In this document: piece by piece, positions 1 to 64,000 of the stretch
Position numbering within the stretch: the first letter of the stretch is position 1
How the letters are laid out: every line of letters begins with the position of its first letter
From: Nitrospira sp.
GTDB taxonomy: Bacteria > Nitrospirota > Nitrospiria > Nitrospirales > Nitrospiraceae
DNA length: 64,000 nt
Assembly (NCBI GenBank): GCA_016873435.1
Contig: VGXF01000003.1
Location: forward strand, 1 to 64,000
Direction of reading: 5' to 3'
Notes under the pieces: model-generated
Told to the model about the DNA's origin: nothing
Databases searched by the model: none
What the model saw: only the letters and a program-made list of their open reading frames with translations
Position numbers and translations under genes: made by a program

Positions 1-314
1 CTCACGATCTCGGAAAATTTGGCGACATGGAAAAGGGGAACAAGGAACTATGGGATAAGTTCATGGCCTACTACGGGGCCGTGTTCAAGGAGGGCGCGCT
101 CACGGAGCGGGAAAAGGCGCTCATCGCGCTCGCCGTCGCCCATACGGTGCAGTGCCCCTATTGCATCGACGCCTATACGCAGGCGAGTCTGGAAAAGGGT
201 TCGAACGTGGAGGAGATGACCGAAGCGGTGCACGTCGCCTGCGCGATTCGCGGTGGTGCTTCTCTCGTCCACGGCGTGCAGATGCGGAACGCGGTCGGGA
301 AACTGTCGATGTGA
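1..314 (+). CDS. AhpD/carboxymuconolactone decarboxylase-like peroxidase, 5' truncated
   Basis: The reading frame is open from the window edge, so the true start lies upstream; the ATG at 27 is internal to a conserved-looking segment (LGKFGDMEKG). The remaining protein has the AhpD-type redox motif CPYC (VQCPYCIDAYT) followed by a helical segment. AhpD-fold proteins reduce peroxides with a CxxC pair and a conserved nearby His. The sequence resembles the small subfamily often annotated as arsenosugar-biosynthesis-associated peroxidase-like; no arsenic gene is visible here, so the substrate stays open. Family assignment is firm, pathway assignment is weak. Confidence 0.8.
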   Translation, partial: HDLGKFGDMEKGNKELWDKFMAYYGAVFKEGALTEREKALIALAVAHTVQCPYCIDAYTQASLEKGSNVEEMTEAVHVACAIRGGASLVHGVQMRNAVGKLSM

Positions 315-338
315 CAGAGAGATGGTAACTCCTGGCGT

Positions 339-680
339 TCAGGCCCTGAACGATTCAAAGACGCGGTCGGCCTTGGCCGCCAGAAAAAAATCGCTTTCCG
401 TCAGGCCGTTGATCTTGTGGGTCCAGATCTCGACGCCGCACTTGCCCCAGGCCAGATGCAGGTCGGGATGGTGACCCTCCGCTTCCGCGATGGCGCCCAC
501 TTTGTTGACGAAGTCAAGCGCTTGCGCGAAATCCTTGAACGTGTAGAGCCGCTCCAGATGGCCGGCCGTGTTGAAGGCCCAGCCCTTGCCCAATTGGCCG
601 AGTAACTGATCCGCCTTCGTTTTTTCTACCGGGGGGACCCCGCCCCGGCACGGTACGCATTTGTTGTCAGCAAGACTCAT
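339..680 (-). CDS. phhB: Pterin-4a-carbinolamine dehydratase
   Basis: A 113-residue protein of normal family length with the active-site signature EGHHPDL and the downstream W-T-H (EIWTH). The enzyme dehydrates 4a-hydroxytetrahydropterin and so recycles tetrahydrobiopterin after aromatic amino acid hydroxylation; it can also be a general pterin enzyme. I chose the ATG at 680 because AAGGGGGG lies just upstream and the protein begins MSLADNKCVPC; a longer frame to 821 only shadows the preceding gene. An N-terminal CVPC pair precedes the domain. It follows the ParB-fold gene by 13 bases on the same strand and is probably cotranscribed with it. No aromatic hydroxylase is nearby. Confidence 0.9.
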   Translation of the reverse strand: MSLADNKCVPCRGGVPPVEKTKADQLLGQLGKGWAFNTAGHLERLYTFKDFAQALDFVNKVGAIAEAEGHHPDLHLAWGKCGVEIWTHKINGLTESDFFLAAKADRVFESFRA

Positions 681-693
681 GGTGTGTCCCCCC

Positions 694-1713
694 TTATTCG
701 CTTTCGTCCAGCGCGCCTCCGGAGGCGGCCAGATCGCTGTCCTTGATCTTATCCGGATTGAACTTTTCAGCGGCTTTGGCCATGCGGTCCAGCGCTTCGT
801 CAAACGAGAGCGCCGGAGCATCTTTCGGCCGAAACCGAATCGGATTGATGCGTGCGACGACGAAACTCTTCAGGTAGGGGCTAGAGAACCCCTTCGCCTT
901 TAGCGCCTCGACCTTCTGGACAACCAGATCGTCCAGCGCCAGCACCGTCTTGGCCCGTTCCTGCCGAACGGTCATGGCGACGCGGAGCGGCTTGGGCAGA
1001 AACTGTTCGACGCGCTTGAGCACTGGATTATACGCCCCGCCGCTGAAGCGCGGCCGAGCCTCATAACAGAGGCCCAGCGTGATGAAGGCCGGCTCCTCGA
1101 ACTCCAGCGTATAGTGTTCCTCGCTCACGCGGTCTAATCGCGCCAGTTCGCGGTACATGCGGATCACTTCGAGGGCTTTCTCGCGCAAGTTGTGCGCCTT
1201 CTCCGTATTGAGCGCCAGAATCTGATAGGCGGTGCCGGCTTCGGGAATCACGATGGCCACAATGGTTTTGGCGCCGAGCGTCTTCATCGCCGAAAGCCGG
1301 TGGTTGCCGTTCGGCGTCCAGTATTTGACATGCCCCTTTACTTCCCCTAGCCCCCCCTCTCTCTCCACGAGCGTGCGCACGGCGATGATCGGATCGAGAA
1401 ACCGGCCCAGCTTCCCTATCACCATCTCCAATTTGCGGACGTGCGTGTCGGACAGATTGCGCTGGTAGGGGGTGGGCTCGACCATCTCGATTGGCAGGGC
1501 GGCCATACAGACCCACTTGCCACCATAGGGCTCGCGGTAAATGGCCAGCGCCTTACCACCGTCGCCCTCAATGGCCCGGCGCAGTTCGGCCACCTCAGGC
1601 CCAGGTGCCGCCATCTGCAATTCGGTCGCGGTCAAGCCGGTCGCAACGCCAGCCGGCTTGTAGCGGCGGCGTACCCCTCTGCGCGGCATCGATTTCGGTT
1701 TCTTCCCTGCCAT
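694..1713 (-). CDS. Stand-alone ParB/sulfiredoxin-fold protein
   Basis: A protein of about 339 residues. Its central part has the ParB-like nuclease-fold signature: a DPIIAVRT strand followed by NGNHRLSAM, matching the G-x-H-R-xx-A motif of the ParB/Srx superfamily, where the loop binds a nucleotide. I do not see the helix-turn-helix and dimer region of a chromosomal ParB, and no parA is adjacent, so a segregation role is unlikely. The first 30 residues are basic (KKPKSMPRRG). The start at 1713 is tentative; the frame stays open to 1842 but that extension does not look coding. It is followed 13 bases later by phhB. Function unknown. Confidence 0.7.
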   Translation of the reverse strand: MAGKKPKSMPRRGVRRRYKPAGVATGLTATELQMAAPGPEVAELRRAIEGDGGKALAIYREPYGGKWVCMAALPIEMVEPTPYQRNLSDTHVRKLEMVIGKLGRFLDPIIAVRTLVEREGGLGEVKGHVKYWTPNGNHRLSAMKTLGAKTIVAIVIPEAGTAYQILALNTEKAHNLREKALEVIRMYRELARLDRVSEEHYTLEFEEPAFITLGLCYEARPRFSGGAYNPVLKRVEQFLPKPLRVAMTVRQERAKTVLALDDLVVQKVEALKAKGFSSPYLKSFVVARINPIRFRPKDAPALSFDEALDRMAKAAEKFNPDKIKDSDLAASGGALDESE

Positions 1714-1960
1714 GGGGTGGTATCGTAGGGCAGTCCCATGACAAAAGAAAGTCCTGTCAGGACGATCCTTTGCATCGGTTATCGCGGCGCCTGCAGTCAT
1801 GTATGACATGCGCGGGCGTCTATCGACACGGCTTCTGCGCATGGTCCATGTGGAGGGGCCTGCCGCACAGACTTGTCGATTAAAAACTTCACGGTTTCAG
1901 GATCTCCGGAGGTTACGCGTGGCCACGGTAACAGATCCCCTATAGCAGGAGCAGGCCTCA

Positions 1961-2113
1961 ATGCTAAACGATGCCACCGCATCGGAGAAGATCACCCCGC
2001 TGGCGCCCTCCCTCCCTAAGGGCTTCGTGAAGGCCCCCCCGGCCTCGATGGAGGAGGGCGTGCGCTTCATCAGCACGACCACGATGGCAGAAGATGACGA
2101 CGGGAATAGCTGA
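1961..2113 (+). CDS. Small hypothetical protein (50 aa)
   Basis: A 50-codon frame, ATG to TGA, preceded by AGGAG at a normal ribosome-binding distance. The product is acidic toward the end (MAEDDDGNS) and Pro/Ala-rich in the middle, with no membrane segment and no domain I recognise. It sits alone in the gap between the ParB-fold gene (divergent) and the repeat upstream of ssrA. Support is only the ribosome-binding site and plausible composition, so it may not be real. Confidence 0.4.
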   Translation: MLNDATASEKITPLAPSLPKGFVKAPPASMEEGVRFISTTTMAEDDDGNS

Positions 2114-2250
2114 CGTTACTGCCCACCTCGGATGACGAGGAATGGGCGAGCGTGGGGTGATTTGAAACCTTGGCAATGCTGGCATCCTCTTGATTGATGC
2201 TGTAGGATGCCGATCGAAGTTTGACGACGGTCTGAACGGTCTGATCTCGC

Positions 2251-2375
2251 AGGTTGTTCAAAATGGCCGTTCAGCAAAAACCGCGGCGAGCGAAAAGTCG
2301 GACCGTACTCTTTGGCTGGTACGTCGACACGTGGCGCGATGCGAGAACGTAGCTAGCGGACTTTTTCAACAACCT
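2251..2375. repeat. Long palindromic intergenic repeat upstream of ssrA
   Basis: The ends are imperfect inverted copies: AGGTTGTTCAAAA at 2251-2263 and TTTTTCAACAACCT at 2362-2375. Inside are further partial symmetries, including GTAC on either side of the centre. From memory, elements with this same edge (AGGTTGTTCAAAAAGGCCG...TTTTTCAACA) recur between genes in Nitrospira and some other genomes; I could not check that here. It ends eight bases before the mature 5' end of tmRNA. Confidence 0.6.
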
Positions 2376-2382
2376 AATACAA

Positions 2383-2729
2383 GGGGGCGACCGGTTTCGA
2401 CGGGGATCAAGAGGCCACTAGTGCATGCCGAGCTCTCGGGGACTCGTTAAACCTCCGGGAAATTGCAACTGCCAATCAAGAACTGGCACTCGCGGCTTAA
2501 GCCGTGACGTCCCTCTGCCTGAGGCCCGCGGGGGTGGAAGGGGCGCGATGCAGCGGGCTGGTCCAAGGCTGGTGCTCAGCGGCGGCGGACGAGAACTTCC
2601 TGGGCTAGCGGCTGTTCTAAGCCTGCCGATGGGCGTGGGCGGCGGCGAAACACAAACAATCGGCTAAGCATGTAGGTCTGGTGCGCTGAAGGTCTTCGGA
2701 CGGGGGTTCAACTCCCCCCGCCTCCACCA
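2383..2729 (+). ncRNA. ssrA: Transfer-messenger RNA (tmRNA)
   Basis: The 5' end GGGGGCGACCGGTTTCGACG and the 3' end GGGTTCAACTCC...CCTCCACCA are the tRNA-like halves. The acceptor stem forms seven pairs, and the third is G-U, the alanine identity element of tmRNA. The 3' CCA is encoded. The tag frame reads ATANQELALAA then TAA at 2465-2500, assuming GCA at 2465 is the resume codon; GCC at 2471 would shorten it to ANQELALAA. The terminal ALAA is the usual protease-recognition end. tmRNA rescues stalled ribosomes together with SmpB, encoded at 9800-10282. The one-piece form is standard. Confidence 0.97.
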
Positions 2730-2869
2730 AATCTCGCTTGCACGTGCCAGCTGTTATTTTGCGTTTTATCGTGCTTGCTGTCACGGGAGAAAAACCCTCA
2801 AGTAATTTCCGCCCTGCTCTTCCTGTAACCATCTTTACTCCTCCCACGCGCTCCGCGTATCCTGCCCGC

Positions 2870-3292
2870 ATGCAATTCGATCCCGCGCTGGCCGCACAAC
2901 AGGCATTCCAAAGGGCCGAAACGGAGCTCGGTTCCGACTGGAACACGGTTGTCGAGTTGGAAGAGACGTTTTCCTCAAGCGCCGGCGCGGAGGGACGGGA
3001 GGCCTACGACCAACTCGTGGCCCTGGTCGAGCGCCATCCTCGTGCCCATGCGTTTCACGCCTTCTGCATCTACAGCACCTGGCAGCAGGCAACCGAGGAA
3101 ACCATCCCGCGCCATTTCCAAACCGGCATCAAGCTCTGCGAAACCTACCTCGCCGCACAAAACGGAAAACCGGCGCACGATCTCGCACAGATCGCCGAGT
3201 TGTATGAATCCTTCCGGGCTGGGCTTGGCCTCGACGAGGAAGACGAGATTCAGATCGAGTTCACACGGGACACGCCCAAGGGCGGGGATTAG
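2870..3292 (+). CDS. Conserved-looking hypothetical protein, acidic (140 aa)
   Basis: I do not recognise a family. The protein is soluble, predominantly helical in appearance and acidic, with a helical start (ALAAQQAFQRAETEL) and an acidic tail (GLGLDEEDEIQIEF). There is no signal peptide. The ATG at 2870 is preferred over an upstream in-frame codon at 2738, because the latter would run into the sequence just after tmRNA and gives an unlikely N-terminus; no good ribosome-binding site is seen. Its last four bases overlap the stop of the convergent small cysteine-rich gene. Confidence 0.6.
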   Translation: MQFDPALAAQQAFQRAETELGSDWNTVVELEETFSSSAGAEGREAYDQLVALVERHPRAHAFHAFCIYSTWQQATEETIPRHFQTGIKLCETYLAAQNGKPAHDLAQIAELYESFRAGLGLDEEDEIQIEFTRDTPKGGD

Positions 3293-3444
3293 CGGGACTC
3301 TGATTTTGCAGACCAATTCTGATTTCCCACAGATTCCGAATCCGACTCATCGAATCCGCAGTGCGGGCAGGGCATGCAGATAGGCCCGTCGCAGCAGTGG
3401 TAGGTGTATTCGCGTCCGCACCGTTGGCAGTTCGTCTGCGCCAT
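3289..3444 (-). CDS. Small zinc-ribbon-like cysteine-rich protein (51 aa)
   Basis: A 51-residue frame from ATG at 3444 to TAA at 3289. It carries seven cysteines in two groups, NCQRCG and HCCDGPICMPCPHCG, which would suit one or two zinc ribbons of the CxxC...CxxC type. The C-terminal third is polar and Ser-rich. Such small zinc ribbons often bind nucleic acid or a partner protein, but nothing here tells which. The convergent 140-aa gene overlaps its stop by four bases, and a possible upstream partner gene ends five bases before its start. Confidence 0.6.
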   Translation of the reverse strand: MAQTNCQRCGREYTYHCCDGPICMPCPHCGFDESDSESVGNQNWSAKSESR

Positions 3445-3449
3445 CGCGG

Positions 3450-3671
3450 CTACTTACCTCGTAGCTCCACAAGACGGACACGCGTGTCGGCAATCTCCTG
3501 CTCCGTCAGACTGGGCTCCGGCAGTATGGCGGAGTCCGCGTGCTGTTCGCGAATGATCTTCGTACCTTCGCGACTGTTCGTCAAGCGAAGATGTTTCGCG
3601 TCGCGCAAACTGGCGCGACGGGCGGGCGACGACGTCGACCGGGTTCTTGTTGAGCTGTGAGCGTTGATCAC
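3450..3671 (-). CDS. Hypothetical small protein, doubtful
   Basis: A GTG-started frame of 73 codons directly upstream of the small zinc-ribbon gene. The C-terminal half (LPEPSLTEQEIADTRVRLVEL) reads like a genuine amphipathic helix, while the N-terminal half is Ser/Arg-rich and may be noncoding. An overlapping frame to 3693 looks worse. Operon-like position is the main support. Confidence 0.3.
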   Translation of the reverse strand: MINAHSSTRTRSTSSPARRASLRDAKHLRLTNSREGTKIIREQHADSAILPEPSLTEQEIADTRVRLVELRGK

Positions 3672-3849
3672 AACGGTTGTCGACTCCGCGCAATAGGAAC
3701 AGCTGCTCGTGCCGTTGAGGACGGCCCGGCCATGCTCTGCGTCACCTCAGGCTGCCACGTGCACAGAAGCCTCCGCCAGCAGGCCAGTAAGAGGCGTGCT
3801 GGCGATCATTGAACGTGCGGTGCCCGTCCTACTTCTTTCCATCTGCCGC

Positions 3850-5259
3850 CTAGCTGGCCGTTTGCTTCGCCTCGTTGTCGGCCGGCTGCCAGCCACCACC
3901 AAGCGACTTGTACAACTGCACAATCGATACCAGATGGAGCCGGTGGCTGCCGGAGAGAGCGAGTTCGGCCTCGAACAGATTGCGTTGCGCCACGAGCACG
4001 TCCAGATAGTTCGCGAGCCCGCCTTTATATCGAAGATTGGCGAGGTGGAGCGCGGAGCGCAACGCGTCGACTTGCTGCACCTGGGCCAGGCGCTGCTCAC
4101 GCGCCGTCCGTACCGCCACAAGCGCGTCCTCCACCTCCTTAAGGGAGGTCAGAATCGTCTGCTCGTAGCGGGCCACGGCCTGTTTCGCCTGGGCCTCGAC
4201 GGCCTTCTGCTGAAAACCCAGGACCTGCGCGTTGAACAGGGGCGCCGTGAAGCCCGGCCCGACCACCGCGAAATGTCCCTCCTTGGTGATGAGCTGGTCG
4301 AGTTGCGGGCTGGACACGCCCAGAATGCCGCCGATGCTGATCTTGGGAAACCGCTCGGCCTTGGCCACGCCGATCCGGGCCGTGACGGCATGGAGCTCGC
4401 GTTCCGCCTGCATGATATCCGGACGCCGTTGCAGCAGTTCGGCCGGCAGGCCCGGTGGCACCTCCAACGGCATCACCTGCTCCGTGAGCGCCCTGCCGCG
4501 CTGAATCCGGTGCGGGTTGCGCCCCAGCAGCACGCTGATCTGGTTTTCCTTCTGGACCATCTGCCGCTCCAGTTCGGCCGCGCGCGCAGCCGCGTTAGCC
4601 CGTTCCGCTTCAAATTGGTCGGCATCCAGCTTGGATGTCATGCCCTGCTTGAGCCGGGCCTGGGCGATGCGCACCGACTCTTCCCACGCCTTCAGCGTGC
4701 GCCGGGCGATGTCGAGCTGCATGTCAAATTGCAGTAGGTCGAAATAGGCTTCGGCCACGCCGCCTACTAACTGGAGCACGACGGCTCGCCGGTTTTCCTC
4801 CTTCGAAAACAGGTCCTCGCGGGCGGCTTCGTTGGACCGGCGGATGCGGCCCCAGACGTCGATCTCCCAGAAAAGTGTGCCCTGCGTGTAGTAGTTGAAC
4901 TGGGTGGGGAAGCCGGGGAACAAGAAGGTCGACTGGCGTCCGAACGACGGCGTGCTGGTCGTGTTACTCAACTGAGGAGCGAAGTCCATTTTTGCGATCA
5001 GGGCCCGCGCCTGGAACTCCTCAACAGCAGCCACCGCGCGCTTCAAATCCCTGTTTTCCTCGAGTGCGATGCGGATTAGCTTCTGCAACTCCTCGTCGCG
5101 CAGTAGCTCCCACCAGAGGAGATTGGCGATGGACGCCTGGTCCTTCGCTTCCGCCATTCGAAAGGCGTCGCCCGTGGGGATGTCGGGACGGGTGTACTCC
5201 GGCCCCATGGTGCAGGCAGCCAGAACGAGCAGCGGCACCGCGAGCACAAGGCGTCTCAT
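3850..5259 (-). CDS. RND efflux outer-membrane factor lipoprotein (NodT/OprM type)
   Basis: A 469-residue outer-membrane channel protein of the TolC/OprM class. The N-terminus is a lipoprotein signal ending in LVLAAC, so the mature protein would be acylated. It begins after the cleavage site with the typical MGPEYTRPD. The two long repeated helical halves of the family are visible as Ala/Glu/Arg-rich stretches, with RPDIMQAERELHA near the middle, a hallmark of this family. Its ATG overlaps the stop of the RND permease gene in ATGA, so the two are translationally coupled. It would form the exit duct of the pump. Confidence 0.93.
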   Translation of the reverse strand: MRRLVLAVPLLVLAACTMGPEYTRPDIPTGDAFRMAEAKDQASIANLLWWELLRDEELQKLIRIALEENRDLKRAVAAVEEFQARALIAKMDFAPQLSNTTSTPSFGRQSTFLFPGFPTQFNYYTQGTLFWEIDVWGRIRRSNEAAREDLFSKEENRRAVVLQLVGGVAEAYFDLLQFDMQLDIARRTLKAWEESVRIAQARLKQGMTSKLDADQFEAERANAAARAAELERQMVQKENQISVLLGRNPHRIQRGRALTEQVMPLEVPPGLPAELLQRRPDIMQAERELHAVTARIGVAKAERFPKISIGGILGVSSPQLDQLITKEGHFAVVGPGFTAPLFNAQVLGFQQKAVEAQAKQAVARYEQTILTSLKEVEDALVAVRTAREQRLAQVQQVDALRSALHLANLRYKGGLANYLDVLVAQRNLFEAELALSGSHRLHLVSIVQLYKSLGGGWQPADNEAKQTAS

Positions 5260-8200
5260 CGGTGCTCCTGCTGAGCCGAACCGGACGGGGCACGCCGGGA
5301 AAGCTTTTCCACCAGCACGAAGAACAGCGGCACGAAGAAGATGGCGAGGAACGTGGCCGCAAGCATGCCGCCGAAGACACCGGTGCCGATCGAATGGCGG
5401 CTGGCCGCGCCGGCCCCGCCCGCCAGCATCAAGGGGGCGACACCGCCAATGAACGCCATCGAGGTCATGATGATCGGACGGAACCGCAGCCGCGCGGCCT
5501 CGATCGCCGCCTCCAGCACCGGCATGCCCGCCTCGTAGCGCTTCGTGGCGAATTCGACGATCAAGATCGCGTTTTTGGCTGAGAGGCCGATCAGCGTCAC
5601 CAGTCCGATCTGAAAGTAGATGTCGTTGGCCAGCCCGGTCAGCCACACCGCCGCAAGCGCGCCGAAGATGCCGAACGGCACAGAGAGAATCACTGCGAGC
5701 GGGACGGTCCAGCTTTCATACTGAGCGGCGAGCACGAGAAAGACCATCAGTAGGCCAAAGGCGAAGACAAAGACGGATTGGGAGCCAGACTTGTGCTCTT
5801 GGTAGGAAATCCCACTCCAATCGATGCCGTAACCATTCGGCTCGAGAATTTCCTTCGACAGCCGATCGATCATATCCAGCGCCTGGCCGGAGCTGTAGCC
5901 GGGCGCGGCCGCGCCGAGCACCACCGCCGTGTTGTAACCGTTAAAGTGCGTGACCGGATCGGGGCCGCTCGAATAATCAGCGGTAACCACCGTATCAAGC
6001 GGGATCATGCTTTGGCCCCGTGCGGTCTGGGCCCGCACGTAGATTTTTGCGATGTCGTCAGGCTTAGACCGATACTGTGGCTCGGCCTCCGTCTGTACCC
6101 GGTACACGCGGCCAAACTTGACAAAGTCGTTGATATAGAAATTGCCAAAAAAGGCTTGCAGCGTGTCGAACACCTCGGAAATCGGCACGCCCAGCGACTT
6201 CGCCCGCTCTCGGTCGATGCGGGCGCGGAGGTGCGGCGCGCTGACGCGGAAGCTCGTACCGATGGCGCCAATGCCTGGCGTCTGCCGCGCCTTCGCGATG
6301 AATTTCTCGATAATGGCGGAAAACTTTTTGAAATCCCCGCTGGAGGGATCTTGAATCTGCACGGAAAAGCCGCCTGTGGCTCCCAGCCCCTGAATGGGGG
6401 GCGCGTTGAAGGCCAGGATCAGCGCCTCGGGAATTTTCATAAACTCGCCGAAGGCCGCGCCGATGAGCGCCTGGACATGCTGGTGCGGCGCCCGCCGTTC
6501 GTCCCAGTGATGCAGGGGCAGAAATATCGTGGCGGCGTTGGGCCCGCGCGTGCTGAACACGAAATTCTGACCGACCAGCGCATCCGTACTATGGATCGCG
6601 GGATTGGCCAGAAAGTAGCGCTCCAGTTTCTGCATCACCCCCGTGGTCCGCTCCCGGGAGGCGCCGTCGGGCAGCTGCACGACGGTGATGAAATAGCCCT
6701 GGTCCTCCTCAGGAAGAAAGCTGTGCGGGATCATCAGGAACAGCCCCACGGTCACCGTGACGACGCCGGCAAAGATCATCATGGCCAGTACGCCGTGCCG
6801 CAGCACCCCGCCCGCGATCGTCGTGTAGCGGTGGTGCGTCCGGTCAAAGAATTGGTTGAACAGCCCGAAGAAGCTGCGACGAGGCCCGTGCTGCGGTGTC
6901 AACACTAGCGCACAGAGGGACGGGCTCAACGTGAGCGCGACAAATCCGGAAATGATGACGGCGATGGCGATCGTGATCGCGAACTGCTTGTAGAGCTCGC
7001 CGGTGATGCCGCCCAGAAAGGCGACCGGCACGAAGACGGCGCAGAGGACCAGCACGATAGCAATGATCGGGGCGGTAACCTCCGTCATGCTCTTCCGAGC
7101 GGCGTCAGACGGGGACAAGCCTCCCTGCCTCATGTGGCGCTCGACGTTCTCCACGACGACGATGGCGTCGTCCACCACGATGCCGATGGCTAGCACCATG
7201 CCGAAGAGCGTGAGCGTGTTGATCGAGAAGCCCATTAGATGCATGCCCGCAAAAGTGCCGATCAGCGAGACGGGCACAGCCACCGCCGGGATGATCGTCG
7301 CGCGCCAACTCTGGAGAAACAGATAGACGACCAAGATGACGAGGACCATCGCCTCGCCGAGCGTCTTGACCACCTCCCGAATCGAGACCTCGATGAATTT
7401 GGTCGTGTCGTAGGGGACGTCGTAGGACACGCCAGCGGGAAAGCCCTTGGCCACCTCATCCATCTCCGCACGGACATGCTGGGCCGTCGCCAGCGCGTTG
7501 GCGCCGGGCGCCAGAAAGATCAACAGAAAGACGTTGGGCTTGCCGTTCCAGCGGCCTTCCAGCGTGTAGGATTGTGCGCCCAATTCAACCTTGGCCACGT
7601 CCTTGAGGCGGATCATCGAACCGTCGGGCAGGGCACGGACGATCATCTCCTCGAAATCCTTTACCTCCGTCAAACGGCCCTGCGTGATGATGGGAATCGT
7701 CAGCTCGGTGCCCTTGGGTGCCGGATCACGCCCGATGGTGCCGGAGGGAAAATCCCGGTTCTGCTCGCGGACGACATTTGCGATATCCGTCGGCGTGAGG
7801 CTCAACTGCGCCATACGGATCGGGTTGAGGATCAGCCGCATCGCGTAGTTCTGCTGGCCGAAGACGACCGCGTCACCCACGCCGGTCACCCGTCGCAGCC
7901 GGTCCAGCACGCGCAGCACGGCGTAGTTGGAGAGAAAGATTGTGTCATGCGAGGGGTCACTCGAGCTAAGCGCGATGACTCCGACGAAATTTGACGAGAC
8001 CTTTTTCACCGTGATGCCCTGGCGGACGACCTCCGGCGGGAGCTGCGGCTCCGCCAACTTCTGCCGGTTTTGTGCCTGGATTTGCGCGATGTCCACGTCC
8101 GTGCCCACCTCTAACGTGAGCTGGATCGTCATATGCCCGTCGTTGGTACTCGTGGAACTGTAATAGAGGAGGTGGTCGATCCCCGGGAGCTGCACTTCGA

Positions 8201-8396
8201 TGGGACGCGCCACGGCATCCGCGACGATTTCGGCGCTCGCGCCAGGATAATCGGCGTCGATCTGGACCATGGGGGGGGCGATGTCGGGGAACTGCGCGAC
8301 CGGGAGGACTTGCAGCGAGACCAGCCCGGCGACGACGATGACGATGGACACAACGGATGCGAAGATCGGCCGGTCGATGAAAAACTGCGGCGTCAC
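5256..8396 (-). CDS. RND multidrug efflux permease (HAE1/AcrB-MexB type)
   Basis: 1046 residues, the normal length for AcrB homologues. The start is GTG at 8396, giving the typical MTPQFFIDRPIFASV N-terminus. The proton-relay aspartate pair is present (IGIVVDDAIVVVENVERHM) as is the lysine of the later membrane segment (GLSAKNAILIVEFA). FQIGLVTLIGL and the porter-domain sequence match the hydrophobe/amphiphile efflux-1 family. It exports lipophilic compounds from the periplasm or inner leaflet using the proton gradient. It overlaps the adaptor gene upstream by GTGA and the outer-membrane factor downstream by ATGA, giving a compact three-gene operon. No dedicated regulator gene is adjacent. 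Confidence 0.96.
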   Translation of the reverse strand: MTPQFFIDRPIFASVVSIVIVVAGLVSLQVLPVAQFPDIAPPMVQIDADYPGASAEIVADAVARPIEVQLPGIDHLLYYSSTSTNDGHMTIQLTLEVGTDVDIAQIQAQNRQKLAEPQLPPEVVRQGITVKKVSSNFVGVIALSSSDPSHDTIFLSNYAVLRVLDRLRRVTGVGDAVVFGQQNYAMRLILNPIRMAQLSLTPTDIANVVREQNRDFPSGTIGRDPAPKGTELTIPIITQGRLTEVKDFEEMIVRALPDGSMIRLKDVAKVELGAQSYTLEGRWNGKPNVFLLIFLAPGANALATAQHVRAEMDEVAKGFPAGVSYDVPYDTTKFIEVSIREVVKTLGEAMVLVILVVYLFLQSWRATIIPAVAVPVSLIGTFAGMHLMGFSINTLTLFGMVLAIGIVVDDAIVVVENVERHMRQGGLSPSDAARKSMTEVTAPIIAIVLVLCAVFVPVAFLGGITGELYKQFAITIAIAVIISGFVALTLSPSLCALVLTPQHGPRRSFFGLFNQFFDRTHHRYTTIAGGVLRHGVLAMMIFAGVVTVTVGLFLMIPHSFLPEEDQGYFITVVQLPDGASRERTTGVMQKLERYFLANPAIHSTDALVGQNFVFSTRGPNAATIFLPLHHWDERRAPHQHVQALIGAAFGEFMKIPEALILAFNAPPIQGLGATGGFSVQIQDPSSGDFKKFSAIIEKFIAKARQTPGIGAIGTSFRVSAPHLRARIDRERAKSLGVPISEVFDTLQAFFGNFYINDFVKFGRVYRVQTEAEPQYRSKPDDIAKIYVRAQTARGQSMIPLDTVVTADYSSGPDPVTHFNGYNTAVVLGAAAPGYSSGQALDMIDRLSKEILEPNGYGIDWSGISYQEHKSGSQSVFVFAFGLLMVFLVLAAQYESWTVPLAVILSVPFGIFGALAAVWLTGLANDIYFQIGLVTLIGLSAKNAILIVEFATKRYEAGMPVLEAAIEAARLRFRPIIMTSMAFIGGVAPLMLAGGAGAASRHSIGTGVFGGMLAATFLAIFFVPLFFVLVEKLSRRAPSGSAQQEHR

Positions 8397-9598
8397 GGCG
8401 CGTGCCCGGGTTTCACTCCGGCGGCTGGGGGAGGAGCCGGTGCTACCTGGCCGACGGGGACCGGATTGACCGGTGCGCCCGGGGCCAGCAGATGCAGGCC
8501 TTCGAGCACGACACGATCACCGGCCTTGAGGCCGTTCTCGATGAGCCACTGGTCGCCCTGCCAGCCTGTGGCCTGGACGGGACGGATCTCGATTTTATTT
8601 TCCTGGTTGACGAGGAAGACGATGGGGCCTTTGGGCCCTTGTTGCACGGCCCGCTGTGGCACGAGAATGGCGTCACGCCGCACATAACCCTGCACGCGCA
8701 CCTTGACGAACTGACCGGGCAGCAGCACGCGCTCCGGGTTCGGGAACACGAACCGGCCCTGCCGCGCGCCCGTCTCGGTACGCAGGCCCACGTCGGTGAA
8801 GTCGAGCTGGCCCGCGCGCGGATAGACGGTGCCGTCAGAGAAGGTCAGCGTTCCCTTCAACTGGTAGAGGTCGGGACGCTCCACCTTTTTCTCGGCTAGC
8901 TCGCGCCTCCGCTGCAACAGGAAGCGCTCCGGGGCGCTCACGATCACGTACATCGGATCGGTCTGATGGACGATCGTCAGCAGATCCGTCTGCGCGGAAA
9001 CCAGCCGCCCCTCAGAAACCCGCGTGCGTTCGATGAGGCCATCGATGGGCGAGGTGATACGCGTGTTGTCGAGATCGAACTTCGCCTTGACCAGTTGCGC
9101 CCGAGCTCCCTCCAGCGCTGCGGTGGCAGCCAGCTCTTCGGCCACGGCGTCGTCCACATCCTTCTGGCTGACCGCCTGCTCCTTCAGCAACGGCTTGACG
9201 CGCGCCAGATTCTGCTTTTCCCGGACCAGCCGCGCCTCAGTCTGCGCGACCATGGCCTTGGCACTGGCGACGGCGGCCTGGAACGGAACCGGATCGATCT
9301 GGTAGAGCCTGTGGCCCTTCTTGACGTCCCGCCCTTCCTGGAAAAACCGCTGCTTGACGATGCCGGTGACCTGCGAGCGAATCTCTACCGGACGGGAGGA
9401 TTCCGACTGGCCAATGAACTCCGGTTCATCCGCCACATTCTGGGACAAGACGGCCAGGACCTGCACGGACGGAGGCAGCGGCTTGTGCGGAGGCGGTGCC
9501 GAGGCCGTCTCATCCTTACAGCCCACCACACCGACCAACGCCAGGCAGACCAAAATGCCCGGCAGGGCGCGCTGGTCATGTAAGAAAAATCTTGTCAT
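8393..9598 (-). CDS. RND periplasmic adaptor (membrane fusion) lipoprotein
   Basis: 401 residues. The N-terminus is a lipoprotein signal with a VVGC lipobox, followed by a Pro-rich linker. The order is then barrel-sandwich half, a helical hairpin (residues about 100-180, rich in Ala/Glu/Lys), second half, and the beta-barrel and membrane-proximal domains, as in AcrA/MexA. The hairpin contains the usual lead-in GRDVKKGHRLYQIDP. ATG at 9598 is chosen because the upstream extension to 9742 gives no signal peptide. It bridges the permease and the channel. First gene of the efflux operon. Confidence 0.93.
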   Translation of the reverse strand: MTRFFLHDQRALPGILVCLALVGVVGCKDETASAPPPHKPLPPSVQVLAVLSQNVADEPEFIGQSESSRPVEIRSQVTGIVKQRFFQEGRDVKKGHRLYQIDPVPFQAAVASAKAMVAQTEARLVREKQNLARVKPLLKEQAVSQKDVDDAVAEELAATAALEGARAQLVKAKFDLDNTRITSPIDGLIERTRVSEGRLVSAQTDLLTIVHQTDPMYVIVSAPERFLLQRRRELAEKKVERPDLYQLKGTLTFSDGTVYPRAGQLDFTDVGLRTETGARQGRFVFPNPERVLLPGQFVKVRVQGYVRRDAILVPQRAVQQGPKGPIVFLVNQENKIEIRPVQATGWQGDQWLIENGLKAGDRVVLEGLHLLAPGAPVNPVPVGQVAPAPPPAAGVKPGHAP

Positions 9599-9799
9599 TG
9601 CATGGCTATGATAACAGAAGAGGTGCTGATTGCGCGTCAAAGTCGAAGTGGCCTGATCGGCGAGACAGCGGCCCCTGGATCGTGTTTCTAGATCCCCTCG
9701 TGGGTGTCCACATGGGGCCGCCTGGGACCCCGGTTGGCACACAGGTGCCGATGATAATTATCGAGTAAAATCAACTGGTTGAGGAATGCGCGCTAACGG

Positions 9800-10282
9800 T
9801 TATCGCCGTCCGCCTTTCATCGCCCGCTCGACTTCACGTCCGGCCTCCCGTTCCTTAATTGTCTCGCGGCGGTCGTACTGCTTCTTGCCTTTGGCCAGTG
9901 CAAGCTCGACCTTGGCGTGGCCGCGCGGGCTGAAATAGAGGCGGAGAGGAATGAGCGTAAGGCCTTTCTGCTGCGTCTTGCCAATGAGCTGATTGATCTC
10001 CTTGTGATGGAGCAAGAGCTTGCGCGACCGGAGCGGTTCATGATTCATGATGTTGCCGTGGCTGTAGGGATTGATGTGACAGTTGTGCAGAAGCGCCTCG
10101 CCATGCTTCACGCTGGCGTAGCTGTCCCGGAGATTCACAAGGCCCTCGCGGAGCGATTTGACCTCCGTTCCGCGCAACACGATACCGGCCTCGAGCCTAT
10201 CCTCGATATGATAGTCGTGGAACGCCTTCCGGTTCGTCGCCACGACTTTCTCGCCCTTTTCTTTATCCTTCTCCTTGCTCAT
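9800..10282 (-). CDS. smpB: SsrA-binding protein SmpB
   Basis: 160 residues, normal length. It shows the SmpB core: ATNRKAFHDYHIEDRLEAGI, then GTEVKSLREG and NLRDSYASV near the tRNA-like-domain-binding face, and the basic C-terminal tail (KKQYDRRETIKERE) that folds in the empty mRNA channel of the stalled ribosome. It binds tmRNA (ssrA at 2383-2729, 7 kb away) and delivers it to the ribosome. ATG at 10282 gives an N-terminus rich in Lys and Glu before the conserved core. It is transcribed on the minus strand, upstream of the efflux operon but separated by about 200 bases. Confidence 0.97.
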   Translation of the reverse strand: MSKEKDKEKGEKVVATNRKAFHDYHIEDRLEAGIVLRGTEVKSLREGLVNLRDSYASVKHGEALLHNCHINPYSHGNIMNHEPLRSRKLLLHHKEINQLIGKTQQKGLTLIPLRLYFSPRGHAKVELALAKGKKQYDRRETIKEREAGREVERAMKGGRR

Positions 10283-10451
10283 GGCCTGCCACTATAGCAT
10301 GGAGGGTAAGGTTGTCTCCCGCGTCCTTGCTGCAAATATACGGGGAGTTTATACTCGATCGGGACCTCGATCTGGTCACCGCCCAGTCGTTTGAAATTTT
10401 CGGGGTCTCGTGAAACAACATCTACTCGCGCCAGAGAGATAACGCCAGAAC

Positions 10452-10934
10452 ATGCCCCTTAATTCCTTTTTCGATTCCGTCGCCTCTGTATTGAGCGGTC
10501 TCGCACGCCGGCACGGGATGCAAGCGAAGCTGCTCGAACACAAGCTGCTCAAGCAATGGCCTGCCATCGTCGGAGAGCCGGTGGCCTCCCATACGAAGCC
10601 CGACCAGATCAAATTCAAGAAGCTCTACCTGATCGCGGAAAACTCGATCTGGCTTCAGCAACTCACCTTCATGAAACCCGAATTGGTCGGAAAGATCAAC
10701 GCGGAGGCCGGGAGCGATCTCGTCACAGACATTGTGCTGCGCGTGGGGCCAGTCGTGCGGGAGGAAGAAACCGCAGCGCCGGCGGAGGATGCACCAGCCG
10801 CTACCGAGCCGAGTCCCGCCGTATTCGCGCAAGCGGCAACGACGGTCGCGCCGGTCTCCGATCCTGAACTGCGGGCCAAACTAGCGGATGTGGTGGCAAA
10901 AGCCCTCAGTGGGCCGTCCCGTTCAAAACGGTGA
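10452..10934 (+). CDS. DciA-like DUF721 protein, probable replicative helicase loader
   Basis: 160 residues. The N-terminal 95 residues fit DUF721: LLKQWPAIVGEPVASHTKPDQIKF, then a strand-turn-strand ending in SIWLQQLTFMKPELVGKIN. DUF721 proteins named DciA load or regulate DnaB in bacteria without DnaC/DnaI. The C-terminal 50 residues are Ala/Pro/Glu-rich and look disordered. Lying within 9 kb of dnaA and next to gyrase genes fits a replication role. Its 3' end overlaps the convergent membrane-protein gene by 12 bases. Confidence 0.8.
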   Translation: MPLNSFFDSVASVLSGLARRHGMQAKLLEHKLLKQWPAIVGEPVASHTKPDQIKFKKLYLIAENSIWLQQLTFMKPELVGKINAEAGSDLVTDIVLRVGPVVREEETAAPAEDAPAATEPSPAVFAQAATTVAPVSDPELRAKLADVVAKALSGPSRSKR

Positions 10935-11573
10935 GATGGCCGGGGGGGCCGGCTTGCCGGACGGAGCCGGTGACGACGGCGAGGGCGATCCAAGAGCCTC
11001 TGTCACGGACCCCTTGAAGAGCTGGCGCGCGTAGGCAGCGGTGCCCGCCGTGTCCCTGCCCTGCAGCGCTTCATAAATTCGCCCGACCCAGGCTTCTTCG
11101 TCCAACCCATCCAGTCGGTAGTAGCCGCGCACGGTTTTTTCGAAATCCGCGCGGAAGGCCTGTTCGGCCTGATCGCGCGAGGATTCTGTTGCCAGATACC
11201 GGTGCAGCACGTCCGCTTCGGTCATGTGATCGTTGGCAAAGACGAAGACCGTCATGCGCTGATAGTGACCGATGGGGTCGCCCTTGGTCGTCGGCTGAAT
11301 TTTCATCCTTCCGAAGTCCCGCCCCCCGTGCGCCTCCTTTTGAAACCGGTAGAGGAGTGTTTCGATCTCCGTGTCGCTCGTCCAGGCCGGCACGTGCATG
11401 GCGACCGTGATGCCCTCCTGCGACCCCACGCTGTAGGGGGGGATCGTCCGGTCCGGTCGCGTGAGGTACATGCCGCCCCAGATCAGGCCAAAGGCGCTGA
11501 GGAAAACGAGCAGGCCCATCTTGACGACGGTGTCGAGCTTCCGGAACCACTCTGGAGTGAAGGACACGGTCAT
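10923..11573 (-). CDS. Membrane-anchored hypothetical protein
   Basis: 216 residues from ATG at 11573. One hydrophobic segment near the N-terminus (VKMGLLVFLSAFGLIWGGMYL) would anchor it, and the rest would be outside the cytoplasm. The middle is mixed alpha/beta and the last 25 residues are a Pro/Ser-rich tail. I do not recognise a family. It begins 34 bases after the stop of gyrA on the same strand and could be the last gene of the dnaA-gyrA run. The in-frame extension to 11717 lies inside gyrA and is not credible. Confidence 0.65.
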   Translation of the reverse strand: MTVSFTPEWFRKLDTVVKMGLLVFLSAFGLIWGGMYLTRPDRTIPPYSVGSQEGITVAMHVPAWTSDTEIETLLYRFQKEAHGGRDFGRMKIQPTTKGDPIGHYQRMTVFVFANDHMTEADVLHRYLATESSRDQAEQAFRADFEKTVRGYYRLDGLDEEAWVGRIYEALQGRDTAGTAAYARQLFKGSVTEALGSPSPSSPAPSGKPAPPAISPF

Positions 11574-11607
11574 GGGGAGGGATGAAACCGCAATCTGTCC
11601 AGCTGCG

Positions 11608-14079
11608 CTACTTCGCTTCGCCGTTAGCGCTCTCGGTCGACTCGTCTTCGCGTTCGGCGATGCGGGCCACGCCGACCACGCGGTCGGCGTCGCCTTCCAA
11701 TTCAAGCACGCGGACACCCTGCGTATTGCGGCCGACTTCGCGGATGTCGTTCACCTTACAGCGGAGAATCTTACCCATGGCTGCCATGAGCATGATCTCG
11801 TCGTCACCGCGCACTTGTAGAAAGCCGATCGCGAGACCGTTCTTCTCCGTGGTTTTGACGCTGATGATGCCCTTGCCCCCTCGGCCCTGGATGCGATACT
11901 CGTTGACCGGCGTCCGCTTGCCGAAGCCGCCTTCGGTGACCGTCAGGATAGCCGTGGTGGAGTCCGGCGTGATCGTCTCCATCCCGATGACGACGTTCTG
12001 ATCCTCCAGCGTGATGCCGCGGACGCCGTGCGCCGTGCGGCCCATCGGCCGGACTTCATCTTCCTTAAAGCGGATGACGATACCCTGTCTCGTGCCAAGG
12101 AGAATTTCGCGTGAGCTATCGGTGATCTGCACGCCGATCAGCTTGTCGCCCTCGTCCAGTGTCAGCGCGATGATGCCGCCTGAGCGCGGATTGCCGTAGG
12201 CGGAGAGTTCCGTCTTCTTGATGATACCCTGCCGGGTCGCCATGACGACAAACTGATCCTCGCGGAATTCCTTCACGGGGAGGGTGGCCGTGACCTTCTC
12301 GTCGTCTTTGAGCGCCAGCAGATTGACCAGCGCCTTACCCTTCGCCGCACGTCCGGCTTCCGGAATCTCGTGGACCTTCAGCCAGTAGACCCTGCCCGCA
12401 TCCGTAAAGAACAGCAGATAATCGTGCGTGGAGGCGGTAAAGAGCGTTTCGACAAAATCCTCGTCGCGGATGCCCATGCCAATCTTGCCCTTGCCGCCGC
12501 GCCGCTGCGCACGGTAGAGCGAGACGGGGTTCCGCTTAATGTAGCCCGCATGCGACACCGTGACGACGACCTCCTCGGCGGCGATGAGGTCCTCGACGCT
12601 GATTTCGGCCGCTTCCTTGAGGATCTGCGTGCGCCGCTCGTCCTTGTAGGTCTCCTTTACGGCCAGCAGCTCGTCTTTGATGATCTTGCGGACCAGTGCC
12701 TCGCTCGCCAGCACGGATTTCAGATATTCGATCCGCTTCAGCAGTTCCTGATATTCCTCGATGAGTTTGTTGCGCTCGAGCTGCGTCAGCCGCTGCAGCT
12801 TCATGTCCAGGATCGCGTTCGACTGCATCTCGCTCAACTGGAACTGCCGCATCAGGCCTGTGCGCGCCGCTTCCGGCGAGGACGAGGCGCGGATTAGCTT
12901 GATGACTGCGTCCAGATTATCGATCGCGATCTTGAGGCCTTCGAGGATATGTGCCCGCTCCTCCGCCTTGCGCAGCTCGAAGGCCGTGCGGCGGACGATC
13001 ACCTCGCGTCGATGCTCGATGAAGTATTCGAGCACCTGCTTGAGATTGAGCACCTCCGGCCGGTTGTTCACCAGTGCCAGCATGATGACGCCGAAGGTCG
13101 TCTGGAGCTGCGTATGCTTAAATAGGTTGTTCAGCACGACCTGCGGGATTTCGTTCTTCTTGAGCTCGATGACGATGCGGACCCCGTCGCGGTCCGATTC
13201 GTCGCGCAGGTCCGAGATGCCCTCGACCTTCTTGTCCTGGGCCAGCTCGGCGATCTTCTCGATCAGAGTGGCCTTGTTCACCTGGTAGGGAATTTCCGTG
13301 ATGATGAGGCGGCTGCGGTCGGTGCGTTCTTCCACCTCGACGTTCACCTTGGCCCGGAGCGTCAGCAGTCCGCGCCCGGTCTCGTAGGCCTTCTTGATCT
13401 CGCCCGTGCCGTAGATGAAGCCAGCGGTCGGGAAGTCAGGGCCCGGGATGTCCTGCATCAGTTCGGCAATCGTCGTCTCGGGATTGTCCACCAGCCGGAC
13501 GAGGCCATTGACGATCTCGGCGACGTTGTGCGTCGGAATGTTGGTGGCGTAGCCAACGGCGATGCCGCCCGCGCCGTTGACGAGCAGGTTCGGCACCCGC
13601 GCCGGAAGCACCAGTGGCTCGGTGCGTGACTCGTCGTAGTTCGGCCCGAAGTCCACCGTCTCCATGTCGATGTCAGCCAGCATTTCTTCCGCCATCCGGG
13701 TCATGCGCGCCTCTGTGTAGCGCATGGCCGCCGGCGGATCACCGTCCATCGAGCCGTAGTTCCCCTGGCCGTCCACCAGCATGTAGCGCATGTTGAAATC
13801 CTGCGCCATGCGGACAAGTGTGTCGTAGATGGCTGAGTCGCCGTGCGGGTGGTAATTGCCCATGATCTCGCCAACGATTTTGGCCGACTTGCGGTAGGCT
13901 CGGTTGTGCGCAAGCCCCATCTCGTTCATGCCAAAGAGGATGCGTCGGTGCACGGGCTTCATGCCGTCGCGCACGTCGGGGAGCGCGCGGCCCACGATCA
14001 CGCTCATGGCGTAATCAAGGTAGGACGAGCGCATCTCGTCTTCGATCGCAATTTGTGCTAGACGTTCATCGAGCGGCAT
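11608..14079 (-). CDS. gyrA: DNA gyrase subunit A
   Basis: 823 residues, normal length. The N-terminus contains SYLDYAMSVIVGRALPDVRDG and the breakage-reunion domain with the catalytic Tyr in PAAMRYTEARM. The quinolone-resistance region reads GDSAIYD, so the usual Ser and Asp are present. The C-terminal half holds the six-bladed pinwheel repeats, with the gyrase-specific GyrA box QRRGGKGK at the first blade. With GyrB it introduces negative supercoils. It starts 36 bases after gyrB. Confidence 0.98.
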   Translation of the reverse strand: MPLDERLAQIAIEDEMRSSYLDYAMSVIVGRALPDVRDGMKPVHRRILFGMNEMGLAHNRAYRKSAKIVGEIMGNYHPHGDSAIYDTLVRMAQDFNMRYMLVDGQGNYGSMDGDPPAAMRYTEARMTRMAEEMLADIDMETVDFGPNYDESRTEPLVLPARVPNLLVNGAGGIAVGYATNIPTHNVAEIVNGLVRLVDNPETTIAELMQDIPGPDFPTAGFIYGTGEIKKAYETGRGLLTLRAKVNVEVEERTDRSRLIITEIPYQVNKATLIEKIAELAQDKKVEGISDLRDESDRDGVRIVIELKKNEIPQVVLNNLFKHTQLQTTFGVIMLALVNNRPEVLNLKQVLEYFIEHRREVIVRRTAFELRKAEERAHILEGLKIAIDNLDAVIKLIRASSSPEAARTGLMRQFQLSEMQSNAILDMKLQRLTQLERNKLIEEYQELLKRIEYLKSVLASEALVRKIIKDELLAVKETYKDERRTQILKEAAEISVEDLIAAEEVVVTVSHAGYIKRNPVSLYRAQRRGGKGKIGMGIRDEDFVETLFTASTHDYLLFFTDAGRVYWLKVHEIPEAGRAAKGKALVNLLALKDDEKVTATLPVKEFREDQFVVMATRQGIIKKTELSAYGNPRSGGIIALTLDEGDKLIGVQITDSSREILLGTRQGIVIRFKEDEVRPMGRTAHGVRGITLEDQNVVIGMETITPDSTTAILTVTEGGFGKRTPVNEYRIQGRGGKGIISVKTTEKNGLAIGFLQVRGDDEIMLMAAMGKILRCKVNDIREVGRNTQGVRVLELEGDADRVVGVARIAEREDESTESANGEAK

Positions 14080-14115
14080 GTGTTCCTTAGCGGTTTACTG
14101 GGGGGCAACTAATTA

Positions 14116-17731
<3,616 letters not shown>

Positions 17732-17735
17732 CGGG

Positions 17736-19073
17736 TTACCCCTTTGTGATCTGCTCTTTCAGACTCTCAAGCGTGGCGTTCACCGTGCTGTCCGCGGCCC
17801 TGGCTTTGGAAATCTGCTTGCACGCGTGAATGATCGTCGTGTGGTCCTTGCCGCCGAAGTGCTGGCCGATCTCCGGGAAGGAGGCGTCGGTCAGCTCGCG
17901 GCAGAGATACATGGCGATCTGCCTCGGATAGACCAGTGTCTTGCTTCGGCGCCGGGACTTCATATCGGAAATCTTCACGTGGAACCGGTTGGCCACGATT
18001 GCCTCGATGTCGTCCATCGAGACGATCTTCTTTTTTTCGCCGATCAGGTCCCGCAGCACGTTCCTGGCCATGTCCAGCGCGACCGGCTGTCCGGTCAGCG
18101 AGGCATAGGCCCCGAGCCGCACCAGGGAGCCTTCCAGCTCACGGATGTTGCTCTTCATGTTAGCCGCGAGGAATTGGATGACTTCGTCGGGGAGCACGAT
18201 GCCTTCGTCGTCCGACTTCTTGCGAAGAATGGCGATGCGGGTCTCCACGTCGGGCGGCTGCAGGTCTGCGATCAAGCCCCAGCCGAACCGCGACTGCAGG
18301 CGTTCCTCGGTGTTGGCGATTTCCTTGGGTGAGCGGTCGCTGGAGAGTACGATCTGCTTGCGGGCCTCATAGAGCGTGTTGAAGGTATGGAAGAATTCCT
18401 CCTGCGTGCGCTCCTTACCGGCCAGGAACTGCACATCGTCGATCAAGAGCATGTCGATGTTCCGGAACCGCTTCCGGAGATCCATCATCTTGTCGTAGCG
18501 GATGGAGTTGATCACTTCGTTGGTGAATTGCTCGGTTGTCACATAGGCAATGCGGAGATCGGTGGTCTCGGCGATGTGGTTGCCGATCGCGTTGAGCAGG
18601 TGCGTCTTGCCGAGTCCCACGCCCCCGTACAGGAAGAGCGGGTTGTACGCCTGGGCCGGGGATTCCGCGACAGCTAGACAGGCCGCATGGGCGAACTGGT
18701 TGCTGGCGCCCACGACGAAGTTCTTGAACGTGTACTTTGGGTTCATGGGCGAGGCGCGCCGTGCCCGACTGGCTGGGACGACTCGTGCTGTCGAAGCCCG
18801 TCCTTCCGCTGCCTTCATGGCCGTGTTTTCAGTGGTCACGAACGCTACGGACAAGGGCGGCCCGTTTTGAGCCGCCGCCAAGGCCTCAGACAGAAGTCCT
18901 TTGTGGTGTTCCATTAGCCATTGGCCAAAGAATTTGTTCGGGACCTCGATCTGAGCGGACGAATTCTCGATTCCCTTAAGCCTGGTCGGCGTGAACCAGG
19001 TCTCGAAAACCTGCTTTGAAACCTTGGTTTCGATGTACACCAAGGCCCGCTCCCATACGGAGTTTAAACTCAT
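17736..19073 (-). CDS. dnaA: Chromosomal replication initiator DnaA
   Basis: 445 residues. Domain I is at the N-terminus ([20 protein letters not shown] cut off here), followed by a short linker. Domain III has Walker [14 protein letters not shown], Walker [13 protein letters not shown] and sensor residues. Domain IV carries the DnaA-box-binding signature [12 protein letters not shown]. It binds boxes in the adjacent AT-rich region and opens the origin. The ATG has AAGGAG eight bases upstream. It heads the dnaA-dnaN-gyrB-gyrA run. Confidence 0.98.
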
Positions 19074-19424
19074 ACTCCATCTCCTTCTGTATTCACAGAT
19101 TTATTAACACCTGTGAATAAGAATAAATGTTTAGAAACACCATATATCTTGTCACTTGTAATCATATCAACCAATATGTGGTAGTGTGATGGCTTATTAC
19201 AAAATTTGAGTTTCGTGCCTTCTTTTACTCCTTGATCTACCCACCTTCTCTACTTTATCCACAGATTACTGAAGCCCTCTTCACGCCTAATCAGAAGCCT
19301 CTTCACTTCTCTCTACACATGATCGCGTAATCAGAACTGCGCACCGGTGCTTCGTTCAACTCCTGTTTCCACATATTCACAACCATTACTCCTATCCCTT
19401 CCTACTCCGGCTATCTTTCTTCAT
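19074..19424. other. oriC: Putative chromosomal replication origin (oriC)
   Basis: No gene is seen here. The stretch is far more AT-rich than its surroundings and lies directly upstream of dnaA. It holds one perfect DnaA box, TTATCCACA at 19255-19263 (+), and TTATTCACA at 19112-19120 (-), which fits TTATNCACA. One-mismatch boxes are GTATTCACA at 19089-19097 and ATATTCACA at 19373-19381. The segment 19112-19200 is the most AT-rich and a likely unwinding site. The function is inferred from position and boxes. Confidence 0.75.
19141..19170 (-). promoter_or_regulatory. Possible dnaA promoter
   Basis: On the minus strand, TTGATA (19165-19170) and TATATG (19141-19146) are separated by 18 bases, a fair match to sigma-70 elements. 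It lies about 70 bases upstream of the dnaA ATG, with DnaA boxes between it and the gene, which would permit autorepression. In such AT-rich DNA chance matches are common. Confidence 0.35.
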
Positions 19425-19712
19425 CTACGCAACCAATCCAGAAATAAGGATTGAGGATAGTGACAATACCGTCACCGTATCGGCCTCAAAAATCATGCGC
19501 AGCATGCCCTGATAGGAAACAGTAGGGAGAGAAGACGAACTACTCCTGGCCGGTGCGTCATTAGATAAAGCAAAGACACGATCAAAAGTGCCACCTGGTT
19601 GGTTTACACCGTCCTGAATGAGCAAGAGGGAGGCTTCCTCCTGGGCAGACTCGGCGGACGGAAGAATATCTTGATCAAAAGCCCCACGGACAATATATAA
19701 AGTCTTTCTCAT
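19425..19712 (-). CDS. DsrH/TusB-like small protein
   Basis: 95 residues from ATG at 19712. The N-terminus (MRKTLYIVRGAFDQ) and the strand LLLIQDGVN resemble the DsrH/TusB fold, the small member of DsrEFH/TusBCD sulfur-relay complexes. A Ser-rich run follows. I see no cysteine in it, so the sulfur-binding Cys of DsrH proper is absent. It is the last of three small genes (order E-like, F-like, H-like) and starts 20 bases after the preceding one. The family call is by fold pattern and gene order, so moderate. Confidence 0.5.
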   Translation of the reverse strand: MRKTLYIVRGAFDQDILPSAESAQEEASLLLIQDGVNQPGGTFDRVFALSNDAPARSSSSSLPTVSYQGMLRMIFEADTVTVLSLSSILISGLVA

Positions 19713-19732
19713 TCTGGTTTCCCCAAAGACGC

Positions 19733-20080
19733 TCAGAACACCAAAACCCGATCGGAAGCCACCACGCTCGAACGGATGGCCTCCAAGGAGGATTCGGTCA
19801 AACAAAAATCAGAATCCATCCCAAACCGCGTAATACTCCCAACCGGAACCAGAAACGGAATTTCGAGATGCTTTAAGGAGGGGAGATACTTTTCAAGTAT
19901 CTCCACGTCAACAATATCGTCCCCGGGCTCCTCGGCCAGCAATAAGGGAGCCTCACCCAGCAGCACCACCTTCAAAGGATTTTCTCCCGTACTTAACCCC
20001 AGCGCGATCCGGAGCGCCTCCACCGGGCGATGCGTCTTCCGAGGATCCTGCCGGATCACGACGATAACACTGGGAGACAT
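19733..20080 (-). CDS. DsrF/TusC-like (DsrE-family) protein
   Basis: 115 residues. It starts with a beta strand and Arg-rich turn (VIVVIRQDPRK), then EALRIALGLSTGENPLKVVLLGEAPLL cut short here, a layout typical of the DsrE/F fold, in which a helix starting from the first loop leads to a second strand carrying gene-specific residues. There is one Cys (SDFCLTESS). In the TusBCD and DsrEFH complexes this member is mostly structural. It lies 22 bases downstream of the DsrE-like gene. Sulfur transfer is not shown by the sequence alone. Confidence 0.6.
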   Translation of the reverse strand: MSPSVIVVIRQDPRKTHRPVEALRIALGLSTGENPLKVVLLGEAPLLLAEEPGDDIVDVEILEKYLPSLKHLEIPFLVPVGSITRFGMDSDFCLTESSLEAIRSSVVASDRVLVF

Positions 20081-20102
20081 GAATCCCCGGAGGCTCCCGC
20101 GG

Positions 20103-20426
20103 TCAGTTAAACGACACGAACCGGTCGCAGCCGTTGATGATATTCGACAGCACGACCAACCCGCACAGCGTCACGCCGGGAGCCAGTGCATCTGTCGCCA
20201 CGCCATGCTGCTGGCACCCATAAGCGCAGACAAAAAACTTCGCCCCAGAGCCAGACAACCCAATTAAACGCTCATCGTTCAGGTTCCTAACCCCCTCGTC
20301 AATCAAGTACAAGTAGACGTCAATATTGGACTTTATGGCTTCCCGGCAGAGCCCGGCCACAGTATCAACATCGGGGCCCGAAGGAGGTGTGGAAAGAAGT
20401 ACGCCGAGCCTCTTTTTTTCCATCAA
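20103..20426 (-). CDS. DsrE/TusD-like protein
   Basis: 107 residues with the DsrE fold pattern: GVLLSTPPSGPDVDTVAGLC, then a strand for DVYLYLIDEGV, and KFFVCAYGCQQHGV. The Cys in FVCAYG falls where DsrE and TusD keep their persulfide-carrying cysteine, so this may be the active member of the trio. Roles known for the family are sulfur relay to DsrC or to tRNA thiolation, but neither dsrC nor mnmA is in this window. First gene of the three-gene run. Confidence 0.6.
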   Translation of the reverse strand: MMEKKRLGVLLSTPPSGPDVDTVAGLCREAIKSNIDVYLYLIDEGVRNLNDERLIGLSGSGAKFFVCAYGCQQHGVATDALAPGVTLCGLVVLSNIINGCDRFVSFN

Positions 20427-20497
20427 AAATCACAAGAAGAGTAAAGATAAAAATAGCAGCAAAAACAACGCGTTATAATTGCTTAGAAGGACGCGCA

Positions 20498-20526
20498 AAC
20501 GTACCGTTTTCAACCAAAAAAGTCAA
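20498..20526 (-). promoter_or_regulatory. Possible promoter of the DsrE-family cluster
   Basis: On the minus strand, TTGACT (20521-20526) precedes TACGTT (20498-20503) by 17 bases. It lies in an AT-rich gap of 130 bases between hisS and the DsrE-like gene, about 70 bases before that start. The -10 match is weak. Confidence 0.25.
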
Positions 20527-20556
20527 CAGGTAAAAACGTATATTTTTGTGCTTATT

Positions 20557-21813
20557 TTATGCCGAGTTGAGTCGCACGGAGAGATTTTGTGAAGCGGATG
20601 AGAGAGGAAATTCGGCTTGTTCTTTCGTGCTCATGTCCCGAATCAAAACAATACACTTGGCAGCTTCGTCATCACCGGCAATTGCCGTCAGCGTTGCGCC
20701 CAGACGATCGGCCTGCTTCATATGGGCTTTCAATGTCAAGGCCCGGAAATCCGAATCGGCCCGAACTCCAAGCGCGCGCAATTCGTAGAGAAGACGCAGC
20801 CCGGCAGCCCGGCCTTGCGCGCCAAACCCTGCCACATAGACCAGCTTCGGAGGAGCGGAACCGGGCTTGTCGGAAAGCGCCAGCGCGATCCGTTCTAGCC
20901 CAACGGCAAAGCCCACGGCCGAGGTTTTCGGCCCTCCCAGCGTTTCCATTAGCCCGTCATAGCGCCCGCCGGCTCCGATCGCGTTCTGCGCGCCCAAGTG
21001 CGTCGTCGTCACCTCAAAGGTTGTGAGCGTGTAATAGTCCAGCCCGCGTACGAGGCGCGGATTCAACACATAGGGAATGTCGAGCACCTTCAACCCGACC
21101 AGCACTTCGTCGAAATGTGTCCGCGCAGGCGCAGACAGGTGGTCCGTAAGTTTGGGCGCGCCTTCTGTGGCGGTCCGGCACGCCGGCACCTTGCAGTCCA
21201 GGACTCGCAGCGGATTGGCCTCCATGCGGCGGCGGCAGTTCGGGCAGAGATTCTCCGTGTGCTGTTTCAAAAATTCCACGAGGGCCGTCTTATACGCCGG
21301 ACGGTCGCCGGTCTCGCCCAGGCTGTTGATTTCCAGGGTGAGATCCGGGAGCCCCAGCGCCGCAAAGAACCGCCAAAGCAGCGCGATCACCTCGACGTCC
21401 GCCGCTGGATCCGCGCAGCCGAACGACTCGACGCCGAACTGGTGAAACTGCCGCAGCCGCCCGGCCTGCGGGCGCTCGTGGCGGAACATCGGCCCGAAGT
21501 AATAGAGCTTCTGCGCGGTCGGGGAGGCGGTCAGGTTGTGCTCGATGTAGGCGCGGGCCACCCCAGCCGTTGCTTCGGGCCGGAGCGTGAGCGAGGTCCC
21601 GTCCCGGTCCGCGAACGTGTACATTTCCTTTTCGACAATGTCCGTACTGGCGCCGATGCTCCGCGCGAAAAGCTCCGTCACCTCGAAAGTTGGAACACGG
21701 ATTTCCCGGAATCCGTAGGTCTCCGCGAGGCGGCGGGCAACGGACTCGATAAACTGCCAGCGACCGATCTCGTCGGGAAGAATATCCTTCACGCCCTTGA
21801 TGCCGCGAATCAT
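20557..21813 (-). CDS. hisS: Histidyl-tRNA synthetase
   Basis: 418 residues, class II synthetase. It starts MIRGIKGVKDILPDE; motif 2 reads YYFGPMFRHERPQAGRLRQF, and the histidine-specific motif reads LVRGLDYYT. The C-terminal anticodon-binding domain follows (VYVAGFGAQGRAAGLRLLYE). An unusual detail is a probable zinc-like cluster ENLCPNCRRRMEANPLRVLDC in the insertion domain, which some bacterial HisRS carry. ATG at 21813 is preferred over the extended frame to 21867. It charges tRNA-His in the cytoplasm. Confidence 0.97.
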   Translation of the reverse strand: MIRGIKGVKDILPDEIGRWQFIESVARRLAETYGFREIRVPTFEVTELFARSIGASTDIVEKEMYTFADRDGTSLTLRPEATAGVARAYIEHNLTASPTAQKLYYFGPMFRHERPQAGRLRQFHQFGVESFGCADPAADVEVIALLWRFFAALGLPDLTLEINSLGETGDRPAYKTALVEFLKQHTENLCPNCRRRMEANPLRVLDCKVPACRTATEGAPKLTDHLSAPARTHFDEVLVGLKVLDIPYVLNPRLVRGLDYYTLTTFEVTTTHLGAQNAIGAGGRYDGLMETLGGPKTSAVGFAVGLERIALALSDKPGSAPPKLVYVAGFGAQGRAAGLRLLYELRALGVRADSDFRALTLKAHMKQADRLGATLTAIAGDDEAAKCIVLIRDMSTKEQAEFPLSSASQNLSVRLNSA

Positions 21814-21861
21814 GGCGCGACTATAACGGCGGGTCCAGGGCAAGTCAACGCGGGCAGAAGA

Positions 21862-21949
21862 CGTCAATCGTCATCCGTTACCCGTCATTTGGGACGCCGA
21901 AAATACCTCGATTCAGTTCTTGCGAATGACGAATCACAACTGACCAATG
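21862..21949. repeat. Inverted element with 7-bp repeats (CATTCGT type)
   Basis: The left arm, 21862-21889, is CGTCAAT, CGTCATC, CGTTACC, CGTCATT: CGT every seven bases. The right arm, 21922-21949, read as its complement is CATTGGT, CAGTTGT, GATTCGT, CATTCGC, again in sevens. The two arms are partly complementary. It lies between divergent hisS and the ThyX-like gene. Confidence 0.6.
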
Positions 21950-22015
21950 CCGGGGCCGGCCGCTTGCGCCGTCCCAAAGCCGGGGGTATAGTGCGGCGCA
22001 GTCACAACGACAACG

Positions 22016-23500
22016 ATGACACACGACGGACCAGCCAGACGAGTGATCGCGGTCGCACCCCTGCCGCCGGAGAAATCCGCCTACGCGCTGGCGCGCTACA
22101 GCCGCTCGGCAGATTCCATTGAGGACAGCCTGCGCTGGGTCCACGCCCATTCGTCGGAAAAATTCTGGGAGCAGTTCTACTTCGCCTACGGCCACGCCTC
22201 GATCGCGGATCTAGGCCATGTCACCATTTGCTTCGAGAACATTTCGGAACTGGCCGCAATCCGGCTCGAGGATGAACCGCTCTGGGACGGACAGGCGAAG
22301 TCGAGCCGGTATCAAAATTTTGGCCCCAGCGGCTGCTACGCGCCGAATGCGATCCGTGGCACAGAAACGGAAGCCCACTATCGCGGCATCCTCAGCAGCC
22401 TCTTTTCCTGCTATGCGCAGTTACACGACCCCTTAAAAAAATTCATCGCAAGCAAAAATCCGAAACCGGCGGACATGAAAGAAGCCGACTACGATCGCGC
22501 AATCGCTGCGCGCGCCTTCGACGTCACGCGCTACCTGCTGCCGCTGGCGGTCCGCACGAACGTCGGCCAGGTCGTCAGCATCCGCACGCTGGAGAAACAG
22601 ATCACGCGGCTGCTCTCCTCGCAACTGCCGGAGTTGCAGATGATCGGGGACGATTTGAAGGATGCCTGCCAGAAACCGCCCATGAACATCTGGGGCGAGC
22701 TCTGTGGGCAGGCTGCTCCGGTGGATCCGCTGGCGCGCACGCTGGCCCGGCACGCGCGGGCGAATGAATACCAGGCGTCGGTCTATGTGGACCTGGCCAA
22801 GCATGCAAAGGACGTGCTCAAGGGAACCGGATTGGATGAGCCGGGCGCATGGGGCACGGTCGAACCAGTGGAGCTGATCGACGCGCACCATCCTCTCGAC
22901 GAACTGGCCGCTACGCTTTTGTACCGCGCGAGCCAGGCCCCTTATCGAAAGATTCTCGCCGTTGTGAAAGACTGGTCGGAGAAGCAGAAACAGGAAACGA
23001 TCGAAGTCGGCTTTCGCAAGCGCGGTCCCTACGACGAGCTGATCCGCGAATTTCGCAGCGGGTATGCGTTTGTGTTCGACATCCTAATGGACATCGGCGG
23101 CTGGCGCGACATGCATCGGCACCGCCGTTGCCAGCAGGTGCAGCAGAATTTCACGACGGTGCACGGATACGACGTTCCGCCCGTGCTGGGCGAGGCCGGT
23201 CTTGACGAGGATTATCGCGCCGCGATGACCGCGGTGAAGGATGATATCGAACGGCTCCGCAAGGCCAGTCAGGAAGCGGCGCTCTATGCGCTCCCCTTCG
23301 GCTTCAAAGTGCGCTGCCTCTTTAAAATGGATTACGCCGAGGTAGAATATCTTTCGAAGCTGCGCTCCGGGGTCAAAGGCCACTGGTCCTACCGCATGAT
23401 CGCCTGGCAGATGAAGCAGCAGCTCGCTAGAAAATATCCCTACCTGGGCGGAGAAATAGCCGCCACGCCTCCGGACATCGAAGACAGCCTCGTGCGGTAG
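22016..23500 (+). CDS. Tandem ThyX-like flavin-dependent thymidylate synthase family protein
   Basis: 494 residues, about twice the usual ThyX length. Two ThyX-like halves can be read. The first has YGHASIADLGHVTICFENIS and a degenerate signature ending KSSRYQNF (residues 59-102), then TNVGQVVSIRTLEKQITRLL. The second has MHRHRRCQQVQQNF (367-379), which keeps the RHR of the RHRx7S motif but with Gln where Ser is expected, and ends in LPFGFKVRCLFKMDYAEVEYL. ThyX makes dTMP from dUMP using FAD and methylene-tetrahydrofolate. No thyA is visible here. Whether this double form is an active synthase is uncertain. Confidence 0.75.
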   Translation: MTHDGPARRVIAVAPLPPEKSAYALARYSRSADSIEDSLRWVHAHSSEKFWEQFYFAYGHASIADLGHVTICFENISELAAIRLEDEPLWDGQAKSSRYQNFGPSGCYAPNAIRGTETEAHYRGILSSLFSCYAQLHDPLKKFIASKNPKPADMKEADYDRAIAARAFDVTRYLLPLAVRTNVGQVVSIRTLEKQITRLLSSQLPELQMIGDDLKDACQKPPMNIWGELCGQAAPVDPLARTLARHARANEYQASVYVDLAKHAKDVLKGTGLDEPGAWGTVEPVELIDAHHPLDELAATLLYRASQAPYRKILAVVKDWSEKQKQETIEVGFRKRGPYDELIREFRSGYAFVFDILMDIGGWRDMHRHRRCQQVQQNFTTVHGYDVPPVLGEAGLDEDYRAAMTAVKDDIERLRKASQEAALYALPFGFKVRCLFKMDYAEVEYLSKLRSGVKGHWSYRMIAWQMKQQLARKYPYLGGEIAATPPDIEDSLVR

Positions 23501-23508
23501 CGTGCCGC

Positions 23509-24549
23509 ATGACCGATCTCACCACCAGTATTCAAGACGCGATCGTGCGGGGCGACTGGGCCACCGTGGTTCGCGACGCGACACTGTGGATGCAGTCGCT
23601 GCAGCGCACCGCCAAGCGCGATCCGCGCCCGGCCTTCGCGCTCAATGTCGTGCACCTGATCCGTGGCGAGTTTGCGGCGGCCTGGAAGGTCCACGCACAG
23701 TTTCTTCAGGAGGGGGAGGATCTCACGAAAGTGCGCGAGTGGGTTGAGGCGATGGCTGCGGCACGGACGGAGGACGGCCATATCCAGCTCGTGCTGGGGT
23801 TGTTCCTGGCGCAGGGCGGGCAGTCCGAGCAGTCGGTTGAGCATTACAAGAAAGCCGCCCAGCTCGCGCCCAAGTCGCCCTACCCTCATTTTTTCCTTGC
23901 GCAGATTCATGAGCGGGCCGACCGACCCGAGATGGCGATCAAGTCCTATCGCGAGGCGGTCAAGCTCGATCCCGCCTACATCGCGGCGCGCACCAATTTG
24001 GGCGTGGCGTATCAGGGACAGGACAATCTGGAGATGGCGATCCCGCAGTTCCGCGAGGTGCTCAAGCTCACACCAAACGACGCCAACGCCCACGCCAATC
24101 TGGCCTGCGCGCTGGCCGAGCAGGGCAAGCAGGAACCGGCGCTCAAGGAATATCAGGAGGCGTTGCGGCTCAATCCGGACGATGCGGAGATTCATTTCGC
24201 GCTCGGGGGCCTTTATGAAACGCGTAATCGAATGGATCTGGCGCTCAAGGAATACGAGGCGGCGATTCAAGTCAAGCCCGACTTCGCACTGGCCCACACG
24301 GCGCTCGGCTGGATCGCCTACAATAAAGGGCGGAAACAGGAGGCGCTGGAGGCCTTTAGTAAGTCGCTCAAGTTCGATCCGGAGGATGCCGGGGCCTATC
24401 ATGGCGTGGCAATGCTCTATGCGGACCGCGGCAAGGGCACGCTGGCAATGGAGCATTTCGCGAAAGCGCTCAAGTTCGAGAAGGACCAGTCCAAGAAGAA
24501 CGCGATTCTCGCCCACCTGTTTAAAATCGGTGGGACGTGGGATGTGTGA
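23509..24549 (+). CDS. TPR-repeat protein
   Basis: 346 residues made largely of tetratricopeptide repeats. From residue about 100 to 330 there are seven units with the TPR pattern, for example FFLAQIHERADRPEMAIKSY and HANLACALAEQGKQEPALKE. The first 90 residues are helical but not clearly TPR. No signal peptide or membrane segment is seen, so it is probably a cytoplasmic scaffold. It follows the ThyX-like gene by eight bases and is likely cotranscribed. The partner is unknown. A long minus-strand frame over the same bases is only a composition shadow. Confidence 0.85.
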   Translation: MTDLTTSIQDAIVRGDWATVVRDATLWMQSLQRTAKRDPRPAFALNVVHLIRGEFAAAWKVHAQFLQEGEDLTKVREWVEAMAAARTEDGHIQLVLGLFLAQGGQSEQSVEHYKKAAQLAPKSPYPHFFLAQIHERADRPEMAIKSYREAVKLDPAYIAARTNLGVAYQGQDNLEMAIPQFREVLKLTPNDANAHANLACALAEQGKQEPALKEYQEALRLNPDDAEIHFALGGLYETRNRMDLALKEYEAAIQVKPDFALAHTALGWIAYNKGRKQEALEAFSKSLKFDPEDAGAYHGVAMLYADRGKGTLAMEHFAKALKFEKDQSKKNAILAHLFKIGGTWDV

Positions 24550-24553
24550 AGAC

Positions 24554-24628
24554 AGGTTACGGCTGAGGTCACGGAAGGCCAATTCGGAAGGTCTTCCCAG
24601 ACCTTCCCCTCAACCGTGGCCTTGACCT
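24554..24628. repeat. Inverted element with 6-bp repeats and an 8-bp apical hairpin
   Basis: Left arm: GGTTAC, GGCTGA, GGTCAC, GGAAGG in steps of six bases. The right arm, complemented, gives GGTCAA, GGCCAC, GGTTGA, GGGGAA. At the centre GGAAGGTC (24586-24593) and GACCTTCC (24600-24607) pair perfectly around a six-base loop. It lies directly after the TPR gene and may act as a 3' stem-loop; there is no T-run. Confidence 0.6.
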
Positions 24629-24736
24629 GACCGGGGGGGCGTATTTCGAAAGCCGGCGTAGGCCGATGTTCGCCTGCATGAGGCACAAGCAGAACGCGCC
24701 TCACAGAGGACCGGGAGCCAATGCGATCCCGAAGGC

Positions 24737-25036
24737 TTACAGATCGCGAATCGTGCCTTGAAGCACGGTGATCTGCGTGTGGGGGTCGCCGTTGACCGCG
24801 AGCTCGCCGCGGATCTGTTCCTTTAAATAAGACGAGTAGCCGATCTTGTCGACTAGGACGTCGAGAAACCGTTCGGCTGGCAAGAGGGTCTGGGCTTTCA
24901 AGGCTTCAAGCGTGTCATCGCTCACCGGTACGTAGGTACTGCCGATGTGCAGGACGATGTTGTAGTGGCGGTCGGTGCCGATGCGCTCGAACCGCAAGCC
25001 CTTTTCGTTCACGGTGACCCTCCCAAGGCGGCCCAT
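24737..25036 (-). CDS. Hypothetical protein (99 aa)
   Basis: 99 residues, no signal peptide and no family I recognise. The first half is beta-rich (RVTVNEKGLRFERI, HYNIVLHIGSTYVPVS) and the second helical (AERFLDVLVDKIGYSSYLKE), ending in another strand. It is divergent from the MEKHLA gene, with only 31 bases between the two ATGs, so they may share a regulatory region. The composition and frame look coding. Confidence 0.6.
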   Translation of the reverse strand: MGRLGRVTVNEKGLRFERIGTDRHYNIVLHIGSTYVPVSDDTLEALKAQTLLPAERFLDVLVDKIGYSSYLKEQIRGELAVNGDPHTQITVLQGTIRDL

Positions 25037-25067
25037 TGTAGAGAATCAAGATTCGGAAGACAAGACC

Positions 25068-25538
25068 ATGAAAACCGTCGACCCGTGGACCGATCCGGCT
25101 GTCATCAACGGGAACCAGCTGCTCCTGAATAGCTTCCGGCACTGGCTGGGGCGTGAGCTGATCGAGCGGAAGGGGAGCCCGGAAGAACAGGCGAAAGCGC
25201 TCTATCACGCTCCGTTCGTCGTGGTGTCACACGGCATAGAAGCAGACCCCGTCCTCAAATATGGCAACAAGGCGGCACTGGAATTATGGGAGATGGAGTG
25301 GGAACAATTCACACACACCCCGTCGCGCCTCACGGCCGAACCAGTCAACCAGGCGCAACGGGCGCGCATGCTCGCGCAGGCGCAAGAAAAAGGCTTCATC
25401 GACAATTACAAGGGCGTGCGGATTTCGGGTAGTGGGAAAAGATTTCTCGTCGAACAGGCGATGGTCTGGAATGTGGTCGGAATAGAAGGAGAACAGGTCG
25501 GGCAGGCGGCGACGTTTTCGAAATGGGAGTTCATGTAG
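25068..25538 (+). CDS. MEKHLA-domain protein
   Basis: 156 residues that match the MEKHLA domain along their length: VVSHGIEADPVLKYGNKAALELWEM cut short, then RLTAEP, GFIDNYKGVRISGSGKRF and GQAATFSKWEF. MEKHLA is a PAS-related small-molecule-binding domain, known from plant HD-ZIP III proteins and from stand-alone bacterial proteins; its ligand is not established. ATG at 25068 is preferred because the upstream frame to 24975 lies over the opposing gene. It overlaps the convergent MFS gene by eight bases. Confidence 0.85.
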   Translation: MKTVDPWTDPAVINGNQLLLNSFRHWLGRELIERKGSPEEQAKALYHAPFVVVSHGIEADPVLKYGNKAALELWEMEWEQFTHTPSRLTAEPVNQAQRARMLAQAQEKGFIDNYKGVRISGSGKRFLVEQAMVWNVVGIEGEQVGQAATFSKWEFM

Positions 25539-26802
25539 CAGGCAGCTCGTCCTCGGGAAGCAGCTTGTATGCGTGCATGTGGGGGCGGATGGCCGGGAGC
25601 ACTGACCAGAACCAGGCCGCCGCACCGATCGTCAGCAGCCCGCCGGCCGCCACGACAACCGGCGCACCAAACCAGGTCGCCCCAGATCCCGCCAGCAAAC
25701 TGCTGAAGACCGTCAGCCCTAACGACGCGGTTGTGTAAAGACTGACGATCCGTCCTCTCATTCGGTCCGGTGCCAGCGACTGCAAGAGCGTATTACAACC
25801 GGCGAGACTGCTGACCATCCCGAAGCCAATCGCGTAGAGCGCCGCCAACGACACCCATAGGATTGAACTGCTCGCTAGCGCTAGCAGGCCCACGCCGAAT
25901 CCGGCCACCGACAAGGCAATGGGTGTTCCCAGCTCCTGTATTCTGCTTCGCCGGGCCAGGAGCAGGGCCGCGGTGAGCGCGCCGGCTCCCGTCGCCGCCA
26001 TGAGCCAGCCGAGACCGTCTGGGCCGATCCGCAAGATGTCCCGTGCAAAGACGGGCAGCAACGTCGCATAGGGCATCGAGGCAATGCTAATAAGGCTCGC
26101 GAGCATGAGCAGCGCGCGCACATGCGGCGTGCGCCAAGCGTAGGACAACCCTTCTCGGAGCAATCCGAGGGCGCCGGCCGGATGCTCACTCCGTGTTTGT
26201 TTCACGCGGATCAACGCAAGGCCGGCCAACACAATCAGAAAGCTGGCCGCGTTGACCAGAAAGCAATAACCCTCGCCCGCCGTGCTGACGACGACGCCAG
26301 CGATCGAGGGACCGATGATGCGCGATGCGTTGAAGATGGACGAATTCATACCAATGGCGGAAGGAATGTCGCGTTTCGGCACCAGATCGGTCAAAAAGGT
26401 TTGGCGCGTCGGCACCTCCAGCGCGCTGATCAGGCCCTGCGCCAGCGCCAGCCCGAGAATCCACCAGATTGTGACCAGACCGCTTAATGTGAGCGCGGCG
26501 AGCGCGGTTGCCTGGGCCATGAAAAGAGATTGCGTCAAAATCATGAGGCGGTGGCGCGGCCAGCGGTCCGCCAGCACGCCGCCCAGCGGAGCGAATAGGA
26601 GGATCGGCCCGCGCGACAGAAATTCCGTTACCCCCAGTAGCAGCGGCGAGCCAGTTAGCCGGTAGACGAGCCAGGCCTGCGCCATGGACTGCATCCAGGT
26701 GCCGCAGAGTGAGAGGCCGTGGCCGACGAAAAAGCAGACGAAGTTGCGATGGGCCAGCGCCCGCCAGGGGGAAGCGCGGTGCGCGAGGGAAGAATCAACC
26801 AC
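25531..26802 (-). CDS. MFS transporter (EntS-like, MFS_3 type)
   Basis: 423 residues with about twelve membrane segments. Features are the N-terminal HRNFVCFFVGHGLSLCGTWMQ, the MFS loop APLGGVLADRWPRHRLM between segments 2 and 3, and EVPTRQTFLTDLVPKRDI between the middle segments. Both resemble the EntS/YfiS exporters of siderophores or drugs. The start is GTG at 26802. It follows the DUF1653 gene by three bases on the same strand. No siderophore biosynthesis genes are in view, so the substrate is unknown. Confidence 0.88.
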   Translation of the reverse strand: MVDSSLAHRASPWRALAHRNFVCFFVGHGLSLCGTWMQSMAQAWLVYRLTGSPLLLGVTEFLSRGPILLFAPLGGVLADRWPRHRLMILTQSLFMAQATALAALTLSGLVTIWWILGLALAQGLISALEVPTRQTFLTDLVPKRDIPSAIGMNSSIFNASRIIGPSIAGVVVSTAGEGYCFLVNAASFLIVLAGLALIRVKQTRSEHPAGALGLLREGLSYAWRTPHVRALLMLASLISIASMPYATLLPVFARDILRIGPDGLGWLMAATGAGALTAALLLARRSRIQELGTPIALSVAGFGVGLLALASSSILWVSLAALYAIGFGMVSSLAGCNTLLQSLAPDRMRGRIVSLYTTASLGLTVFSSLLAGSGATWFGAPVVVAAGGLLTIGAAAWFWSVLPAIRPHMHAYKLLPEDELPAT

Positions 26803-26805
26803 GCA

Positions 26806-27015
26806 CTAATCCTTCACCAGCCGGAACCGCGGCACGGATAGTCCGTTTACCGTGACCGTTTCCAGAAACAACTTCTTAGGCCGCACCCAGAGCCCGCGCT
26901 CGCCATAGAGCGCGCGGTAAACGACAAGCTCCTCCTCCGTCTCGCTGTGCCTGGCACAGCCGATGACCTCGTAGTCCTTGCCTTTATAGTGCTGATAACG
27001 GCCAGGGGTGATCAT
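26806..27015 (-). CDS. DUF1653 protein
   Basis: 69 residues covering a whole DUF1653 domain: GRYQHYKGKDYEVIG, ARHSETEEELVVYRALYG and LWVRPKKLF. The fold is a small beta barrel; the function is not known. It is just upstream of the MFS exporter gene, with a three-base gap. Confidence 0.9.
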   Translation of the reverse strand: MITPGRYQHYKGKDYEVIGCARHSETEEELVVYRALYGERGLWVRPKKLFLETVTVNGLSVPRFRLVKD

Positions 27016-27064
27016 GCTTGCTTCTCCTTCACTTGATGGTGTACCACAAAACGCGCTTGCATAC

Positions 27065-27141
27065 GGTCACAAAGTCATCAAGTCTTCAAGTCGAAATCAA
27101 CTTCGGACTTTATGACCCACTGAACTTGACGACTTTTGACC
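27065..27141. repeat. Inverted element with about 8-bp repeats
   Basis: The left arm repeats GTCACAAA, GTCATCAA, GTCTTCAA, GTCGAAAT in steps of eight. Its first part, GGTCACAAAGTCATCAAGT (27065-27083), pairs with ACTTGACGACTTTTGACC (27124-27141) apart from one bulge and one mismatch. It fills the gap between divergent DUF1653 and ettA and ends 16 bases before the ettA start. Confidence 0.65.
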
Positions 27142-27157
27142 TTTATTAAGGAGTTCC

Positions 27158-28837
<1,680 letters not shown>

Positions 28838-29215
28838 TTACGCACCTTCCAGAAACAACACGCGCCGCTTGCCGTCTTTGTCGCGCTGGATGGTCAGGCG
28901 GATCACCGTGCCCGCTGGAAAGGCCTTGAGCGCCGGCCACATTTTCTCGTTGGCTGGGTAGACGACGAACTGCCGGTCGTCTGATATCGACAGCCACCGC
29001 TTGCCGTCATGGACCCGGAGCCACTGAATCCAGATTGCCTCGTCGTAGGTGTCGGGATAGAGTACGCGTCCTTCGATGCGCACGGGATGGTCGAACCGCA
29101 TCTGCGTGATGGGCACTTCGATTTCCGGCGGTGGATCGGCGGGCTGAAGCGGCTCCTGCGCGGAGCCGTCCACGGCGAGGAGCGCGAAGATGATTGGGAG
29201 GAGCCATCGCGACAT
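28838..29215 (-). CDS. Secreted hypothetical protein (125 aa)
   Basis: 125 residues with a signal peptide (MSRWLLPIIFALLAVDGSAQ, likely cut near AQ). The mature part is beta-rich (PVRIEGRVLYPDTYDEAIWIQW, then KRWLSISDDRQFVVYP) and resembles no family I know. The stop abuts that of ettA without a gap, a convergent arrangement. Probably periplasmic. Confidence 0.65.
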   Translation of the reverse strand: MSRWLLPIIFALLAVDGSAQEPLQPADPPPEIEVPITQMRFDHPVRIEGRVLYPDTYDEAIWIQWLRVHDGKRWLSISDDRQFVVYPANEKMWPALKAFPAGTVIRLTIQRDKDGKRRVLFLEGA

Positions 29216-29407
29216 GCTTGATTATAGCATTGTACCCACCGACGCGGCTGCGCGGGCGGGGCAATGGCTTTTTCGCTTAGACCCGCGAGCAGCCTTTGCG
29301 CTTTTCGTCCTTGGGGCCCCCCCGATACCTCAGCATATGTTTAGCGAGCAGACAGAATACACGCAGATGATTGCTTTTTATGCTACAGTGACGAGTTAAA
29401 TAAAGTA

Positions 29408-29584
29408 TTGAAGCTTCTTCTCAAAGAAAACGACTGTGACGGCGGATGCGAAGTGGCGCTGGCGGTGGGTTTTTCAAACGGTAACGACCGCTGGCGGGGC
29501 ACGTGCATCAAAGCCGGCCTGCCGCGTGCTAAACCAGGCGGCACCTACACCCTGCGCCCCATGAAACTCGAGTCCGCACGATGA
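29408..29584 (+). CDS. Possible small or remnant gene
   Basis: The frame that ends in TGA overlapping the hydrolase ATG encodes CDGGCEVALAVGFSNGNDR and GTCIKAGLPRAKPGGTYTL, which reads like real protein. It has no ATG; a TTG at 29408 is the only plausible start before a stop near 29341, and no ribosome-binding site is visible. The DNA before it (29216-29407) is AT-rich and otherwise empty. It may be the tail of a lost gene. Confidence 0.3.
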   Translation: MKLLLKENDCDGGCEVALAVGFSNGNDRWRGTCIKAGLPRAKPGGTYTLRPMKLESAR

Positions 29585-30300
29585 AAACCGAACGGTTTGG
29601 TGGGTTGACGGTCCGCATCACTGGGGGCAGAGATGGCCGGGGCAGTGGCAACGGACCGGCCGTGGTGCTACTGCACGGCTGGGGCGCACCGGGCGACGAT
29701 CTGGTACCGCTCGGACAGGAGATCGATGCGCCGGCGGGGACGCGGTTCATTTTCCCCGAGGCGCCGCTCTCACTGCCGACGGGGTTCGGCCCATTGAGTG
29801 CTTCCGGGCGAGCGTGGTGGATGCTAGACATTCAGAAGCGTCAACGCGAAATCGCTGCCGGGCGGGCGCGAGATCTTTCGCGGGACGTGCCGAACGGACT
29901 GGACGAAGCGCGCGAGAAAGTCATCGCGCTGCTCGATGAAGTCGAACAGAAGCTGGGCACGAAACAGATCGTGCTGAGCGGATTCTCGCAGGGCGCCATG
30001 CTGGCCTGCGACACGGCCCTGCGCAGCACGAGGCCGCTCGCCGGAGTCATTCTTCTGTCAGGAACATTGCTGGCGGCCGATGAATGGACGCCGCTGATGC
30101 CCAAGCGCAAAGGCCTCAAACTCTTTCAAAGCCACGGCAACGCTGATCCGCTCCTGCCTTTTTCCACGGCCGAGCAATTACGCGATCTGCTCACGCAGGC
30201 GGGACTGTCCGTCGACTGGGTAGGGTTCCGGGGCGGGCACGAAATACCGGGACTTGTGCTGGACAGACTCGGCGCGTTTCTCCGAACCGTCCTTATTTGA
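29581..30300 (+). CDS. Alpha/beta hydrolase (carboxylesterase/phospholipase type)
   Basis: 239 residues. The nucleophile elbow is GFSQG, the oxyanion loop HGWGAPGDD, and the acid and base of the triad lie in SHGNADPLLPF and GGHEIP. The pattern is that of the small cytosolic carboxylesterase/lysophospholipase family (YpfH, FrsA-like). No signal peptide is seen. The natural substrate cannot be read from sequence. Its 3' end overlaps the convergent AsmA-like gene by eight bases. Confidence 0.88.
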   Translation: MKTERFGGLTVRITGGRDGRGSGNGPAVVLLHGWGAPGDDLVPLGQEIDAPAGTRFIFPEAPLSLPTGFGPLSASGRAWWMLDIQKRQREIAAGRARDLSRDVPNGLDEAREKVIALLDEVEQKLGTKQIVLSGFSQGAMLACDTALRSTRPLAGVILLSGTLLAADEWTPLMPKRKGLKLFQSHGNADPLLPFSTAEQLRDLLTQAGLSVDWVGFRGGHEIPGLVLDRLGAFLRTVLI

Positions 30301-31042
30301 ACAGCTCCTTCCCCCCCTCCACGGCCTCAGACGCAGCGTCCGTTACGTTCTTGCCAGGTGACTTTGCCGACTCGGTGACCGGGCCGGTGGTGGCGCGCGT
30401 GATGGCTGAGAAGATGGCCGAGACGACCTGTTCCAGCGTGGCGCCGTCGGTTTCCTTGCCAATGTCCGTGAGGTGGATGTCGGGCAGCCCCATGGACAGG
30501 TCCTGCGTGCTTAGGGGGCCCGCGACGAAATGTGCCGCCACCTTCCCATCCTTGACCGCGAATTCCTTGATGAGAATCCTAATCGACGACGAGGCCGGTT
30601 CGGACGCTTTCTTGTCGCCGCCCGCCGGGGCACCGCCGCTGGCGATCGCCCGCATCACGGTATCCTGGATCGTCAGGAGATTGTTCTTGAAGAGACCGCC
30701 CTCCACGGTGATCTCCGGCGCCTCGATCCAGATTTCGTCGATGACGATGGTCTTCGAGAGGACCGAGAAGACGTTTAGGTGGATACGGACGTTGCCGAGT
30801 TTAATGGCCGTCGGCGATTTGTAGTCGGACGGGTTCCCGACCTCCAGGCCCTTGAGTTGGACGAGCCCGCGCAGCGGCGAAATATTCACGCCATCGAGCT
30901 TGAGGGTGGTTTTGGTGATGGATGGGCCGGCTTGCTCGATCGCCGCTTTGACGATCGTGCCTAGCCACAGGTTGGTGAACAGTACGGCCCCGACGCCGAG
31001 CAGCACCACCGCCGCGAACGCGACCTGGACGGTTTTTGTCAT
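30293..31042 (-). CDS. AsmA-like membrane-anchored protein
   Basis: 249 residues. A single N-terminal membrane helix (VQVAFAAVVLLGVGAVLFTNLWLG shortened) is followed by the typical AsmA/DUF748 start, ITKTTLKLDGVNISPLRGLVQL, then KLGNVRIHLNVFSVLSKTIVIDEIWIEAPEI in segments. AsmA-family proteins sit in the periplasm and affect lipid transport between membranes. It is much shorter than AsmA and lacks its long repeat region. It ends with a Lys/Glu-rich tail. The adjacent gene upstream also encodes a membrane-anchored protein. Confidence 0.75.
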   Translation of the reverse strand: MTKTVQVAFAAVVLLGVGAVLFTNLWLGTIVKAAIEQAGPSITKTTLKLDGVNISPLRGLVQLKGLEVGNPSDYKSPTAIKLGNVRIHLNVFSVLSKTIVIDEIWIEAPEITVEGGLFKNNLLTIQDTVMRAIASGGAPAGGDKKASEPASSSIRILIKEFAVKDGKVAAHFVAGPLSTQDLSMGLPDIHLTDIGKETDGATLEQVVSAIFSAITRATTGPVTESAKSPGKNVTDAASEAVEGGKELFK

Positions 31043-31069
31043 GGCGAGCCTTTCCGGTGAGATGCGAGA

Positions 31070-31468
31070 TCAATCTGCCGCGGTGACTCCGTCCACGAAA
31101 TAGGGCGTCTCGCCGAAGCAGGCGGTCGGAAGAAACCGCAGTTCGCGATAATGGAGTATGACTTTTTTACTCAGGAGCGCGTTCATCCGCCCGGCCACGG
31201 CTTCGTCGCGCACGGTGAAGGCCCAGATCACCGGCGCCGTGCCGGGGACAGTCGTCATGGCCAGCTCGCCCTCATAGGTCTTGCACAGCCATCCCTTGCG
31301 GGAAATTTTCTGGAGGTAGCCGGCTCGATCGCCATCCGAATAGCTCCAGTTGAAGACGATGGCCAGATAGACTGCGGCCAGCAGGAGGGCCCCGATCACC
31401 AGCGCCAGTAGGATTTTTTTGACAGCGGCGAGCCAGGCGGGAAGGGGTGCAGGAGCGTCCGTCGTCAC
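31070..31468 (-). CDS. Membrane-anchored hypothetical protein
   Basis: 132 residues from GTG at 31468, with GGAG eight bases upstream. One N-terminal membrane helix (KKILLALVIGALLLAAVYLA) precedes a soluble domain with two Cys (KGWLCKTYEGELAM and PTACFGETPYFVDG). I do not recognise the family. It begins 13 bases after the leuD stop and may be cotranscribed with leuCD; the AsmA-like gene follows 27 bases later. Confidence 0.65.
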   Translation of the reverse strand: MTTDAPAPLPAWLAAVKKILLALVIGALLLAAVYLAIVFNWSYSDGDRAGYLQKISRKGWLCKTYEGELAMTTVPGTAPVIWAFTVRDEAVAGRMNALLSKKVILHYRELRFLPTACFGETPYFVDGVTAAD

Positions 31469-31481
31469 GCGGGCCTCCGGC

Positions 31482-32096
31482 TTACATGTCCGCAAAGAGC
31501 CACGGGGCCCCGGCCTTGCGCGTCTGCTCATAGGCAGCGATGGCCGCGTCGTACTGGAGACTCAGGCCGATCGCGTCCAGCCCCTTATAGAGACAGTCTT
31601 TGCGGAAGGGGTCGACGTCGAAATGATACGTCGCGCCTTGCGGCGTGGCGACCACCTGCGCGGCCAGATCCACCGTTAGCGCGTAGCCGTCCTTCGTCGC
31701 GCTGCTGAAGAGTGCCTGCACCTCATCGGCCTTCAGCACGACGGGGAGAATCCCATTCTGAAAACAGTTGTTGTAAAAGATATCCGCGAAGCTCGGCGCG
31801 ATTACACAGCGGAAACCCTGGTCAAGCAGAGCCCATGGTGCATGCTCGCGCGAGGAGCCGCAACCGAAGTTGTCGCGAGTCAATAAGATGGTGGCGTTTT
31901 CGTATTGTGCCTGGTTCAGGAAGAAATCAGGGTCGGGCGAACCGTCCTTTTTTCGGCGCCAGTCGTAGAAGAGCCCCTCGCGCAGGCCCGTGCGCTTGAT
32001 CGTCTTCAAGAACTGCTTGGGGATGATCTGGTCCGTGTCCACGTTGACCCGGTCGAGCGGCGCGACGAGGCCCGTATGCTTGGTAAAGGGCTGCAT
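31482..32096 (-). CDS. leuD: 3-isopropylmalate dehydratase small subunit
   Basis: 204 residues. It has [19 protein letters not shown] near the start and [14 protein letters not shown], the swivel-domain motif of aconitase-family small subunits. With LeuC it isomerises 2-isopropylmalate to 3-isopropylmalate in leucine synthesis. The ATG at 32096 replaces a longer frame to 32147 that lies in the inverted element between the two genes. Cytoplasmic; encoded just after leuC. Confidence 0.96.
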
Positions 32097-32103
32097 AAAA
32101 ATT

Positions 32104-32175
32104 TTGAATTGCGCGGAGAGCTCCCGAAATCTAAATGAACAATTCAACGCTCACAATTTGCTAGCTCCAATTTCT
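32104..32175. repeat. Inverted element between leuC and leuD
   Basis: TTGAATTG (32104-32111) and CAATTCAA (32140-32147) pair perfectly. To the right, CAATT recurs at 32140, 32154 and 32168, every 14 bases, twice seven. The right end runs into the last codons of leuC. It could be a processing or attenuating stem-loop inside the leuCD transcript. Confidence 0.4.
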
Positions 32176-33564
32176 GATGTCCACGAAATGTCCTTCCACT
32201 GCGGCGGCCACGGCCATGATGGGGGACACAAGATGCGTGCGGCCGCCCGCCCCCTGCCGGCCTTCAAAGTTTCGGTTACTCGTCGAAGCGCAGCGCTCGC
32301 CGGGCTTGAGCACGTCGGCATTCATCGCCAAACACATGCTGCAGCCGGCCTCGCGCCATTCGAAGCCGGCGTCCGTGAAAATCCTGTGCAGGCCTTCCTG
32401 CTCGGCCTGCTGTTTCACGAGACCGGAGCCGGGCACGACCATCGCGTGGACGCTCTTTGCGACCTTTTTACCTTTTGCAAAGCTCGCCGCGAGGCGTAAA
32501 TCCTCAATGCGCGAGTTGGTACAGGAGCCGATGAAGACCTTATCGATATTGATTTGTGTGATCGGCTGGCTGGGCATAAGGCCCATATACTCCAGCGCGC
32601 GCTCCGTCGCCTTGCGCAATTTCTCGTCGGGCATGGTCTTGGGATCCGGGACGTTTTCGTTCACGCCGGTGACCATGCCGGGGCTGGTTCCCCACGTGAC
32701 TTGCGGCGCGATCTGTTCGGCTTTCAACTCGACCGTCGCGTCGTACGTTGCGCCCGCATCCGTCGGCAGCGCCCGCCAGGCTTCCACGGCCTTTTCCCAT
32801 AGGTCGCCCTTCGGCGCCATAGGTCGTCCCTTGACGTAGGCGGCGGTTTTCTCGTCGGGTGCCACCATGCCAGCCCGGGCGCCACCTTCGATGGACATGT
32901 TGCAGAGCGTCATTCGGCCTTCCATGGAGAGCGCCCGAATGACAGAGCCCGTATATTCGATTACGTAGCCGGTCCCGCCCGCCGTGCCGATCTTGCCGAT
33001 GATGGCGAGAATCACATCCTTGGCCGAGCAGCGCTCAGAGAGTTTTCCGTCCACGCGGATTTCCATCGTCTTGGGTTTTGTCTGTAAGAGGCATTGCGTG
33101 GCCAGCACATGCTCGACCTCGCTTGTGCCGATGCCAAAAGCCAGCGCGCCAAAGGCGCCGTGAGTGGACGTATGCGAATCGCCGCAGACGATCGTCATGC
33201 CGGGCAATGTAAAGCCTTGCTCCGGCCCGATCACGTGGACGATGCCCTGGCGGGCGTCGCTCATCGTAAAAATGGTGATGCCGAAGTCCTTGCAGTTTTC
33301 TTCCAGCGTCCGGATCTGCTTGGCGCTGACAGGATCGGCGATGCCGAGTTTTCGGTTCGTCGTCGGGACATTGTGATCGGGCACCGCGAGCGTGGCGCCG
33401 GGACGGCGCGGCTTGCGGCCCGCGAGTTTCAGTCCCTCGAAAGCCTGCGGGGACGTGACTTCATGCACGAGCTGCCGGTCTATGTAGAGCAGCGTCGTGC
33501 CATCCGGCTCCGTGCGGACGACGTGGGCGTTCCAGATTTTTTCGAAGAGGGTCTGCCCGGCCAT
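32161..33564 (-). CDS. leuC: 3-isopropylmalate dehydratase large subunit
   Basis: 467 residues. The iron-sulfur ligands are in IGSCTNSR and in GCSMCLAMN, and the active-site region includes [20 protein letters not shown]. It forms the catalytic half of isopropylmalate isomerase with LeuD. ATG at 33564 ([16 protein letters not shown]) is supported by homology of the N-terminus to LeuC proteins. It is the first gene of leuCD. No other leu gene is in the window. Confidence 0.97.
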
Positions 33565-33593
33565 CAACTCACTCCATCTCCAACAAGGGCCGC

Positions 33594-33623
33594 AGTATAA
33601 CAGGTTCGTCTCGCGCTTCGAAA
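33594..33623 (-). promoter_or_regulatory. Possible leuCD promoter
   Basis: On the minus strand, TTTCGA (33618-33623) and TATACT (33594-33599) are 18 bases apart; TATACT is a good -10 hexamer and is preceded by CTGT. It lies about 30 bases upstream of the leuC ATG, leaving little room for a leader peptide. Confidence 0.35.
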
Positions 33624-33780
33624 GCAGGGCGACCGGGGGCGGGATCAGCAAGCGGACCGGGCTGCACGCACCGTCAGCCTCTCGCAACATTGCGGACCCG
33701 ATCAAAGTTATACCGGGAGAAGGAACGAAAATGTTGCTCAACACTTAGCAGCAGCAGCCTTCCGCGTGGTATTCGACGCC

Positions 33781-33810
33781 GTGACACGGCGCTGTGCGTG
33801 GACGTGTCAC
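33781..33810. other. Hairpin in the selO-leuC gap
   Basis: GTGACACG (33781-33788) and CGTGTCAC (33803-33810) form a perfect eight-pair stem with a 14-base loop. It lies in the 314-base gap downstream of selO, where no gene is seen. It lacks a T-run, so it is not a clear intrinsic terminator. Confidence 0.4.
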
Positions 33811-33878
33811 ACGCGGGCCAGCATCGAACGGCTAGCAGTGAAGCGGGCCTCTGCACGCTGCCGTTCTTGTCACCCGAC

Positions 33879-35345
33879 TCAGGACGAGCAACTGACGCTG
33901 ATGGTCTTGGCCCAGTCCGGCGGTATCGCGGCGTAGGCCTCCATTTCCGGCTGTTGGTCGAAGGGCCGCGCGAGGAGCTGACGCAGACGATCAATCTCGG
34001 CATAGTCCCTCTGGTACGCCCGCTCGATGGCAACCTGCGCCAGGTAATTGCGCAGGACATATTTGGGATTAGCCCGATCCATGCGGGGCCGACGCTCCGC
34101 ATCACGGCTGCCCTCGGTATGCAAGCGCGCTTTGTACCGAGCTGCCCAGCGATCAAACCCTGCACGATCCAGAAAGAAATCGCGGAGCGTCTCATTTCGC
34201 TCGTCCGGACCACTCGCAAATCCGCCCAGCGTCCGGAAGAAGATCGTGTAATCCGATCGGCTCGCGGCCAGGAGGCGCAGTAAGTCGCCCACCAGGACCT
34301 CATCGTCCAGCTTCGCCTCCTGCAGCCCCAGCTTCGCCCGCATCAAGTCTAAGTACCGTTCGGCGAAGGCGGTTTCGTAGGCCGTCAGCGTATCCTGCTC
34401 CTGCTCTGGCGTGATCAGCGACGAGAGCGCCTGACCGAGGCAACGCAGGTTGAAGTAGCCGATGTCGGGCTGGTTCCGGAACGCATACCGGCCATGGTGA
34501 TCGGAATGATTGCAGATGAAGCCCGGATCGTAGGCGTCCATAAAGCCGAACGGACCGTAATCCAGCGTGAGCCCGACGATGGACATGTTGTCGCTGTTCA
34601 TGACGCCATGTGCCCAGCCGACGGCCTGCCACCCGGCGATCAGCCGCGCGGTGCGGGCGGCGACCTCGCGAAAGAAGCGCGGGTACTTCTCGTCGGCTTG
34701 CTCGAGATGCGGATAGAATTGGGTGATCACGTAGTCCGCGAGTTGCCGGACGTGATCGGGCTGCCGCCAAGCGAAAAAGGTCTGAAACGATCCGAATCGC
34801 ACGTGTGTGGGCGCCATACGAAGCAACATGGCGCCGGGCTCAGGTCGCTCCCGCAATACCGCTTCGTCACCCGCCACAATGCAGAGCGACCGCGTCGTCG
34901 GAATGCCGAGGCCGTGCATGGCCTCGCCGCAAAGATATTCGCGAATCGTGGAACGCAGGACGGCGCGGCCGTCGCCGTCGCGCGAGAACGGCGTGTGCCC
35001 AGCGCCCTTCAGATGTAAATCCCACTTCTCGCCTCGGCTGTTGCGAACTTCTCCAAGCAGCAGTGCCCGCCCATCGCCCAGCCGGCCGGCAAAGATCCCG
35101 AACTGGTGGCCTGAGTAGATCATGGCCACCGGCTCGCTGCCGGGGATCAAGAGATTGCCCCCGAACACCCCGGCGAACTCGGGCCGTTTCGCCTCGTCCT
35201 GGTCAAGATCGATCAACGCGGCCGCATCTGGATTGAAGCTGACGAGGTGTGGATTCGACAGCGGGGTCGGTTCGACTTTCGCGTAGAACGCGCTGGGCAG
35301 CCGGGCATAGGTATTGTCGAAGGACAGCTCTTCCAGTTTGGCCAT
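33879..35345 (-). CDS. selO: Protein adenylyltransferase SelO (YdiU family)
   Basis: 488 residues of the pseudokinase-like SelO family. Family stretches include AMIYSGHQFGIFAGRLGDGRA, LHLKGAGHTPFSRDGDGRA in parts, HGVMNSDNMSIVGLTLDYGPFGF and the C-terminal SCSS. SelO transfers AMP from ATP to Ser, Thr or Tyr of proteins, linked to redox stress. Animal homologues end in Cys-Sec-Ser; here the equivalent is Cys-Ser-Ser, as in other bacteria. ATG at 35345 is used; the longer frame has no homology. Usually cytoplasmic. Confidence 0.95.
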   Translation of the reverse strand: MAKLEELSFDNTYARLPSAFYAKVEPTPLSNPHLVSFNPDAAALIDLDQDEAKRPEFAGVFGGNLLIPGSEPVAMIYSGHQFGIFAGRLGDGRALLLGEVRNSRGEKWDLHLKGAGHTPFSRDGDGRAVLRSTIREYLCGEAMHGLGIPTTRSLCIVAGDEAVLRERPEPGAMLLRMAPTHVRFGSFQTFFAWRQPDHVRQLADYVITQFYPHLEQADEKYPRFFREVAARTARLIAGWQAVGWAHGVMNSDNMSIVGLTLDYGPFGFMDAYDPGFICNHSDHHGRYAFRNQPDIGYFNLRCLGQALSSLITPEQEQDTLTAYETAFAERYLDLMRAKLGLQEAKLDDEVLVGDLLRLLAASRSDYTIFFRTLGGFASGPDERNETLRDFFLDRAGFDRWAARYKARLHTEGSRDAERRPRMDRANPKYVLRNYLAQVAIERAYQRDYAEIDRLRQLLARPFDQQPEMEAYAAIPPDWAKTISVSCSS

Positions 35346-35513
35346 GGCGCATGATCGCACGGGGTTCCCACGCCGGGCAACTGGCCCGTGTGTCGGCGTC
35401 CCAGCCCGACGCGCCGATGACGAGCGCCAGGGCCATGACGAACAAAGCGATGGTTTGCAGAAGGTGTCATGCAGCAAGACAGGCGGGCAATATAGCTTTC
35501 GGGTCGGGGAAAA

Positions 35514-36290
35514 CTAGACGGAGAATTCGGCCCAAAGAAACGTGTGGTCCGAGGCGTTCGGCTGTCTGCGCGGTTCGACGTCCACGCCGGCCTTCATGCA
35601 TTTCTCGGCCAGAGGTGCAGTGGCCAGGATGTGGTCGATGCGCCAACCGCGGTTGTTTTCCAGCGCATTGGGTGCGCGGTAGTCCCAGAACGTGAATTGC
35701 TGTGTATTGGGATGGAGTTTGCGGTACGCGTCCACGAACCCCCAGCCCACCGTTTCCTTGTAGGCGTTTCGCACATCTTCATGGAAGCAGACGTGGGTGA
35801 GGTGCTTGTCCGGGCTGTGTACGTCCACTGGCTCCGGCGCCACGTTCATGTCTCCGCACCAGATGGCCGGCTTTTTGGGGGATAGGTGTTTCGCGAAATA
35901 GTTCCGCAGCCGTTTGTACCAGGCGAGCTTGTACTGGTACTTGGGCGAATCGATCTCGAAGCCCTGTGGAATGTAAGTGTTAACGATGGGGACCCCGCGA
36001 ATCACCGCGCGAATGAGCCGGAATTCGTCCGGATCCCCGTTGTCGACGTCCAGTCCGTAAGCGACGGACTCCGGTTGCTCCCGGCTGAAGATGGCCACGC
36101 CGTTGTAGGCTTTCATGCCGCGGAAGGCAATGTGGTATCCCGATGGTTGCAGCGCGAGCAGTGGAAAGTCCGCGTCCTGCACCTTTGTCTCCTGCAGGCA
36201 GAGGACATCCGGTTTGTGTGACTCGAGCCAGGCAAGAACCGTGTCCACACGCTTGCGGATTGAATTGACGTTGTAGGTGGCGATCTTCAT
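35514..36290 (-). CDS. xth: Exodeoxyribonuclease III (AP endonuclease)
   Basis: 258 residues, normal for the ExoIII family. The active site is visible: N and E in ATYNVNSIRKR and LCLQETK, Tyr in NTYIPQG, Asp/Asn in WCGDMNVAPEPVDV, and Asp-His in GWRIDHILA and ASDHTFLWAEF. It cleaves DNA at abasic sites and digests 3' ends during base excision repair. The start is ATG at 36290 (MKIATYNVNS); the long upstream frame is not coding. Confidence 0.96.
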   Translation of the reverse strand: MKIATYNVNSIRKRVDTVLAWLESHKPDVLCLQETKVQDADFPLLALQPSGYHIAFRGMKAYNGVAIFSREQPESVAYGLDVDNGDPDEFRLIRAVIRGVPIVNTYIPQGFEIDSPKYQYKLAWYKRLRNYFAKHLSPKKPAIWCGDMNVAPEPVDVHSPDKHLTHVCFHEDVRNAYKETVGWGFVDAYRKLHPNTQQFTFWDYRAPNALENNRGWRIDHILATAPLAEKCMKAGVDVEPRRQPNASDHTFLWAEFSV

Positions 36291-36525
36291 GCGCGGCACG
36301 GTCCAAATGGCATGGCGCCAGACGGAGCATAACACGGTGAGGTCGACATGTCTTGCTCGCCTTTGAGCTCTTGACTGCGTACAATGGGCGTCCACTGGGC
36401 GCACAAGCGCATTCCGGTCCGGCTGTAGCTGGCCTTTTTGACGGATCGGCCTGAGTTCCACCGGTCGGCGCGGGACGACCACTGGCTGGCGGCTGATCTC
36501 CGGTCGCAGGGCATCGAGAAGGACC

Positions 36526-36774
36526 ATGTCCGATCCCATCTTGCAATTGAGACAAAGTGCGACGATCGCCCGCGTGGTCGGCGTCATGACCATCGCGTTA
36601 GGGTTCATGGCGGGGATGCAGGGGCTGGACGACCCGGGGTCGGGCTGGCTGCCAACGGCCCAAGGCCTCATCGTCACCGGCCTGCTCGCGCAGGGCTACG
36701 CGCTCTGGTGTACGATCCGGTGGAAGCGCGAACGGGCTGAACAGGAAGGGCAGAAACCCCGCGAGGATCGCTAA
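36526..36774 (+). CDS. Small membrane protein (82 aa)
   Basis: 82 residues with two hydrophobic segments (ARVVGVMTIALGFMAGMQGL and QGLIVTGLLAQGYALWCTI) and a basic, acidic-tipped tail. No family recognised. A purine-rich GAGAAGGA precedes the ATG. The 235-base gap before it shows no gene. Confidence 0.55.
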   Translation: MSDPILQLRQSATIARVVGVMTIALGFMAGMQGLDDPGSGWLPTAQGLIVTGLLAQGYALWCTIRWKRERAEQEGQKPREDR

Positions 36775-36865
36775 AGATGGCGGGGCTACTTGAGGGCCGG
36801 GAACCATTCGTCCCGGGGTGCCGAGCCCGATACCGTTCCGGGGCTCGACGCCGTGCTAATGCTGT

Positions 36866-37189
36866 TCAAGGTGTGCGCCGGTCGATGCCGAATCGGGGCG
36901 AGGCCACGCCTTCACTGTGGCAAACGGGACAGCGGCTGGGCGTGGTCAGGCGGATGCGGTCGCGAAAGACGAACCCGCAGTCGTGGCAGACGGAGGGCTC
37001 CAGCATAAAGCGGCGCGTCCGGTCTTTGGCGAGCGAGCGGACGACGTGAACCAGGTGCTCTTCGATCTGCCGTTCCGGCGCCCCGATCAGTTCGGCCAGT
37101 TCGCGGGCGGAATAGCGTACGCCGGTCAGCACCTGCATCAACTGTTGCCGGACGGTCAGTGAAGGTGCGGGCTGGGCGTTGTCGGCCAT
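36866..37189 (-). CDS. Predicted transcriptional regulator with zinc ribbon
   Basis: 107 residues. The N-terminal half is a winged-helix-like segment (LTVRQQLMQVLTGVRYSARE, then ELIGAPERQIEEHLVHV); the C-terminal half is a zinc ribbon with CHDCGFVFRDR and SRCPVCHSEG. This architecture fits the COG3357 group of predicted regulators. ATG at 37189 is preferred over the frame to 37300. It is divergent from the TPR lipoprotein gene, 22 bases apart, so it may control that gene. Confidence 0.75.
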   Translation of the reverse strand: MADNAQPAPSLTVRQQLMQVLTGVRYSARELAELIGAPERQIEEHLVHVVRSLAKDRTRRFMLEPSVCHDCGFVFRDRIRLTTPSRCPVCHSEGVASPRFGIDRRTP

Positions 37190-37211
37190 GGGAGTATCGT
37201 AGGCGCGCAGG

Positions 37212-37919
37212 ATGGGGGAAACCAAGGGAAAATTTCGCGCGGTCACGGGTGCACTGCTGCTTCTGGCGGGGTGCAGCCAGCCGTCGTGGGAGGAGGCCAT
37301 GGTGGCCGGGCAGCAAGCCGTCGAGCAGGCGCGCTACAGCGACGCACAGCGGATTTTCTCCTCAGCTGTGGTCAAGGCGGAGGCCTTTGGATTTGACGAC
37401 AAGCGGGTCGCACAGGCCCTGTCCGCGCTGGCGCAGGCCTATGCGGCCCAGAACAAGAATGCCGAAGCGGAGCCGGCCTACCTCCGGGCGCTGAAGATCT
37501 ATCAGGCGGTTCATGGCGAGACGCATCCGGACGTGGCGGCAACGCTCAACAATCTCGGCGTGCTCTATCGTCGGCACGGCCAGTACGCCGACGGGGAGCC
37601 GCTGCTGGTCCGGGCCGTGGCGATCAAGGAGAAGGTCTTCGGCCCGGAACATCTAGAGACGGCGCTCACGCTAAGAAATCTGGCACAGCTCTATGCGAGC
37701 CAGAGCCGGTTCGCGCAGGCCGAGCCGCTGTTCGGCCGCATCACTGCCATTCGCGAAAAGGTCCAGGGTCCATCCCATCCGGATGTCGCCCGAAGTCTCG
37801 ATGAGCATGCCATGCTGCTGCGGCAGATGGGGCGTGAAAAAGAAGCCGTACCGCTCGAACTCCGCTCACAGGCTATTCTAACCGGCTTTCCCAAAAGCTC
37901 CCCATCATCCAAGGGGTGA
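37212..37919 (+). CDS. TPR-repeat lipoprotein
   Basis: 235 residues. The N-terminus has a signal with lipobox LLAGC. Four or five TPR units of the Kinesin-light-chain type follow, such as VAATLNNLGVLYRRHGQYADGEPL and ETALTLRNLAQLYASQSRFAQ cut short. It would be an acylated periplasmic or outer-membrane adaptor. It is divergent from the zinc-ribbon regulator. The role is unknown. Confidence 0.8.
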   Translation: MGETKGKFRAVTGALLLLAGCSQPSWEEAMVAGQQAVEQARYSDAQRIFSSAVVKAEAFGFDDKRVAQALSALAQAYAAQNKNAEAEPAYLRALKIYQAVHGETHPDVAATLNNLGVLYRRHGQYADGEPLLVRAVAIKEKVFGPEHLETALTLRNLAQLYASQSRFAQAEPLFGRITAIREKVQGPSHPDVARSLDEHAMLLRQMGREKEAVPLELRSQAILTGFPKSSPSSKG

Positions 37920-37978
37920 GCGTTTCAAGCCTTTGAATTTAGAATCAAACACTTCGCGTGCGGAGGCTCCATGCGTCA

Positions 37979-38497
37979 ATGATACGCCCTTGTAGTTTAG
38001 TCATACTGCTCTCACTAGGAATCGTTGCTTGTGCAACGCCCGCTCCGCGCTCATCGTCCCTTCCCGTCACACCAGAGGCCACTTTTCGAGCAACCGTGGC
38101 GAGCGTTCACGATGGGGATACCGTCACGGTCTCGGCCAACGGGTCCCTACAAAAGATTCGCCTCAACGGCATTGATTGCCCTGAAACCGATCAACCCTGG
38201 GGACCACAGGCGACCGAGTTCACCAGGGGGCTTGCAGATAAGCAAGAAGTGATAGTCACAGATTTTGGGCGGGACAAGTACCAACGCATCATTGGACTGA
38301 TTACTCTTACTGATGGACGCAATCTCAATCAGGAATTAGTTCGGCAGGGGTTTTGTTGGTGGTACCAGAAGTATGCACAGAGCGACGCAGTTTTGAAACA
38401 GTTAGAACGCCAAGCGCGGGACGCCAAGCGCGGGCTCTGGATTGATGCCAACCCCATCCCGCCGTGGGACTGGCGACGGAAGAATAATTACAAATAG
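37979..38497 (+). CDS. Secreted/lipoprotein thermonuclease-like (SNase) protein
   Basis: 172 residues. A lipoprotein-type signal ends in LGIVAC. The SNase domain follows with SVHDGDTVTV, IRLNGIDCPE and DKYQRIIG. The Arg-Glu-Arg catalytic set of staphylococcal nuclease is present (R in IRL, E in CPE, R in YQR). It would cut DNA or RNA outside the cytoplasm. I chose ATG at 37979, with GGAGG 12 bases upstream, over GTG at 37958. A WDWRRKNNYK end is typical of this family. Base composition is lower in GC than its neighbours. Confidence 0.85.
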   Translation: MIRPCSLVILLSLGIVACATPAPRSSSLPVTPEATFRATVASVHDGDTVTVSANGSLQKIRLNGIDCPETDQPWGPQATEFTRGLADKQEVIVTDFGRDKYQRIIGLITLTDGRNLNQELVRQGFCWWYQKYAQSDAVLKQLERQARDAKRGLWIDANPIPPWDWRRKNNYK

Positions 38498-38558
38498 CCC
38501 CTTTATTGTATGCTTGTCCCGGCTCGTTTTCTCGTAAACTCTTCTTGGAGGGTGACCT

Positions 38559-39062
38559 ATGAATCCTCGTTATCTGCTTCTCGCCATTACTCTATTCGCA
38601 GCGAGTGGCTTTCCGAATGCCTCATGGTCGGAAGAGTCTCCCGCGGTCAAACATCTCAGAACACTATGCGACCGAGGCGATGCGACAGCGTGTACCAGTG
38701 TGGGTGTGATGCACAAACTTGAAAAAAGCGTAGGCGTCACACAAGACTCGATACAGGCGGCAGCGGTGTATCGTAAAGCGTGTGACGGAGGCGATGCGGA
38801 AGGGTGCACCTTACTGGGGCTGATGTATGAAAAAGGCACAGGCGTCACACAAGATTCGTTTCAGGCGGTAGCGCTGTTTCGCAAAGCGTGCGACGGAGGA
38901 TTTGCAGCGGGGTGTATTTTAGTTGGTACGATGTACGAATATGGATATGGGAAAGGCGTCAGACAAAGCAACTCAGACGCACTGGATTATTACGATAAAG
39001 CGTGCGACAAGATGTATGAGGCAGGGTGCGAGAACTACACACGATTGAAGAAGAAAAAGTGA
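38559..39062 (+). CDS. Sel1-repeat (Hcp-like) secreted protein
   Basis: 167 residues with a signal peptide (MNPRYLLLAITLFAASGFPNA). Four Sel1-like units follow, each with a Cys pair spaced as in HcpA of Helicobacter, e.g. ACDGGDAEGC and ACDGGFAAGC, that would form disulfides linking the helices. Family members are secreted and bind partners through the solenoid; some bind penicillin weakly. Strong AGGGTGA precedes the ATG. GC content is lower than average, and it is followed at once by a broken lipoprotein frame. Confidence 0.85.
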   Translation: MNPRYLLLAITLFAASGFPNASWSEESPAVKHLRTLCDRGDATACTSVGVMHKLEKSVGVTQDSIQAAAVYRKACDGGDAEGCTLLGLMYEKGTGVTQDSFQAVALFRKACDGGFAAGCILVGTMYEYGYGKGVRQSNSDALDYYDKACDKMYEAGCENYTRLKKKK

Positions 39063-39072
39063 CTTGCTTCAA

Positions 39073-39224
39073 ATGCGTTTTTCGCGCTGACTGTTTTGCC
39101 CCTCTTTTGGGGCGGCGCCTGTCATTCTCAGTACGGCAGCATTTATGGAACGGCTGCTTTAGGAACCCGTACGGAGCCCACACCAAGAACTTCTCCTGTC
39201 GTAACGGTTACGGTGTCGAATTAA
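39073..39224 (+). pseudogene. Small lipoprotein gene with a probable -1 frameshift
   Basis: ATG at 39073 is followed by CG and five T's (39078-39082), after which the frame stops at TGA. Adding one T would give MRFFALTVLPLFWGGAC, a textbook lipoprotein signal, continuing HSQYGSIYGTAALGTRTEPT to a natural stop at 39222-39224. In the intact reading frame there is no start codon after the Sel1 stop. It may be a pseudogene, a phase-variable homopolymer switch or a sequencing error. The rest of the gap to murJ (39225-39410) shows nothing. Confidence 0.5.
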
Positions 39225-39410
39225 TTTCTACCGCTTTATCTCCAATGCCAGCGTATGATCCAATCACAATGGTATCGATCCTCAATAGACTTCCAATTTT
39301 CTTTGCTGCCGCGGGCCTGGTTTAAAGAGGGGCGGTCAGCCCATCAACGATACACCAGACCCGGACCGCGCCCGTAGACTCCCCCTGCCGCTTTAGTTAC
39401 AATCCGGCCG

Positions 39411-41015
39411 ATGTCCGGTCCGACCCCCCCGCCTGAGTTGCCGCGTCCACCGTCCACCGAGAACCATCATGTCGTCAAATCCGCAGGTCTGATCGGCCTG
39501 GCCACCTTCGCCAGTCGCCTTCTGGGCTTCATCCGCGACATAGTGCTGGCGCGCCTCTTCGGCGCGACCGCCGCGGCTGACGCCTTCTTCGTTGCCTATC
39601 GCATTCCCAACCTGCTCCGTGAACTCTTTGCCGAAGGTTCGATGTCATCGGCCTTCATTCCGGTCTTCACCGAATATCACACGTTGCGCGATAAAAAAGA
39701 CGCCTGGGAGCTGGCCAGCGCCGTCTTCACGACGCTGCTGACGATCGTCACGGCTATCACCCTCCTGGGCATCGTCGCGGCGCCTAGCATCGTCTGGCTG
39801 CTCGCGCCCGGTTTCCACAGCCAGCCCGACAAGCTGGCCATGACCACCGTGCTCACCCGCATCATGTTTCCCTATCTCTTATTCATCAGCCTGGCCGCGC
39901 TGGCCATGGGCATTCTCAATTCGTTGCGCGCCTTCGCCGCGCCGGCTCTTTCGCCAGTGTTCTTCAATGTGTTCATCATCGGGTGTACGCTCTTTCTCGC
40001 ACCAACCTTCTCGGAGCCGATCATCGGCGTGGCGATCGGCGTGGTGGCCGGCGGGGCGGCGCAGTTCGCAATGCAATTGCCGGGGCTGGCATTTCGAGGG
40101 ATGGTCTTTGGCTGGCGCTTTAACCCCCGGCATCCCGGCGTCAAGCGCATCGGTGCGCTCATGATTCCGTCGCTGCTCGGCCTCTCCGTCACGCAAATCA
40201 ACATCACGGTCAGCACGATCCTGGCCTCGTTCTTTGCGGGGGGGCCGACCTATCTGTTCTATGGCATGCGGCTCATTCAATTTCCGCTCGGCATCTTCGG
40301 CGTGGCGCTGGCCACGGCCATTCTGCCGACGCTCTCTGCACAGGCGGCGCGCGGTGCCCTGGACGAATTGCGGGTCACGCTGACCTTCGGTCTACGGATG
40401 ATCCTATTCATCATCCTGCCGGCGATGCTGGGGCTGATCCTGCTGCGCCAGCCGATCGTACATCTGTTTTTCGAGCACGGGTCGTTCACCGCGACGGATA
40501 CCGCTGCTACAGCCACGGCGGTGCTGTGCTACGCCGTCGGGCTCTGGGCCTTCGCCGGCGTGCGGATAATCGTCGCGGCCTTTTACTCACTGCAGGACAC
40601 GGTCACCCCAGCGGCGGTGGCCGCCATCTCCGTGCTGGCCAACCTGGCCTTCTCCATTCTCTTGATGGATCACCTCGAAGCCGCCGGGCTTGCGCTGGCC
40701 ACCGCGTTGGCCTCCATGGTCAACGTTGGCCTGCTCGTGGCGATCCTGACGCGGCGGCTGGGCGGAGTGGCGTGGTTGAGTGTTGGGCAATCGGCTCTCC
40801 GCACGCTGCTGGCAACGGTACCGCTGGTGGCAGTCTGCCTCCGAGTCTCAGGTGCGGAGGCCTGGACGCATGAAGGCGACTGGATCGGCAAGACGGTCAT
40901 ACTGACGGGCGGCATCAGTCTGAGCGTGACCGGCTACATCGGCATTCACGCGCTGCTGAAGTCTGACGAGCTAGATACGGTCTGGCAGATCGTGCGACGA
41001 AAGGTAAGAGGGTAG
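39411..41015 (+). CDS. murJ: Lipid II flippase MurJ (MviN)
   Basis: 534 residues with about 14 membrane segments. The N-terminal signature is GLATFASRLLGFIRDIVLARLFGATAAADAFF in parts; NLLRELFAEGSMSSAFIPVF follows and is highly typical of MurJ. The positively charged central cavity residues of the family lie in segments 1, 2 and 8 (R in SRLLGFIRD, for example). It moves lipid II across the inner membrane for peptidoglycan synthesis. The Pro-rich N-terminal 15 residues are unusual but fit a short cytoplasmic tail. Confidence 0.96.
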   Translation: MSGPTPPPELPRPPSTENHHVVKSAGLIGLATFASRLLGFIRDIVLARLFGATAAADAFFVAYRIPNLLRELFAEGSMSSAFIPVFTEYHTLRDKKDAWELASAVFTTLLTIVTAITLLGIVAAPSIVWLLAPGFHSQPDKLAMTTVLTRIMFPYLLFISLAALAMGILNSLRAFAAPALSPVFFNVFIIGCTLFLAPTFSEPIIGVAIGVVAGGAAQFAMQLPGLAFRGMVFGWRFNPRHPGVKRIGALMIPSLLGLSVTQINITVSTILASFFAGGPTYLFYGMRLIQFPLGIFGVALATAILPTLSAQAARGALDELRVTLTFGLRMILFIILPAMLGLILLRQPIVHLFFEHGSFTATDTAATATAVLCYAVGLWAFAGVRIIVAAFYSLQDTVTPAAVAAISVLANLAFSILLMDHLEAAGLALATALASMVNVGLLVAILTRRLGGVAWLSVGQSALRTLLATVPLVAVCLRVSGAEAWTHEGDWIGKTVILTGGISLSVTGYIGIHALLKSDELDTVWQIVRRKVRG

Positions 41016-41080
41016 GCGTTAGGGGGCAGGGATGAGCAGTAAAACAATCGCCGAAAAACCAACGCCTCACGTTTCTCACC
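41003..41080. repeat. Inverted element across the murJ-ogt junction
   Basis: GGTAAGAGGGTAGGCGTT (41003-41020) pairs with AACGCCTCACGTTTCTCACC (41061-41080); AGGCGTT/AACGCCT is perfect. The left arm has GTAAGAG, GGTAGGC, GTTAGGG, GGCAGGG spacing in sevens. The left arm includes the murJ stop and the right arm lies in the first codons of ogt. Confidence 0.55.
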
Positions 41081-41652
41081 GTGTGCCGCATACGGTCTTC
41101 AGGACGCGCTGGGGCTGGACGGGAGTCGCCGTCTCGGACAAAGGCGTCTCGGCCATTGTGCTCTCCAAACCGTCGCGCAGTGCAGCCGAGCAAGCCCTGG
41201 CGACCTTCGCAGGCGTGAGGCTCTTGGGAAGAGGCCAGGGGCAGGGGAAGACCAGACACTCGTCACGGGCCACTGGCCACTTACTGCGCGACGCTCAGCG
41301 GCAGGTCGTGGCCTTTCTGACCGGGAAACGGAAGACCATCGATGTGCCGATCGATCTCTCAGGCGGCTCGTCGTTTCAGCGGCGCGTTTGGCAGACCGCG
41401 CTCCGGATTCCCTACGGCCGCGCCCGTTCCTATGGCTGGATCGCCTCCAAGCTCGGCGGGCGGCGTTACGCGCGGGCGGTTGGCCATGCACTGGGCACCA
41501 ATCCAGTGCCGCTCATCGTGCCCTGCCACCGCGTACTCGCGTATGACGCCTCGCTCGGCGGGTTTTCGTGTGGATTGCCCGTGAAGCGGAAGCTGCTGAA
41601 GTTGGAAGGGACGCTGGCACTGCTGCAGCAAGGACAGCGACGTCATTCGTAA
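41032..41652 (+). CDS. ogt: Methylated-DNA--protein-cysteine methyltransferase
   Basis: 206 residues. The active-site motif is IVPCHRVLAYDASLGGFSCG, with the acceptor Cys in PCHR; the DNA-binding helix region contains RVWQTALRIPYGRARSYGWIA cut up. The protein removes O6-alkyl groups from guanine and is consumed in doing so. The N-terminal domain carries a non-typical stretch (residues about 64-86, GRGQGQGKTRHSSRATGHLL) that coincides with a 7-bp-repeat inverted element in the DNA. ATG at 41032 follows murJ by 16 bases. Confidence 0.9.
   Translation: MSSKTIAEKPTPHVSHRVPHTVFRTRWGWTGVAVSDKGVSAIVLSKPSRSAAEQALATFAGVRLLGRGQGQGKTRHSSRATGHLLRDAQRQVVAFLTGKRKTIDVPIDLSGGSSFQRRVWQTALRIPYGRARSYGWIASKLGGRRYARAVGHALGTNPVPLIVPCHRVLAYDASLGGFSCGLPVKRKLLKLEGTLALLQQGQRRHS
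41225..41284. repeat. Inverted element with 7-bp repeats inside ogt
   Basis: The right arm is CACTCGT, CACGGGC, CACTGGC, CACTTAC at 41257-41284: CAC every seven bases. The left arm (41227-41253, GAGGCCAGGGGCAGGGG region) is roughly complementary. The whole element is in frame and encodes an insertion in the N-terminal domain. Confidence 0.55.
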
Positions 41653-41723
41653 TTCGTCACTCGTCAATCGTAGCGGTTCATCCGAGTGATTCCGGACGAA
41701 TGACGGATAATGAATGACGAGCA
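41644..41723. repeat. Inverted element with 7-bp repeats (CATTCGT type)
   Basis: Left arm: CATTCGT, AATTCGT, CACTCGT, CAATCGT at 41644-41671. Right arm: ACGAATG, ACGGATA, ATGAATG, ACGAGCA at 41696-41723, the complement of the same heptamer. About 21 of 25 positions pair. It spans the ogt stop and the gap to dtd. It shares its unit with the element at 21862, 20 kb away. Confidence 0.7.
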
Positions 41724-41735
41724 ACAGGGGGGGGC

Positions 41736-42182
41736 ATGAAAGCCGTCATTCAGCGCGTCACGCAGGCCTCAGTGGAAGTGGACGGGAAAATCGTAGGGCA
41801 GATCCGTGCCGGTCTCGTCGTCCTGCTCGGCGTGGCCAAGGGCGACACGGAAACCGATCTCGCGCACCTCGTCGAAAAAATTCCGGCGCTCCGCATTTTC
41901 AGCGACGAGGCCGGCAAGATGAACCGCTCGCTGGCTGAGATTCGCGGCGGCATACTGGCCATCTCGCAATTCACGCTGCTGGGCGATACAAAAAAGGGAC
42001 GGCGGCCCGGATTCGATCAGGCGGCCGATCCTGACGTGGCCAAACGGTTGTACGAGCAGTTCGTCGAACAACTGAAGAAGACTACAGACCTGACGATCCA
42101 GACCGGTGTCTTCGGCGCGCACATGAAGGTCGAATTGATTAATGACGGCCCGGTGACATTTGTATTAGACAGTCGCGGTTAA
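41736..42182 (+). CDS. dtd: D-aminoacyl-tRNA deacylase
   Basis: 148 residues, normal length. The two catalytic motifs are SQFTLLGD and NDGPVTF; the N-terminus [17 protein letters not shown] is the family start. The enzyme hydrolyses D-amino acids (and Gly from tRNA-Ala) wrongly attached to tRNA. Cytoplasmic homodimer. The ATG is preceded by a run of G. It follows the inverted element after ogt. Confidence 0.97.
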
Positions 42183-42275
42183 GTCAGCAAAAATGTACCG
42201 GTAACGAAGACGGGGAAACCGCCGGGTTGCCAAACGGAAGCCGGCTTGGCATACTTTCTCACGCAGGAGGGTGAC

Positions 42276-42839
42276 ATGGAGTGTCCCATCTCTAAGCATC
42301 ACCCGCTCCGAAAGCTGTTCGGCGCTCTGACCGAACGGCGTTTCGCCGGAACGCTGGGCTGGCCGAATCAGACCGTCACCGGCTACGTCACCAATCTCCT
42401 CGTGGACTTCACGCATCTCGACCGCCTATACAAGATCCGCAACCAACGGGGCAAGCAACTCGACACGGTTGTCGACCTTCTCTACGAGTCGGAAGTGCTG
42501 CTGGAGGCGCGGACCCTCAAACGCGAGCAGGAGGTCCATCGCCACATCGGAGACTTCACGCTCTTCATGGCAGGGCTGTTTCCCGAATATCTCACGCGGC
42601 TCAAGTCCGCAAGTATGATCTACCACAAAGATTTCCTTGTGGATTACGTCAAGACGGGCAAGCGGTCCTACGGAATCGTCGCCCGTTGCGGCGAGACTTC
42701 CGACGGCCGCGCACCGCTGTTCCGGCAGCTCTCGGAGAACTTTGAGCTCTGCGTCGCGGGGCTCGGCTTTGTGCGGGGCGATCTAGACCGCATGCAGGAT
42801 TCCTCCTACAGAAAAGCGAAAAACATTCTCCTGAGCTAG
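42276..42839 (+). CDS. Hypothetical protein (187 aa)
   Basis: 187 residues from ATG at 42276, with an excellent GCAGGAGG upstream. It is soluble, helical and charged, with HRHIGDFTLFMAGLFPEYL and YVKTGKRSYGIVAR. No family recognised, though the whole frame looks conserved in style. Cys residues are scattered, not in zinc motifs. The gene stands alone after dtd, followed by a 173-base gap with no gene. Confidence 0.65.
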   Translation: MECPISKHHPLRKLFGALTERRFAGTLGWPNQTVTGYVTNLLVDFTHLDRLYKIRNQRGKQLDTVVDLLYESEVLLEARTLKREQEVHRHIGDFTLFMAGLFPEYLTRLKSASMIYHKDFLVDYVKTGKRSYGIVARCGETSDGRAPLFRQLSENFELCVAGLGFVRGDLDRMQDSSYRKAKNILLS

Positions 42840-43012
42840 TTCGCTTCGATGATCAAATCTTGTCAAGCCCGGGATGTATCTCGTTTCTCGTGCGCGACTC
42901 GCAGGACTGGCGAGCAAAGCAAAACGTGCCATAAGTTTGGTCCCCCTGTCGCGCGAGTCTGGCCCGTCTCGCTTCGCGGACGACACGATACGAAGAACAC
43001 GGCGAGCCCTTC

Positions 43013-43963
43013 GTGGTAACACACGCTCGTCGCCACACGCCGATCATTCTCGCCCATGGCGGGGCGGGCGCACGGCCCATGACCGGCGAGCAGCGCGGCG
43101 GTCTCACGGAGGCCCTGCGCATCGGGTATCAACTCCTGCAGCGTGGTGCCTCAGCGCTTGATGCAGTGGAGGCGACAATCCACGCGCTGGAGGGCTCTGG
43201 ATTATTCAACGCGGGGACCGGCTCGAATCTGCAACTGGACGGCGCGCGCCGCATGGACGCCTCGATCATGGATGGTTGCTCGCTGGCCGCTGGAGCGGTG
43301 GCCTCCATCCAGGAGGTTCGTCATCCCATCACGGCTGCGCGGCTTGTCATGGACGAAACGGCGCATGTGCTACTCGTCGGGGAGCTGGCCACGAAATTCG
43401 CGCGGCGCTTCCAACTTGAACGGCAGCCAGATCCGACCGCCAAACAACAGGCCACCGCGAAAGCAAAGCAACGCATAGCCAGTCTATCGGAACCACAGAC
43501 AGGGCACACGCGGGCGCTGTTTCGGAAACTTCGTTCGAGCGATGCGCTCGGACGCGAGACTGTCGGGGCAGTCGCGCTTGACCGGCAAGGCCATGTGGCG
43601 GCTGGCGCGTCGACTGGCGGCATCGCGCTTATGCTACCGGGCCGCGTCGGCGACACACCACTAATTGGCTGCGGGGTCTACGCTGACGATAAAGCCGGTG
43701 CCGTGTCCATGACAGGTCTTGGTGAAAGCATCATCAGAGTCGCAGTGGCCAAGGAAATTGTGGATTGCCTGGAAGCGGGGGAGACTCCGAAGGCGGCGAC
43801 CCAGCGCGTGCTCCGCAAACTGGTCTCGCGCATCAAGGGCGCGGCCGGCGCACTCGTACTGTCACCCGACAACCGCTTCGCCATCCGCCACACAACCCCG
43901 CACATGACCGCTGGTTGGTGGGATGGAACCGACAAACCGGTTGTCCGGGACCGATTTACATGA
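43013..43963 (+). CDS. Isoaspartyl peptidase / type 2 L-asparaginase (Ntn hydrolase)
   Basis: 316 residues from GTG at 43013. The domain order is that of plant-type asparaginases: HGGAGARPM near the start, NAGTGSNLQLDG, a linker, then ETVGAVALD in which the Thr is the nucleophile freed by self-cleavage, and GASTGGIALMLPGRVGDTPLIG in pieces. The enzyme clears isoaspartyl dipeptides or asparagine. The linker before the cleavage site is long and basic (TAKQQATAKAKQR). GTG choice is tentative; no strong ribosome-binding site is seen. Confidence 0.9.
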   Translation: MVTHARRHTPIILAHGGAGARPMTGEQRGGLTEALRIGYQLLQRGASALDAVEATIHALEGSGLFNAGTGSNLQLDGARRMDASIMDGCSLAAGAVASIQEVRHPITAARLVMDETAHVLLVGELATKFARRFQLERQPDPTAKQQATAKAKQRIASLSEPQTGHTRALFRKLRSSDALGRETVGAVALDRQGHVAAGASTGGIALMLPGRVGDTPLIGCGVYADDKAGAVSMTGLGESIIRVAVAKEIVDCLEAGETPKAATQRVLRKLVSRIKGAAGALVLSPDNRFAIRHTTPHMTAGWWDGTDKPVVRDRFT

Positions 43964-44001
43964 GCATTGCGCCCGACACGCGGCCGCGGTAAGGTACCCG
44001 C

Positions 44002-44436
44002 ATGACCGAGGCGCTCTTTCATCTCGCATTTCCCATCACCGATCTCGCTGCGGCAAAGAAATTTTACGTGGCCGGGCTGGGCTGTTCGCTCGGTCGTGAA
44101 ACGGGCGACGCCGTGATTTTCGGATTGGCAGGGCATCAGATCGTGGCACATCTGGTGGAGGAGCCGCTGCCGAAGCAGAAAGGCGTCTACCCGCGCCACT
44201 TCGGGCTGGTGTTTACAACGGAAAAAGCCTGGCAGGCGCTGGCGGATCGGGCCAGGGCTAACGGTCTGACTTTTTATCAGCAGCCGCGTCGGCGCTACGA
44301 AGGCAAGCCGACGGAACATCTGACTTTCTTTCTGGAAGATCCCTCGCACAATCTGCTCGAGTTCAAATACTATGCGCACGAATCGGCAATTTTTGGCGAA
44401 CAGGGCTCTCTCGAGATCGGCGACGCAAAAGGGTAA
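44002..44436 (+). CDS. VOC (glyoxalase/bleomycin-resistance fold) protein
   Basis: 144 residues with the paired beta-alpha-beta-beta-beta modules of the vicinal oxygen chelate fold. Possible metal ligands are His in FHLAFPI, His in RHFGLVF and Glu in HNLLEFKYY. The substrate cannot be told; family members include dioxygenases, glyoxalases and resistance proteins. It starts 38 bases after the asparaginase gene. Confidence 0.85.
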   Translation: MTEALFHLAFPITDLAAAKKFYVAGLGCSLGRETGDAVIFGLAGHQIVAHLVEEPLPKQKGVYPRHFGLVFTTEKAWQALADRARANGLTFYQQPRRRYEGKPTEHLTFFLEDPSHNLLEFKYYAHESAIFGEQGSLEIGDAKG

Positions 44437-44478
44437 CCGCAGTAGCAGGCTGCCGGACAGCGCATCTGATTTGTTGCG

Positions 44479-44510
44479 TTTGCTTGGTTGCTCCGAACGA
44501 ACCAGACAAA
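44479..44510. terminator. Hairpin between VOC gene and mtgA
   Basis: TTTGCTTGGTT (44479-44489) and AACCAGACAAA (44500-44510) form an 11-pair stem with one mismatch and a ten-base loop. It lies between the convergent VOC and mtgA genes and could serve as a two-way terminator. Confidence 0.45.
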
Positions 44511-44610
44511 CCAACCAACCCCCACGATAGTCGACTTTAATCCGCTTATCATGCGTCACAGAGCGCCCAGCGTTTTGACGGGACCGGGCTGGGTGGCGAT
44601 GAAGGCGCAG

Positions 44611-45372
44611 TTAGTCAGGTTTTTCGCGGTGATTGGTGCCGGTCAACGACTTCTTGCCCTCGCGTTCGGCGACGAGCCGCGCAATTTGCTGCGAACGAAC
44701 GAACAGATATTTCGTGATGCGCATTGGGTCGTAGCTGCGCGGGGAGGGCAGCACGGCGGCGAGCAAAGCGGCTTCTTCCAGCGACAGATCAGCCGCAGGC
44801 TTGTTGAAGTGGTGCCGGGCAGCGGCCTCCGCGCCGTACACGCCGTGACCCCATTCAACGACGTTGAGATAAATTTCCAGAATACGCTTTTTCGTCAGGG
44901 CCTTCTCCATGGCGTCGGTGATCAACGCTTCCTGTATCTTCCGGAGCAGTGTTTTTTTCGATGACAAATAGAGGTTCTTAGCCAGTTGTTGCGTAATGGT
45001 GCTCCCACCCCGCTGCAGCTTGCCGGCCTTGAAGTTCTGCAGCGCAGCCTCCTGGATGCCCTCCCAGTCGAACCCCCTATGAAAATAAAACGCGGCGTCC
45101 TCGGAGACGATTACGGCATACTGGAGGGCGGGGGCAATTTCTGACAGTGGCACCCACACACGCTGTGGCTGCGCATCCGGCTTCTCAGCGCGGAGCTCGG
45201 CCATGTGCGCCTCAATCAGCGCCGTGGTCGCCGGATTCTCCTTCGCCAGTCCCTTCACATCCGGGAAGGTTGCCCAGAGATAGAGCGCCACTCCGCCCAG
45301 CGGCAGGACGGTCAGCAGCACAAGACCCAGTAGGAGCCTAAGCAGGATGCGGCGGACGATTGACTTCGTCAT
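44611..45372 (-). CDS. mtgA: Monofunctional biosynthetic peptidoglycan transglycosylase
   Basis: 253 residues, family GT51. An N-terminal membrane helix is followed by the five glycosyltransferase motifs, including SEDAAFYFHRGFDWEGI with the catalytic Glu, GGSTITQQLAKNLYLSSKKT and KKRILEIYLNVVEWG. It polymerises lipid II into glycan strands on the outer face of the inner membrane. There is no transpeptidase domain. ATG at 45372 (MTKSIVRR) places the membrane helix correctly. Confidence 0.95.
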   Translation of the reverse strand: MTKSIVRRILLRLLLGLVLLTVLPLGGVALYLWATFPDVKGLAKENPATTALIEAHMAELRAEKPDAQPQRVWVPLSEIAPALQYAVIVSEDAAFYFHRGFDWEGIQEAALQNFKAGKLQRGGSTITQQLAKNLYLSSKKTLLRKIQEALITDAMEKALTKKRILEIYLNVVEWGHGVYGAEAAARHHFNKPAADLSLEEAALLAAVLPSPRSYDPMRITKYLFVRSQQIARLVAEREGKKSLTGTNHREKPD

Positions 45373-45395
45373 GGACCGATGATACAGGAAAAAAA

Positions 45396-45416
45396 CGTAA
45401 ACCGTGAAACGTGAAA
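45396..45416. repeat. Short 7-bp tandem repeat (CGTGAAA type)
   Basis: CGTAAAC, CGTGAAA, CGTGAAA begin at 45396, 45403 and 45410. Only one arm is evident. It fills the gap between divergent mtgA and engB and ends 11 bases before the engB ATG. Confidence 0.5.
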
Positions 45417-45427
45417 GGCCGGCCCGC

Positions 45428-46051
45428 ATGAAAATTCTTTCAGCCGATTTCGTCAAAAGCTGCGAACAGCCAGACCAGTTTCCGCAGAACCACCTGCCTG
45501 CCGTGGCGTTCGTGGGGCGATCCAACGTCGGCAAGTCCTCCCTGATCAATTCGCTGCTGCACCGGAAAGGGTTGGCCCGCGTGAGTCGCACGCCCGGCAA
45601 GACGCAGCAAATTAACTTTTTCCGCGTGACGACGGATAGCCCGCACGCGCGGGAGTTTTATGTGGTGGACCTGCCCGGCTATGGTTATGCGAAGGTGTCC
45701 AAGACGATCCGCGCCCGCTGGCAGCCGCTAATCAATGCCTATCTCGAAGACAGCGACGGGCTGAAGGGGATTGTCCTGCTCGTAGATTCGCGCGGGACGG
45801 AACCGCACGATGCCGGCGCCTTCCAATGGCTCACCGAAATCGGTCGGCCACTGGTCGTCGTGACGACGAAGGTGGACAAGCTCACCCGCAGCGAGCGCCC
45901 GGCCAGCACGGCGGCGGTCCGGGACCTGCTCGGCCTGCCGGATGCGATACCGCTGGTGGCCTATTCTTCTGTGACGCACGAGGGGCGGGACGAACTGCGG
46001 GGGGAAATCAGAAAAATGTTGAACGATGAATTAGGAAGGGCGAACTTCTGA
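45428..46051 (+). CDS. engB: Ribosome biogenesis GTPase EngB (YihA/YsxC)
   Basis: 207 residues. The GTPase motifs are G1 GRSNVGKSS, G2 GKTQQINFF, G3 DLPGYGYAK and G4 TTKVDKL, with G5 near AYSS. EngB acts in late 50S subunit assembly and is often essential. The ATG at 45428 starts MKILSADFVKSC; a GTG at 45404 is possible but would lie in the repeat. Cytoplasmic. Confidence 0.96.
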   Translation: MKILSADFVKSCEQPDQFPQNHLPAVAFVGRSNVGKSSLINSLLHRKGLARVSRTPGKTQQINFFRVTTDSPHAREFYVVDLPGYGYAKVSKTIRARWQPLINAYLEDSDGLKGIVLLVDSRGTEPHDAGAFQWLTEIGRPLVVVTTKVDKLTRSERPASTAAVRDLLGLPDAIPLVAYSSVTHEGRDELRGEIRKMLNDELGRANF

Positions 46052-46085
46052 CGTCATCAGTCTCCGTTCATGCTTCATCGTTGCC
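46016..46085. repeat. Inverted element with 7-bp repeats at the end of engB
   Basis: Right arm: ACGTCAT, CAGTCTC, CGTTCAT, GCTTCAT, CGTTGCC at 46051-46085. The left arm (46016-46042, in the last codons of engB) is partly complementary, for example GAACGATGAA. It lies between convergent engB and the SurA-like gene. Confidence 0.5.
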
Positions 46086-46088
46086 GCG

Positions 46089-47015
46089 TCAGAGTTTGAC
46101 CTCGATATACGCTTTGCCCTTGAGGTCCGTGAGCCACTGCTGATATCGATCCGCGCTCTTCTGCTGGAACACGATTCCCCGCATATCGGCCTTCACTTCC
46201 TCGAACGGACGGAACTGCGCAGTCTTCTTTTCATCCAGCCGGATGATATGAAAACCGTCAGGCGTCTCAACCGGCTCGCTAATTTGCCCGGGCTGAAGGG
46301 TGGAGATCCTGCGTTCGATGGCCGGATCCATTTCGCCCTTCCGAATGAAGCCCAGCGCCCCACCCCGCGTCGCGTCGGGATCGTCAGAATACCGCAGCGC
46401 CAGATCGTCGAACTCATCAGCCTTCTTGAGCTGGCCGTACACATCCTGGGCCCGCAGGTGCAAATCCTTCCGCGTCTCGGTCTTCCGGGGCAACAGGAGA
46501 ATCTGGCTGATCCGGTATTCATCGGGCAGCATAAACAGTGTCATGTGGCTCTCGTAAAACCGACTGAGGTCGTTGTCCGAGACCATGATCCCTGTCCGCA
46601 CCTCGCGGCTCTCGAGTGAGAAGAGGATTAACTGTTCTTTGAGTGCCTTCTTATCCTTTGGATCGTCGAGGTTCACCGGCGTGCCCCGTTGCTGGAGATC
46701 CAGCGCCGTCCGACGAAGATCCTCCTCGGAGGCGTCCACGCCCTTTGTCTGCGCATGCTGCATCTGAAGCCGCCGCTCGATGATGCGCGTCAGCGTCCGG
46801 TACTCAGCCTGCTGGAGGCGGCTCCGCAGCTCGGCGCCGCGGTATTGCTTCTGCAGGCGCTTGCGCTCCGGCTCCACTTCCGTGTTGAGCTCGGAGAGCA
46901 TGATGACTTCCTTGTTCACTACGCCGACGATCCGGTCCACCACGTCGGCGGCGATGACCTGCAGCGGAGCCAGGACGCCAGCGGCCAGGACCATTTGAAT
47001 GAGCCAGGTACGCAT
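46089..47015 (-). CDS. SurA-like periplasmic folding factor with PpiC domain
   Basis: About 308 residues. A signal peptide (WLIQMVLAAGVLAPLQVIAA) precedes VVDRIVGVVNKEVIMLSELN, the usual start of SurA N-domains, and one parvulin domain near residues 170-270 (ISQILLLPRKT, FIRKGEMDPAIE, PDGFHIIRLDEKK). SurA has two parvulin domains; here only one is seen. It helps fold outer-membrane proteins. ATG at 47015 or 47021 both fit. It follows the second PpiC gene by about 20 bases. Confidence 0.88.
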   Translation of the reverse strand: MRTWLIQMVLAAGVLAPLQVIAADVVDRIVGVVNKEVIMLSELNTEVEPERKRLQKQYRGAELRSRLQQAEYRTLTRIIERRLQMQHAQTKGVDASEEDLRRTALDLQQRGTPVNLDDPKDKKALKEQLILFSLESREVRTGIMVSDNDLSRFYESHMTLFMLPDEYRISQILLLPRKTETRKDLHLRAQDVYGQLKKADEFDDLALRYSDDPDATRGGALGFIRKGEMDPAIERRISTLQPGQISEPVETPDGFHIIRLDEKKTAQFRPFEEVKADMRGIVFQQKSADRYQQWLTDLKGKAYIEVKL

Positions 47016-47034
47016 GAGCATACGCGCGGCGGGA

Positions 47035-47940
47035 TCAGGGCGTGTTGGGGACGCCGGGCACCTGACCCGGCGCATCGGGAATAATGCGGGAGGCCTCGGC
47101 CATACGGATCGTGGCCTTGTCGCGCAGTCCAGCGAGGAATTCCTCGAACTGCTTGCGGCGCTTTTCTGCATAGAGCTCCTGCTGGAGCCGCTCGCGGGCC
47201 ACATGCGCGCTCTGGGCGTCCAGGGGATCGTGGCCGGTCACCTTGACCAGCGCGAAGCCCGCGGACACCTTAATCGGCTCGCTGACCGTGCCAGGATTCT
47301 GCGTGAGAATGGCAGCTTCGATTTCGGGCGTTGCGGAGCCCTTGCGGTAGAGACCCAGTTCGCCACCCCGATTTTTCGTGGCCGCGTCAGTCGAGAATTT
47401 CTTCGCGAGCTGGGCAAAGTCAGCGCCCTCATCGAGCTGCTTCTTGATCTTCAGCGCCTGGATGGCGGAGGGGACAACGATCTGTGCGGCGCGGATGCGC
47501 TCCGAGGCCAGTACGGCGGAGGAATGCGCCATATAATAGGCCTCCTGCTCCTCCGGTGAGACCTGCACGCGGTTCTTCATCACCTCGCGGACCAGTTCGT
47601 CGAGCGCGAGCTGTTCCTGGTACCGCTGGGCCTTCTCGCGGACGTCCAGCGACTGGTCAAACCCGAGCCGGCGCGCCTCCTGGATCAGCAGTGCGCGCGC
47701 GATCATGTCGTCGAGAAATTTCCTCTTGCCCCCCTCGCGCTGGTAGCGCGCCCGGCGGGATTCCGGCAGCTCGCTCCATCGGACGTCGAACTCGCTCTGC
47801 GTGATGGGCTTGCCGTTGACGACCGCGAGCACGGGGGATTCCTCAGAGGCTGCGGGCGCGCAGCCCGATAGGGCCAGCGTCAGACACAGTGAGACTATCG
47901 CCAGCGCGGGGGTCGTTGTTGTGGAAATCGTCGTGATCAT
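47035..47940 (-). CDS. PpiC-type peptidyl-prolyl isomerase lipoprotein
   Basis: 301 residues. The signal ends with lipobox LALSGC, so the protein is acylated. SurA-type N-terminal helices (VLAVVNGKPITQSEFDVRW) precede a parvulin domain (IRAAQIVVPS, LGLYRKGSATPEIE, VSAGFALVKVTGH). It resembles PrsA-type foldases. Its ATG overlaps the mfd stop in ATGA, so it is coupled to mfd, and the SurA-like gene follows. Confidence 0.88.
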   Translation of the reverse strand: MITTISTTTTPALAIVSLCLTLALSGCAPAASEESPVLAVVNGKPITQSEFDVRWSELPESRRARYQREGGKRKFLDDMIARALLIQEARRLGFDQSLDVREKAQRYQEQLALDELVREVMKNRVQVSPEEQEAYYMAHSSAVLASERIRAAQIVVPSAIQALKIKKQLDEGADFAQLAKKFSTDAATKNRGGELGLYRKGSATPEIEAAILTQNPGTVSEPIKVSAGFALVKVTGHDPLDAQSAHVARERLQQELYAEKRRKQFEEFLAGLRDKATIRMAEASRIIPDAPGQVPGVPNTP

Positions 47941-50900
47941 GCTGGCTTGACGTGCATTTTGGTATCACACCCCGCCAGCGTTTGCAAGGCGGCGGTCAGC
48001 TCCGGGAACACCGAGGCCCAGTCTGGCTGCGGGAACTGCAATTCGAAGGCGCGGGGCGAGAGCAGGCGGAACCGGCGCGGGTATTTGTCCATGACGGCGC
48101 GGATGCCGCGCTCCGGCAGTGCGGTGCGGGCGTCGAAGGCCAGCATGACCGACGCGGGCGGGCCGGGTTTGACTTCCACCTGGGCCAGGTGGAGCGACTG
48201 CGCCAGCAAGCGGATCTGCATCACCTCAAATAGCCGCTCCACCGGTTCAGGGAGCGCGCTATACCGGTCCTGGATTTCTCCATGGAGCAGCGCCAGATCG
48301 CCCACCTGCCGGCAGGAGGAGAGCCGTTTGTAAAGCGAGAGGCGCTGGTGCGAATCGGCGACATAGTCCTCGGGGATGAAGGCCGACACATGGAGATGCA
48401 GCGTTGGGTCTATCTCCTCCTCGACGACCGCGCCGTTGATCTGCTGGACCGCCTGCTCCACCAGTTTCATGTAGAGATCCAGGCCGATCGCCGCGATGTG
48501 CCCGGACTGCTGCCTGCCCAATAAATTCCCGGCGCCGCGGATTTCCATGTCAGCGGCGGCGATCCGAAAACCCGACCCCAATTCAGTGAATTCTTGGATC
48601 GCGACGAGGCGCTTCTGCGCGTCGGGCGTCAGCTCGCCTTCCTCTGGCGTCAAAAAGTACGCATAGGCCTGCTGGCCGGAGCGGCCGACACGGCCACGCA
48701 ACTGATAGAGCTGTGCCAGCCCGAACGTGTCAGCGCGATGCACGAGAATCGTGTTGGCAGTTGGCACGTCAAGCCCTGATTGAATGATTGCTGAGGTGAC
48801 GAGCACGTCCGCCTCGCGGCGCAGAAATTTCATCATGACTGCCTCGAGCAGCCGTTCGTCCATCTGCCCGTGCGCCATGACCATGCGTGCTTCAGGCACG
48901 AGCGCCTGGAGCTTGGCGCCCATGCGTTCCAGTGACTGGACGCGGTTGTAGACGTAGAAGGCCTGCCCCCCGCGGCCCAGCTCGCGGAGGATGGCCTCGC
49001 GGATGGCCGTCTCGCCGTAACGGAGCACCTGGGTCTTGATCGCCAGCCGTCCGGCGGGCGCGGTTTCGATGATCGAGAGGTCACGCAGGCTCGACATGGC
49101 CATCTGGAGCGTGCGCGGGATCGGCGTGGCCGTGAGCGTCAGCACATCCACCTGCGTCCGCATCTGCTTGAGCCGTTCCTTGTGGCGGACGCCGAACCAC
49201 TGCTCTTCATCAATGATCACGAGGCCCAGGTTGCGGAACTCGATGTTCTTCTGGAGCAGGCGGTGCGTGCCAATCACGACGTCGATCGCGCCGGAGGCCA
49301 GATCCTTCACGACAGCCTTCGCCTCCTTCACGCTCTGGTAGCGCGAGAGCATCGCCACGCGCGCCGGAAACGGCGCAAAGCGCTGCGAGAAATTGTCGTA
49401 GTGCTGCTGAGCAAGGATCGTCGTTGGCACCAGCACGGCCACCTGCCGGTTGTCCTCCACCGCCTTGAAGGCGGCGCGCATCGCCACTTCCGTCTTCCCG
49501 TAGCCCACGTCGCCGCAGACGAGGCGGTCCATTGGCCGGGGGGACTCCAGGTCGCGCTTGATATCCTCGATCGCGCGGCGCTGGTCTTCGGTTTCTTCGT
49601 ATTCGAAGGCCGCTTCAAACGCGTGGGTCAGCGTGCTGTCGCCTCCGTATTCAGCACGTTGGACCAGTTCGCGGTTCGCGTAGAGCTCGACCAGTTCCTG
49701 CGCCATTTCTTCAATGTCTTTTTTGACACGTGCCGTAGTGCGCGACCAGCTCGATCCGCCCAGCCGGTCTATGCGTGGCACGTGGCCGTCTGCCCCGGAG
49801 TAGCGGTGGATTTGATTGAGCCGGTCGAGCGGTATATAGAGCATGTCGCCGCCGGAGAATTCCAGAATTAGATAGTCGCTGTCGAAGTCCTGCACTGACA
49901 GCCGGCGCAGCCCCTTGTACCGGGCGATGCCGTGCTGCCTATGAACGACAAAATCGCCCTCGTTCAGATCTTCTAGCGAGGAGAGGAACGCAGCGGCCTT
50001 GCTCTTGGGCTGCGGGCGATGCCGCGCGCCCTTTGCAAATAGCTCCTCCTCGGTGACGATCGTCAGCCGCCCGCCGTCGGCGACAAAGCCGGAGGAGAGA
50101 TTGCCTTGGATCAACGCGAAGGGCAGCTTCCGCGCGCCGCCAGGCGTCGACGCGAGCGCGGTCCACTGTTGCGGCGTCCAGCGCATGGCGGGCAGATCGT
50201 GCTCGCCAAAGAGCGCGAGCAAACGGTCCACTTGGCCGCGGCTGCGTGCGACCAGCACGACCAGGCCACTGCCACGCAGCCGGTCGAGGATGGCCAGCGT
50301 TTCGGTAAACGGCGTACCCCGCTGGGCCAGGCCCACACTGGCTAGCGATTGGACGGGAAAGGTGAAAACCGGCTGCCACGACTCGTCGAGTGAGGCGACC
50401 GGGGCAGTCGCCAGACAACACCCGGCGCCGATCCGTGCGGTGATCTCCGCCCAAACCTGAAAGAGCTGGGCCGGCTCCGGATAGGGTTCGCGCTTGTCCT
50501 TCCCGCTGTGGCGCGCGTGCGCGTCCGGCAGCGTGTTCCAGAAGGCCTCCGCCTGCGCAGCGAGGGTCGGCGGGTTGTCGAAGACGAGCACTGGCGGCTC
50601 AGAAAAATAATCGAACAGCGTGTCCATTCGGTCGTACACATCCGGCCCGTGCCATTCCGCGTCCGGCGGGAGATCGTCTAGGCTGTCGGCGCGGCCTTCG
50701 GGTCGGATCAGCTCGCGCGCCGGCAGGACCCAGGTCTCACCGCGCGTGGCGGTGGATTTCTGCGTGGTCTGGTCGAACAAACGGATCGACTCGACCGTAT
50801 CGCCAAGAAACTCGATGCGTAATGGATCGTCGTATGCAGGGGAATAAATGTCCACGATACCGCCGCGGATGCTGAACTCGCCGGGGATTTCCACCACCGA

Positions 50901-51410
50901 GGTGCGCCGGTAGCCGAGCCGGAGCAGCCGCGCGATCAGCATGTCGCGCTCGATCGACGCGCGGGGAGCCAGTTTGAGACAGGCGCCCGCAAGCGTGTCG
51001 CGCGGTAGCAGACGATGTAACAGCGCGGGCACCGAGGTGACCAACACCGTCCGCTGGCCCAAGGCAAGCCGGTGCAAGGTCCGCATCCGGCGGGCGACCA
51101 GGTCGACGTGCGGCGCCATCGCTTCATAGGGCAGGGTTTCCCACTCTGGCAGAAGCGAGAGAACGTCCATCGGTAGCCCCAGCAGGTGATGGGAAAATGC
51201 CAGGTCATCGGCCAGCCGCGCGGCTTCTTCATCTGTTGCGCGGATGATCAGCCAGGAACGATTGTCCCGGTGTGAGAGGAGCGTCAGTGCAAAGGCTGTC
51301 GCGGAACCGTGTAAACCGGTGAGACAGGGATGCGCGCCCGCTTCACGCAGGGCGTCCTGCGCGGGCTTGAGGAGCTGATCCCATGACGTCGGGGGCGCGG
51401 GTGTCGGCAT
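47937..51410 (-). CDS. mfd: Transcription-repair coupling factor Mfd
   Basis: 1157 residues, full length. The N-terminal UvrB-like part (PYEAMAPHVDLVARRM) is followed by the RNA polymerase-interacting domain (EGDFVVHRQHGIARYKG), the helicase core with VCGDVGYGKTEVAMRAAF and IIDEEQWFGVRHKE, and the C-terminal domain that masks the UvrA-binding site. The translocation motif region includes LRGRVGRSGQQAYAYFL. Mfd removes stalled RNA polymerase and recruits UvrA for repair. It heads the run mfd, PpiC lipoprotein, SurA-like. Confidence 0.97.
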   Translation of the reverse strand: MPTPAPPTSWDQLLKPAQDALREAGAHPCLTGLHGSATAFALTLLSHRDNRSWLIIRATDEEAARLADDLAFSHHLLGLPMDVLSLLPEWETLPYEAMAPHVDLVARRMRTLHRLALGQRTVLVTSVPALLHRLLPRDTLAGACLKLAPRASIERDMLIARLLRLGYRRTSVVEIPGEFSIRGGIVDIYSPAYDDPLRIEFLGDTVESIRLFDQTTQKSTATRGETWVLPARELIRPEGRADSLDDLPPDAEWHGPDVYDRMDTLFDYFSEPPVLVFDNPPTLAAQAEAFWNTLPDAHARHSGKDKREPYPEPAQLFQVWAEITARIGAGCCLATAPVASLDESWQPVFTFPVQSLASVGLAQRGTPFTETLAILDRLRGSGLVVLVARSRGQVDRLLALFGEHDLPAMRWTPQQWTALASTPGGARKLPFALIQGNLSSGFVADGGRLTIVTEEELFAKGARHRPQPKSKAAAFLSSLEDLNEGDFVVHRQHGIARYKGLRRLSVQDFDSDYLILEFSGGDMLYIPLDRLNQIHRYSGADGHVPRIDRLGGSSWSRTTARVKKDIEEMAQELVELYANRELVQRAEYGGDSTLTHAFEAAFEYEETEDQRRAIEDIKRDLESPRPMDRLVCGDVGYGKTEVAMRAAFKAVEDNRQVAVLVPTTILAQQHYDNFSQRFAPFPARVAMLSRYQSVKEAKAVVKDLASGAIDVVIGTHRLLQKNIEFRNLGLVIIDEEQWFGVRHKERLKQMRTQVDVLTLTATPIPRTLQMAMSSLRDLSIIETAPAGRLAIKTQVLRYGETAIREAILRELGRGGQAFYVYNRVQSLERMGAKLQALVPEARMVMAHGQMDERLLEAVMMKFLRREADVLVTSAIIQSGLDVPTANTILVHRADTFGLAQLYQLRGRVGRSGQQAYAYFLTPEEGELTPDAQKRLVAIQEFTELGSGFRIAAADMEIRGAGNLLGRQQSGHIAAIGLDLYMKLVEQAVQQINGAVVEEEIDPTLHLHVSAFIPEDYVADSHQRLSLYKRLSSCRQVGDLALLHGEIQDRYSALPEPVERLFEVMQIRLLAQSLHLAQVEVKPGPPASVMLAFDARTALPERGIRAVMDKYPRRFRLLSPRAFELQFPQPDWASVFPELTAALQTLAGCDTKMHVKPA

Positions 51411-51424
51411 GGAGGGCGTGTTAT

Positions 51425-51490
51425 GCGTGACGCGTCAAGAAAAATCAGGCCGATCGTATCATCCCGCAAGGGACGCTTCACGCGTCACGC
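51425..51490. repeat. Inverted element with perfect 11-bp arms between rfaE2 and mfd
   Basis: GCGTGACGCGT (51425-51435) and ACGCGTCACGC (51480-51490) are perfect inverted copies 44 bases apart. The right side is built as GACGCTT, CACGCGT, CACGCTT from 51472, in sevens, and includes the rfaE2 stop codon. It could act as a stem-loop at the end of the rfaE2 transcript. Confidence 0.6.
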
Positions 51491-51969
51491 TTGGCGCCCT
51501 CACGGATTTTGTCGACGAGGGTGGTCGTAGAGACGTCCGGGACGAGCGGGATGGTCCGCACGACGCCGCCGCGGGCTTCGACCGATTCGCGGCCGACGAT
51601 GTGATCGGGTTGCCAGTCACCGCCCTTCACCAGCACATCCGGCCGGAGGTCAGCGATGAGCTGCCCGGGGTCCGATTCGTCGAAGAGCACGACGTAATCC
51701 ACACAGGCCAGCGCCGCCAACACCTCGGCGCGCTGATCCTGCGGCACGATCGGGCGGCTATTGCCCTTATTCAAGGTCCGCACGGAGGCGTCGGTGTTCA
51801 CGCCGATGATAAGGATGTCACCCATGTCGTGCGCGACCTGCAGGTAGCGCACGTGGCCGACGTGCAGCAGGTCGAAGCAGCCGTTGGTGAAGACGATCCG
51901 TCGGCCCCGCGCCCGCTCGATGGGCAGGATCTTCATCAGATCATCTTTGGTCTTGATCTTGTCAGGCAT
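51478..51969 (-). CDS. rfaE2: D-glycero-beta-D-manno-heptose 1-phosphate adenylyltransferase
   Basis: 163 residues, a single cytidylyltransferase-like domain: FTNGCFDLLHVGHVRYL with the HxGH nucleotide motif, GVNTDASVRTLNKGNSRP and GRESVEARGGVV. It corresponds to the C-terminal half of HldE and makes ADP-heptose for LPS core; the kinase half must lie elsewhere. Starts at 51969 or 51978 are equally plausible. gmhA of the same pathway is 3.7 kb away. Confidence 0.93.
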   Translation of the reverse strand: MPDKIKTKDDLMKILPIERARGRRIVFTNGCFDLLHVGHVRYLQVAHDMGDILIIGVNTDASVRTLNKGNSRPIVPQDQRAEVLAALACVDYVVLFDESDPGQLIADLRPDVLVKGGDWQPDHIVGRESVEARGGVVRTIPLVPDVSTTTLVDKIREGAKRDA

Positions 51970-52011
51970 GAGGGGCATCTTACTGGAACAGGAGGCGCAA
52001 ATCCTAGCCCG

Positions 52012-52167
52012 ATGGATACGGTGGAATCCACTCTGCCCCTGCTGGTCGGAGCCGTTTTTCTGGTCGCGTTTGCTGTGCGGGACTGGCTCAAGCGGCGCCG
52101 CGCGGTCAAACTGGCCGATCAATTACTTGAAGATGTGGTCAAGGGCAAAGACGCGTTTCGACGATAG
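52012..52167 (+). CDS. Small single-pass membrane protein (51 aa)
   Basis: 51 codons from ATG at 52012. One hydrophobic helix (LPLLVGAVFLVAFAV) is followed by a basic and then amphipathic tail (DWLKRRRAVKLADQLLED). Small single-pass proteins like this often bind a larger membrane partner; none is evident. It is divergent from rfaE2 and followed five bases later by another tiny gene. Confidence 0.55.
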   Translation: MDTVESTLPLLVGAVFLVAFAVRDWLKRRRAVKLADQLLEDVVKGKDAFRR

Positions 52168-52172
52168 GAGAA

Positions 52173-52349
52173 ATGAGCATGGCCGGTCCGGACGACATGA
52201 ACAGTAAAACTTACGCGCTGTATTCTTCACTGCGGCGCTTCTTCGAGCCGCTGCGCGAGCACTGGGGTAAGCTGAGCCCGTCCGAACAAGCCGTCGTGAT
52301 TAAGGAAGTGGAGGCGTTTCTGAACTCCGTACGGCCGCCCGACGCGTAG
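52173..52349 (+). CDS. Small helical protein (58 aa)
   Basis: 58 codons from ATG at 52173, with TAGGAG directly upstream. The product is two amphipathic helices (YSSLRRFFEPLREHWGKL and SEQAVVIKEVEAFLNSV). No family recognised. It is tightly linked to the preceding small membrane protein and likely forms a pair with it. The stop is seven bases from that of convergent dinB. Confidence 0.55.
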   Translation: MSMAGPDDMNSKTYALYSSLRRFFEPLREHWGKLSPSEQAVVIKEVEAFLNSVRPPDA

Positions 52350-52356
52350 CGTTTTG

Positions 52357-53514
52357 TCAGGAATTCTTCTCCGACGTCTTTCCTAAACCGATTGCCTTTG
52401 CGCCGTGCTTTTCGATGATTGCGTCCATGGCGGCAAGAGCCTTGCTCCGCTTCTGATCGAATAGTCCGGCGGAGGCGGGGACGAGATCGGTCAGTGTGAC
52501 GCCAGCGAGGCGGTACCTTGTGTCCGGAGCCATGAGATGTTTTAGCGCTGCGCGAATATCCGGCCACATCATCGGATCGTCGTTGAGCGGCTTGGGAAAG
52601 TGACGCTGCTTCGTCGTGATCTTGTGCGCCGAGTCCTTCAGTTTGACCGTGAAGGACCCGGCGGCCAGCCTCTCGACGCGCAGTTCATGCGCGAGCGCAG
52701 CCAGAAATTCTTTCAGCGTCTTTTCTAGCAACGCGAGATCAGTCGTGTCATGGTCAAACGTGGTCTCGTGCCCGAGGCTTTTCTGGTCGCGTTCGGGGAC
52801 GACCGGGTCATCGTCCGTTCCCTGCGCGAGCGCCTGCACGAGAGGGAGCCGCGGGCCCCACATGCGCGCGAGCGCCACATCGAAGCGAGGCTCTAATAAA
52901 TCGCCGATCGTGCGGACGCCGATCCGCTTGAGCGCCTCGGCCGTCTTTGGTCCGATGCCCGGAAGCGATTTCACCGGAAGCGGTGCCAGAAACGCCGCCT
53001 CAGTGCTCGGCTCGATGATGGCAAGCCCGTCCGGCTTGTGGGCGTCAGCGGCGATTTTGGCGAGGGGCTTGCTCGTGGCGATCGCGATCGTGCAGCACAG
53101 GCCGGTTGCCTTGAACATCTCGTCCTTGACCATCTGGCCTAGGGCCTTTGGATTGGGATGGAGCAATTGTAGGTCGGTCGCGTCGGCATAGAACTCATCG
53201 ATGCTGCTCCACTCGGTCACCGGGAACAGGCGATCGGTGACGGCGCGCATCTGCTCATGCAGACGTTTGTAGAGCGGACGGTCCGGTGGAATCAGAATAA
53301 GGCCCGGGCAGAGCTTCTTGGCCTGCGCGGTCGGCATGGCCGAATGGACGCCGAAGGAGCGGACCGCGTAGCTGGCAGCGGCGATGATGCCGCGTGGCGG
53401 CGGCCCGCCCACGGCGATCGGCTTGCCGGCCAGCGACGGATCGGCCACGACTGCCGCGGAGGCGAACATCGCATCCACGTCGCCGAAGACGATTTGCCGT
53501 GGCCATTTCGCCAT
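52357..53514 (-). CDS. dinB: DNA polymerase IV-like Y-family polymerase
   Basis: 385 residues. The catalytic acidic residues lie in FGDVDAMF and WSSIDEFYADA; the helix-hairpin-helix reads VKSLPGIGPKTAEAL and the little-finger domain follows. Usual Pol IV has DMDAFF, so here the first Phe is Met while the second (the steric gate) is kept. It would copy damaged DNA with low fidelity. No clear beta-clamp motif is seen at the C-terminus, which ends GLGKTSEKNS. It is 13 bases after the SprT-like gene. Confidence 0.9.
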   Translation of the reverse strand: MAKWPRQIVFGDVDAMFASAAVVADPSLAGKPIAVGGPPPRGIIAAASYAVRSFGVHSAMPTAQAKKLCPGLILIPPDRPLYKRLHEQMRAVTDRLFPVTEWSSIDEFYADATDLQLLHPNPKALGQMVKDEMFKATGLCCTIAIATSKPLAKIAADAHKPDGLAIIEPSTEAAFLAPLPVKSLPGIGPKTAEALKRIGVRTIGDLLEPRFDVALARMWGPRLPLVQALAQGTDDDPVVPERDQKSLGHETTFDHDTTDLALLEKTLKEFLAALAHELRVERLAAGSFTVKLKDSAHKITTKQRHFPKPLNDDPMMWPDIRAALKHLMAPDTRYRLAGVTLTDLVPASAGLFDQKRSKALAAMDAIIEKHGAKAIGLGKTSEKNS

Positions 53515-53527
53515 GGCGCGATCCTCG

Positions 53528-54166
53528 TCAGGAGTTCGGGAAGGGGAGTTCCAGTTGGACGAAGGGCGGTGGCCGGTACTGCGCGGAGCGATGCAAGGGG
53601 CGCACGGGCCGCCGCTTGCGCAGTAGCTTACCCGGCAACACCTCGCCAAGCGGGCCATGACAGGCCCCGCAGCGGTGGTCCCTGGGTCGGATCGTCCGGC
53701 GCTGCCGCCGGTAATCCTGCCCGCAGTCGAGGCAGCGCCAGGCGTAGGTCATGAAGGCGCCCACTTCCTCATCAAGCGCGTGATGAATCGTGATACGAAG
53801 ACCGTCCGCGTTCATTACCGCCATCTTGTCAAGGAAGTCATCGCCATGGTCCGGCCGGCGCCGACGCACGTCGAACTGCCACTGATGGATCATCTCATGG
53901 GCCAGCGTGCTGAGCAGTTCCTGCTCGGAGCGGTGCTGGAGCAACGGCGTCGAGAGGCGGATGAGCCGGCGGGGGCGGTTGTCCTCGCGGCCGCCCCCCC
54001 CAATTCTAATTACGAACATGCCGGCCGATGAGGTCAGCCGCGCGCTCCACTCGATGCGGATTGTCTGTAAGATGCCGTCGAAATATTTGGTATTGAGGTC
54101 GGCCCAATGGGCGTGGAGTTGTTCGAGCGCGACGGGGGTGGTTTCGGCGAGCAGCATCCGCACCAT
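53528..54166 (-). CDS. SprT-like zinc metalloprotease
   Basis: About 212 residues. The protease motif is LAHEMIHQWQFD (HExxH) with a further possible metal ligand downstream, and a C-terminal zinc ribbon (WRCLDCGQDYRRQ and DHRCGACHG). This layout is that of SprT/Spartan-like enzymes, which in eukaryotes cut DNA-protein crosslinks. The start is 54166 or 54157. It lies between the deoxyhypusine-synthase-like gene (four-base gap) and dinB, consistent with a repair role. Confidence 0.85.
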   Translation of the reverse strand: MVRMLLAETTPVALEQLHAHWADLNTKYFDGILQTIRIEWSARLTSSAGMFVIRIGGGGREDNRPRRLIRLSTPLLQHRSEQELLSTLAHEMIHQWQFDVRRRRPDHGDDFLDKMAVMNADGLRITIHHALDEEVGAFMTYAWRCLDCGQDYRRQRRTIRPRDHRCGACHGPLGEVLPGKLLRKRRPVRPLHRSAQYRPPPFVQLELPFPNS

Positions 54167-54170
54167 CCGG

Positions 54171-55166
54171 TCAGCCTCCGAGTTCTTCCAATACTGCTGC
54201 GGCCAGCAGCGGCACCATGATCTCGTGGTGGCCGACGAGCGAATAGCCCTTGCCACCTTTCTGGGTCGGACGCTTCACCACGTTCGTCAGCGGCCGGTAG
54301 TGGGGCAGAAAATCCATGTTCACCGTCGTGAGGTCCGCCAGCGCGTGGCCCAGATTACGTCCCAGCGTGACGGTTTTCAAGAACACTTCAGGCATGATGA
54401 CATTGGAGCCAAGGTTGATGTAGACCCCGCCTTCCATCTGCGACACGACGGCGGCAAGGCGGCGAAAATCGAGCAGCGACGCCGCGCCGATGGACGCACC
54501 GTCGGCCGACGGGTGCATGTGGATGATATCTGTTCCTAATGCGACGTGCACGGTCACAGGGATGCCCAGCCGCGCGCCGGTGGCGAGCAGGCTGTATGCC
54601 CGGTTGGGAAACTGCCCCTGATAGCGGTTGATGTAATGACCGACCGCTTCGCCGAGTCCCCAGCCTTCCTTTGCGCCGCGCGTGATCGCGTCGTTGAGCA
54701 TGCGGCCGGTTTCCTCCGCCATACCGAAGCGGCCGTCGTCGATCTCGGCGTCCACGTCCTCAGACGTGTGGCCCATCAGCGCGAGTTCAAAATCGTGGAT
54801 AACAACGGCGCCGTTCATCGCCACGGCGGTGACGATACCACGCTCGATCAAATCAACGAGAATCGGGTTCAAGCCGACCTTCGTCGGATGGGCGCCCATG
54901 CCAACAATCACCGGCTTGCCGCGCTTATTCGCCTTTGCGATGGCCTGCGCCACCGCACGCAGGTTTTTGACGGCGAGGATGTCGGGGAGATTCTTCAGGA
55001 ACGAACGGAGCGAGTCACCTCGCCGCCACGGCGAGGCAAAATCCGACAGCCGCACCTTGCTGTGCCGGCGGCCCAGCGAGTAGGTTTTCAATTTCGACAC
55101 GTCGATTGGCGGCAGGGCCGTGCGCGGAAGCACGGGGGGGCGGAGTCTTTTAACGGACTTTTTCAA
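54171..55166 (-). CDS. Deoxyhypusine-synthase-like NAD-dependent protein
   Basis: About 331 residues of the DHS superfamily: RGKPVIVGMGAHPTKVGLNP, NGAVVIHDFELALMG, GTDIIHMHP and NVIMPEVFLKTV. True DHS forms an imine on a Lys in a GGGVxKH motif; here the equivalent is GGVYINLGSN, so that Lys is missing. Bacteria have no eIF5A, and bacterial relatives include homospermidine synthase, which keeps the Lys. The reaction is therefore unknown. The start is unsure: the ATG at 55199 overlaps gmhA by 50 bases; TTG at 55166 and GTG at 55133 are alternatives. Confidence 0.8.
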   Translation of the reverse strand: MKKSVKRLRPPVLPRTALPPIDVSKLKTYSLGRRHSKVRLSDFASPWRRGDSLRSFLKNLPDILAVKNLRAVAQAIAKANKRGKPVIVGMGAHPTKVGLNPILVDLIERGIVTAVAMNGAVVIHDFELALMGHTSEDVDAEIDDGRFGMAEETGRMLNDAITRGAKEGWGLGEAVGHYINRYQGQFPNRAYSLLATGARLGIPVTVHVALGTDIIHMHPSADGASIGAASLLDFRRLAAVVSQMEGGVYINLGSNVIMPEVFLKTVTLGRNLGHALADLTTVNMDFLPHYRPLTNVVKRPTQKGGKGYSLVGHHEIMVPLLAAAVLEELGG

Positions 55167-55728
55167 ACAGTTCGCTCTCGATGAGTTCACAGAGGACATG
55201 ACCCAGCGTGATGTGACTTTCCTGAATACGCGCGGTCACCGTTGAGGGCACGATAAACGCCTGGTCCACCATTCCGGCCAGCTTGCCGCCCGTGCCGCCC
55301 GTCCAGCCGATCGTGATGAGGCCCCCGGCTTTCGCTGCCGCAACACCCTTGAGCACGTTGGGCGAATTTCCGCTGGTGCTGATGGCGATGGCGATATCGC
55401 CCTTCTGGCCGTGAGCGGTCACCTGACGCGCAAACAGTTCCTCGTAGCCGTAGTCGTTGGCGATGCAGGTGACGGCCGCCGGATCGCACCCAAGCGCGAT
55501 GGCCGGGAGCGGCGTGCGGTCTTTGTGATAGCGGCCGACGAATTCCGCTGCGAGATGCGAAGCATCGGTGGCGCTGCCGCCGTTGCCGAACAGGAGAATC
55601 TTGCGGCCCTCTTTAAGGGCGCGGGCGATGAGGGGAACCACGTGGGAGATTTTGTCCGCGTGGTCACGAACAAACTTACGTTTGACCTCGGCGCTATCGT
55701 CAAACGCTTTGATCGCACGATCGTTCAT
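55150..55728 (-). CDS. gmhA: Phosphoheptose isomerase (SIS domain)
   Basis: 192 residues with the SIS fold: LFGNGGSATDASHLAAEFVG and ISTSGNSPNVLKG. The pattern and length fit GmhA, which turns sedoheptulose 7-phosphate into D-glycero-D-manno-heptose 7-phosphate, the first step to ADP-heptose; DiaA is a paralogue that is hard to exclude by eye. rfaE2 nearby supports GmhA. It is the first gene of the run with the DHS-like, SprT-like and dinB genes, and its end overlaps the DHS-like frame. Confidence 0.9.
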   Translation of the reverse strand: MNDRAIKAFDDSAEVKRKFVRDHADKISHVVPLIARALKEGRKILLFGNGGSATDASHLAAEFVGRYHKDRTPLPAIALGCDPAAVTCIANDYGYEELFARQVTAHGQKGDIAIAISTSGNSPNVLKGVAAAKAGGLITIGWTGGTGGKLAGMVDQAFIVPSTVTARIQESHITLGHVLCELIESELFEKVR

Positions 55729-55980
55729 GGAGTAACTCGATTGTAGGGAACCGCGCGCGAACTGTCAAACTGCGTTCCCTGCCTTCGCGGGGCTTCGGCG
55801 GCGGGTCCGTTGAAATGAACGGGATGCTGCAGCCGCAGGCGCGCTGTGCGGCACTTCGCAGCGGGTGGTGCTTCGTGCTTTTGCCGGTCAGGCTCATGGT
55901 CAACGCGGTCATTTCTGTGCCGGCCACCATCCATTTTTCAGCAAGAGCCAGTCCCGCCCGCCCATCGTCCACCGCGTGTG

Positions 55981-56005
55981 TTCGCCCGCCCGCGATGCGG
56001 GCGAA
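55981..56005. other. Perfect 9-bp hairpin upstream of the Cas02710-like gene
   Basis: TTCGCCCGC (55981-55989) and GCGGGCGAA (55997-56005) form a perfect stem with a seven-base loop. It lies in the 367-base gap (55729-56095) between gmhA and the Cas02710-like gene; no gene is seen there. No T-run follows. It may be a leader structure or an operator. Confidence 0.4.
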
Positions 56006-56095
56006 AGACTGGTGTCTATGAACAGCCGCCAAGGGAAAGCATCCGGGCACCGGTTCGTTGAACGCCTGTTGCCCCGATGCTATAGTCCGCGCGGT

Positions 56096-57352
56096 ATGGC
56101 GGCCGAACAACCGGTTAAAGCATTGCTTGTGGCGTTGACCAATGACGCGCCGGCCACGGTGTATGTCATCAACCGGCTCAAGCCGGAGTTGCTCTGCATC
56201 TTCGGCCCCGAATCCGCTCAACCCCTCGTTGAGTCGTCCGTGCAGCCGAAGATCGAGCAGATGGTGCGCAAGTGGGATTGGATTGTGACGCCGAATGTGG
56301 CGCGCTTCATGTCATCGTATCAGGCGGTCGCGCGCGCACTACCCGAGATGATGAAAACCTGGGAGGTACAGCCGGGAGAGCTGGTCGTGGATCTGACCGA
56401 CGCCACGCCCGCGATGGCCGCGGCGCTGTCGCTGGCGGCGCTACCCTTCACCTCGCGCGTGGTGGCGATCGGAGACACAGCGGGCCCTGACGATGACCCT
56501 GTTATTCTTGAGGGACGGAGCAGAGCCTGGCTGCAGGGCAATCCGTGGGATACCGCGGCGACCCAATTGCGCCGCGAGGCCTGCGACCATTTCAACCGAG
56601 GTTCCTTCGTAGCGGCGCAGGGGCTGTTCCGTCAAATTGAAGCGCGTGTGAGCGGCGGGCAGAAACCGATGTACCGGGCCTTCGCTGATCTGGCGGAAGG
56701 CTATGGCTTGTGGGAACGATTCCAGTACCGGCAGACGTGGGACAAGCTCAAGACTGCGCACAAGGCGCTGGAGATGGTCTCCGTCTGGGGCGGGCCGGCC
56801 GGGTTGAAAAGCCTGCTGACAGTCGTCAAGCAGAACACTGGGTTTCTGGAAAAACTTGTGCTGGATCCTGGTGCGGTGAAGGAAATGCAGCCGCTGGACC
56901 TGGTCGCGCACGCCCGGCGCCGCGCGGAAGTCGAACACGACTATGAGGCAGCCCTGGTTGCGCTCGTGCGGGCACTGGAAGCCTTTGCGCAGGTTCACCT
57001 GTTCAAATCGTACAACATCAAAACGTGGGATGTGCAGCCGGAGCAATTGCCGGAAGCGTTGCGCGAGACCTGCCGGACCTGCTTCCTAAGCGATCTCGAC
57101 GGAAAATATAAATTGCCGTTACACGATCAGTTCCGCGCGCTGGCCGGACTCGGCAGCCCGGCGGGCCAGGCATATCTGGCACAGTGGCCGAAGATGAAGC
57201 CGTTGCTCGACGCGGCCAACCACGCGGTGCTTGGCCATGGCTTCGAGCCGGTTAAACCGGAACGGTTCCAGCAGCTCCAGGACATTGTCATCAAGCTCAC
57301 GGGCATCAATGACAGCTCGCTGCCGATGTTTCCGGGGATTAATCTTTCGTGA
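56096..57352 (+). CDS. Cas02710-family (Csm6-related) CARF/HEPN-type protein, solitary
   Basis: 418 residues resembling the CRISPR-associated TIGR02710/PF09670 family. The N-terminal CARF-like half has VVDLTDATPAMAAAL (97-111), where usual members read VDxTGGTKxM, followed by GNPWD (148-152). The C-terminal half is helical with EHDYEAALVALVRALEAFAQ (280-299) and NHAVLGHGF (375-383), the place of the HEPN Rx4-6H RNase motif; the Arg appears to be Ala374. Relatives bind cyclic oligoadenylate and cut RNA. No cas10, other cas gene or CRISPR array is in the window. ATG at 56096 is used; the upstream frame looks noncoding. Confidence 0.75.
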   Translation: MAAEQPVKALLVALTNDAPATVYVINRLKPELLCIFGPESAQPLVESSVQPKIEQMVRKWDWIVTPNVARFMSSYQAVARALPEMMKTWEVQPGELVVDLTDATPAMAAALSLAALPFTSRVVAIGDTAGPDDDPVILEGRSRAWLQGNPWDTAATQLRREACDHFNRGSFVAAQGLFRQIEARVSGGQKPMYRAFADLAEGYGLWERFQYRQTWDKLKTAHKALEMVSVWGGPAGLKSLLTVVKQNTGFLEKLVLDPGAVKEMQPLDLVAHARRRAEVEHDYEAALVALVRALEAFAQVHLFKSYNIKTWDVQPEQLPEALRETCRTCFLSDLDGKYKLPLHDQFRALAGLGSPAGQAYLAQWPKMKPLLDAANHAVLGHGFEPVKPERFQQLQDIVIKLTGINDSSLPMFPGINLS

Positions 57353-57411
57353 CGCGTGACACTCGGGCAAGCGAGCGACAGCAAGGTGAAAGAATGAAAA
57401 CACGCGTTTTT
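57348..57411. terminator. Stem-loop with 7-bp repeats and T-run after the Cas02710-like gene
   Basis: CGTGACG and CGTGACA (57348-57361) repeat in sevens at the stop codon. CGCGTG (57353-57358) can pair with CACGCG (57401-57406), which is followed by TTTTT. It may be a terminator of the preceding gene, though the loop is long. Confidence 0.4.
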
Positions 57412-57452
57412 GATAGCGGGATGTCCGGAAACTGGGCAAGGGGATCGCGCGC

Positions 57453-57839
57453 GTGGACGTAAGGATTTTTTATGAAGACACGGATTGCGGTGGCGTGGTG
57501 TACTATGCAAATTATCTAAAGTATTTTGAACGGGCGCGGACGGACTATCTTGAGCAGCGCGGACTCTCGGTGCCGCAACTGGCCAAGGACGGAACAATCT
57601 TCATGGTTATCCGGGCTGAGCTCGACTACAAATCCCCGGCACGACTGGGCGAGACGCTCGCAATCGAGACGACCTTTTCGGACAACGGCAAGGCGGCGTT
57701 CCTGTTTTCGCACGTGATCAGGGAAAAACTCAGTGGGCGCGTGATCGTGGAAGGCTCGGCCACGCTGGTGGTCACGTCGCCGGACAACAAGGTCAAACGG
57801 GCGGATCCGGAGCTGCTCGCGAAGCTAAAGGTCCGCTGA
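57453..57839 (+). CDS. ybgC: YbgC-type acyl-CoA thioesterase
   Basis: 128 residues from GTG at 57453, hot-dog fold. The signature is YEDTDCGGVVYYANYLKYFE with the catalytic Asp; RLGETLAIETTF follows. YbgC hydrolyses short or medium acyl-CoA and is usually linked to the tol-pal genes; these are not in this window. AAGGGG lies upstream of the start. A tiny membrane protein gene follows 13 bases later. Confidence 0.92.
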   Translation: MDVRIFYEDTDCGGVVYYANYLKYFERARTDYLEQRGLSVPQLAKDGTIFMVIRAELDYKSPARLGETLAIETTFSDNGKAAFLFSHVIREKLSGRVIVEGSATLVVTSPDNKVKRADPELLAKLKVR

Positions 57840-57852
57840 AAGGAGACCGGGA

Positions 57853-57969
57853 ATGCCCGAAAAACTCGGAACCTGGCTTGCCATCGCCGCCGTCACCATC
57901 GGCTTCGTCGTCCTCGCCTGGTTGCTGTTTGCGGAAGACAAGAAGGACGGGAAGAAAAACAAAAAATAG
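57853..57969 (+). CDS. Small single-pass membrane protein (38 aa)
   Basis: 38 codons from ATG at 57853. One membrane helix (TWLAIAAVTIGFVVLAWLLF) and a Lys/Asp tail (EDKKDGKKNKK). An AGGAG precedes it. No family recognised. It is probably cotranscribed with ybgC. Confidence 0.55.
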   Translation: MPEKLGTWLAIAAVTIGFVVLAWLLFAEDKKDGKKNKK

Positions 57970-58136
57970 CTTGTCAGCGCAGCGGCAGCTCCAGCTCGCT
58001 CGGCGCCAGGACCGTCAATGCCTGCCAAAAGAGCGGATGTTCTCTGCAAGCAGTGGTTCGAATGAGCCTTGAGAAGCCTACGCTCGGGCCTGTCGGTTGA
58101 CAAGGCTACAACGGGGATGCTGGAATAACGTCTCTG

Positions 58137-58193
58137 GTGAAGCGTCGTTCCTATCTCAGCTTGCGCTGCATGCTTCACGAATAACGAAATACG
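58137..58193. repeat. Inverted element with 7-bp repeats
   Basis: GTGAAGC (58137-58143) and GCTTCAC (58172-58178) are inverted copies. The right arm continues ACGAATA, ACGAAAT, ACGC in sevens. It lies in the gap before the 75-aa gene. Confidence 0.5.
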
Positions 58194-58210
58194 CGAGGGA
58201 GGCCGAAACC

Positions 58211-58438
58211 ATGGATATGTTTGGGAAGGTCGGGCTGGTCGAAATTCCAATCTTGATCGCTCCGGATCAGAAGGCCTGGCTGGATAAAATGATCAAGGAA
58301 GGCAGAATCGCCGTGCCGCCCGGCGGAACGCTCGAAAAGGGTTCGCTTTATTCGATGTTCATCCGCATGCTGTTGCACAATGCCATGGAGGAGCAGCGGC
58401 GGCAGGAAGCGCTGGAAGCGGACGACGACGACGAATAG
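58211..58438 (+). CDS. Hypothetical protein (75 aa)
   Basis: 75 residues from ATG at 58211, with GGGAGG upstream. The middle is helical (ILIAPDQKAWLDKMIKEGRI), and SLYSMFIRMLLHNAMEEQRR follows, ending in an acidic tail (EADDDDE). No membrane helix. It resembles no family I know. The frame and ribosome-binding site look real. It is convergent with hemL, 28 bases apart. Confidence 0.6.
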   Translation: MDMFGKVGLVEIPILIAPDQKAWLDKMIKEGRIAVPPGGTLEKGSLYSMFIRMLLHNAMEEQRRQEALEADDDDE

Positions 58439-58466
58439 ATACGGGTGTAGTGGGCGAGCTGAGCCG

Positions 58467-59750
58467 CTAGAGAGTTTTAAAAACCAAGTGGGCCGCGGCG
58501 ACCGTTTTTTTAATATCAGCATCGCTGTGGGCAGTCGAGAGAAACGCCGCTTCAAATTGTGACGGGGCGAAATACACCCCCCGCTCCAGCATGCCTTGGA
58601 AAAACTTCGCGTAGCGCTGCGTGTCAGAGGTTTTTGCCGACGCGTAGTCCGTCACCGGACTGCTTGTAAAAAATCCGGTCAGCATCGAGCCCACACGCGT
58701 TTGCGTGAGCGGCACGCCGGCCTGCTTGGCCGCTTTACCGAGGCCATCGGCCAGCGCCGCTGATTTCGCCTCCAGTTTTTTGTACACGCTGGAAGCCTTC
58801 AGCGCCTTGAGCGTTTCAAGGCCTGCCGTCACCGCGAGCGGATTGCCCGAGAGTGTCCCCGCCTGATAGACCGGCCCGGCCGGCGCAATCATCTGCATGA
58901 TCTCGCGCCTGCCTCCGTAGGCGCCGATTGGAAGGCCCCCGCCAATGATTTTCCCCAAGCAGGTGAGATCCGGCATCACGCCAAAAAGTGTCTGCGCCCC
59001 GCCGTAATGGACGCGGAAGCCGGTCATGACCTCGTCAAAAATTAGCAGCGCGCCGCAGGCACGCGTGAGTTCGCGGAGCTCCGGCAGGAGCTCCGGATGC
59101 GGGGGCACGACGCCCATGTTGCCCCCGACCGGCTCGACGATGATGCAGGCCAGGTCCTTCGCGTTGGCCTCGACCAGAGCTTTGACAGCGCGCACATCAT
59201 TGTAGGGAGCGGTCAGCGTGTGCTTGGCAAAGTCGGCTGGCACACCGGGCGAATCGGGTAGCCCGAGGGTGGCCACACCGGAGCCGGCCTTAGTCAATAA
59301 ATAGTCACTGTGCCCGTGGTAGCAGCCGTCAAATTTGATGATCTTGTCGCGCTTCGTGTAGCCGCGTGCGAGGCGAATCGCGCTCATGACCGCTTCCGTG
59401 CCGGAACTCACGAACCGCACCTGTTCCATGGACGGCACGGCCGCGCTGATCATTTTTGCGAGGCGGACTTCCAATTCGGTCGGCGCGCCGTAGCTCGTGC
59501 CGCGCGTCGCGGCCCTCTGAATCGCCTTGATCACCGCCCCCGGCGCGTGGCCCAGAATCATCGGCCCCCAGGAATGGACATAGTCGATGAATTTATTGCC
59601 GTCTGTGTCCCATAGGTAGGCGCCTTTGGCTTTTGAAATGAACAGGGGCTGGCCGCCCACGGATTTGAAGGCGCGGACCGGGCTGTTCACCCCGCCAGGA
59701 ATGTAACGTTGTGCCTCAGCAAAGAGCCGTTGTGATTTCGTGGTGTTCAT
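58467..59750 (-). CDS. hemL: Glutamate-1-semialdehyde 2,1-aminomutase
   Basis: 427 residues, a PLP enzyme of class III aminotransferase fold. Features are [47 protein letters not shown], and [16 protein letters not shown] holding the PLP lysine. It converts glutamate-1-semialdehyde to 5-aminolevulinate in tetrapyrrole synthesis (C5 pathway). ATG at 59750 ([10 protein letters not shown]) is preferred to an upstream TTG. It stands alone on the minus strand. Confidence 0.97.
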
Positions 59751-59870
59751 GACCAATGGCGCATAGCTGGGAGCTCAAAACGAAACGAGATGCACCGTAT
59801 CACGCAGCGCGGCAGACGGTCAACGCACGTAGGTGGCGACGGTGCCAATGGTTTGTTAGAATGCGAGTCT

Positions 59871-60446
59871 ATGCGTTCGTTCGTCTCCTCCGTCGGTTCG
59901 CCCCAGCGATGGCTAGCCGGGCCGCTTGTCATCCTGCTCGCGCTCGTGGCAGCTGACGCTGGGGCGCAGGTCGGCCAGATCGCGCACGATCCGACCGACA
60001 TGCTCGACAAATATCTGGAGCTCGACATCAAAGGCGTGCGCCTGGACCCGATGTCCCAGGAAGCACTGGCATCCTACACCGTCTGGAAGAGCGAGCCGGC
60101 CTGGGGGCAAACCGTCGTTGTGACGGACTACGCCGTCATCAACGATCTCAAGCAGTGGACCATCATCAGTCTCTCCGAGGTAGTGATCCCCGTCGAATAC
60201 AAGGTGCTCGGGTCCGTCTCCTGGGAAACGGCCGTATTTTTCGCTGAGCCGCGCACCGAACGGGTCGGCTTCCGCATCAAGATCGTGGGCGACCGCTGGC
60301 GGATCGCCGAGCCGATCCTGCCGCCGCACATCGGCCAGAAACGTATGATCAATTACGTCCGGCAGGCCGTTCTGGACGAGCAGGAACCGACCGAGGCCGC
60401 CACGCTCAAAGTATTGCTGGGGGATTTGAAGAAGGCAAAACCGTGA
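59871..60446 (+). CDS. Secreted hypothetical protein (191 aa)
   Basis: 191 residues. A signal peptide (PLVILLALVAADAGAQ) is cut probably after GAQ. The mature protein is beta-rich with TVWKSEPAWGQTVVVTDYAV, KVLGSVSWETAVFFAEP and RWRIAEPILPPHIG. No family recognised. Its stop overlaps the gph GTG in GTGA, so both are coupled. ATG at 59871 is favoured by the signal peptide. Confidence 0.7.
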   Translation: MRSFVSSVGSPQRWLAGPLVILLALVAADAGAQVGQIAHDPTDMLDKYLELDIKGVRLDPMSQEALASYTVWKSEPAWGQTVVVTDYAVINDLKQWTIISLSEVVIPVEYKVLGSVSWETAVFFAEPRTERVGFRIKIVGDRWRIAEPILPPHIGQKRMINYVRQAVLDEQEPTEAATLKVLLGDLKKAKP

Positions 60447-61105
60447 AGGACCGGCATCCGCGCAAACAGCCCGTCGAGCTGCTGATCTTCGATCTGGACG
60501 GGACGCTCATCGAATCAAAGTGGGACATCGCTGCCTGCGTGAATCTGACGCTGGCCGAGCTGGGGCTGCCGCTGCGCGCGCAGGAGGAAATTTTTGGTTT
60601 CGTCGGCGACGGCATCAAGCGGCTGCTCAAGTCGGCTGCCGGCGAGGGCAACCACGCGCGGTATGAAGACGCGCTGCGCGTTTTCCGCAGACACTATCTG
60701 ATACACTGCCTGGACCGCACGCGCTGGTATCCCGGTATCGAATCCATGCTCACGCACTTTTCGCGCAAGCACAAAGCCGTGGCGACGAACAAGTCCATCG
60801 AATACACGCGCGTGATCCTGAACGGACTCGGCAACCACCACTTCGCCCATGTCGTGGGCGGGGATGACGGGTTCGGCCTGAAGCCGGAGCCGGGCATGCT
60901 GCTGGCCGTCATGGACAAATTGGGCGTGTCGAAAGATAAGACGGTCCTGATCGGCGACAGCACCAACGATATCAATGGAGGCCACAATGCCGGCATCCGC
61001 GTCTGCGCGGTCGGCTATGGCATGGGCGATCGGAAGAAAATGACCGCCTGCGGGCCCGACTGGTTCGTCGAAACGCCCGAGGAACTGATGGAGGTGTTTG
61101 TCTAA
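60443..61105 (+). CDS. gph: HAD phosphatase, phosphoglycolate phosphatase-like
   Basis: 220 residues from GTG at 60443. HAD motifs are IFDLDGTLIES, ATNKS, LKPEPGM and VLIGDSTNDINGG. The cap is the alpha-helical type of Gph. The likely role is removal of phosphoglycolate formed from oxidised DNA ends or carbon fixation; the assignment is by similarity of motifs. It overlaps the upstream gene by four bases, and its stop shares one base with the next ATG (TAATG). Confidence 0.85.
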   Translation: MKDRHPRKQPVELLIFDLDGTLIESKWDIAACVNLTLAELGLPLRAQEEIFGFVGDGIKRLLKSAAGEGNHARYEDALRVFRRHYLIHCLDRTRWYPGIESMLTHFSRKHKAVATNKSIEYTRVILNGLGNHHFAHVVGGDDGFGLKPEPGMLLAVMDKLGVSKDKTVLIGDSTNDINGGHNAGIRVCAVGYGMGDRKKMTACGPDWFVETPEELMEVFV

Positions 61106-62637
61106 TGATCAGAAAGTTAAGGCTGAGGTCGAGGGCACGGGCGGCCGCGCTGGGGGGATTTGTTCTTGTTATCTTCAGCCTTAGCCCCAACCTTGACTTG
61201 AACGCCCAGGCCGTTCAAGAGAATGGCCTGGCAGGCCGCGTCATCGAGCACAGGCTGGCCAATGGCCTCACCCTCTTAATGGTCGAGCGTCATCAGGCGC
61301 CGATCGTCTCCATCAACGTCACGTTCGGTGTCGGCGGCATTAACGAGCTCACGGGCGCTACCGGGATCGCGCATTTGTACGAGCACATGGCGTTCAAAGG
61401 CACGCAGACGATCGGCACGAAGGACTACACGCAGGAAAAGCCGTTGCTCGACGAATTGGACCGGCTCAACGCTGAGATCGAGAGGCGGCGTGCGGCGGGC
61501 GCCACGGCGGGCGCATTGCAACCGCTGCAACAGGCGTTCACAGCAGTACAGGAACGGGCCGATCAACTGGTCATCGGCAACGAGATGTCGCAACTCTACC
61601 AGCGGCATGGCGCAGTCGGGCTGAATGCCTCCACCGGCAAGGACGTCACCCGCTACGTCATTGCACTGCCGGCCAACCGCCTGCCGCTATGGGCGGCCAT
61701 CGAATCGGACCGCATGGCCCGTCCGGTGCTACGTGAGTTTTACAAGGAACGCGCCGTCGTCATGGAGGAGCGGCGCCTCAGGACCGACGACAGCCCCAAC
61801 GGCCTGCTCTACGAAGCCTTCGCCGCCGCCGCGTTCCAGGCCCATCCCTACGGCTTTCCAACGATCGGCTGGGCCTCGGACATTCAGGCGCTGACGCCAC
61901 CTCAAACAGAGCAATTTTTTCGCACCTTTTATGGACCAGCGAACGCGACCATCGCCATCGTGGGCGACATCGATCCGACAGAAACCATCGCCTTGATCGA
62001 GCGCACGTTCGGGCTTATTCCGGCCGTGCCCCCGCCCCCGCCGGTCATCACGGCTGAGCCGACGCAGCGCGGCGAGCGGCGCGTGGAGGTGGAGTTCGAC
62101 GCTGAGCCGATCGTGTTAATCGGCTGGCACAAGCCGGCGCTGAGCCATCCCGACGATTTCATTTTCGATGTCCTGGAATCGGTGCTAGCCGACGGCGTCA
62201 CGTCCCGGCTCTACCATCGGCTCGTCCGCGAGAAGCGCGTGGCCACGGCCGTCAGCGCAGATGGCGGGTTCCCCGGCGTGATCGCGCCCAACCTCTTCAT
62301 CGTCAGTGCGGTGCCGCTGGCGCCCCATACGACGGCCGAGATCGAAGCGGCGGTCTACGAGGAGATCGAACGGCTCAAAACCGAGCCGGTGGCGGCGAAG
62401 GAACTGGAAAAGGTGCTGAACAATCTGGACGCCAACCTCGTGCGCGCGCTTCGCTCCAACGGTGGCCTCGCGGGGCAACTGGCCTATTTCCAGACGGTCG
62501 CGAAGGACTGGCGCTACGTGCTCAAGGCGCGCGAGCGGATTGCCGCCGTGACACCGGCGGACATTCAGCGTACGGCAAAGACCTGGTTCACTAGGAACAA
62601 CCGCACGGTGGCGACACTGGTCCGAACGAGAAAATGA
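61105..62637 (+). CDS. M16 family zinc peptidase, catalytic subunit (M16-A)
   Basis: 510 residues. The inverse zinc motif is HLYEH (HxxEH) in GIAHLYEHMAFKGT, with the distant Glu in EERRLRTDDSPNGL. A signal peptide at the N-terminus ends near LNAQA. The C-terminal half lacks the zinc site, as usual for M16. It cleaves small unfolded proteins or peptides in the periplasm. The signal-peptide DNA (61114-61199) coincides with a 6-bp-repeat inverted element. It is coupled with gph and with M16-B. Confidence 0.92.
   Translation: MIRKLRLRSRARAAALGGFVLVIFSLSPNLDLNAQAVQENGLAGRVIEHRLANGLTLLMVERHQAPIVSINVTFGVGGINELTGATGIAHLYEHMAFKGTQTIGTKDYTQEKPLLDELDRLNAEIERRRAAGATAGALQPLQQAFTAVQERADQLVIGNEMSQLYQRHGAVGLNASTGKDVTRYVIALPANRLPLWAAIESDRMARPVLREFYKERAVVMEERRLRTDDSPNGLLYEAFAAAAFQAHPYGFPTIGWASDIQALTPPQTEQFFRTFYGPANATIAIVGDIDPTETIALIERTFGLIPAVPPPPPVITAEPTQRGERRVEVEFDAEPIVLIGWHKPALSHPDDFIFDVLESVLADGVTSRLYHRLVREKRVATAVSADGGFPGVIAPNLFIVSAVPLAPHTTAEIEAAVYEEIERLKTEPVAAKELEKVLNNLDANLVRALRSNGGLAGQLAYFQTVAKDWRYVLKARERIAAVTPADIQRTAKTWFTRNNRTVATLVRTRK
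61114..61199. repeat. Inverted element with 6-bp repeats in the M16-A signal-peptide codons
   Basis: AAGTTAAGGCTGAGGTCGAGG (61114-61134, written AAGTTA, AGGCTG, AGGTCG) faces CCTTAGCCCCAACCTTGACTT (61179-61199). About 16 of 21 pair, and all mismatches are transitions. The unit is the same as in the element at 24554. Confidence 0.55.
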
Positions 62638-64000
62638 TGCAAGATCAAGCCAGAACAATGAACGAAATAACAGGTACGGGCAGCATGAAGATGGAAACGC
62701 TCACAACCGATAGTCGGGTCCGATGCGAACAGCGGCCGCCGACACATTCATCATTCGTCGTTCATGCGCCATCGTTCGGGCGCCGGTTTGTGCTCGCTGC
62801 GTGGCTGAGCGCGGCGGTGATGATGACGGGCTGCGTCTTGCCGGCAGCTCAGGCGCCCGGTGACGGCGATCCGCGCACGATGCAGTTTGCCCCAGTGACT
62901 TTCACGCCGCCGGAGCCTGAGCGCCTTGTCCTGGATAATGGCCTCGTCATCTATCTGCTGGAGGACCATGCGCTGCCGCTGGTCACGATCACAGCGACGA
63001 TCCGGACCGGTGCCTGGATGGACCCGTCCGATAAAATCGGCCTGGCAGGAATTGCCGGCGCGACGATGCGCACAGGCGGCACGAAAACCCTGTCCGCAGC
63101 CGCGCTGGATGAAGAGCTTGAGCACATGGCCGCGACGATCTCCACCGGCATCGGCACGGAGTCGGGCTCTGCGATGCTGGACGTGCTAGTCAAGGATCTG
63201 CCGCGTGGGGTGCGCCTCTTCGCTGATGTGCTGCAGGCGCCGGCCTTCGATCCGGCGCGGGTCGAACTGGCCAAACTCCAGACTATCGAGGGGATCCGCC
63301 GCCGCCAGGACCAGCCCCAGTCCATCGCCGGGCGCGAGTTCGCCAAGCTACTCTACGGATCGGACCATCCCTATGCGAGAGAAAGCACCGTCGCATCCGT
63401 CTCGAAAATCACCCGCGACGATCTGATCGCCTTCCACGCGAAGACCATCCATCCCAACGGCCTCATTCTGGGTGTCACGGGTGATTTTGACAAAACGGCG
63501 ATGCTCGTGCTGTTGAGAGAAATGTTCGGGAAATGGAAGCCGGGCAGTGTTTCGAACATCGCCTTCCCATCCCCAAGCGTAGACCCCGCGCGCGCTGATC
63601 AAACCGTCGTGCGGTTTGTCGGCAAGCGCACGTCACAGACGCATCTGCGTGTCGGGCATCTATCCATCAAAGAGGACGACCCCGACTATCCGGCGCTGGT
63701 CGTGCTCAATGATATTCTCGGTGGGAGCTCATTCCGCAGCCGCCTGTTTAACGATATCCGCACGAAGCGCGGGCTGGCCTACTCGGTCGGCAGCTCGTTG
63801 CGTATCGGCATGCGCGAGCGGGGCGTGTGGGCCATGCGGGCGGAAACGAAGGTGGAGTCCACGCAGGAAGCGATCGGCCGCTTTGCCGCTAACGTGGAGC
63901 GGCTGCGGACGGAGCCGGTAACCGATGAGGAGCTGGCCGAGGCTAAGGACGCCTTCGTGAACTCTTTTGTGTTTTCTTATTCGAGCGCCTCGGCAATTGT
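62634..64000 (+). CDS. M16 family peptidase homologue, non-catalytic subunit (M16-B), 3' truncated
   Basis: The frame is open from ATG at 62634 (overlapping the M16-A stop in ATGA) to the window end. A lipobox MMTGC follows a hydrophobic stretch near residue 70; a later ATG at 62685 is possible. The family domain is VLDNGLVIYLLEDHALPLVT. At the zinc-site position it reads GLAGIAGATMRTGG, so HxxEH is missing, while the R/Y pair of non-catalytic subunits is present (SRLFNDIRTKRGLAYSVGS). It probably pairs with M16-A as a heterodimer, like the alpha/beta subunits of processing peptidases. Truncated at the window edge. Confidence 0.88.
   Translation, partial: MMQDQARTMNEITGTGSMKMETLTTDSRVRCEQRPPTHSSFVVHAPSFGRRFVLAAWLSAAVMMTGCVLPAAQAPGDGDPRTMQFAPVTFTPPEPERLVLDNGLVIYLLEDHALPLVTITATIRTGAWMDPSDKIGLAGIAGATMRTGGTKTLSAAALDEELEHMAATISTGIGTESGSAMLDVLVKDLPRGVRLFADVLQAPAFDPARVELAKLQTIEGIRRRQDQPQSIAGREFAKLLYGSDHPYARESTVASVSKITRDDLIAFHAKTIHPNGLILGVTGDFDKTAMLVLLREMFGKWKPGSVSNIAFPSPSVDPARADQTVVRFVGKRTSQTHLRVGHLSIKEDDPDYPALVVLNDILGGSSFRSRLFNDIRTKRGLAYSVGSSLRIGMRERGVWAMRAETKVESTQEAIGRFAANVERLRTEPVTDEELAEAKDAFVNSFVFSYSSASAI
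62637..62779. repeat. Inverted element with 7-bp repeats in the M16-B N-terminal codons
   Basis: Right arm: CATTCAT, CATTCGT, CGTTCAT, GCGCCAT, CGTTCGG from 62745. ATGAACG (62658-62664) and CGTTCAT (62759-62765) pair exactly; the rest of the left arm is weaker. It shares the CATTCGT unit with 21862, 41644 and 46016. It makes up most of the M16-B pre-signal region. Confidence 0.5.

Follow-up and report, generated by a model that had tools for sequence, protein, structure and literature searches.

Gene order and protein architecture at the locus

The window, the whole 64-kb stretch of Nitrospira sp. DNA analyzed here, contains at positions 56096 to 57352 (+ strand) an open reading frame coding for a 418-aa protein, with an ATG at 56096, a final codon ending at 57349, and a stop codon at 57350 to 57352. 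The protein is organized as an N-terminal Rossmann-like CARF domain (residues 1 to 148; 56096 to 56539, +), recognizable from the coverage of the TIGR02710 match and from its tabulated motifs, a Csm6_6H helical domain (56570 to 56848, +) with a VSGG-K signature conserved at about residues 185 to 190, and a HEPN domain (56897 to 57301, +). The initial annotation had proposed a solitary Cas02710-family CARF-HEPN protein, and profile searches agree, with scores above the curated cut-offs for Pfam Cas_Cas02710 HEPN (PF09670; 3.3e-20, 72.8 bits, cut-off 27), Pfam Csm6_6H (PF22205; 7.8e-11, 42.4 bits, cut-off 27.6), and NCBIfam TIGR02710 (6.4e-40, 137.3 bits, equivalog cut-off 83.9), as well as a match of 699 bits (4.1e-211) to the PADLOC model PDLC01812 (CARF1--CARF_HEPN). 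A phmmer search of the PDB with the window protein alone gave no match; the family profile A1 matched Thermus thermophilus Csm6 structures (2.4e-6 to 5.6e-6). An AlphaFold model from the single sequence (pLDDT 42) was discarded, and a model from 16 sequences, usable for the 6H-HEPN part only, has Csm6 structures as its best fold matches (7.9e-11), with low query-normalized TM-scores (0.41 to 0.46) as expected given the poorly modelled CARF part, where confidence is too low for a reshaped ligand pocket to be judged. With its CARF-6H-HEPN architecture and these scores, the protein is a member of the Csm6/Cas02710/TIGR02710 family by descent, albeit one with inactivated signature motifs, as discussed below.

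Domain matches confirm the flanking genes as named previously: a divergently transcribed gmhA coding for a SIS-domain phosphoheptose isomerase (55150 to 55728, −) and a codirectional downstream ybgC-type 4HBT thioesterase gene (57453 to 57839, +). Adjoining gmhA is a gene for a 342-aa protein (54171 to 55199, −) that is conserved across the order and has sub-threshold matches only, to deoxyhypusine synthase (DHS) and ArgZ-like domains. Elsewhere in the window there is a tmRNA gene (2383 to 2729, +) with the tag peptide ANQELALAA.

An extended −10 element, TGC-TATAGT (56078 to 56086, +), lies 9 nt before the ATG, and a −35-like element, TTGAAC (56058 to 56063, +), is positioned 17 nt 5′ of the −10 hexamer. 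The extended −10 TG is present in all 75 distinct upstream regions of the gene and the exact TATAGT in 72, with a spacing of 8 to 9 nt from the start codon in 71, and no Shine-Dalgarno-like 4-mer was found in any of the 75; the −35-like element (TTGATC or TTGAAC) occurs in many relatives yet is weakly conserved overall. Because the extended −10 sits so close to the start codon, the CARF mRNA is predicted to be leaderless or nearly so. A −10-like hexamer 5 to 12 nt upstream is present for the CARF gene in 74/75 regions and for gmhA in 19/51 loci (6 to 11 nt before the start, at about 55729 to 55760 in the window), and is nearly absent from other neighboring genes; the gmhA hexamers hint that leaderless genes may be widespread in Nitrospirales.

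Distribution in Nitrospirales and independence from CRISPR loci

A protein search identifies the gene in 92 of 98 Nitrospiraceae genomes, including 77 of the 80 good ones and all 22 genera, with 54 to 77% identity for full-length copies, and a profile search of the sister family (f2) finds it in 44/49 genomes (31 of the 34 good ones). It is mostly single-copy in Nitrospirales, and the closest named relatives of the protein are in Nitrospira and other Nitrospirae/Nitrospirota records. The gmhA/ybgC setting is kept across both families, in which the DHS-like gene and gmhA are transcribed away from the CARF gene and ybgC. Seven genomes without the gene were checked, and in five the DHS-like neighbor is missing too, as would be expected if most absences were assembly gaps; in the other two the conserved site is genuinely altered, by a deletion in G064 and, in G289, with a set of genes read as restriction-modification after gmhA, and neither genome has a ybgC match. 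No virus-borne copies were found in one scan of IMG/VR. The gene behaves as a vertically inherited core gene of the order, in keeping with the earlier suggestion of a housekeeping gene derived from a family of CRISPR ancillary effectors.

The CARF gene and ybgC are neighbors, fewer than 30 nt apart in the sister family, and G064 and G289 have neither at the conserved site. An obligate partnership was considered and dropped, as genome G050 retains the CARF gene but has no match for ybgC, and the pair is often interrupted by a gene for a 23S_rRNA_IVP four-helix protein (PF05635). This IVP gene is present in 47 of 100 Nitrospirales loci, a set that includes some duplicates of one genome; its patchy occurrence among close relatives (an example is L041:9275-9664) suggests a mobile cassette that uses a single site. 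In Nitrospira defluvii, genes for Band_7/SPFH and NfeD proteins (L041:6461-7867) separate gmhA from the CARF gene.

The absence of a CRISPR locus nearby, noted initially for the window, extends to the whole genome (1.72 Mb, 98.5% complete), in which profile searches find no cas1 or cas10 match, and there is no regular array-like repeat in the 64 kb; the Cas10 that accompanies Csm6 in a type III locus or genome is therefore missing. Relatives are similar, with Cas10 (PF22335) in only 4/98 Nitrospiraceae genomes, two of them with strong matches (G002 and G011), and in 7/49 genomes of the sister family; Cas1 is present in 37/98 Nitrospiraceae genomes. G002 and G011 also code for separate, divergent CARF-HEPN proteins about 5 to 12 kb from Cas10, which are 25 to 30% identical to the core protein and have the motif Lys and Arg intact. 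Extra CARF-HEPN copies with intact motifs are present in three Nitrospirales genomes (L115:265-1635, L116:6168-7460, and L120:7385-8746); a neighbor of the first matches the PADLOC candidate defence family PDC-S01, and the tested neighbors of the other two match no cas model.

Residues lost and residues gained

Residue counts compare 76 distinct Nitrospirales sequences (62 Nitrospiraceae and 14 from the sister family) with 13 others, namely, four from f19, a family in another class of the phylum, and nine other, CRISPR-type copies. In the HEPN domain, the canonical R-N-x-S-x-L-A-H is degenerate in the window protein (A374-N375-H376-A377-V378-L379-G380-H381; 57215 to 57238, +), the 'NHAVLGHG' stretch to which the initial annotation had pointed. 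The replacement of Arg by Ala described there is real and order-wide, with position 374 being non-Arg in 76/76 Nitrospirales sequences (A in 73, otherwise V, S, or T) versus Arg in 4/4 f19 and 9/9 other copies, so that the R-X4-6-H catalytic motif of Csm6 is lost. At the Ser position of RNxS there is A, G, or S, and LGH has taken the place of LAH, position 380 being Gly in 76/76 Nitrospirales sequences versus Ala in 13/13 comparison copies. All but one of the Nitrospiraceae sequences (61/62) have His381, the exception coming from a MAG and being truncated, whereas 6/14 sister-family sequences have Q, Y, or N instead, in two genera in which the gene is nonetheless conserved. Asn375 is retained in 41/62 Nitrospiraceae sequences, and Glu295 is invariant in the profile A1 alignment and conserved in Nitrospiraceae. 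In having a HEPN fold with the catalytic motif lost, the protein also resembles the inactive HEPN proteins.

The CARF domain has changed correspondingly. Its motif II remnant, D99-L-T-D-A-T-P-A-M107 (56390 to 56416, +; canonical D-x-T-G-G-T-K-x-M), has DATP where GGTK is expected, as previously remarked, and P105 aligns with K137 of T. thermophilus Csm6 (TtCsm6). This Lys is lost in 76/76 Nitrospirales sequences, which have P (65), A, S, T, or V at position 105 and never the R/K of the (D/N)-X-(S/T)-X3-(R/K) motif, and is present in 13/13 others; Ala has replaced the second Gly of motif II in 73/76. Motif I, GG(S/T)PEP, is absent from Nitrospirales, where the residues at about positions 15 to 18 vary and are of the T(D/N)D type. 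The motif I and II residues with which ring nucleases (Crn1-like or self-limiting Csm6) bind and cleave cA4 are thus gone, and most genomes lack Cas10; the ring-nuclease-like role entertained initially is not supported.

In TtCsm6, each of the single substitutions R415A, N416A, and H422A abolishes RNase activity (PMC10897365, PMC4748810), and K137A does away with both cA4 binding and activation of the RNase (PMC10897365). By analogy with these mutants, the Nitrospirales copies would lack both RNase activity and cA4 binding. Leftover or altered chemistry is unlikely, since loss of Arg, Asn, or His alone is sufficient to kill the TtCsm6 RNase, even with His381 and Glu295 still conserved in Nitrospiraceae.

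The gene is under purifying selection, with a median pairwise dN/dS of 0.17 (CARF, 0.27; 6H, 0.105; HEPN, 0.13), a value from pairs that are not independent. A new set of residues is invariant in 76/76 Nitrospirales sequences (W60, D61, P191, K262, Q345, and G380) or nearly so (W62, W311, R327, and C326, in 74 to 75 of 76); these order-specific residues do not occur in f19 and are seldom, if ever, found in other copies. Nitrospirales form a clade with 100/100 support on a long stem (0.89), and group with f19 (100/98) apart from other copies. The f19 proteins are likewise solitary and outside cas loci, with motifs intact, two of the genes being located between a NAD-kinase-like gene and rho, a third beside rho, and a fourth elsewhere (neighbor names are from reading of the translations); the rho-adjacent genes are at L108:4977-6224, L109:7070-8317, and L110:4963-6150. 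Cas10 matches are present in 8/10 f19 genomes, with four over the cut-off, and these solitary copies may serve type III signalling in trans. On a tree rooted with a chosen outgroup, a choice on which the order of events depends, we infer that relocation came before disarming, and that disarming followed loss of the source of cyclic oligoadenylate (cOA).

Interpretation and relationship to known systems

The favored reading, to which we assign a probability of about 0.72, is that the gene codes for a domesticated, catalytically dead Csm6-like dimer acting as a noncatalytic regulator that binds RNA or a ligand. A CARF-HEPN ribonuclease of type III CRISPR would have moved out of its cas locus and become fixed as a single-copy chromosomal gene in the Nitrospirales ancestor. 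Both trigger and blade would have been lost, the former by an end to the binding of cyclic oligoadenylate by CARF motifs I and II and the latter with the R-N-x-S...H active site of HEPN, while the fold was retained and other residues became invariant. Less surely, the protein would still form a Csm6-like dimer, be expressed as a leaderless mRNA from the extended −10 promoter, and work without catalysis as a regulator, most likely with RNA in the HEPN-6H cleft, or with another partner or ligand. This evolutionary fate is well supported, and domestication as a pseudo-effector is very probable; the molecular job is inferred. The fuller proposal, of a CARF-HEPN dimer that reads a new ligand or RNA as a noncatalytic housekeeping regulator and whose gene is on a conserved leaderless promoter, is only slightly favored, and a role specifically as an RNA-binding regulator, by analogy with inactive HEPN domains, is an appreciable but tentative possibility. 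HEPN domains without the conserved charged and polar residues have been argued to be nucleic acid binders (Anantharaman et al. 2013, PMC3710099).

Other explanations fit the data less well. The CARF domain could sense a different small molecule, for example, a nucleotide or nucleotide-sugar tied to the heptose genes gmhA and rfaE2, with the dead HEPN domain serving for output or dimerization; gmhA is adjacent across the order, many Nitrospiraceae loci have rfaE2 close by, and W60, D61, and W62 of the CARF domain are conserved specifically in this order. However, gmhA is transcribed divergently, constraint on the protein is weakest in the CARF domain, and the motif I positions are variable, and this explanation is rather unlikely. 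Still less probable is a stand-alone enzyme, active as an RNase or as an abortive-infection effector, with a different trigger and altered catalytic residues (His381, Glu295, and another base), as has been proposed for some HEPN families without the canonical ones (PMC3710099). Although conservation of His381 and Glu295 and, in part, of Asn375 in Nitrospiraceae would be consistent with such an enzyme, the Arg is lost in every copy, the corresponding single mutants of TtCsm6 are dead, two sister-family genera conserve the gene without the His, and vertical, order-wide inheritance with fixed synteny is unlike that of defence genes. Finally, despite a family match above curated cut-offs, it is highly improbable that the protein is a ring nuclease or serves a distant Cas10 in trans as a type III effector, since Cas10 is far rarer than the gene itself (4 versus 92 of 98 genomes), the two genomes with strong Cas10 matches have their own divergent and intact CARF-HEPN proteins, and motifs I and II, without which cA4 is neither bound nor cleaved, have been lost.

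CARF-HEPN proteins are usually taken to be CRISPR immune effectors, and the Nitrospirales copies are classed as such by PADLOC, which groups them as CARF_HEPN (PDLC01812), and by NCBIfam, which covers them as CRISPR-associated. That much is already known; what appears to be new, in the literature searched, is an order-wide, CRISPR-independent, and disarmed core gene, CARF or Csm6 being linked with Nitrospira there in passing mentions only. With the gene core, solitary, and disarmed in one order, automated defence annotation is misleading there, and attention is drawn to an unstudied core protein of environmentally important nitrite oxidizers (Nitrospira). If the domestication reading is true, an immune second-messenger effector has turned into a near-universal cellular gene, and together with f19 there is a possible stepwise record from cas-linked, through solitary and intact, to solitary and disarmed.

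Several known proteins offer partial parallels. RtcR (PMC7790460) is a transcription activator of an RNA repair operon with a divergent CARF domain and is a precedent for such a domain in cellular RNA biology, with a different architecture. MtlR-type and other inactive HEPN proteins (PMC3710099) share a HEPN fold with the RNase motif lost and are proposed to be RNA-binding regulators, and are described without CARF or 6H domains. The solitary f19 proteins (L108 to L111) are closer, with 39% full-length identity, shared NPWD and VSGG-K motifs, and a location outside cas loci; unlike the Nitrospirales proteins, they keep a GG/ESPEP-type motif I, TGGTK (CGTK in one), and RNxSxLAHG, in genomes mostly with Cas10 matches. 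The prototype remains Csm6 of T. thermophilus (PDB 5fsh, 8jbb, and 8jh1), with which the Nitrospirales protein shares the CARF-6H-HEPN order and length, Pfam, NCBIfam, and PADLOC matches over cut-off, the best structural match, and aligned motif positions. It differs from Csm6 in the replacement of the HEPN Arg and Ser, the CARF motif I GG(S/T), and the motif II Lys, and its gene is an order-wide core gene outside any cas locus, with new invariant residues and a predicted leaderless promoter.
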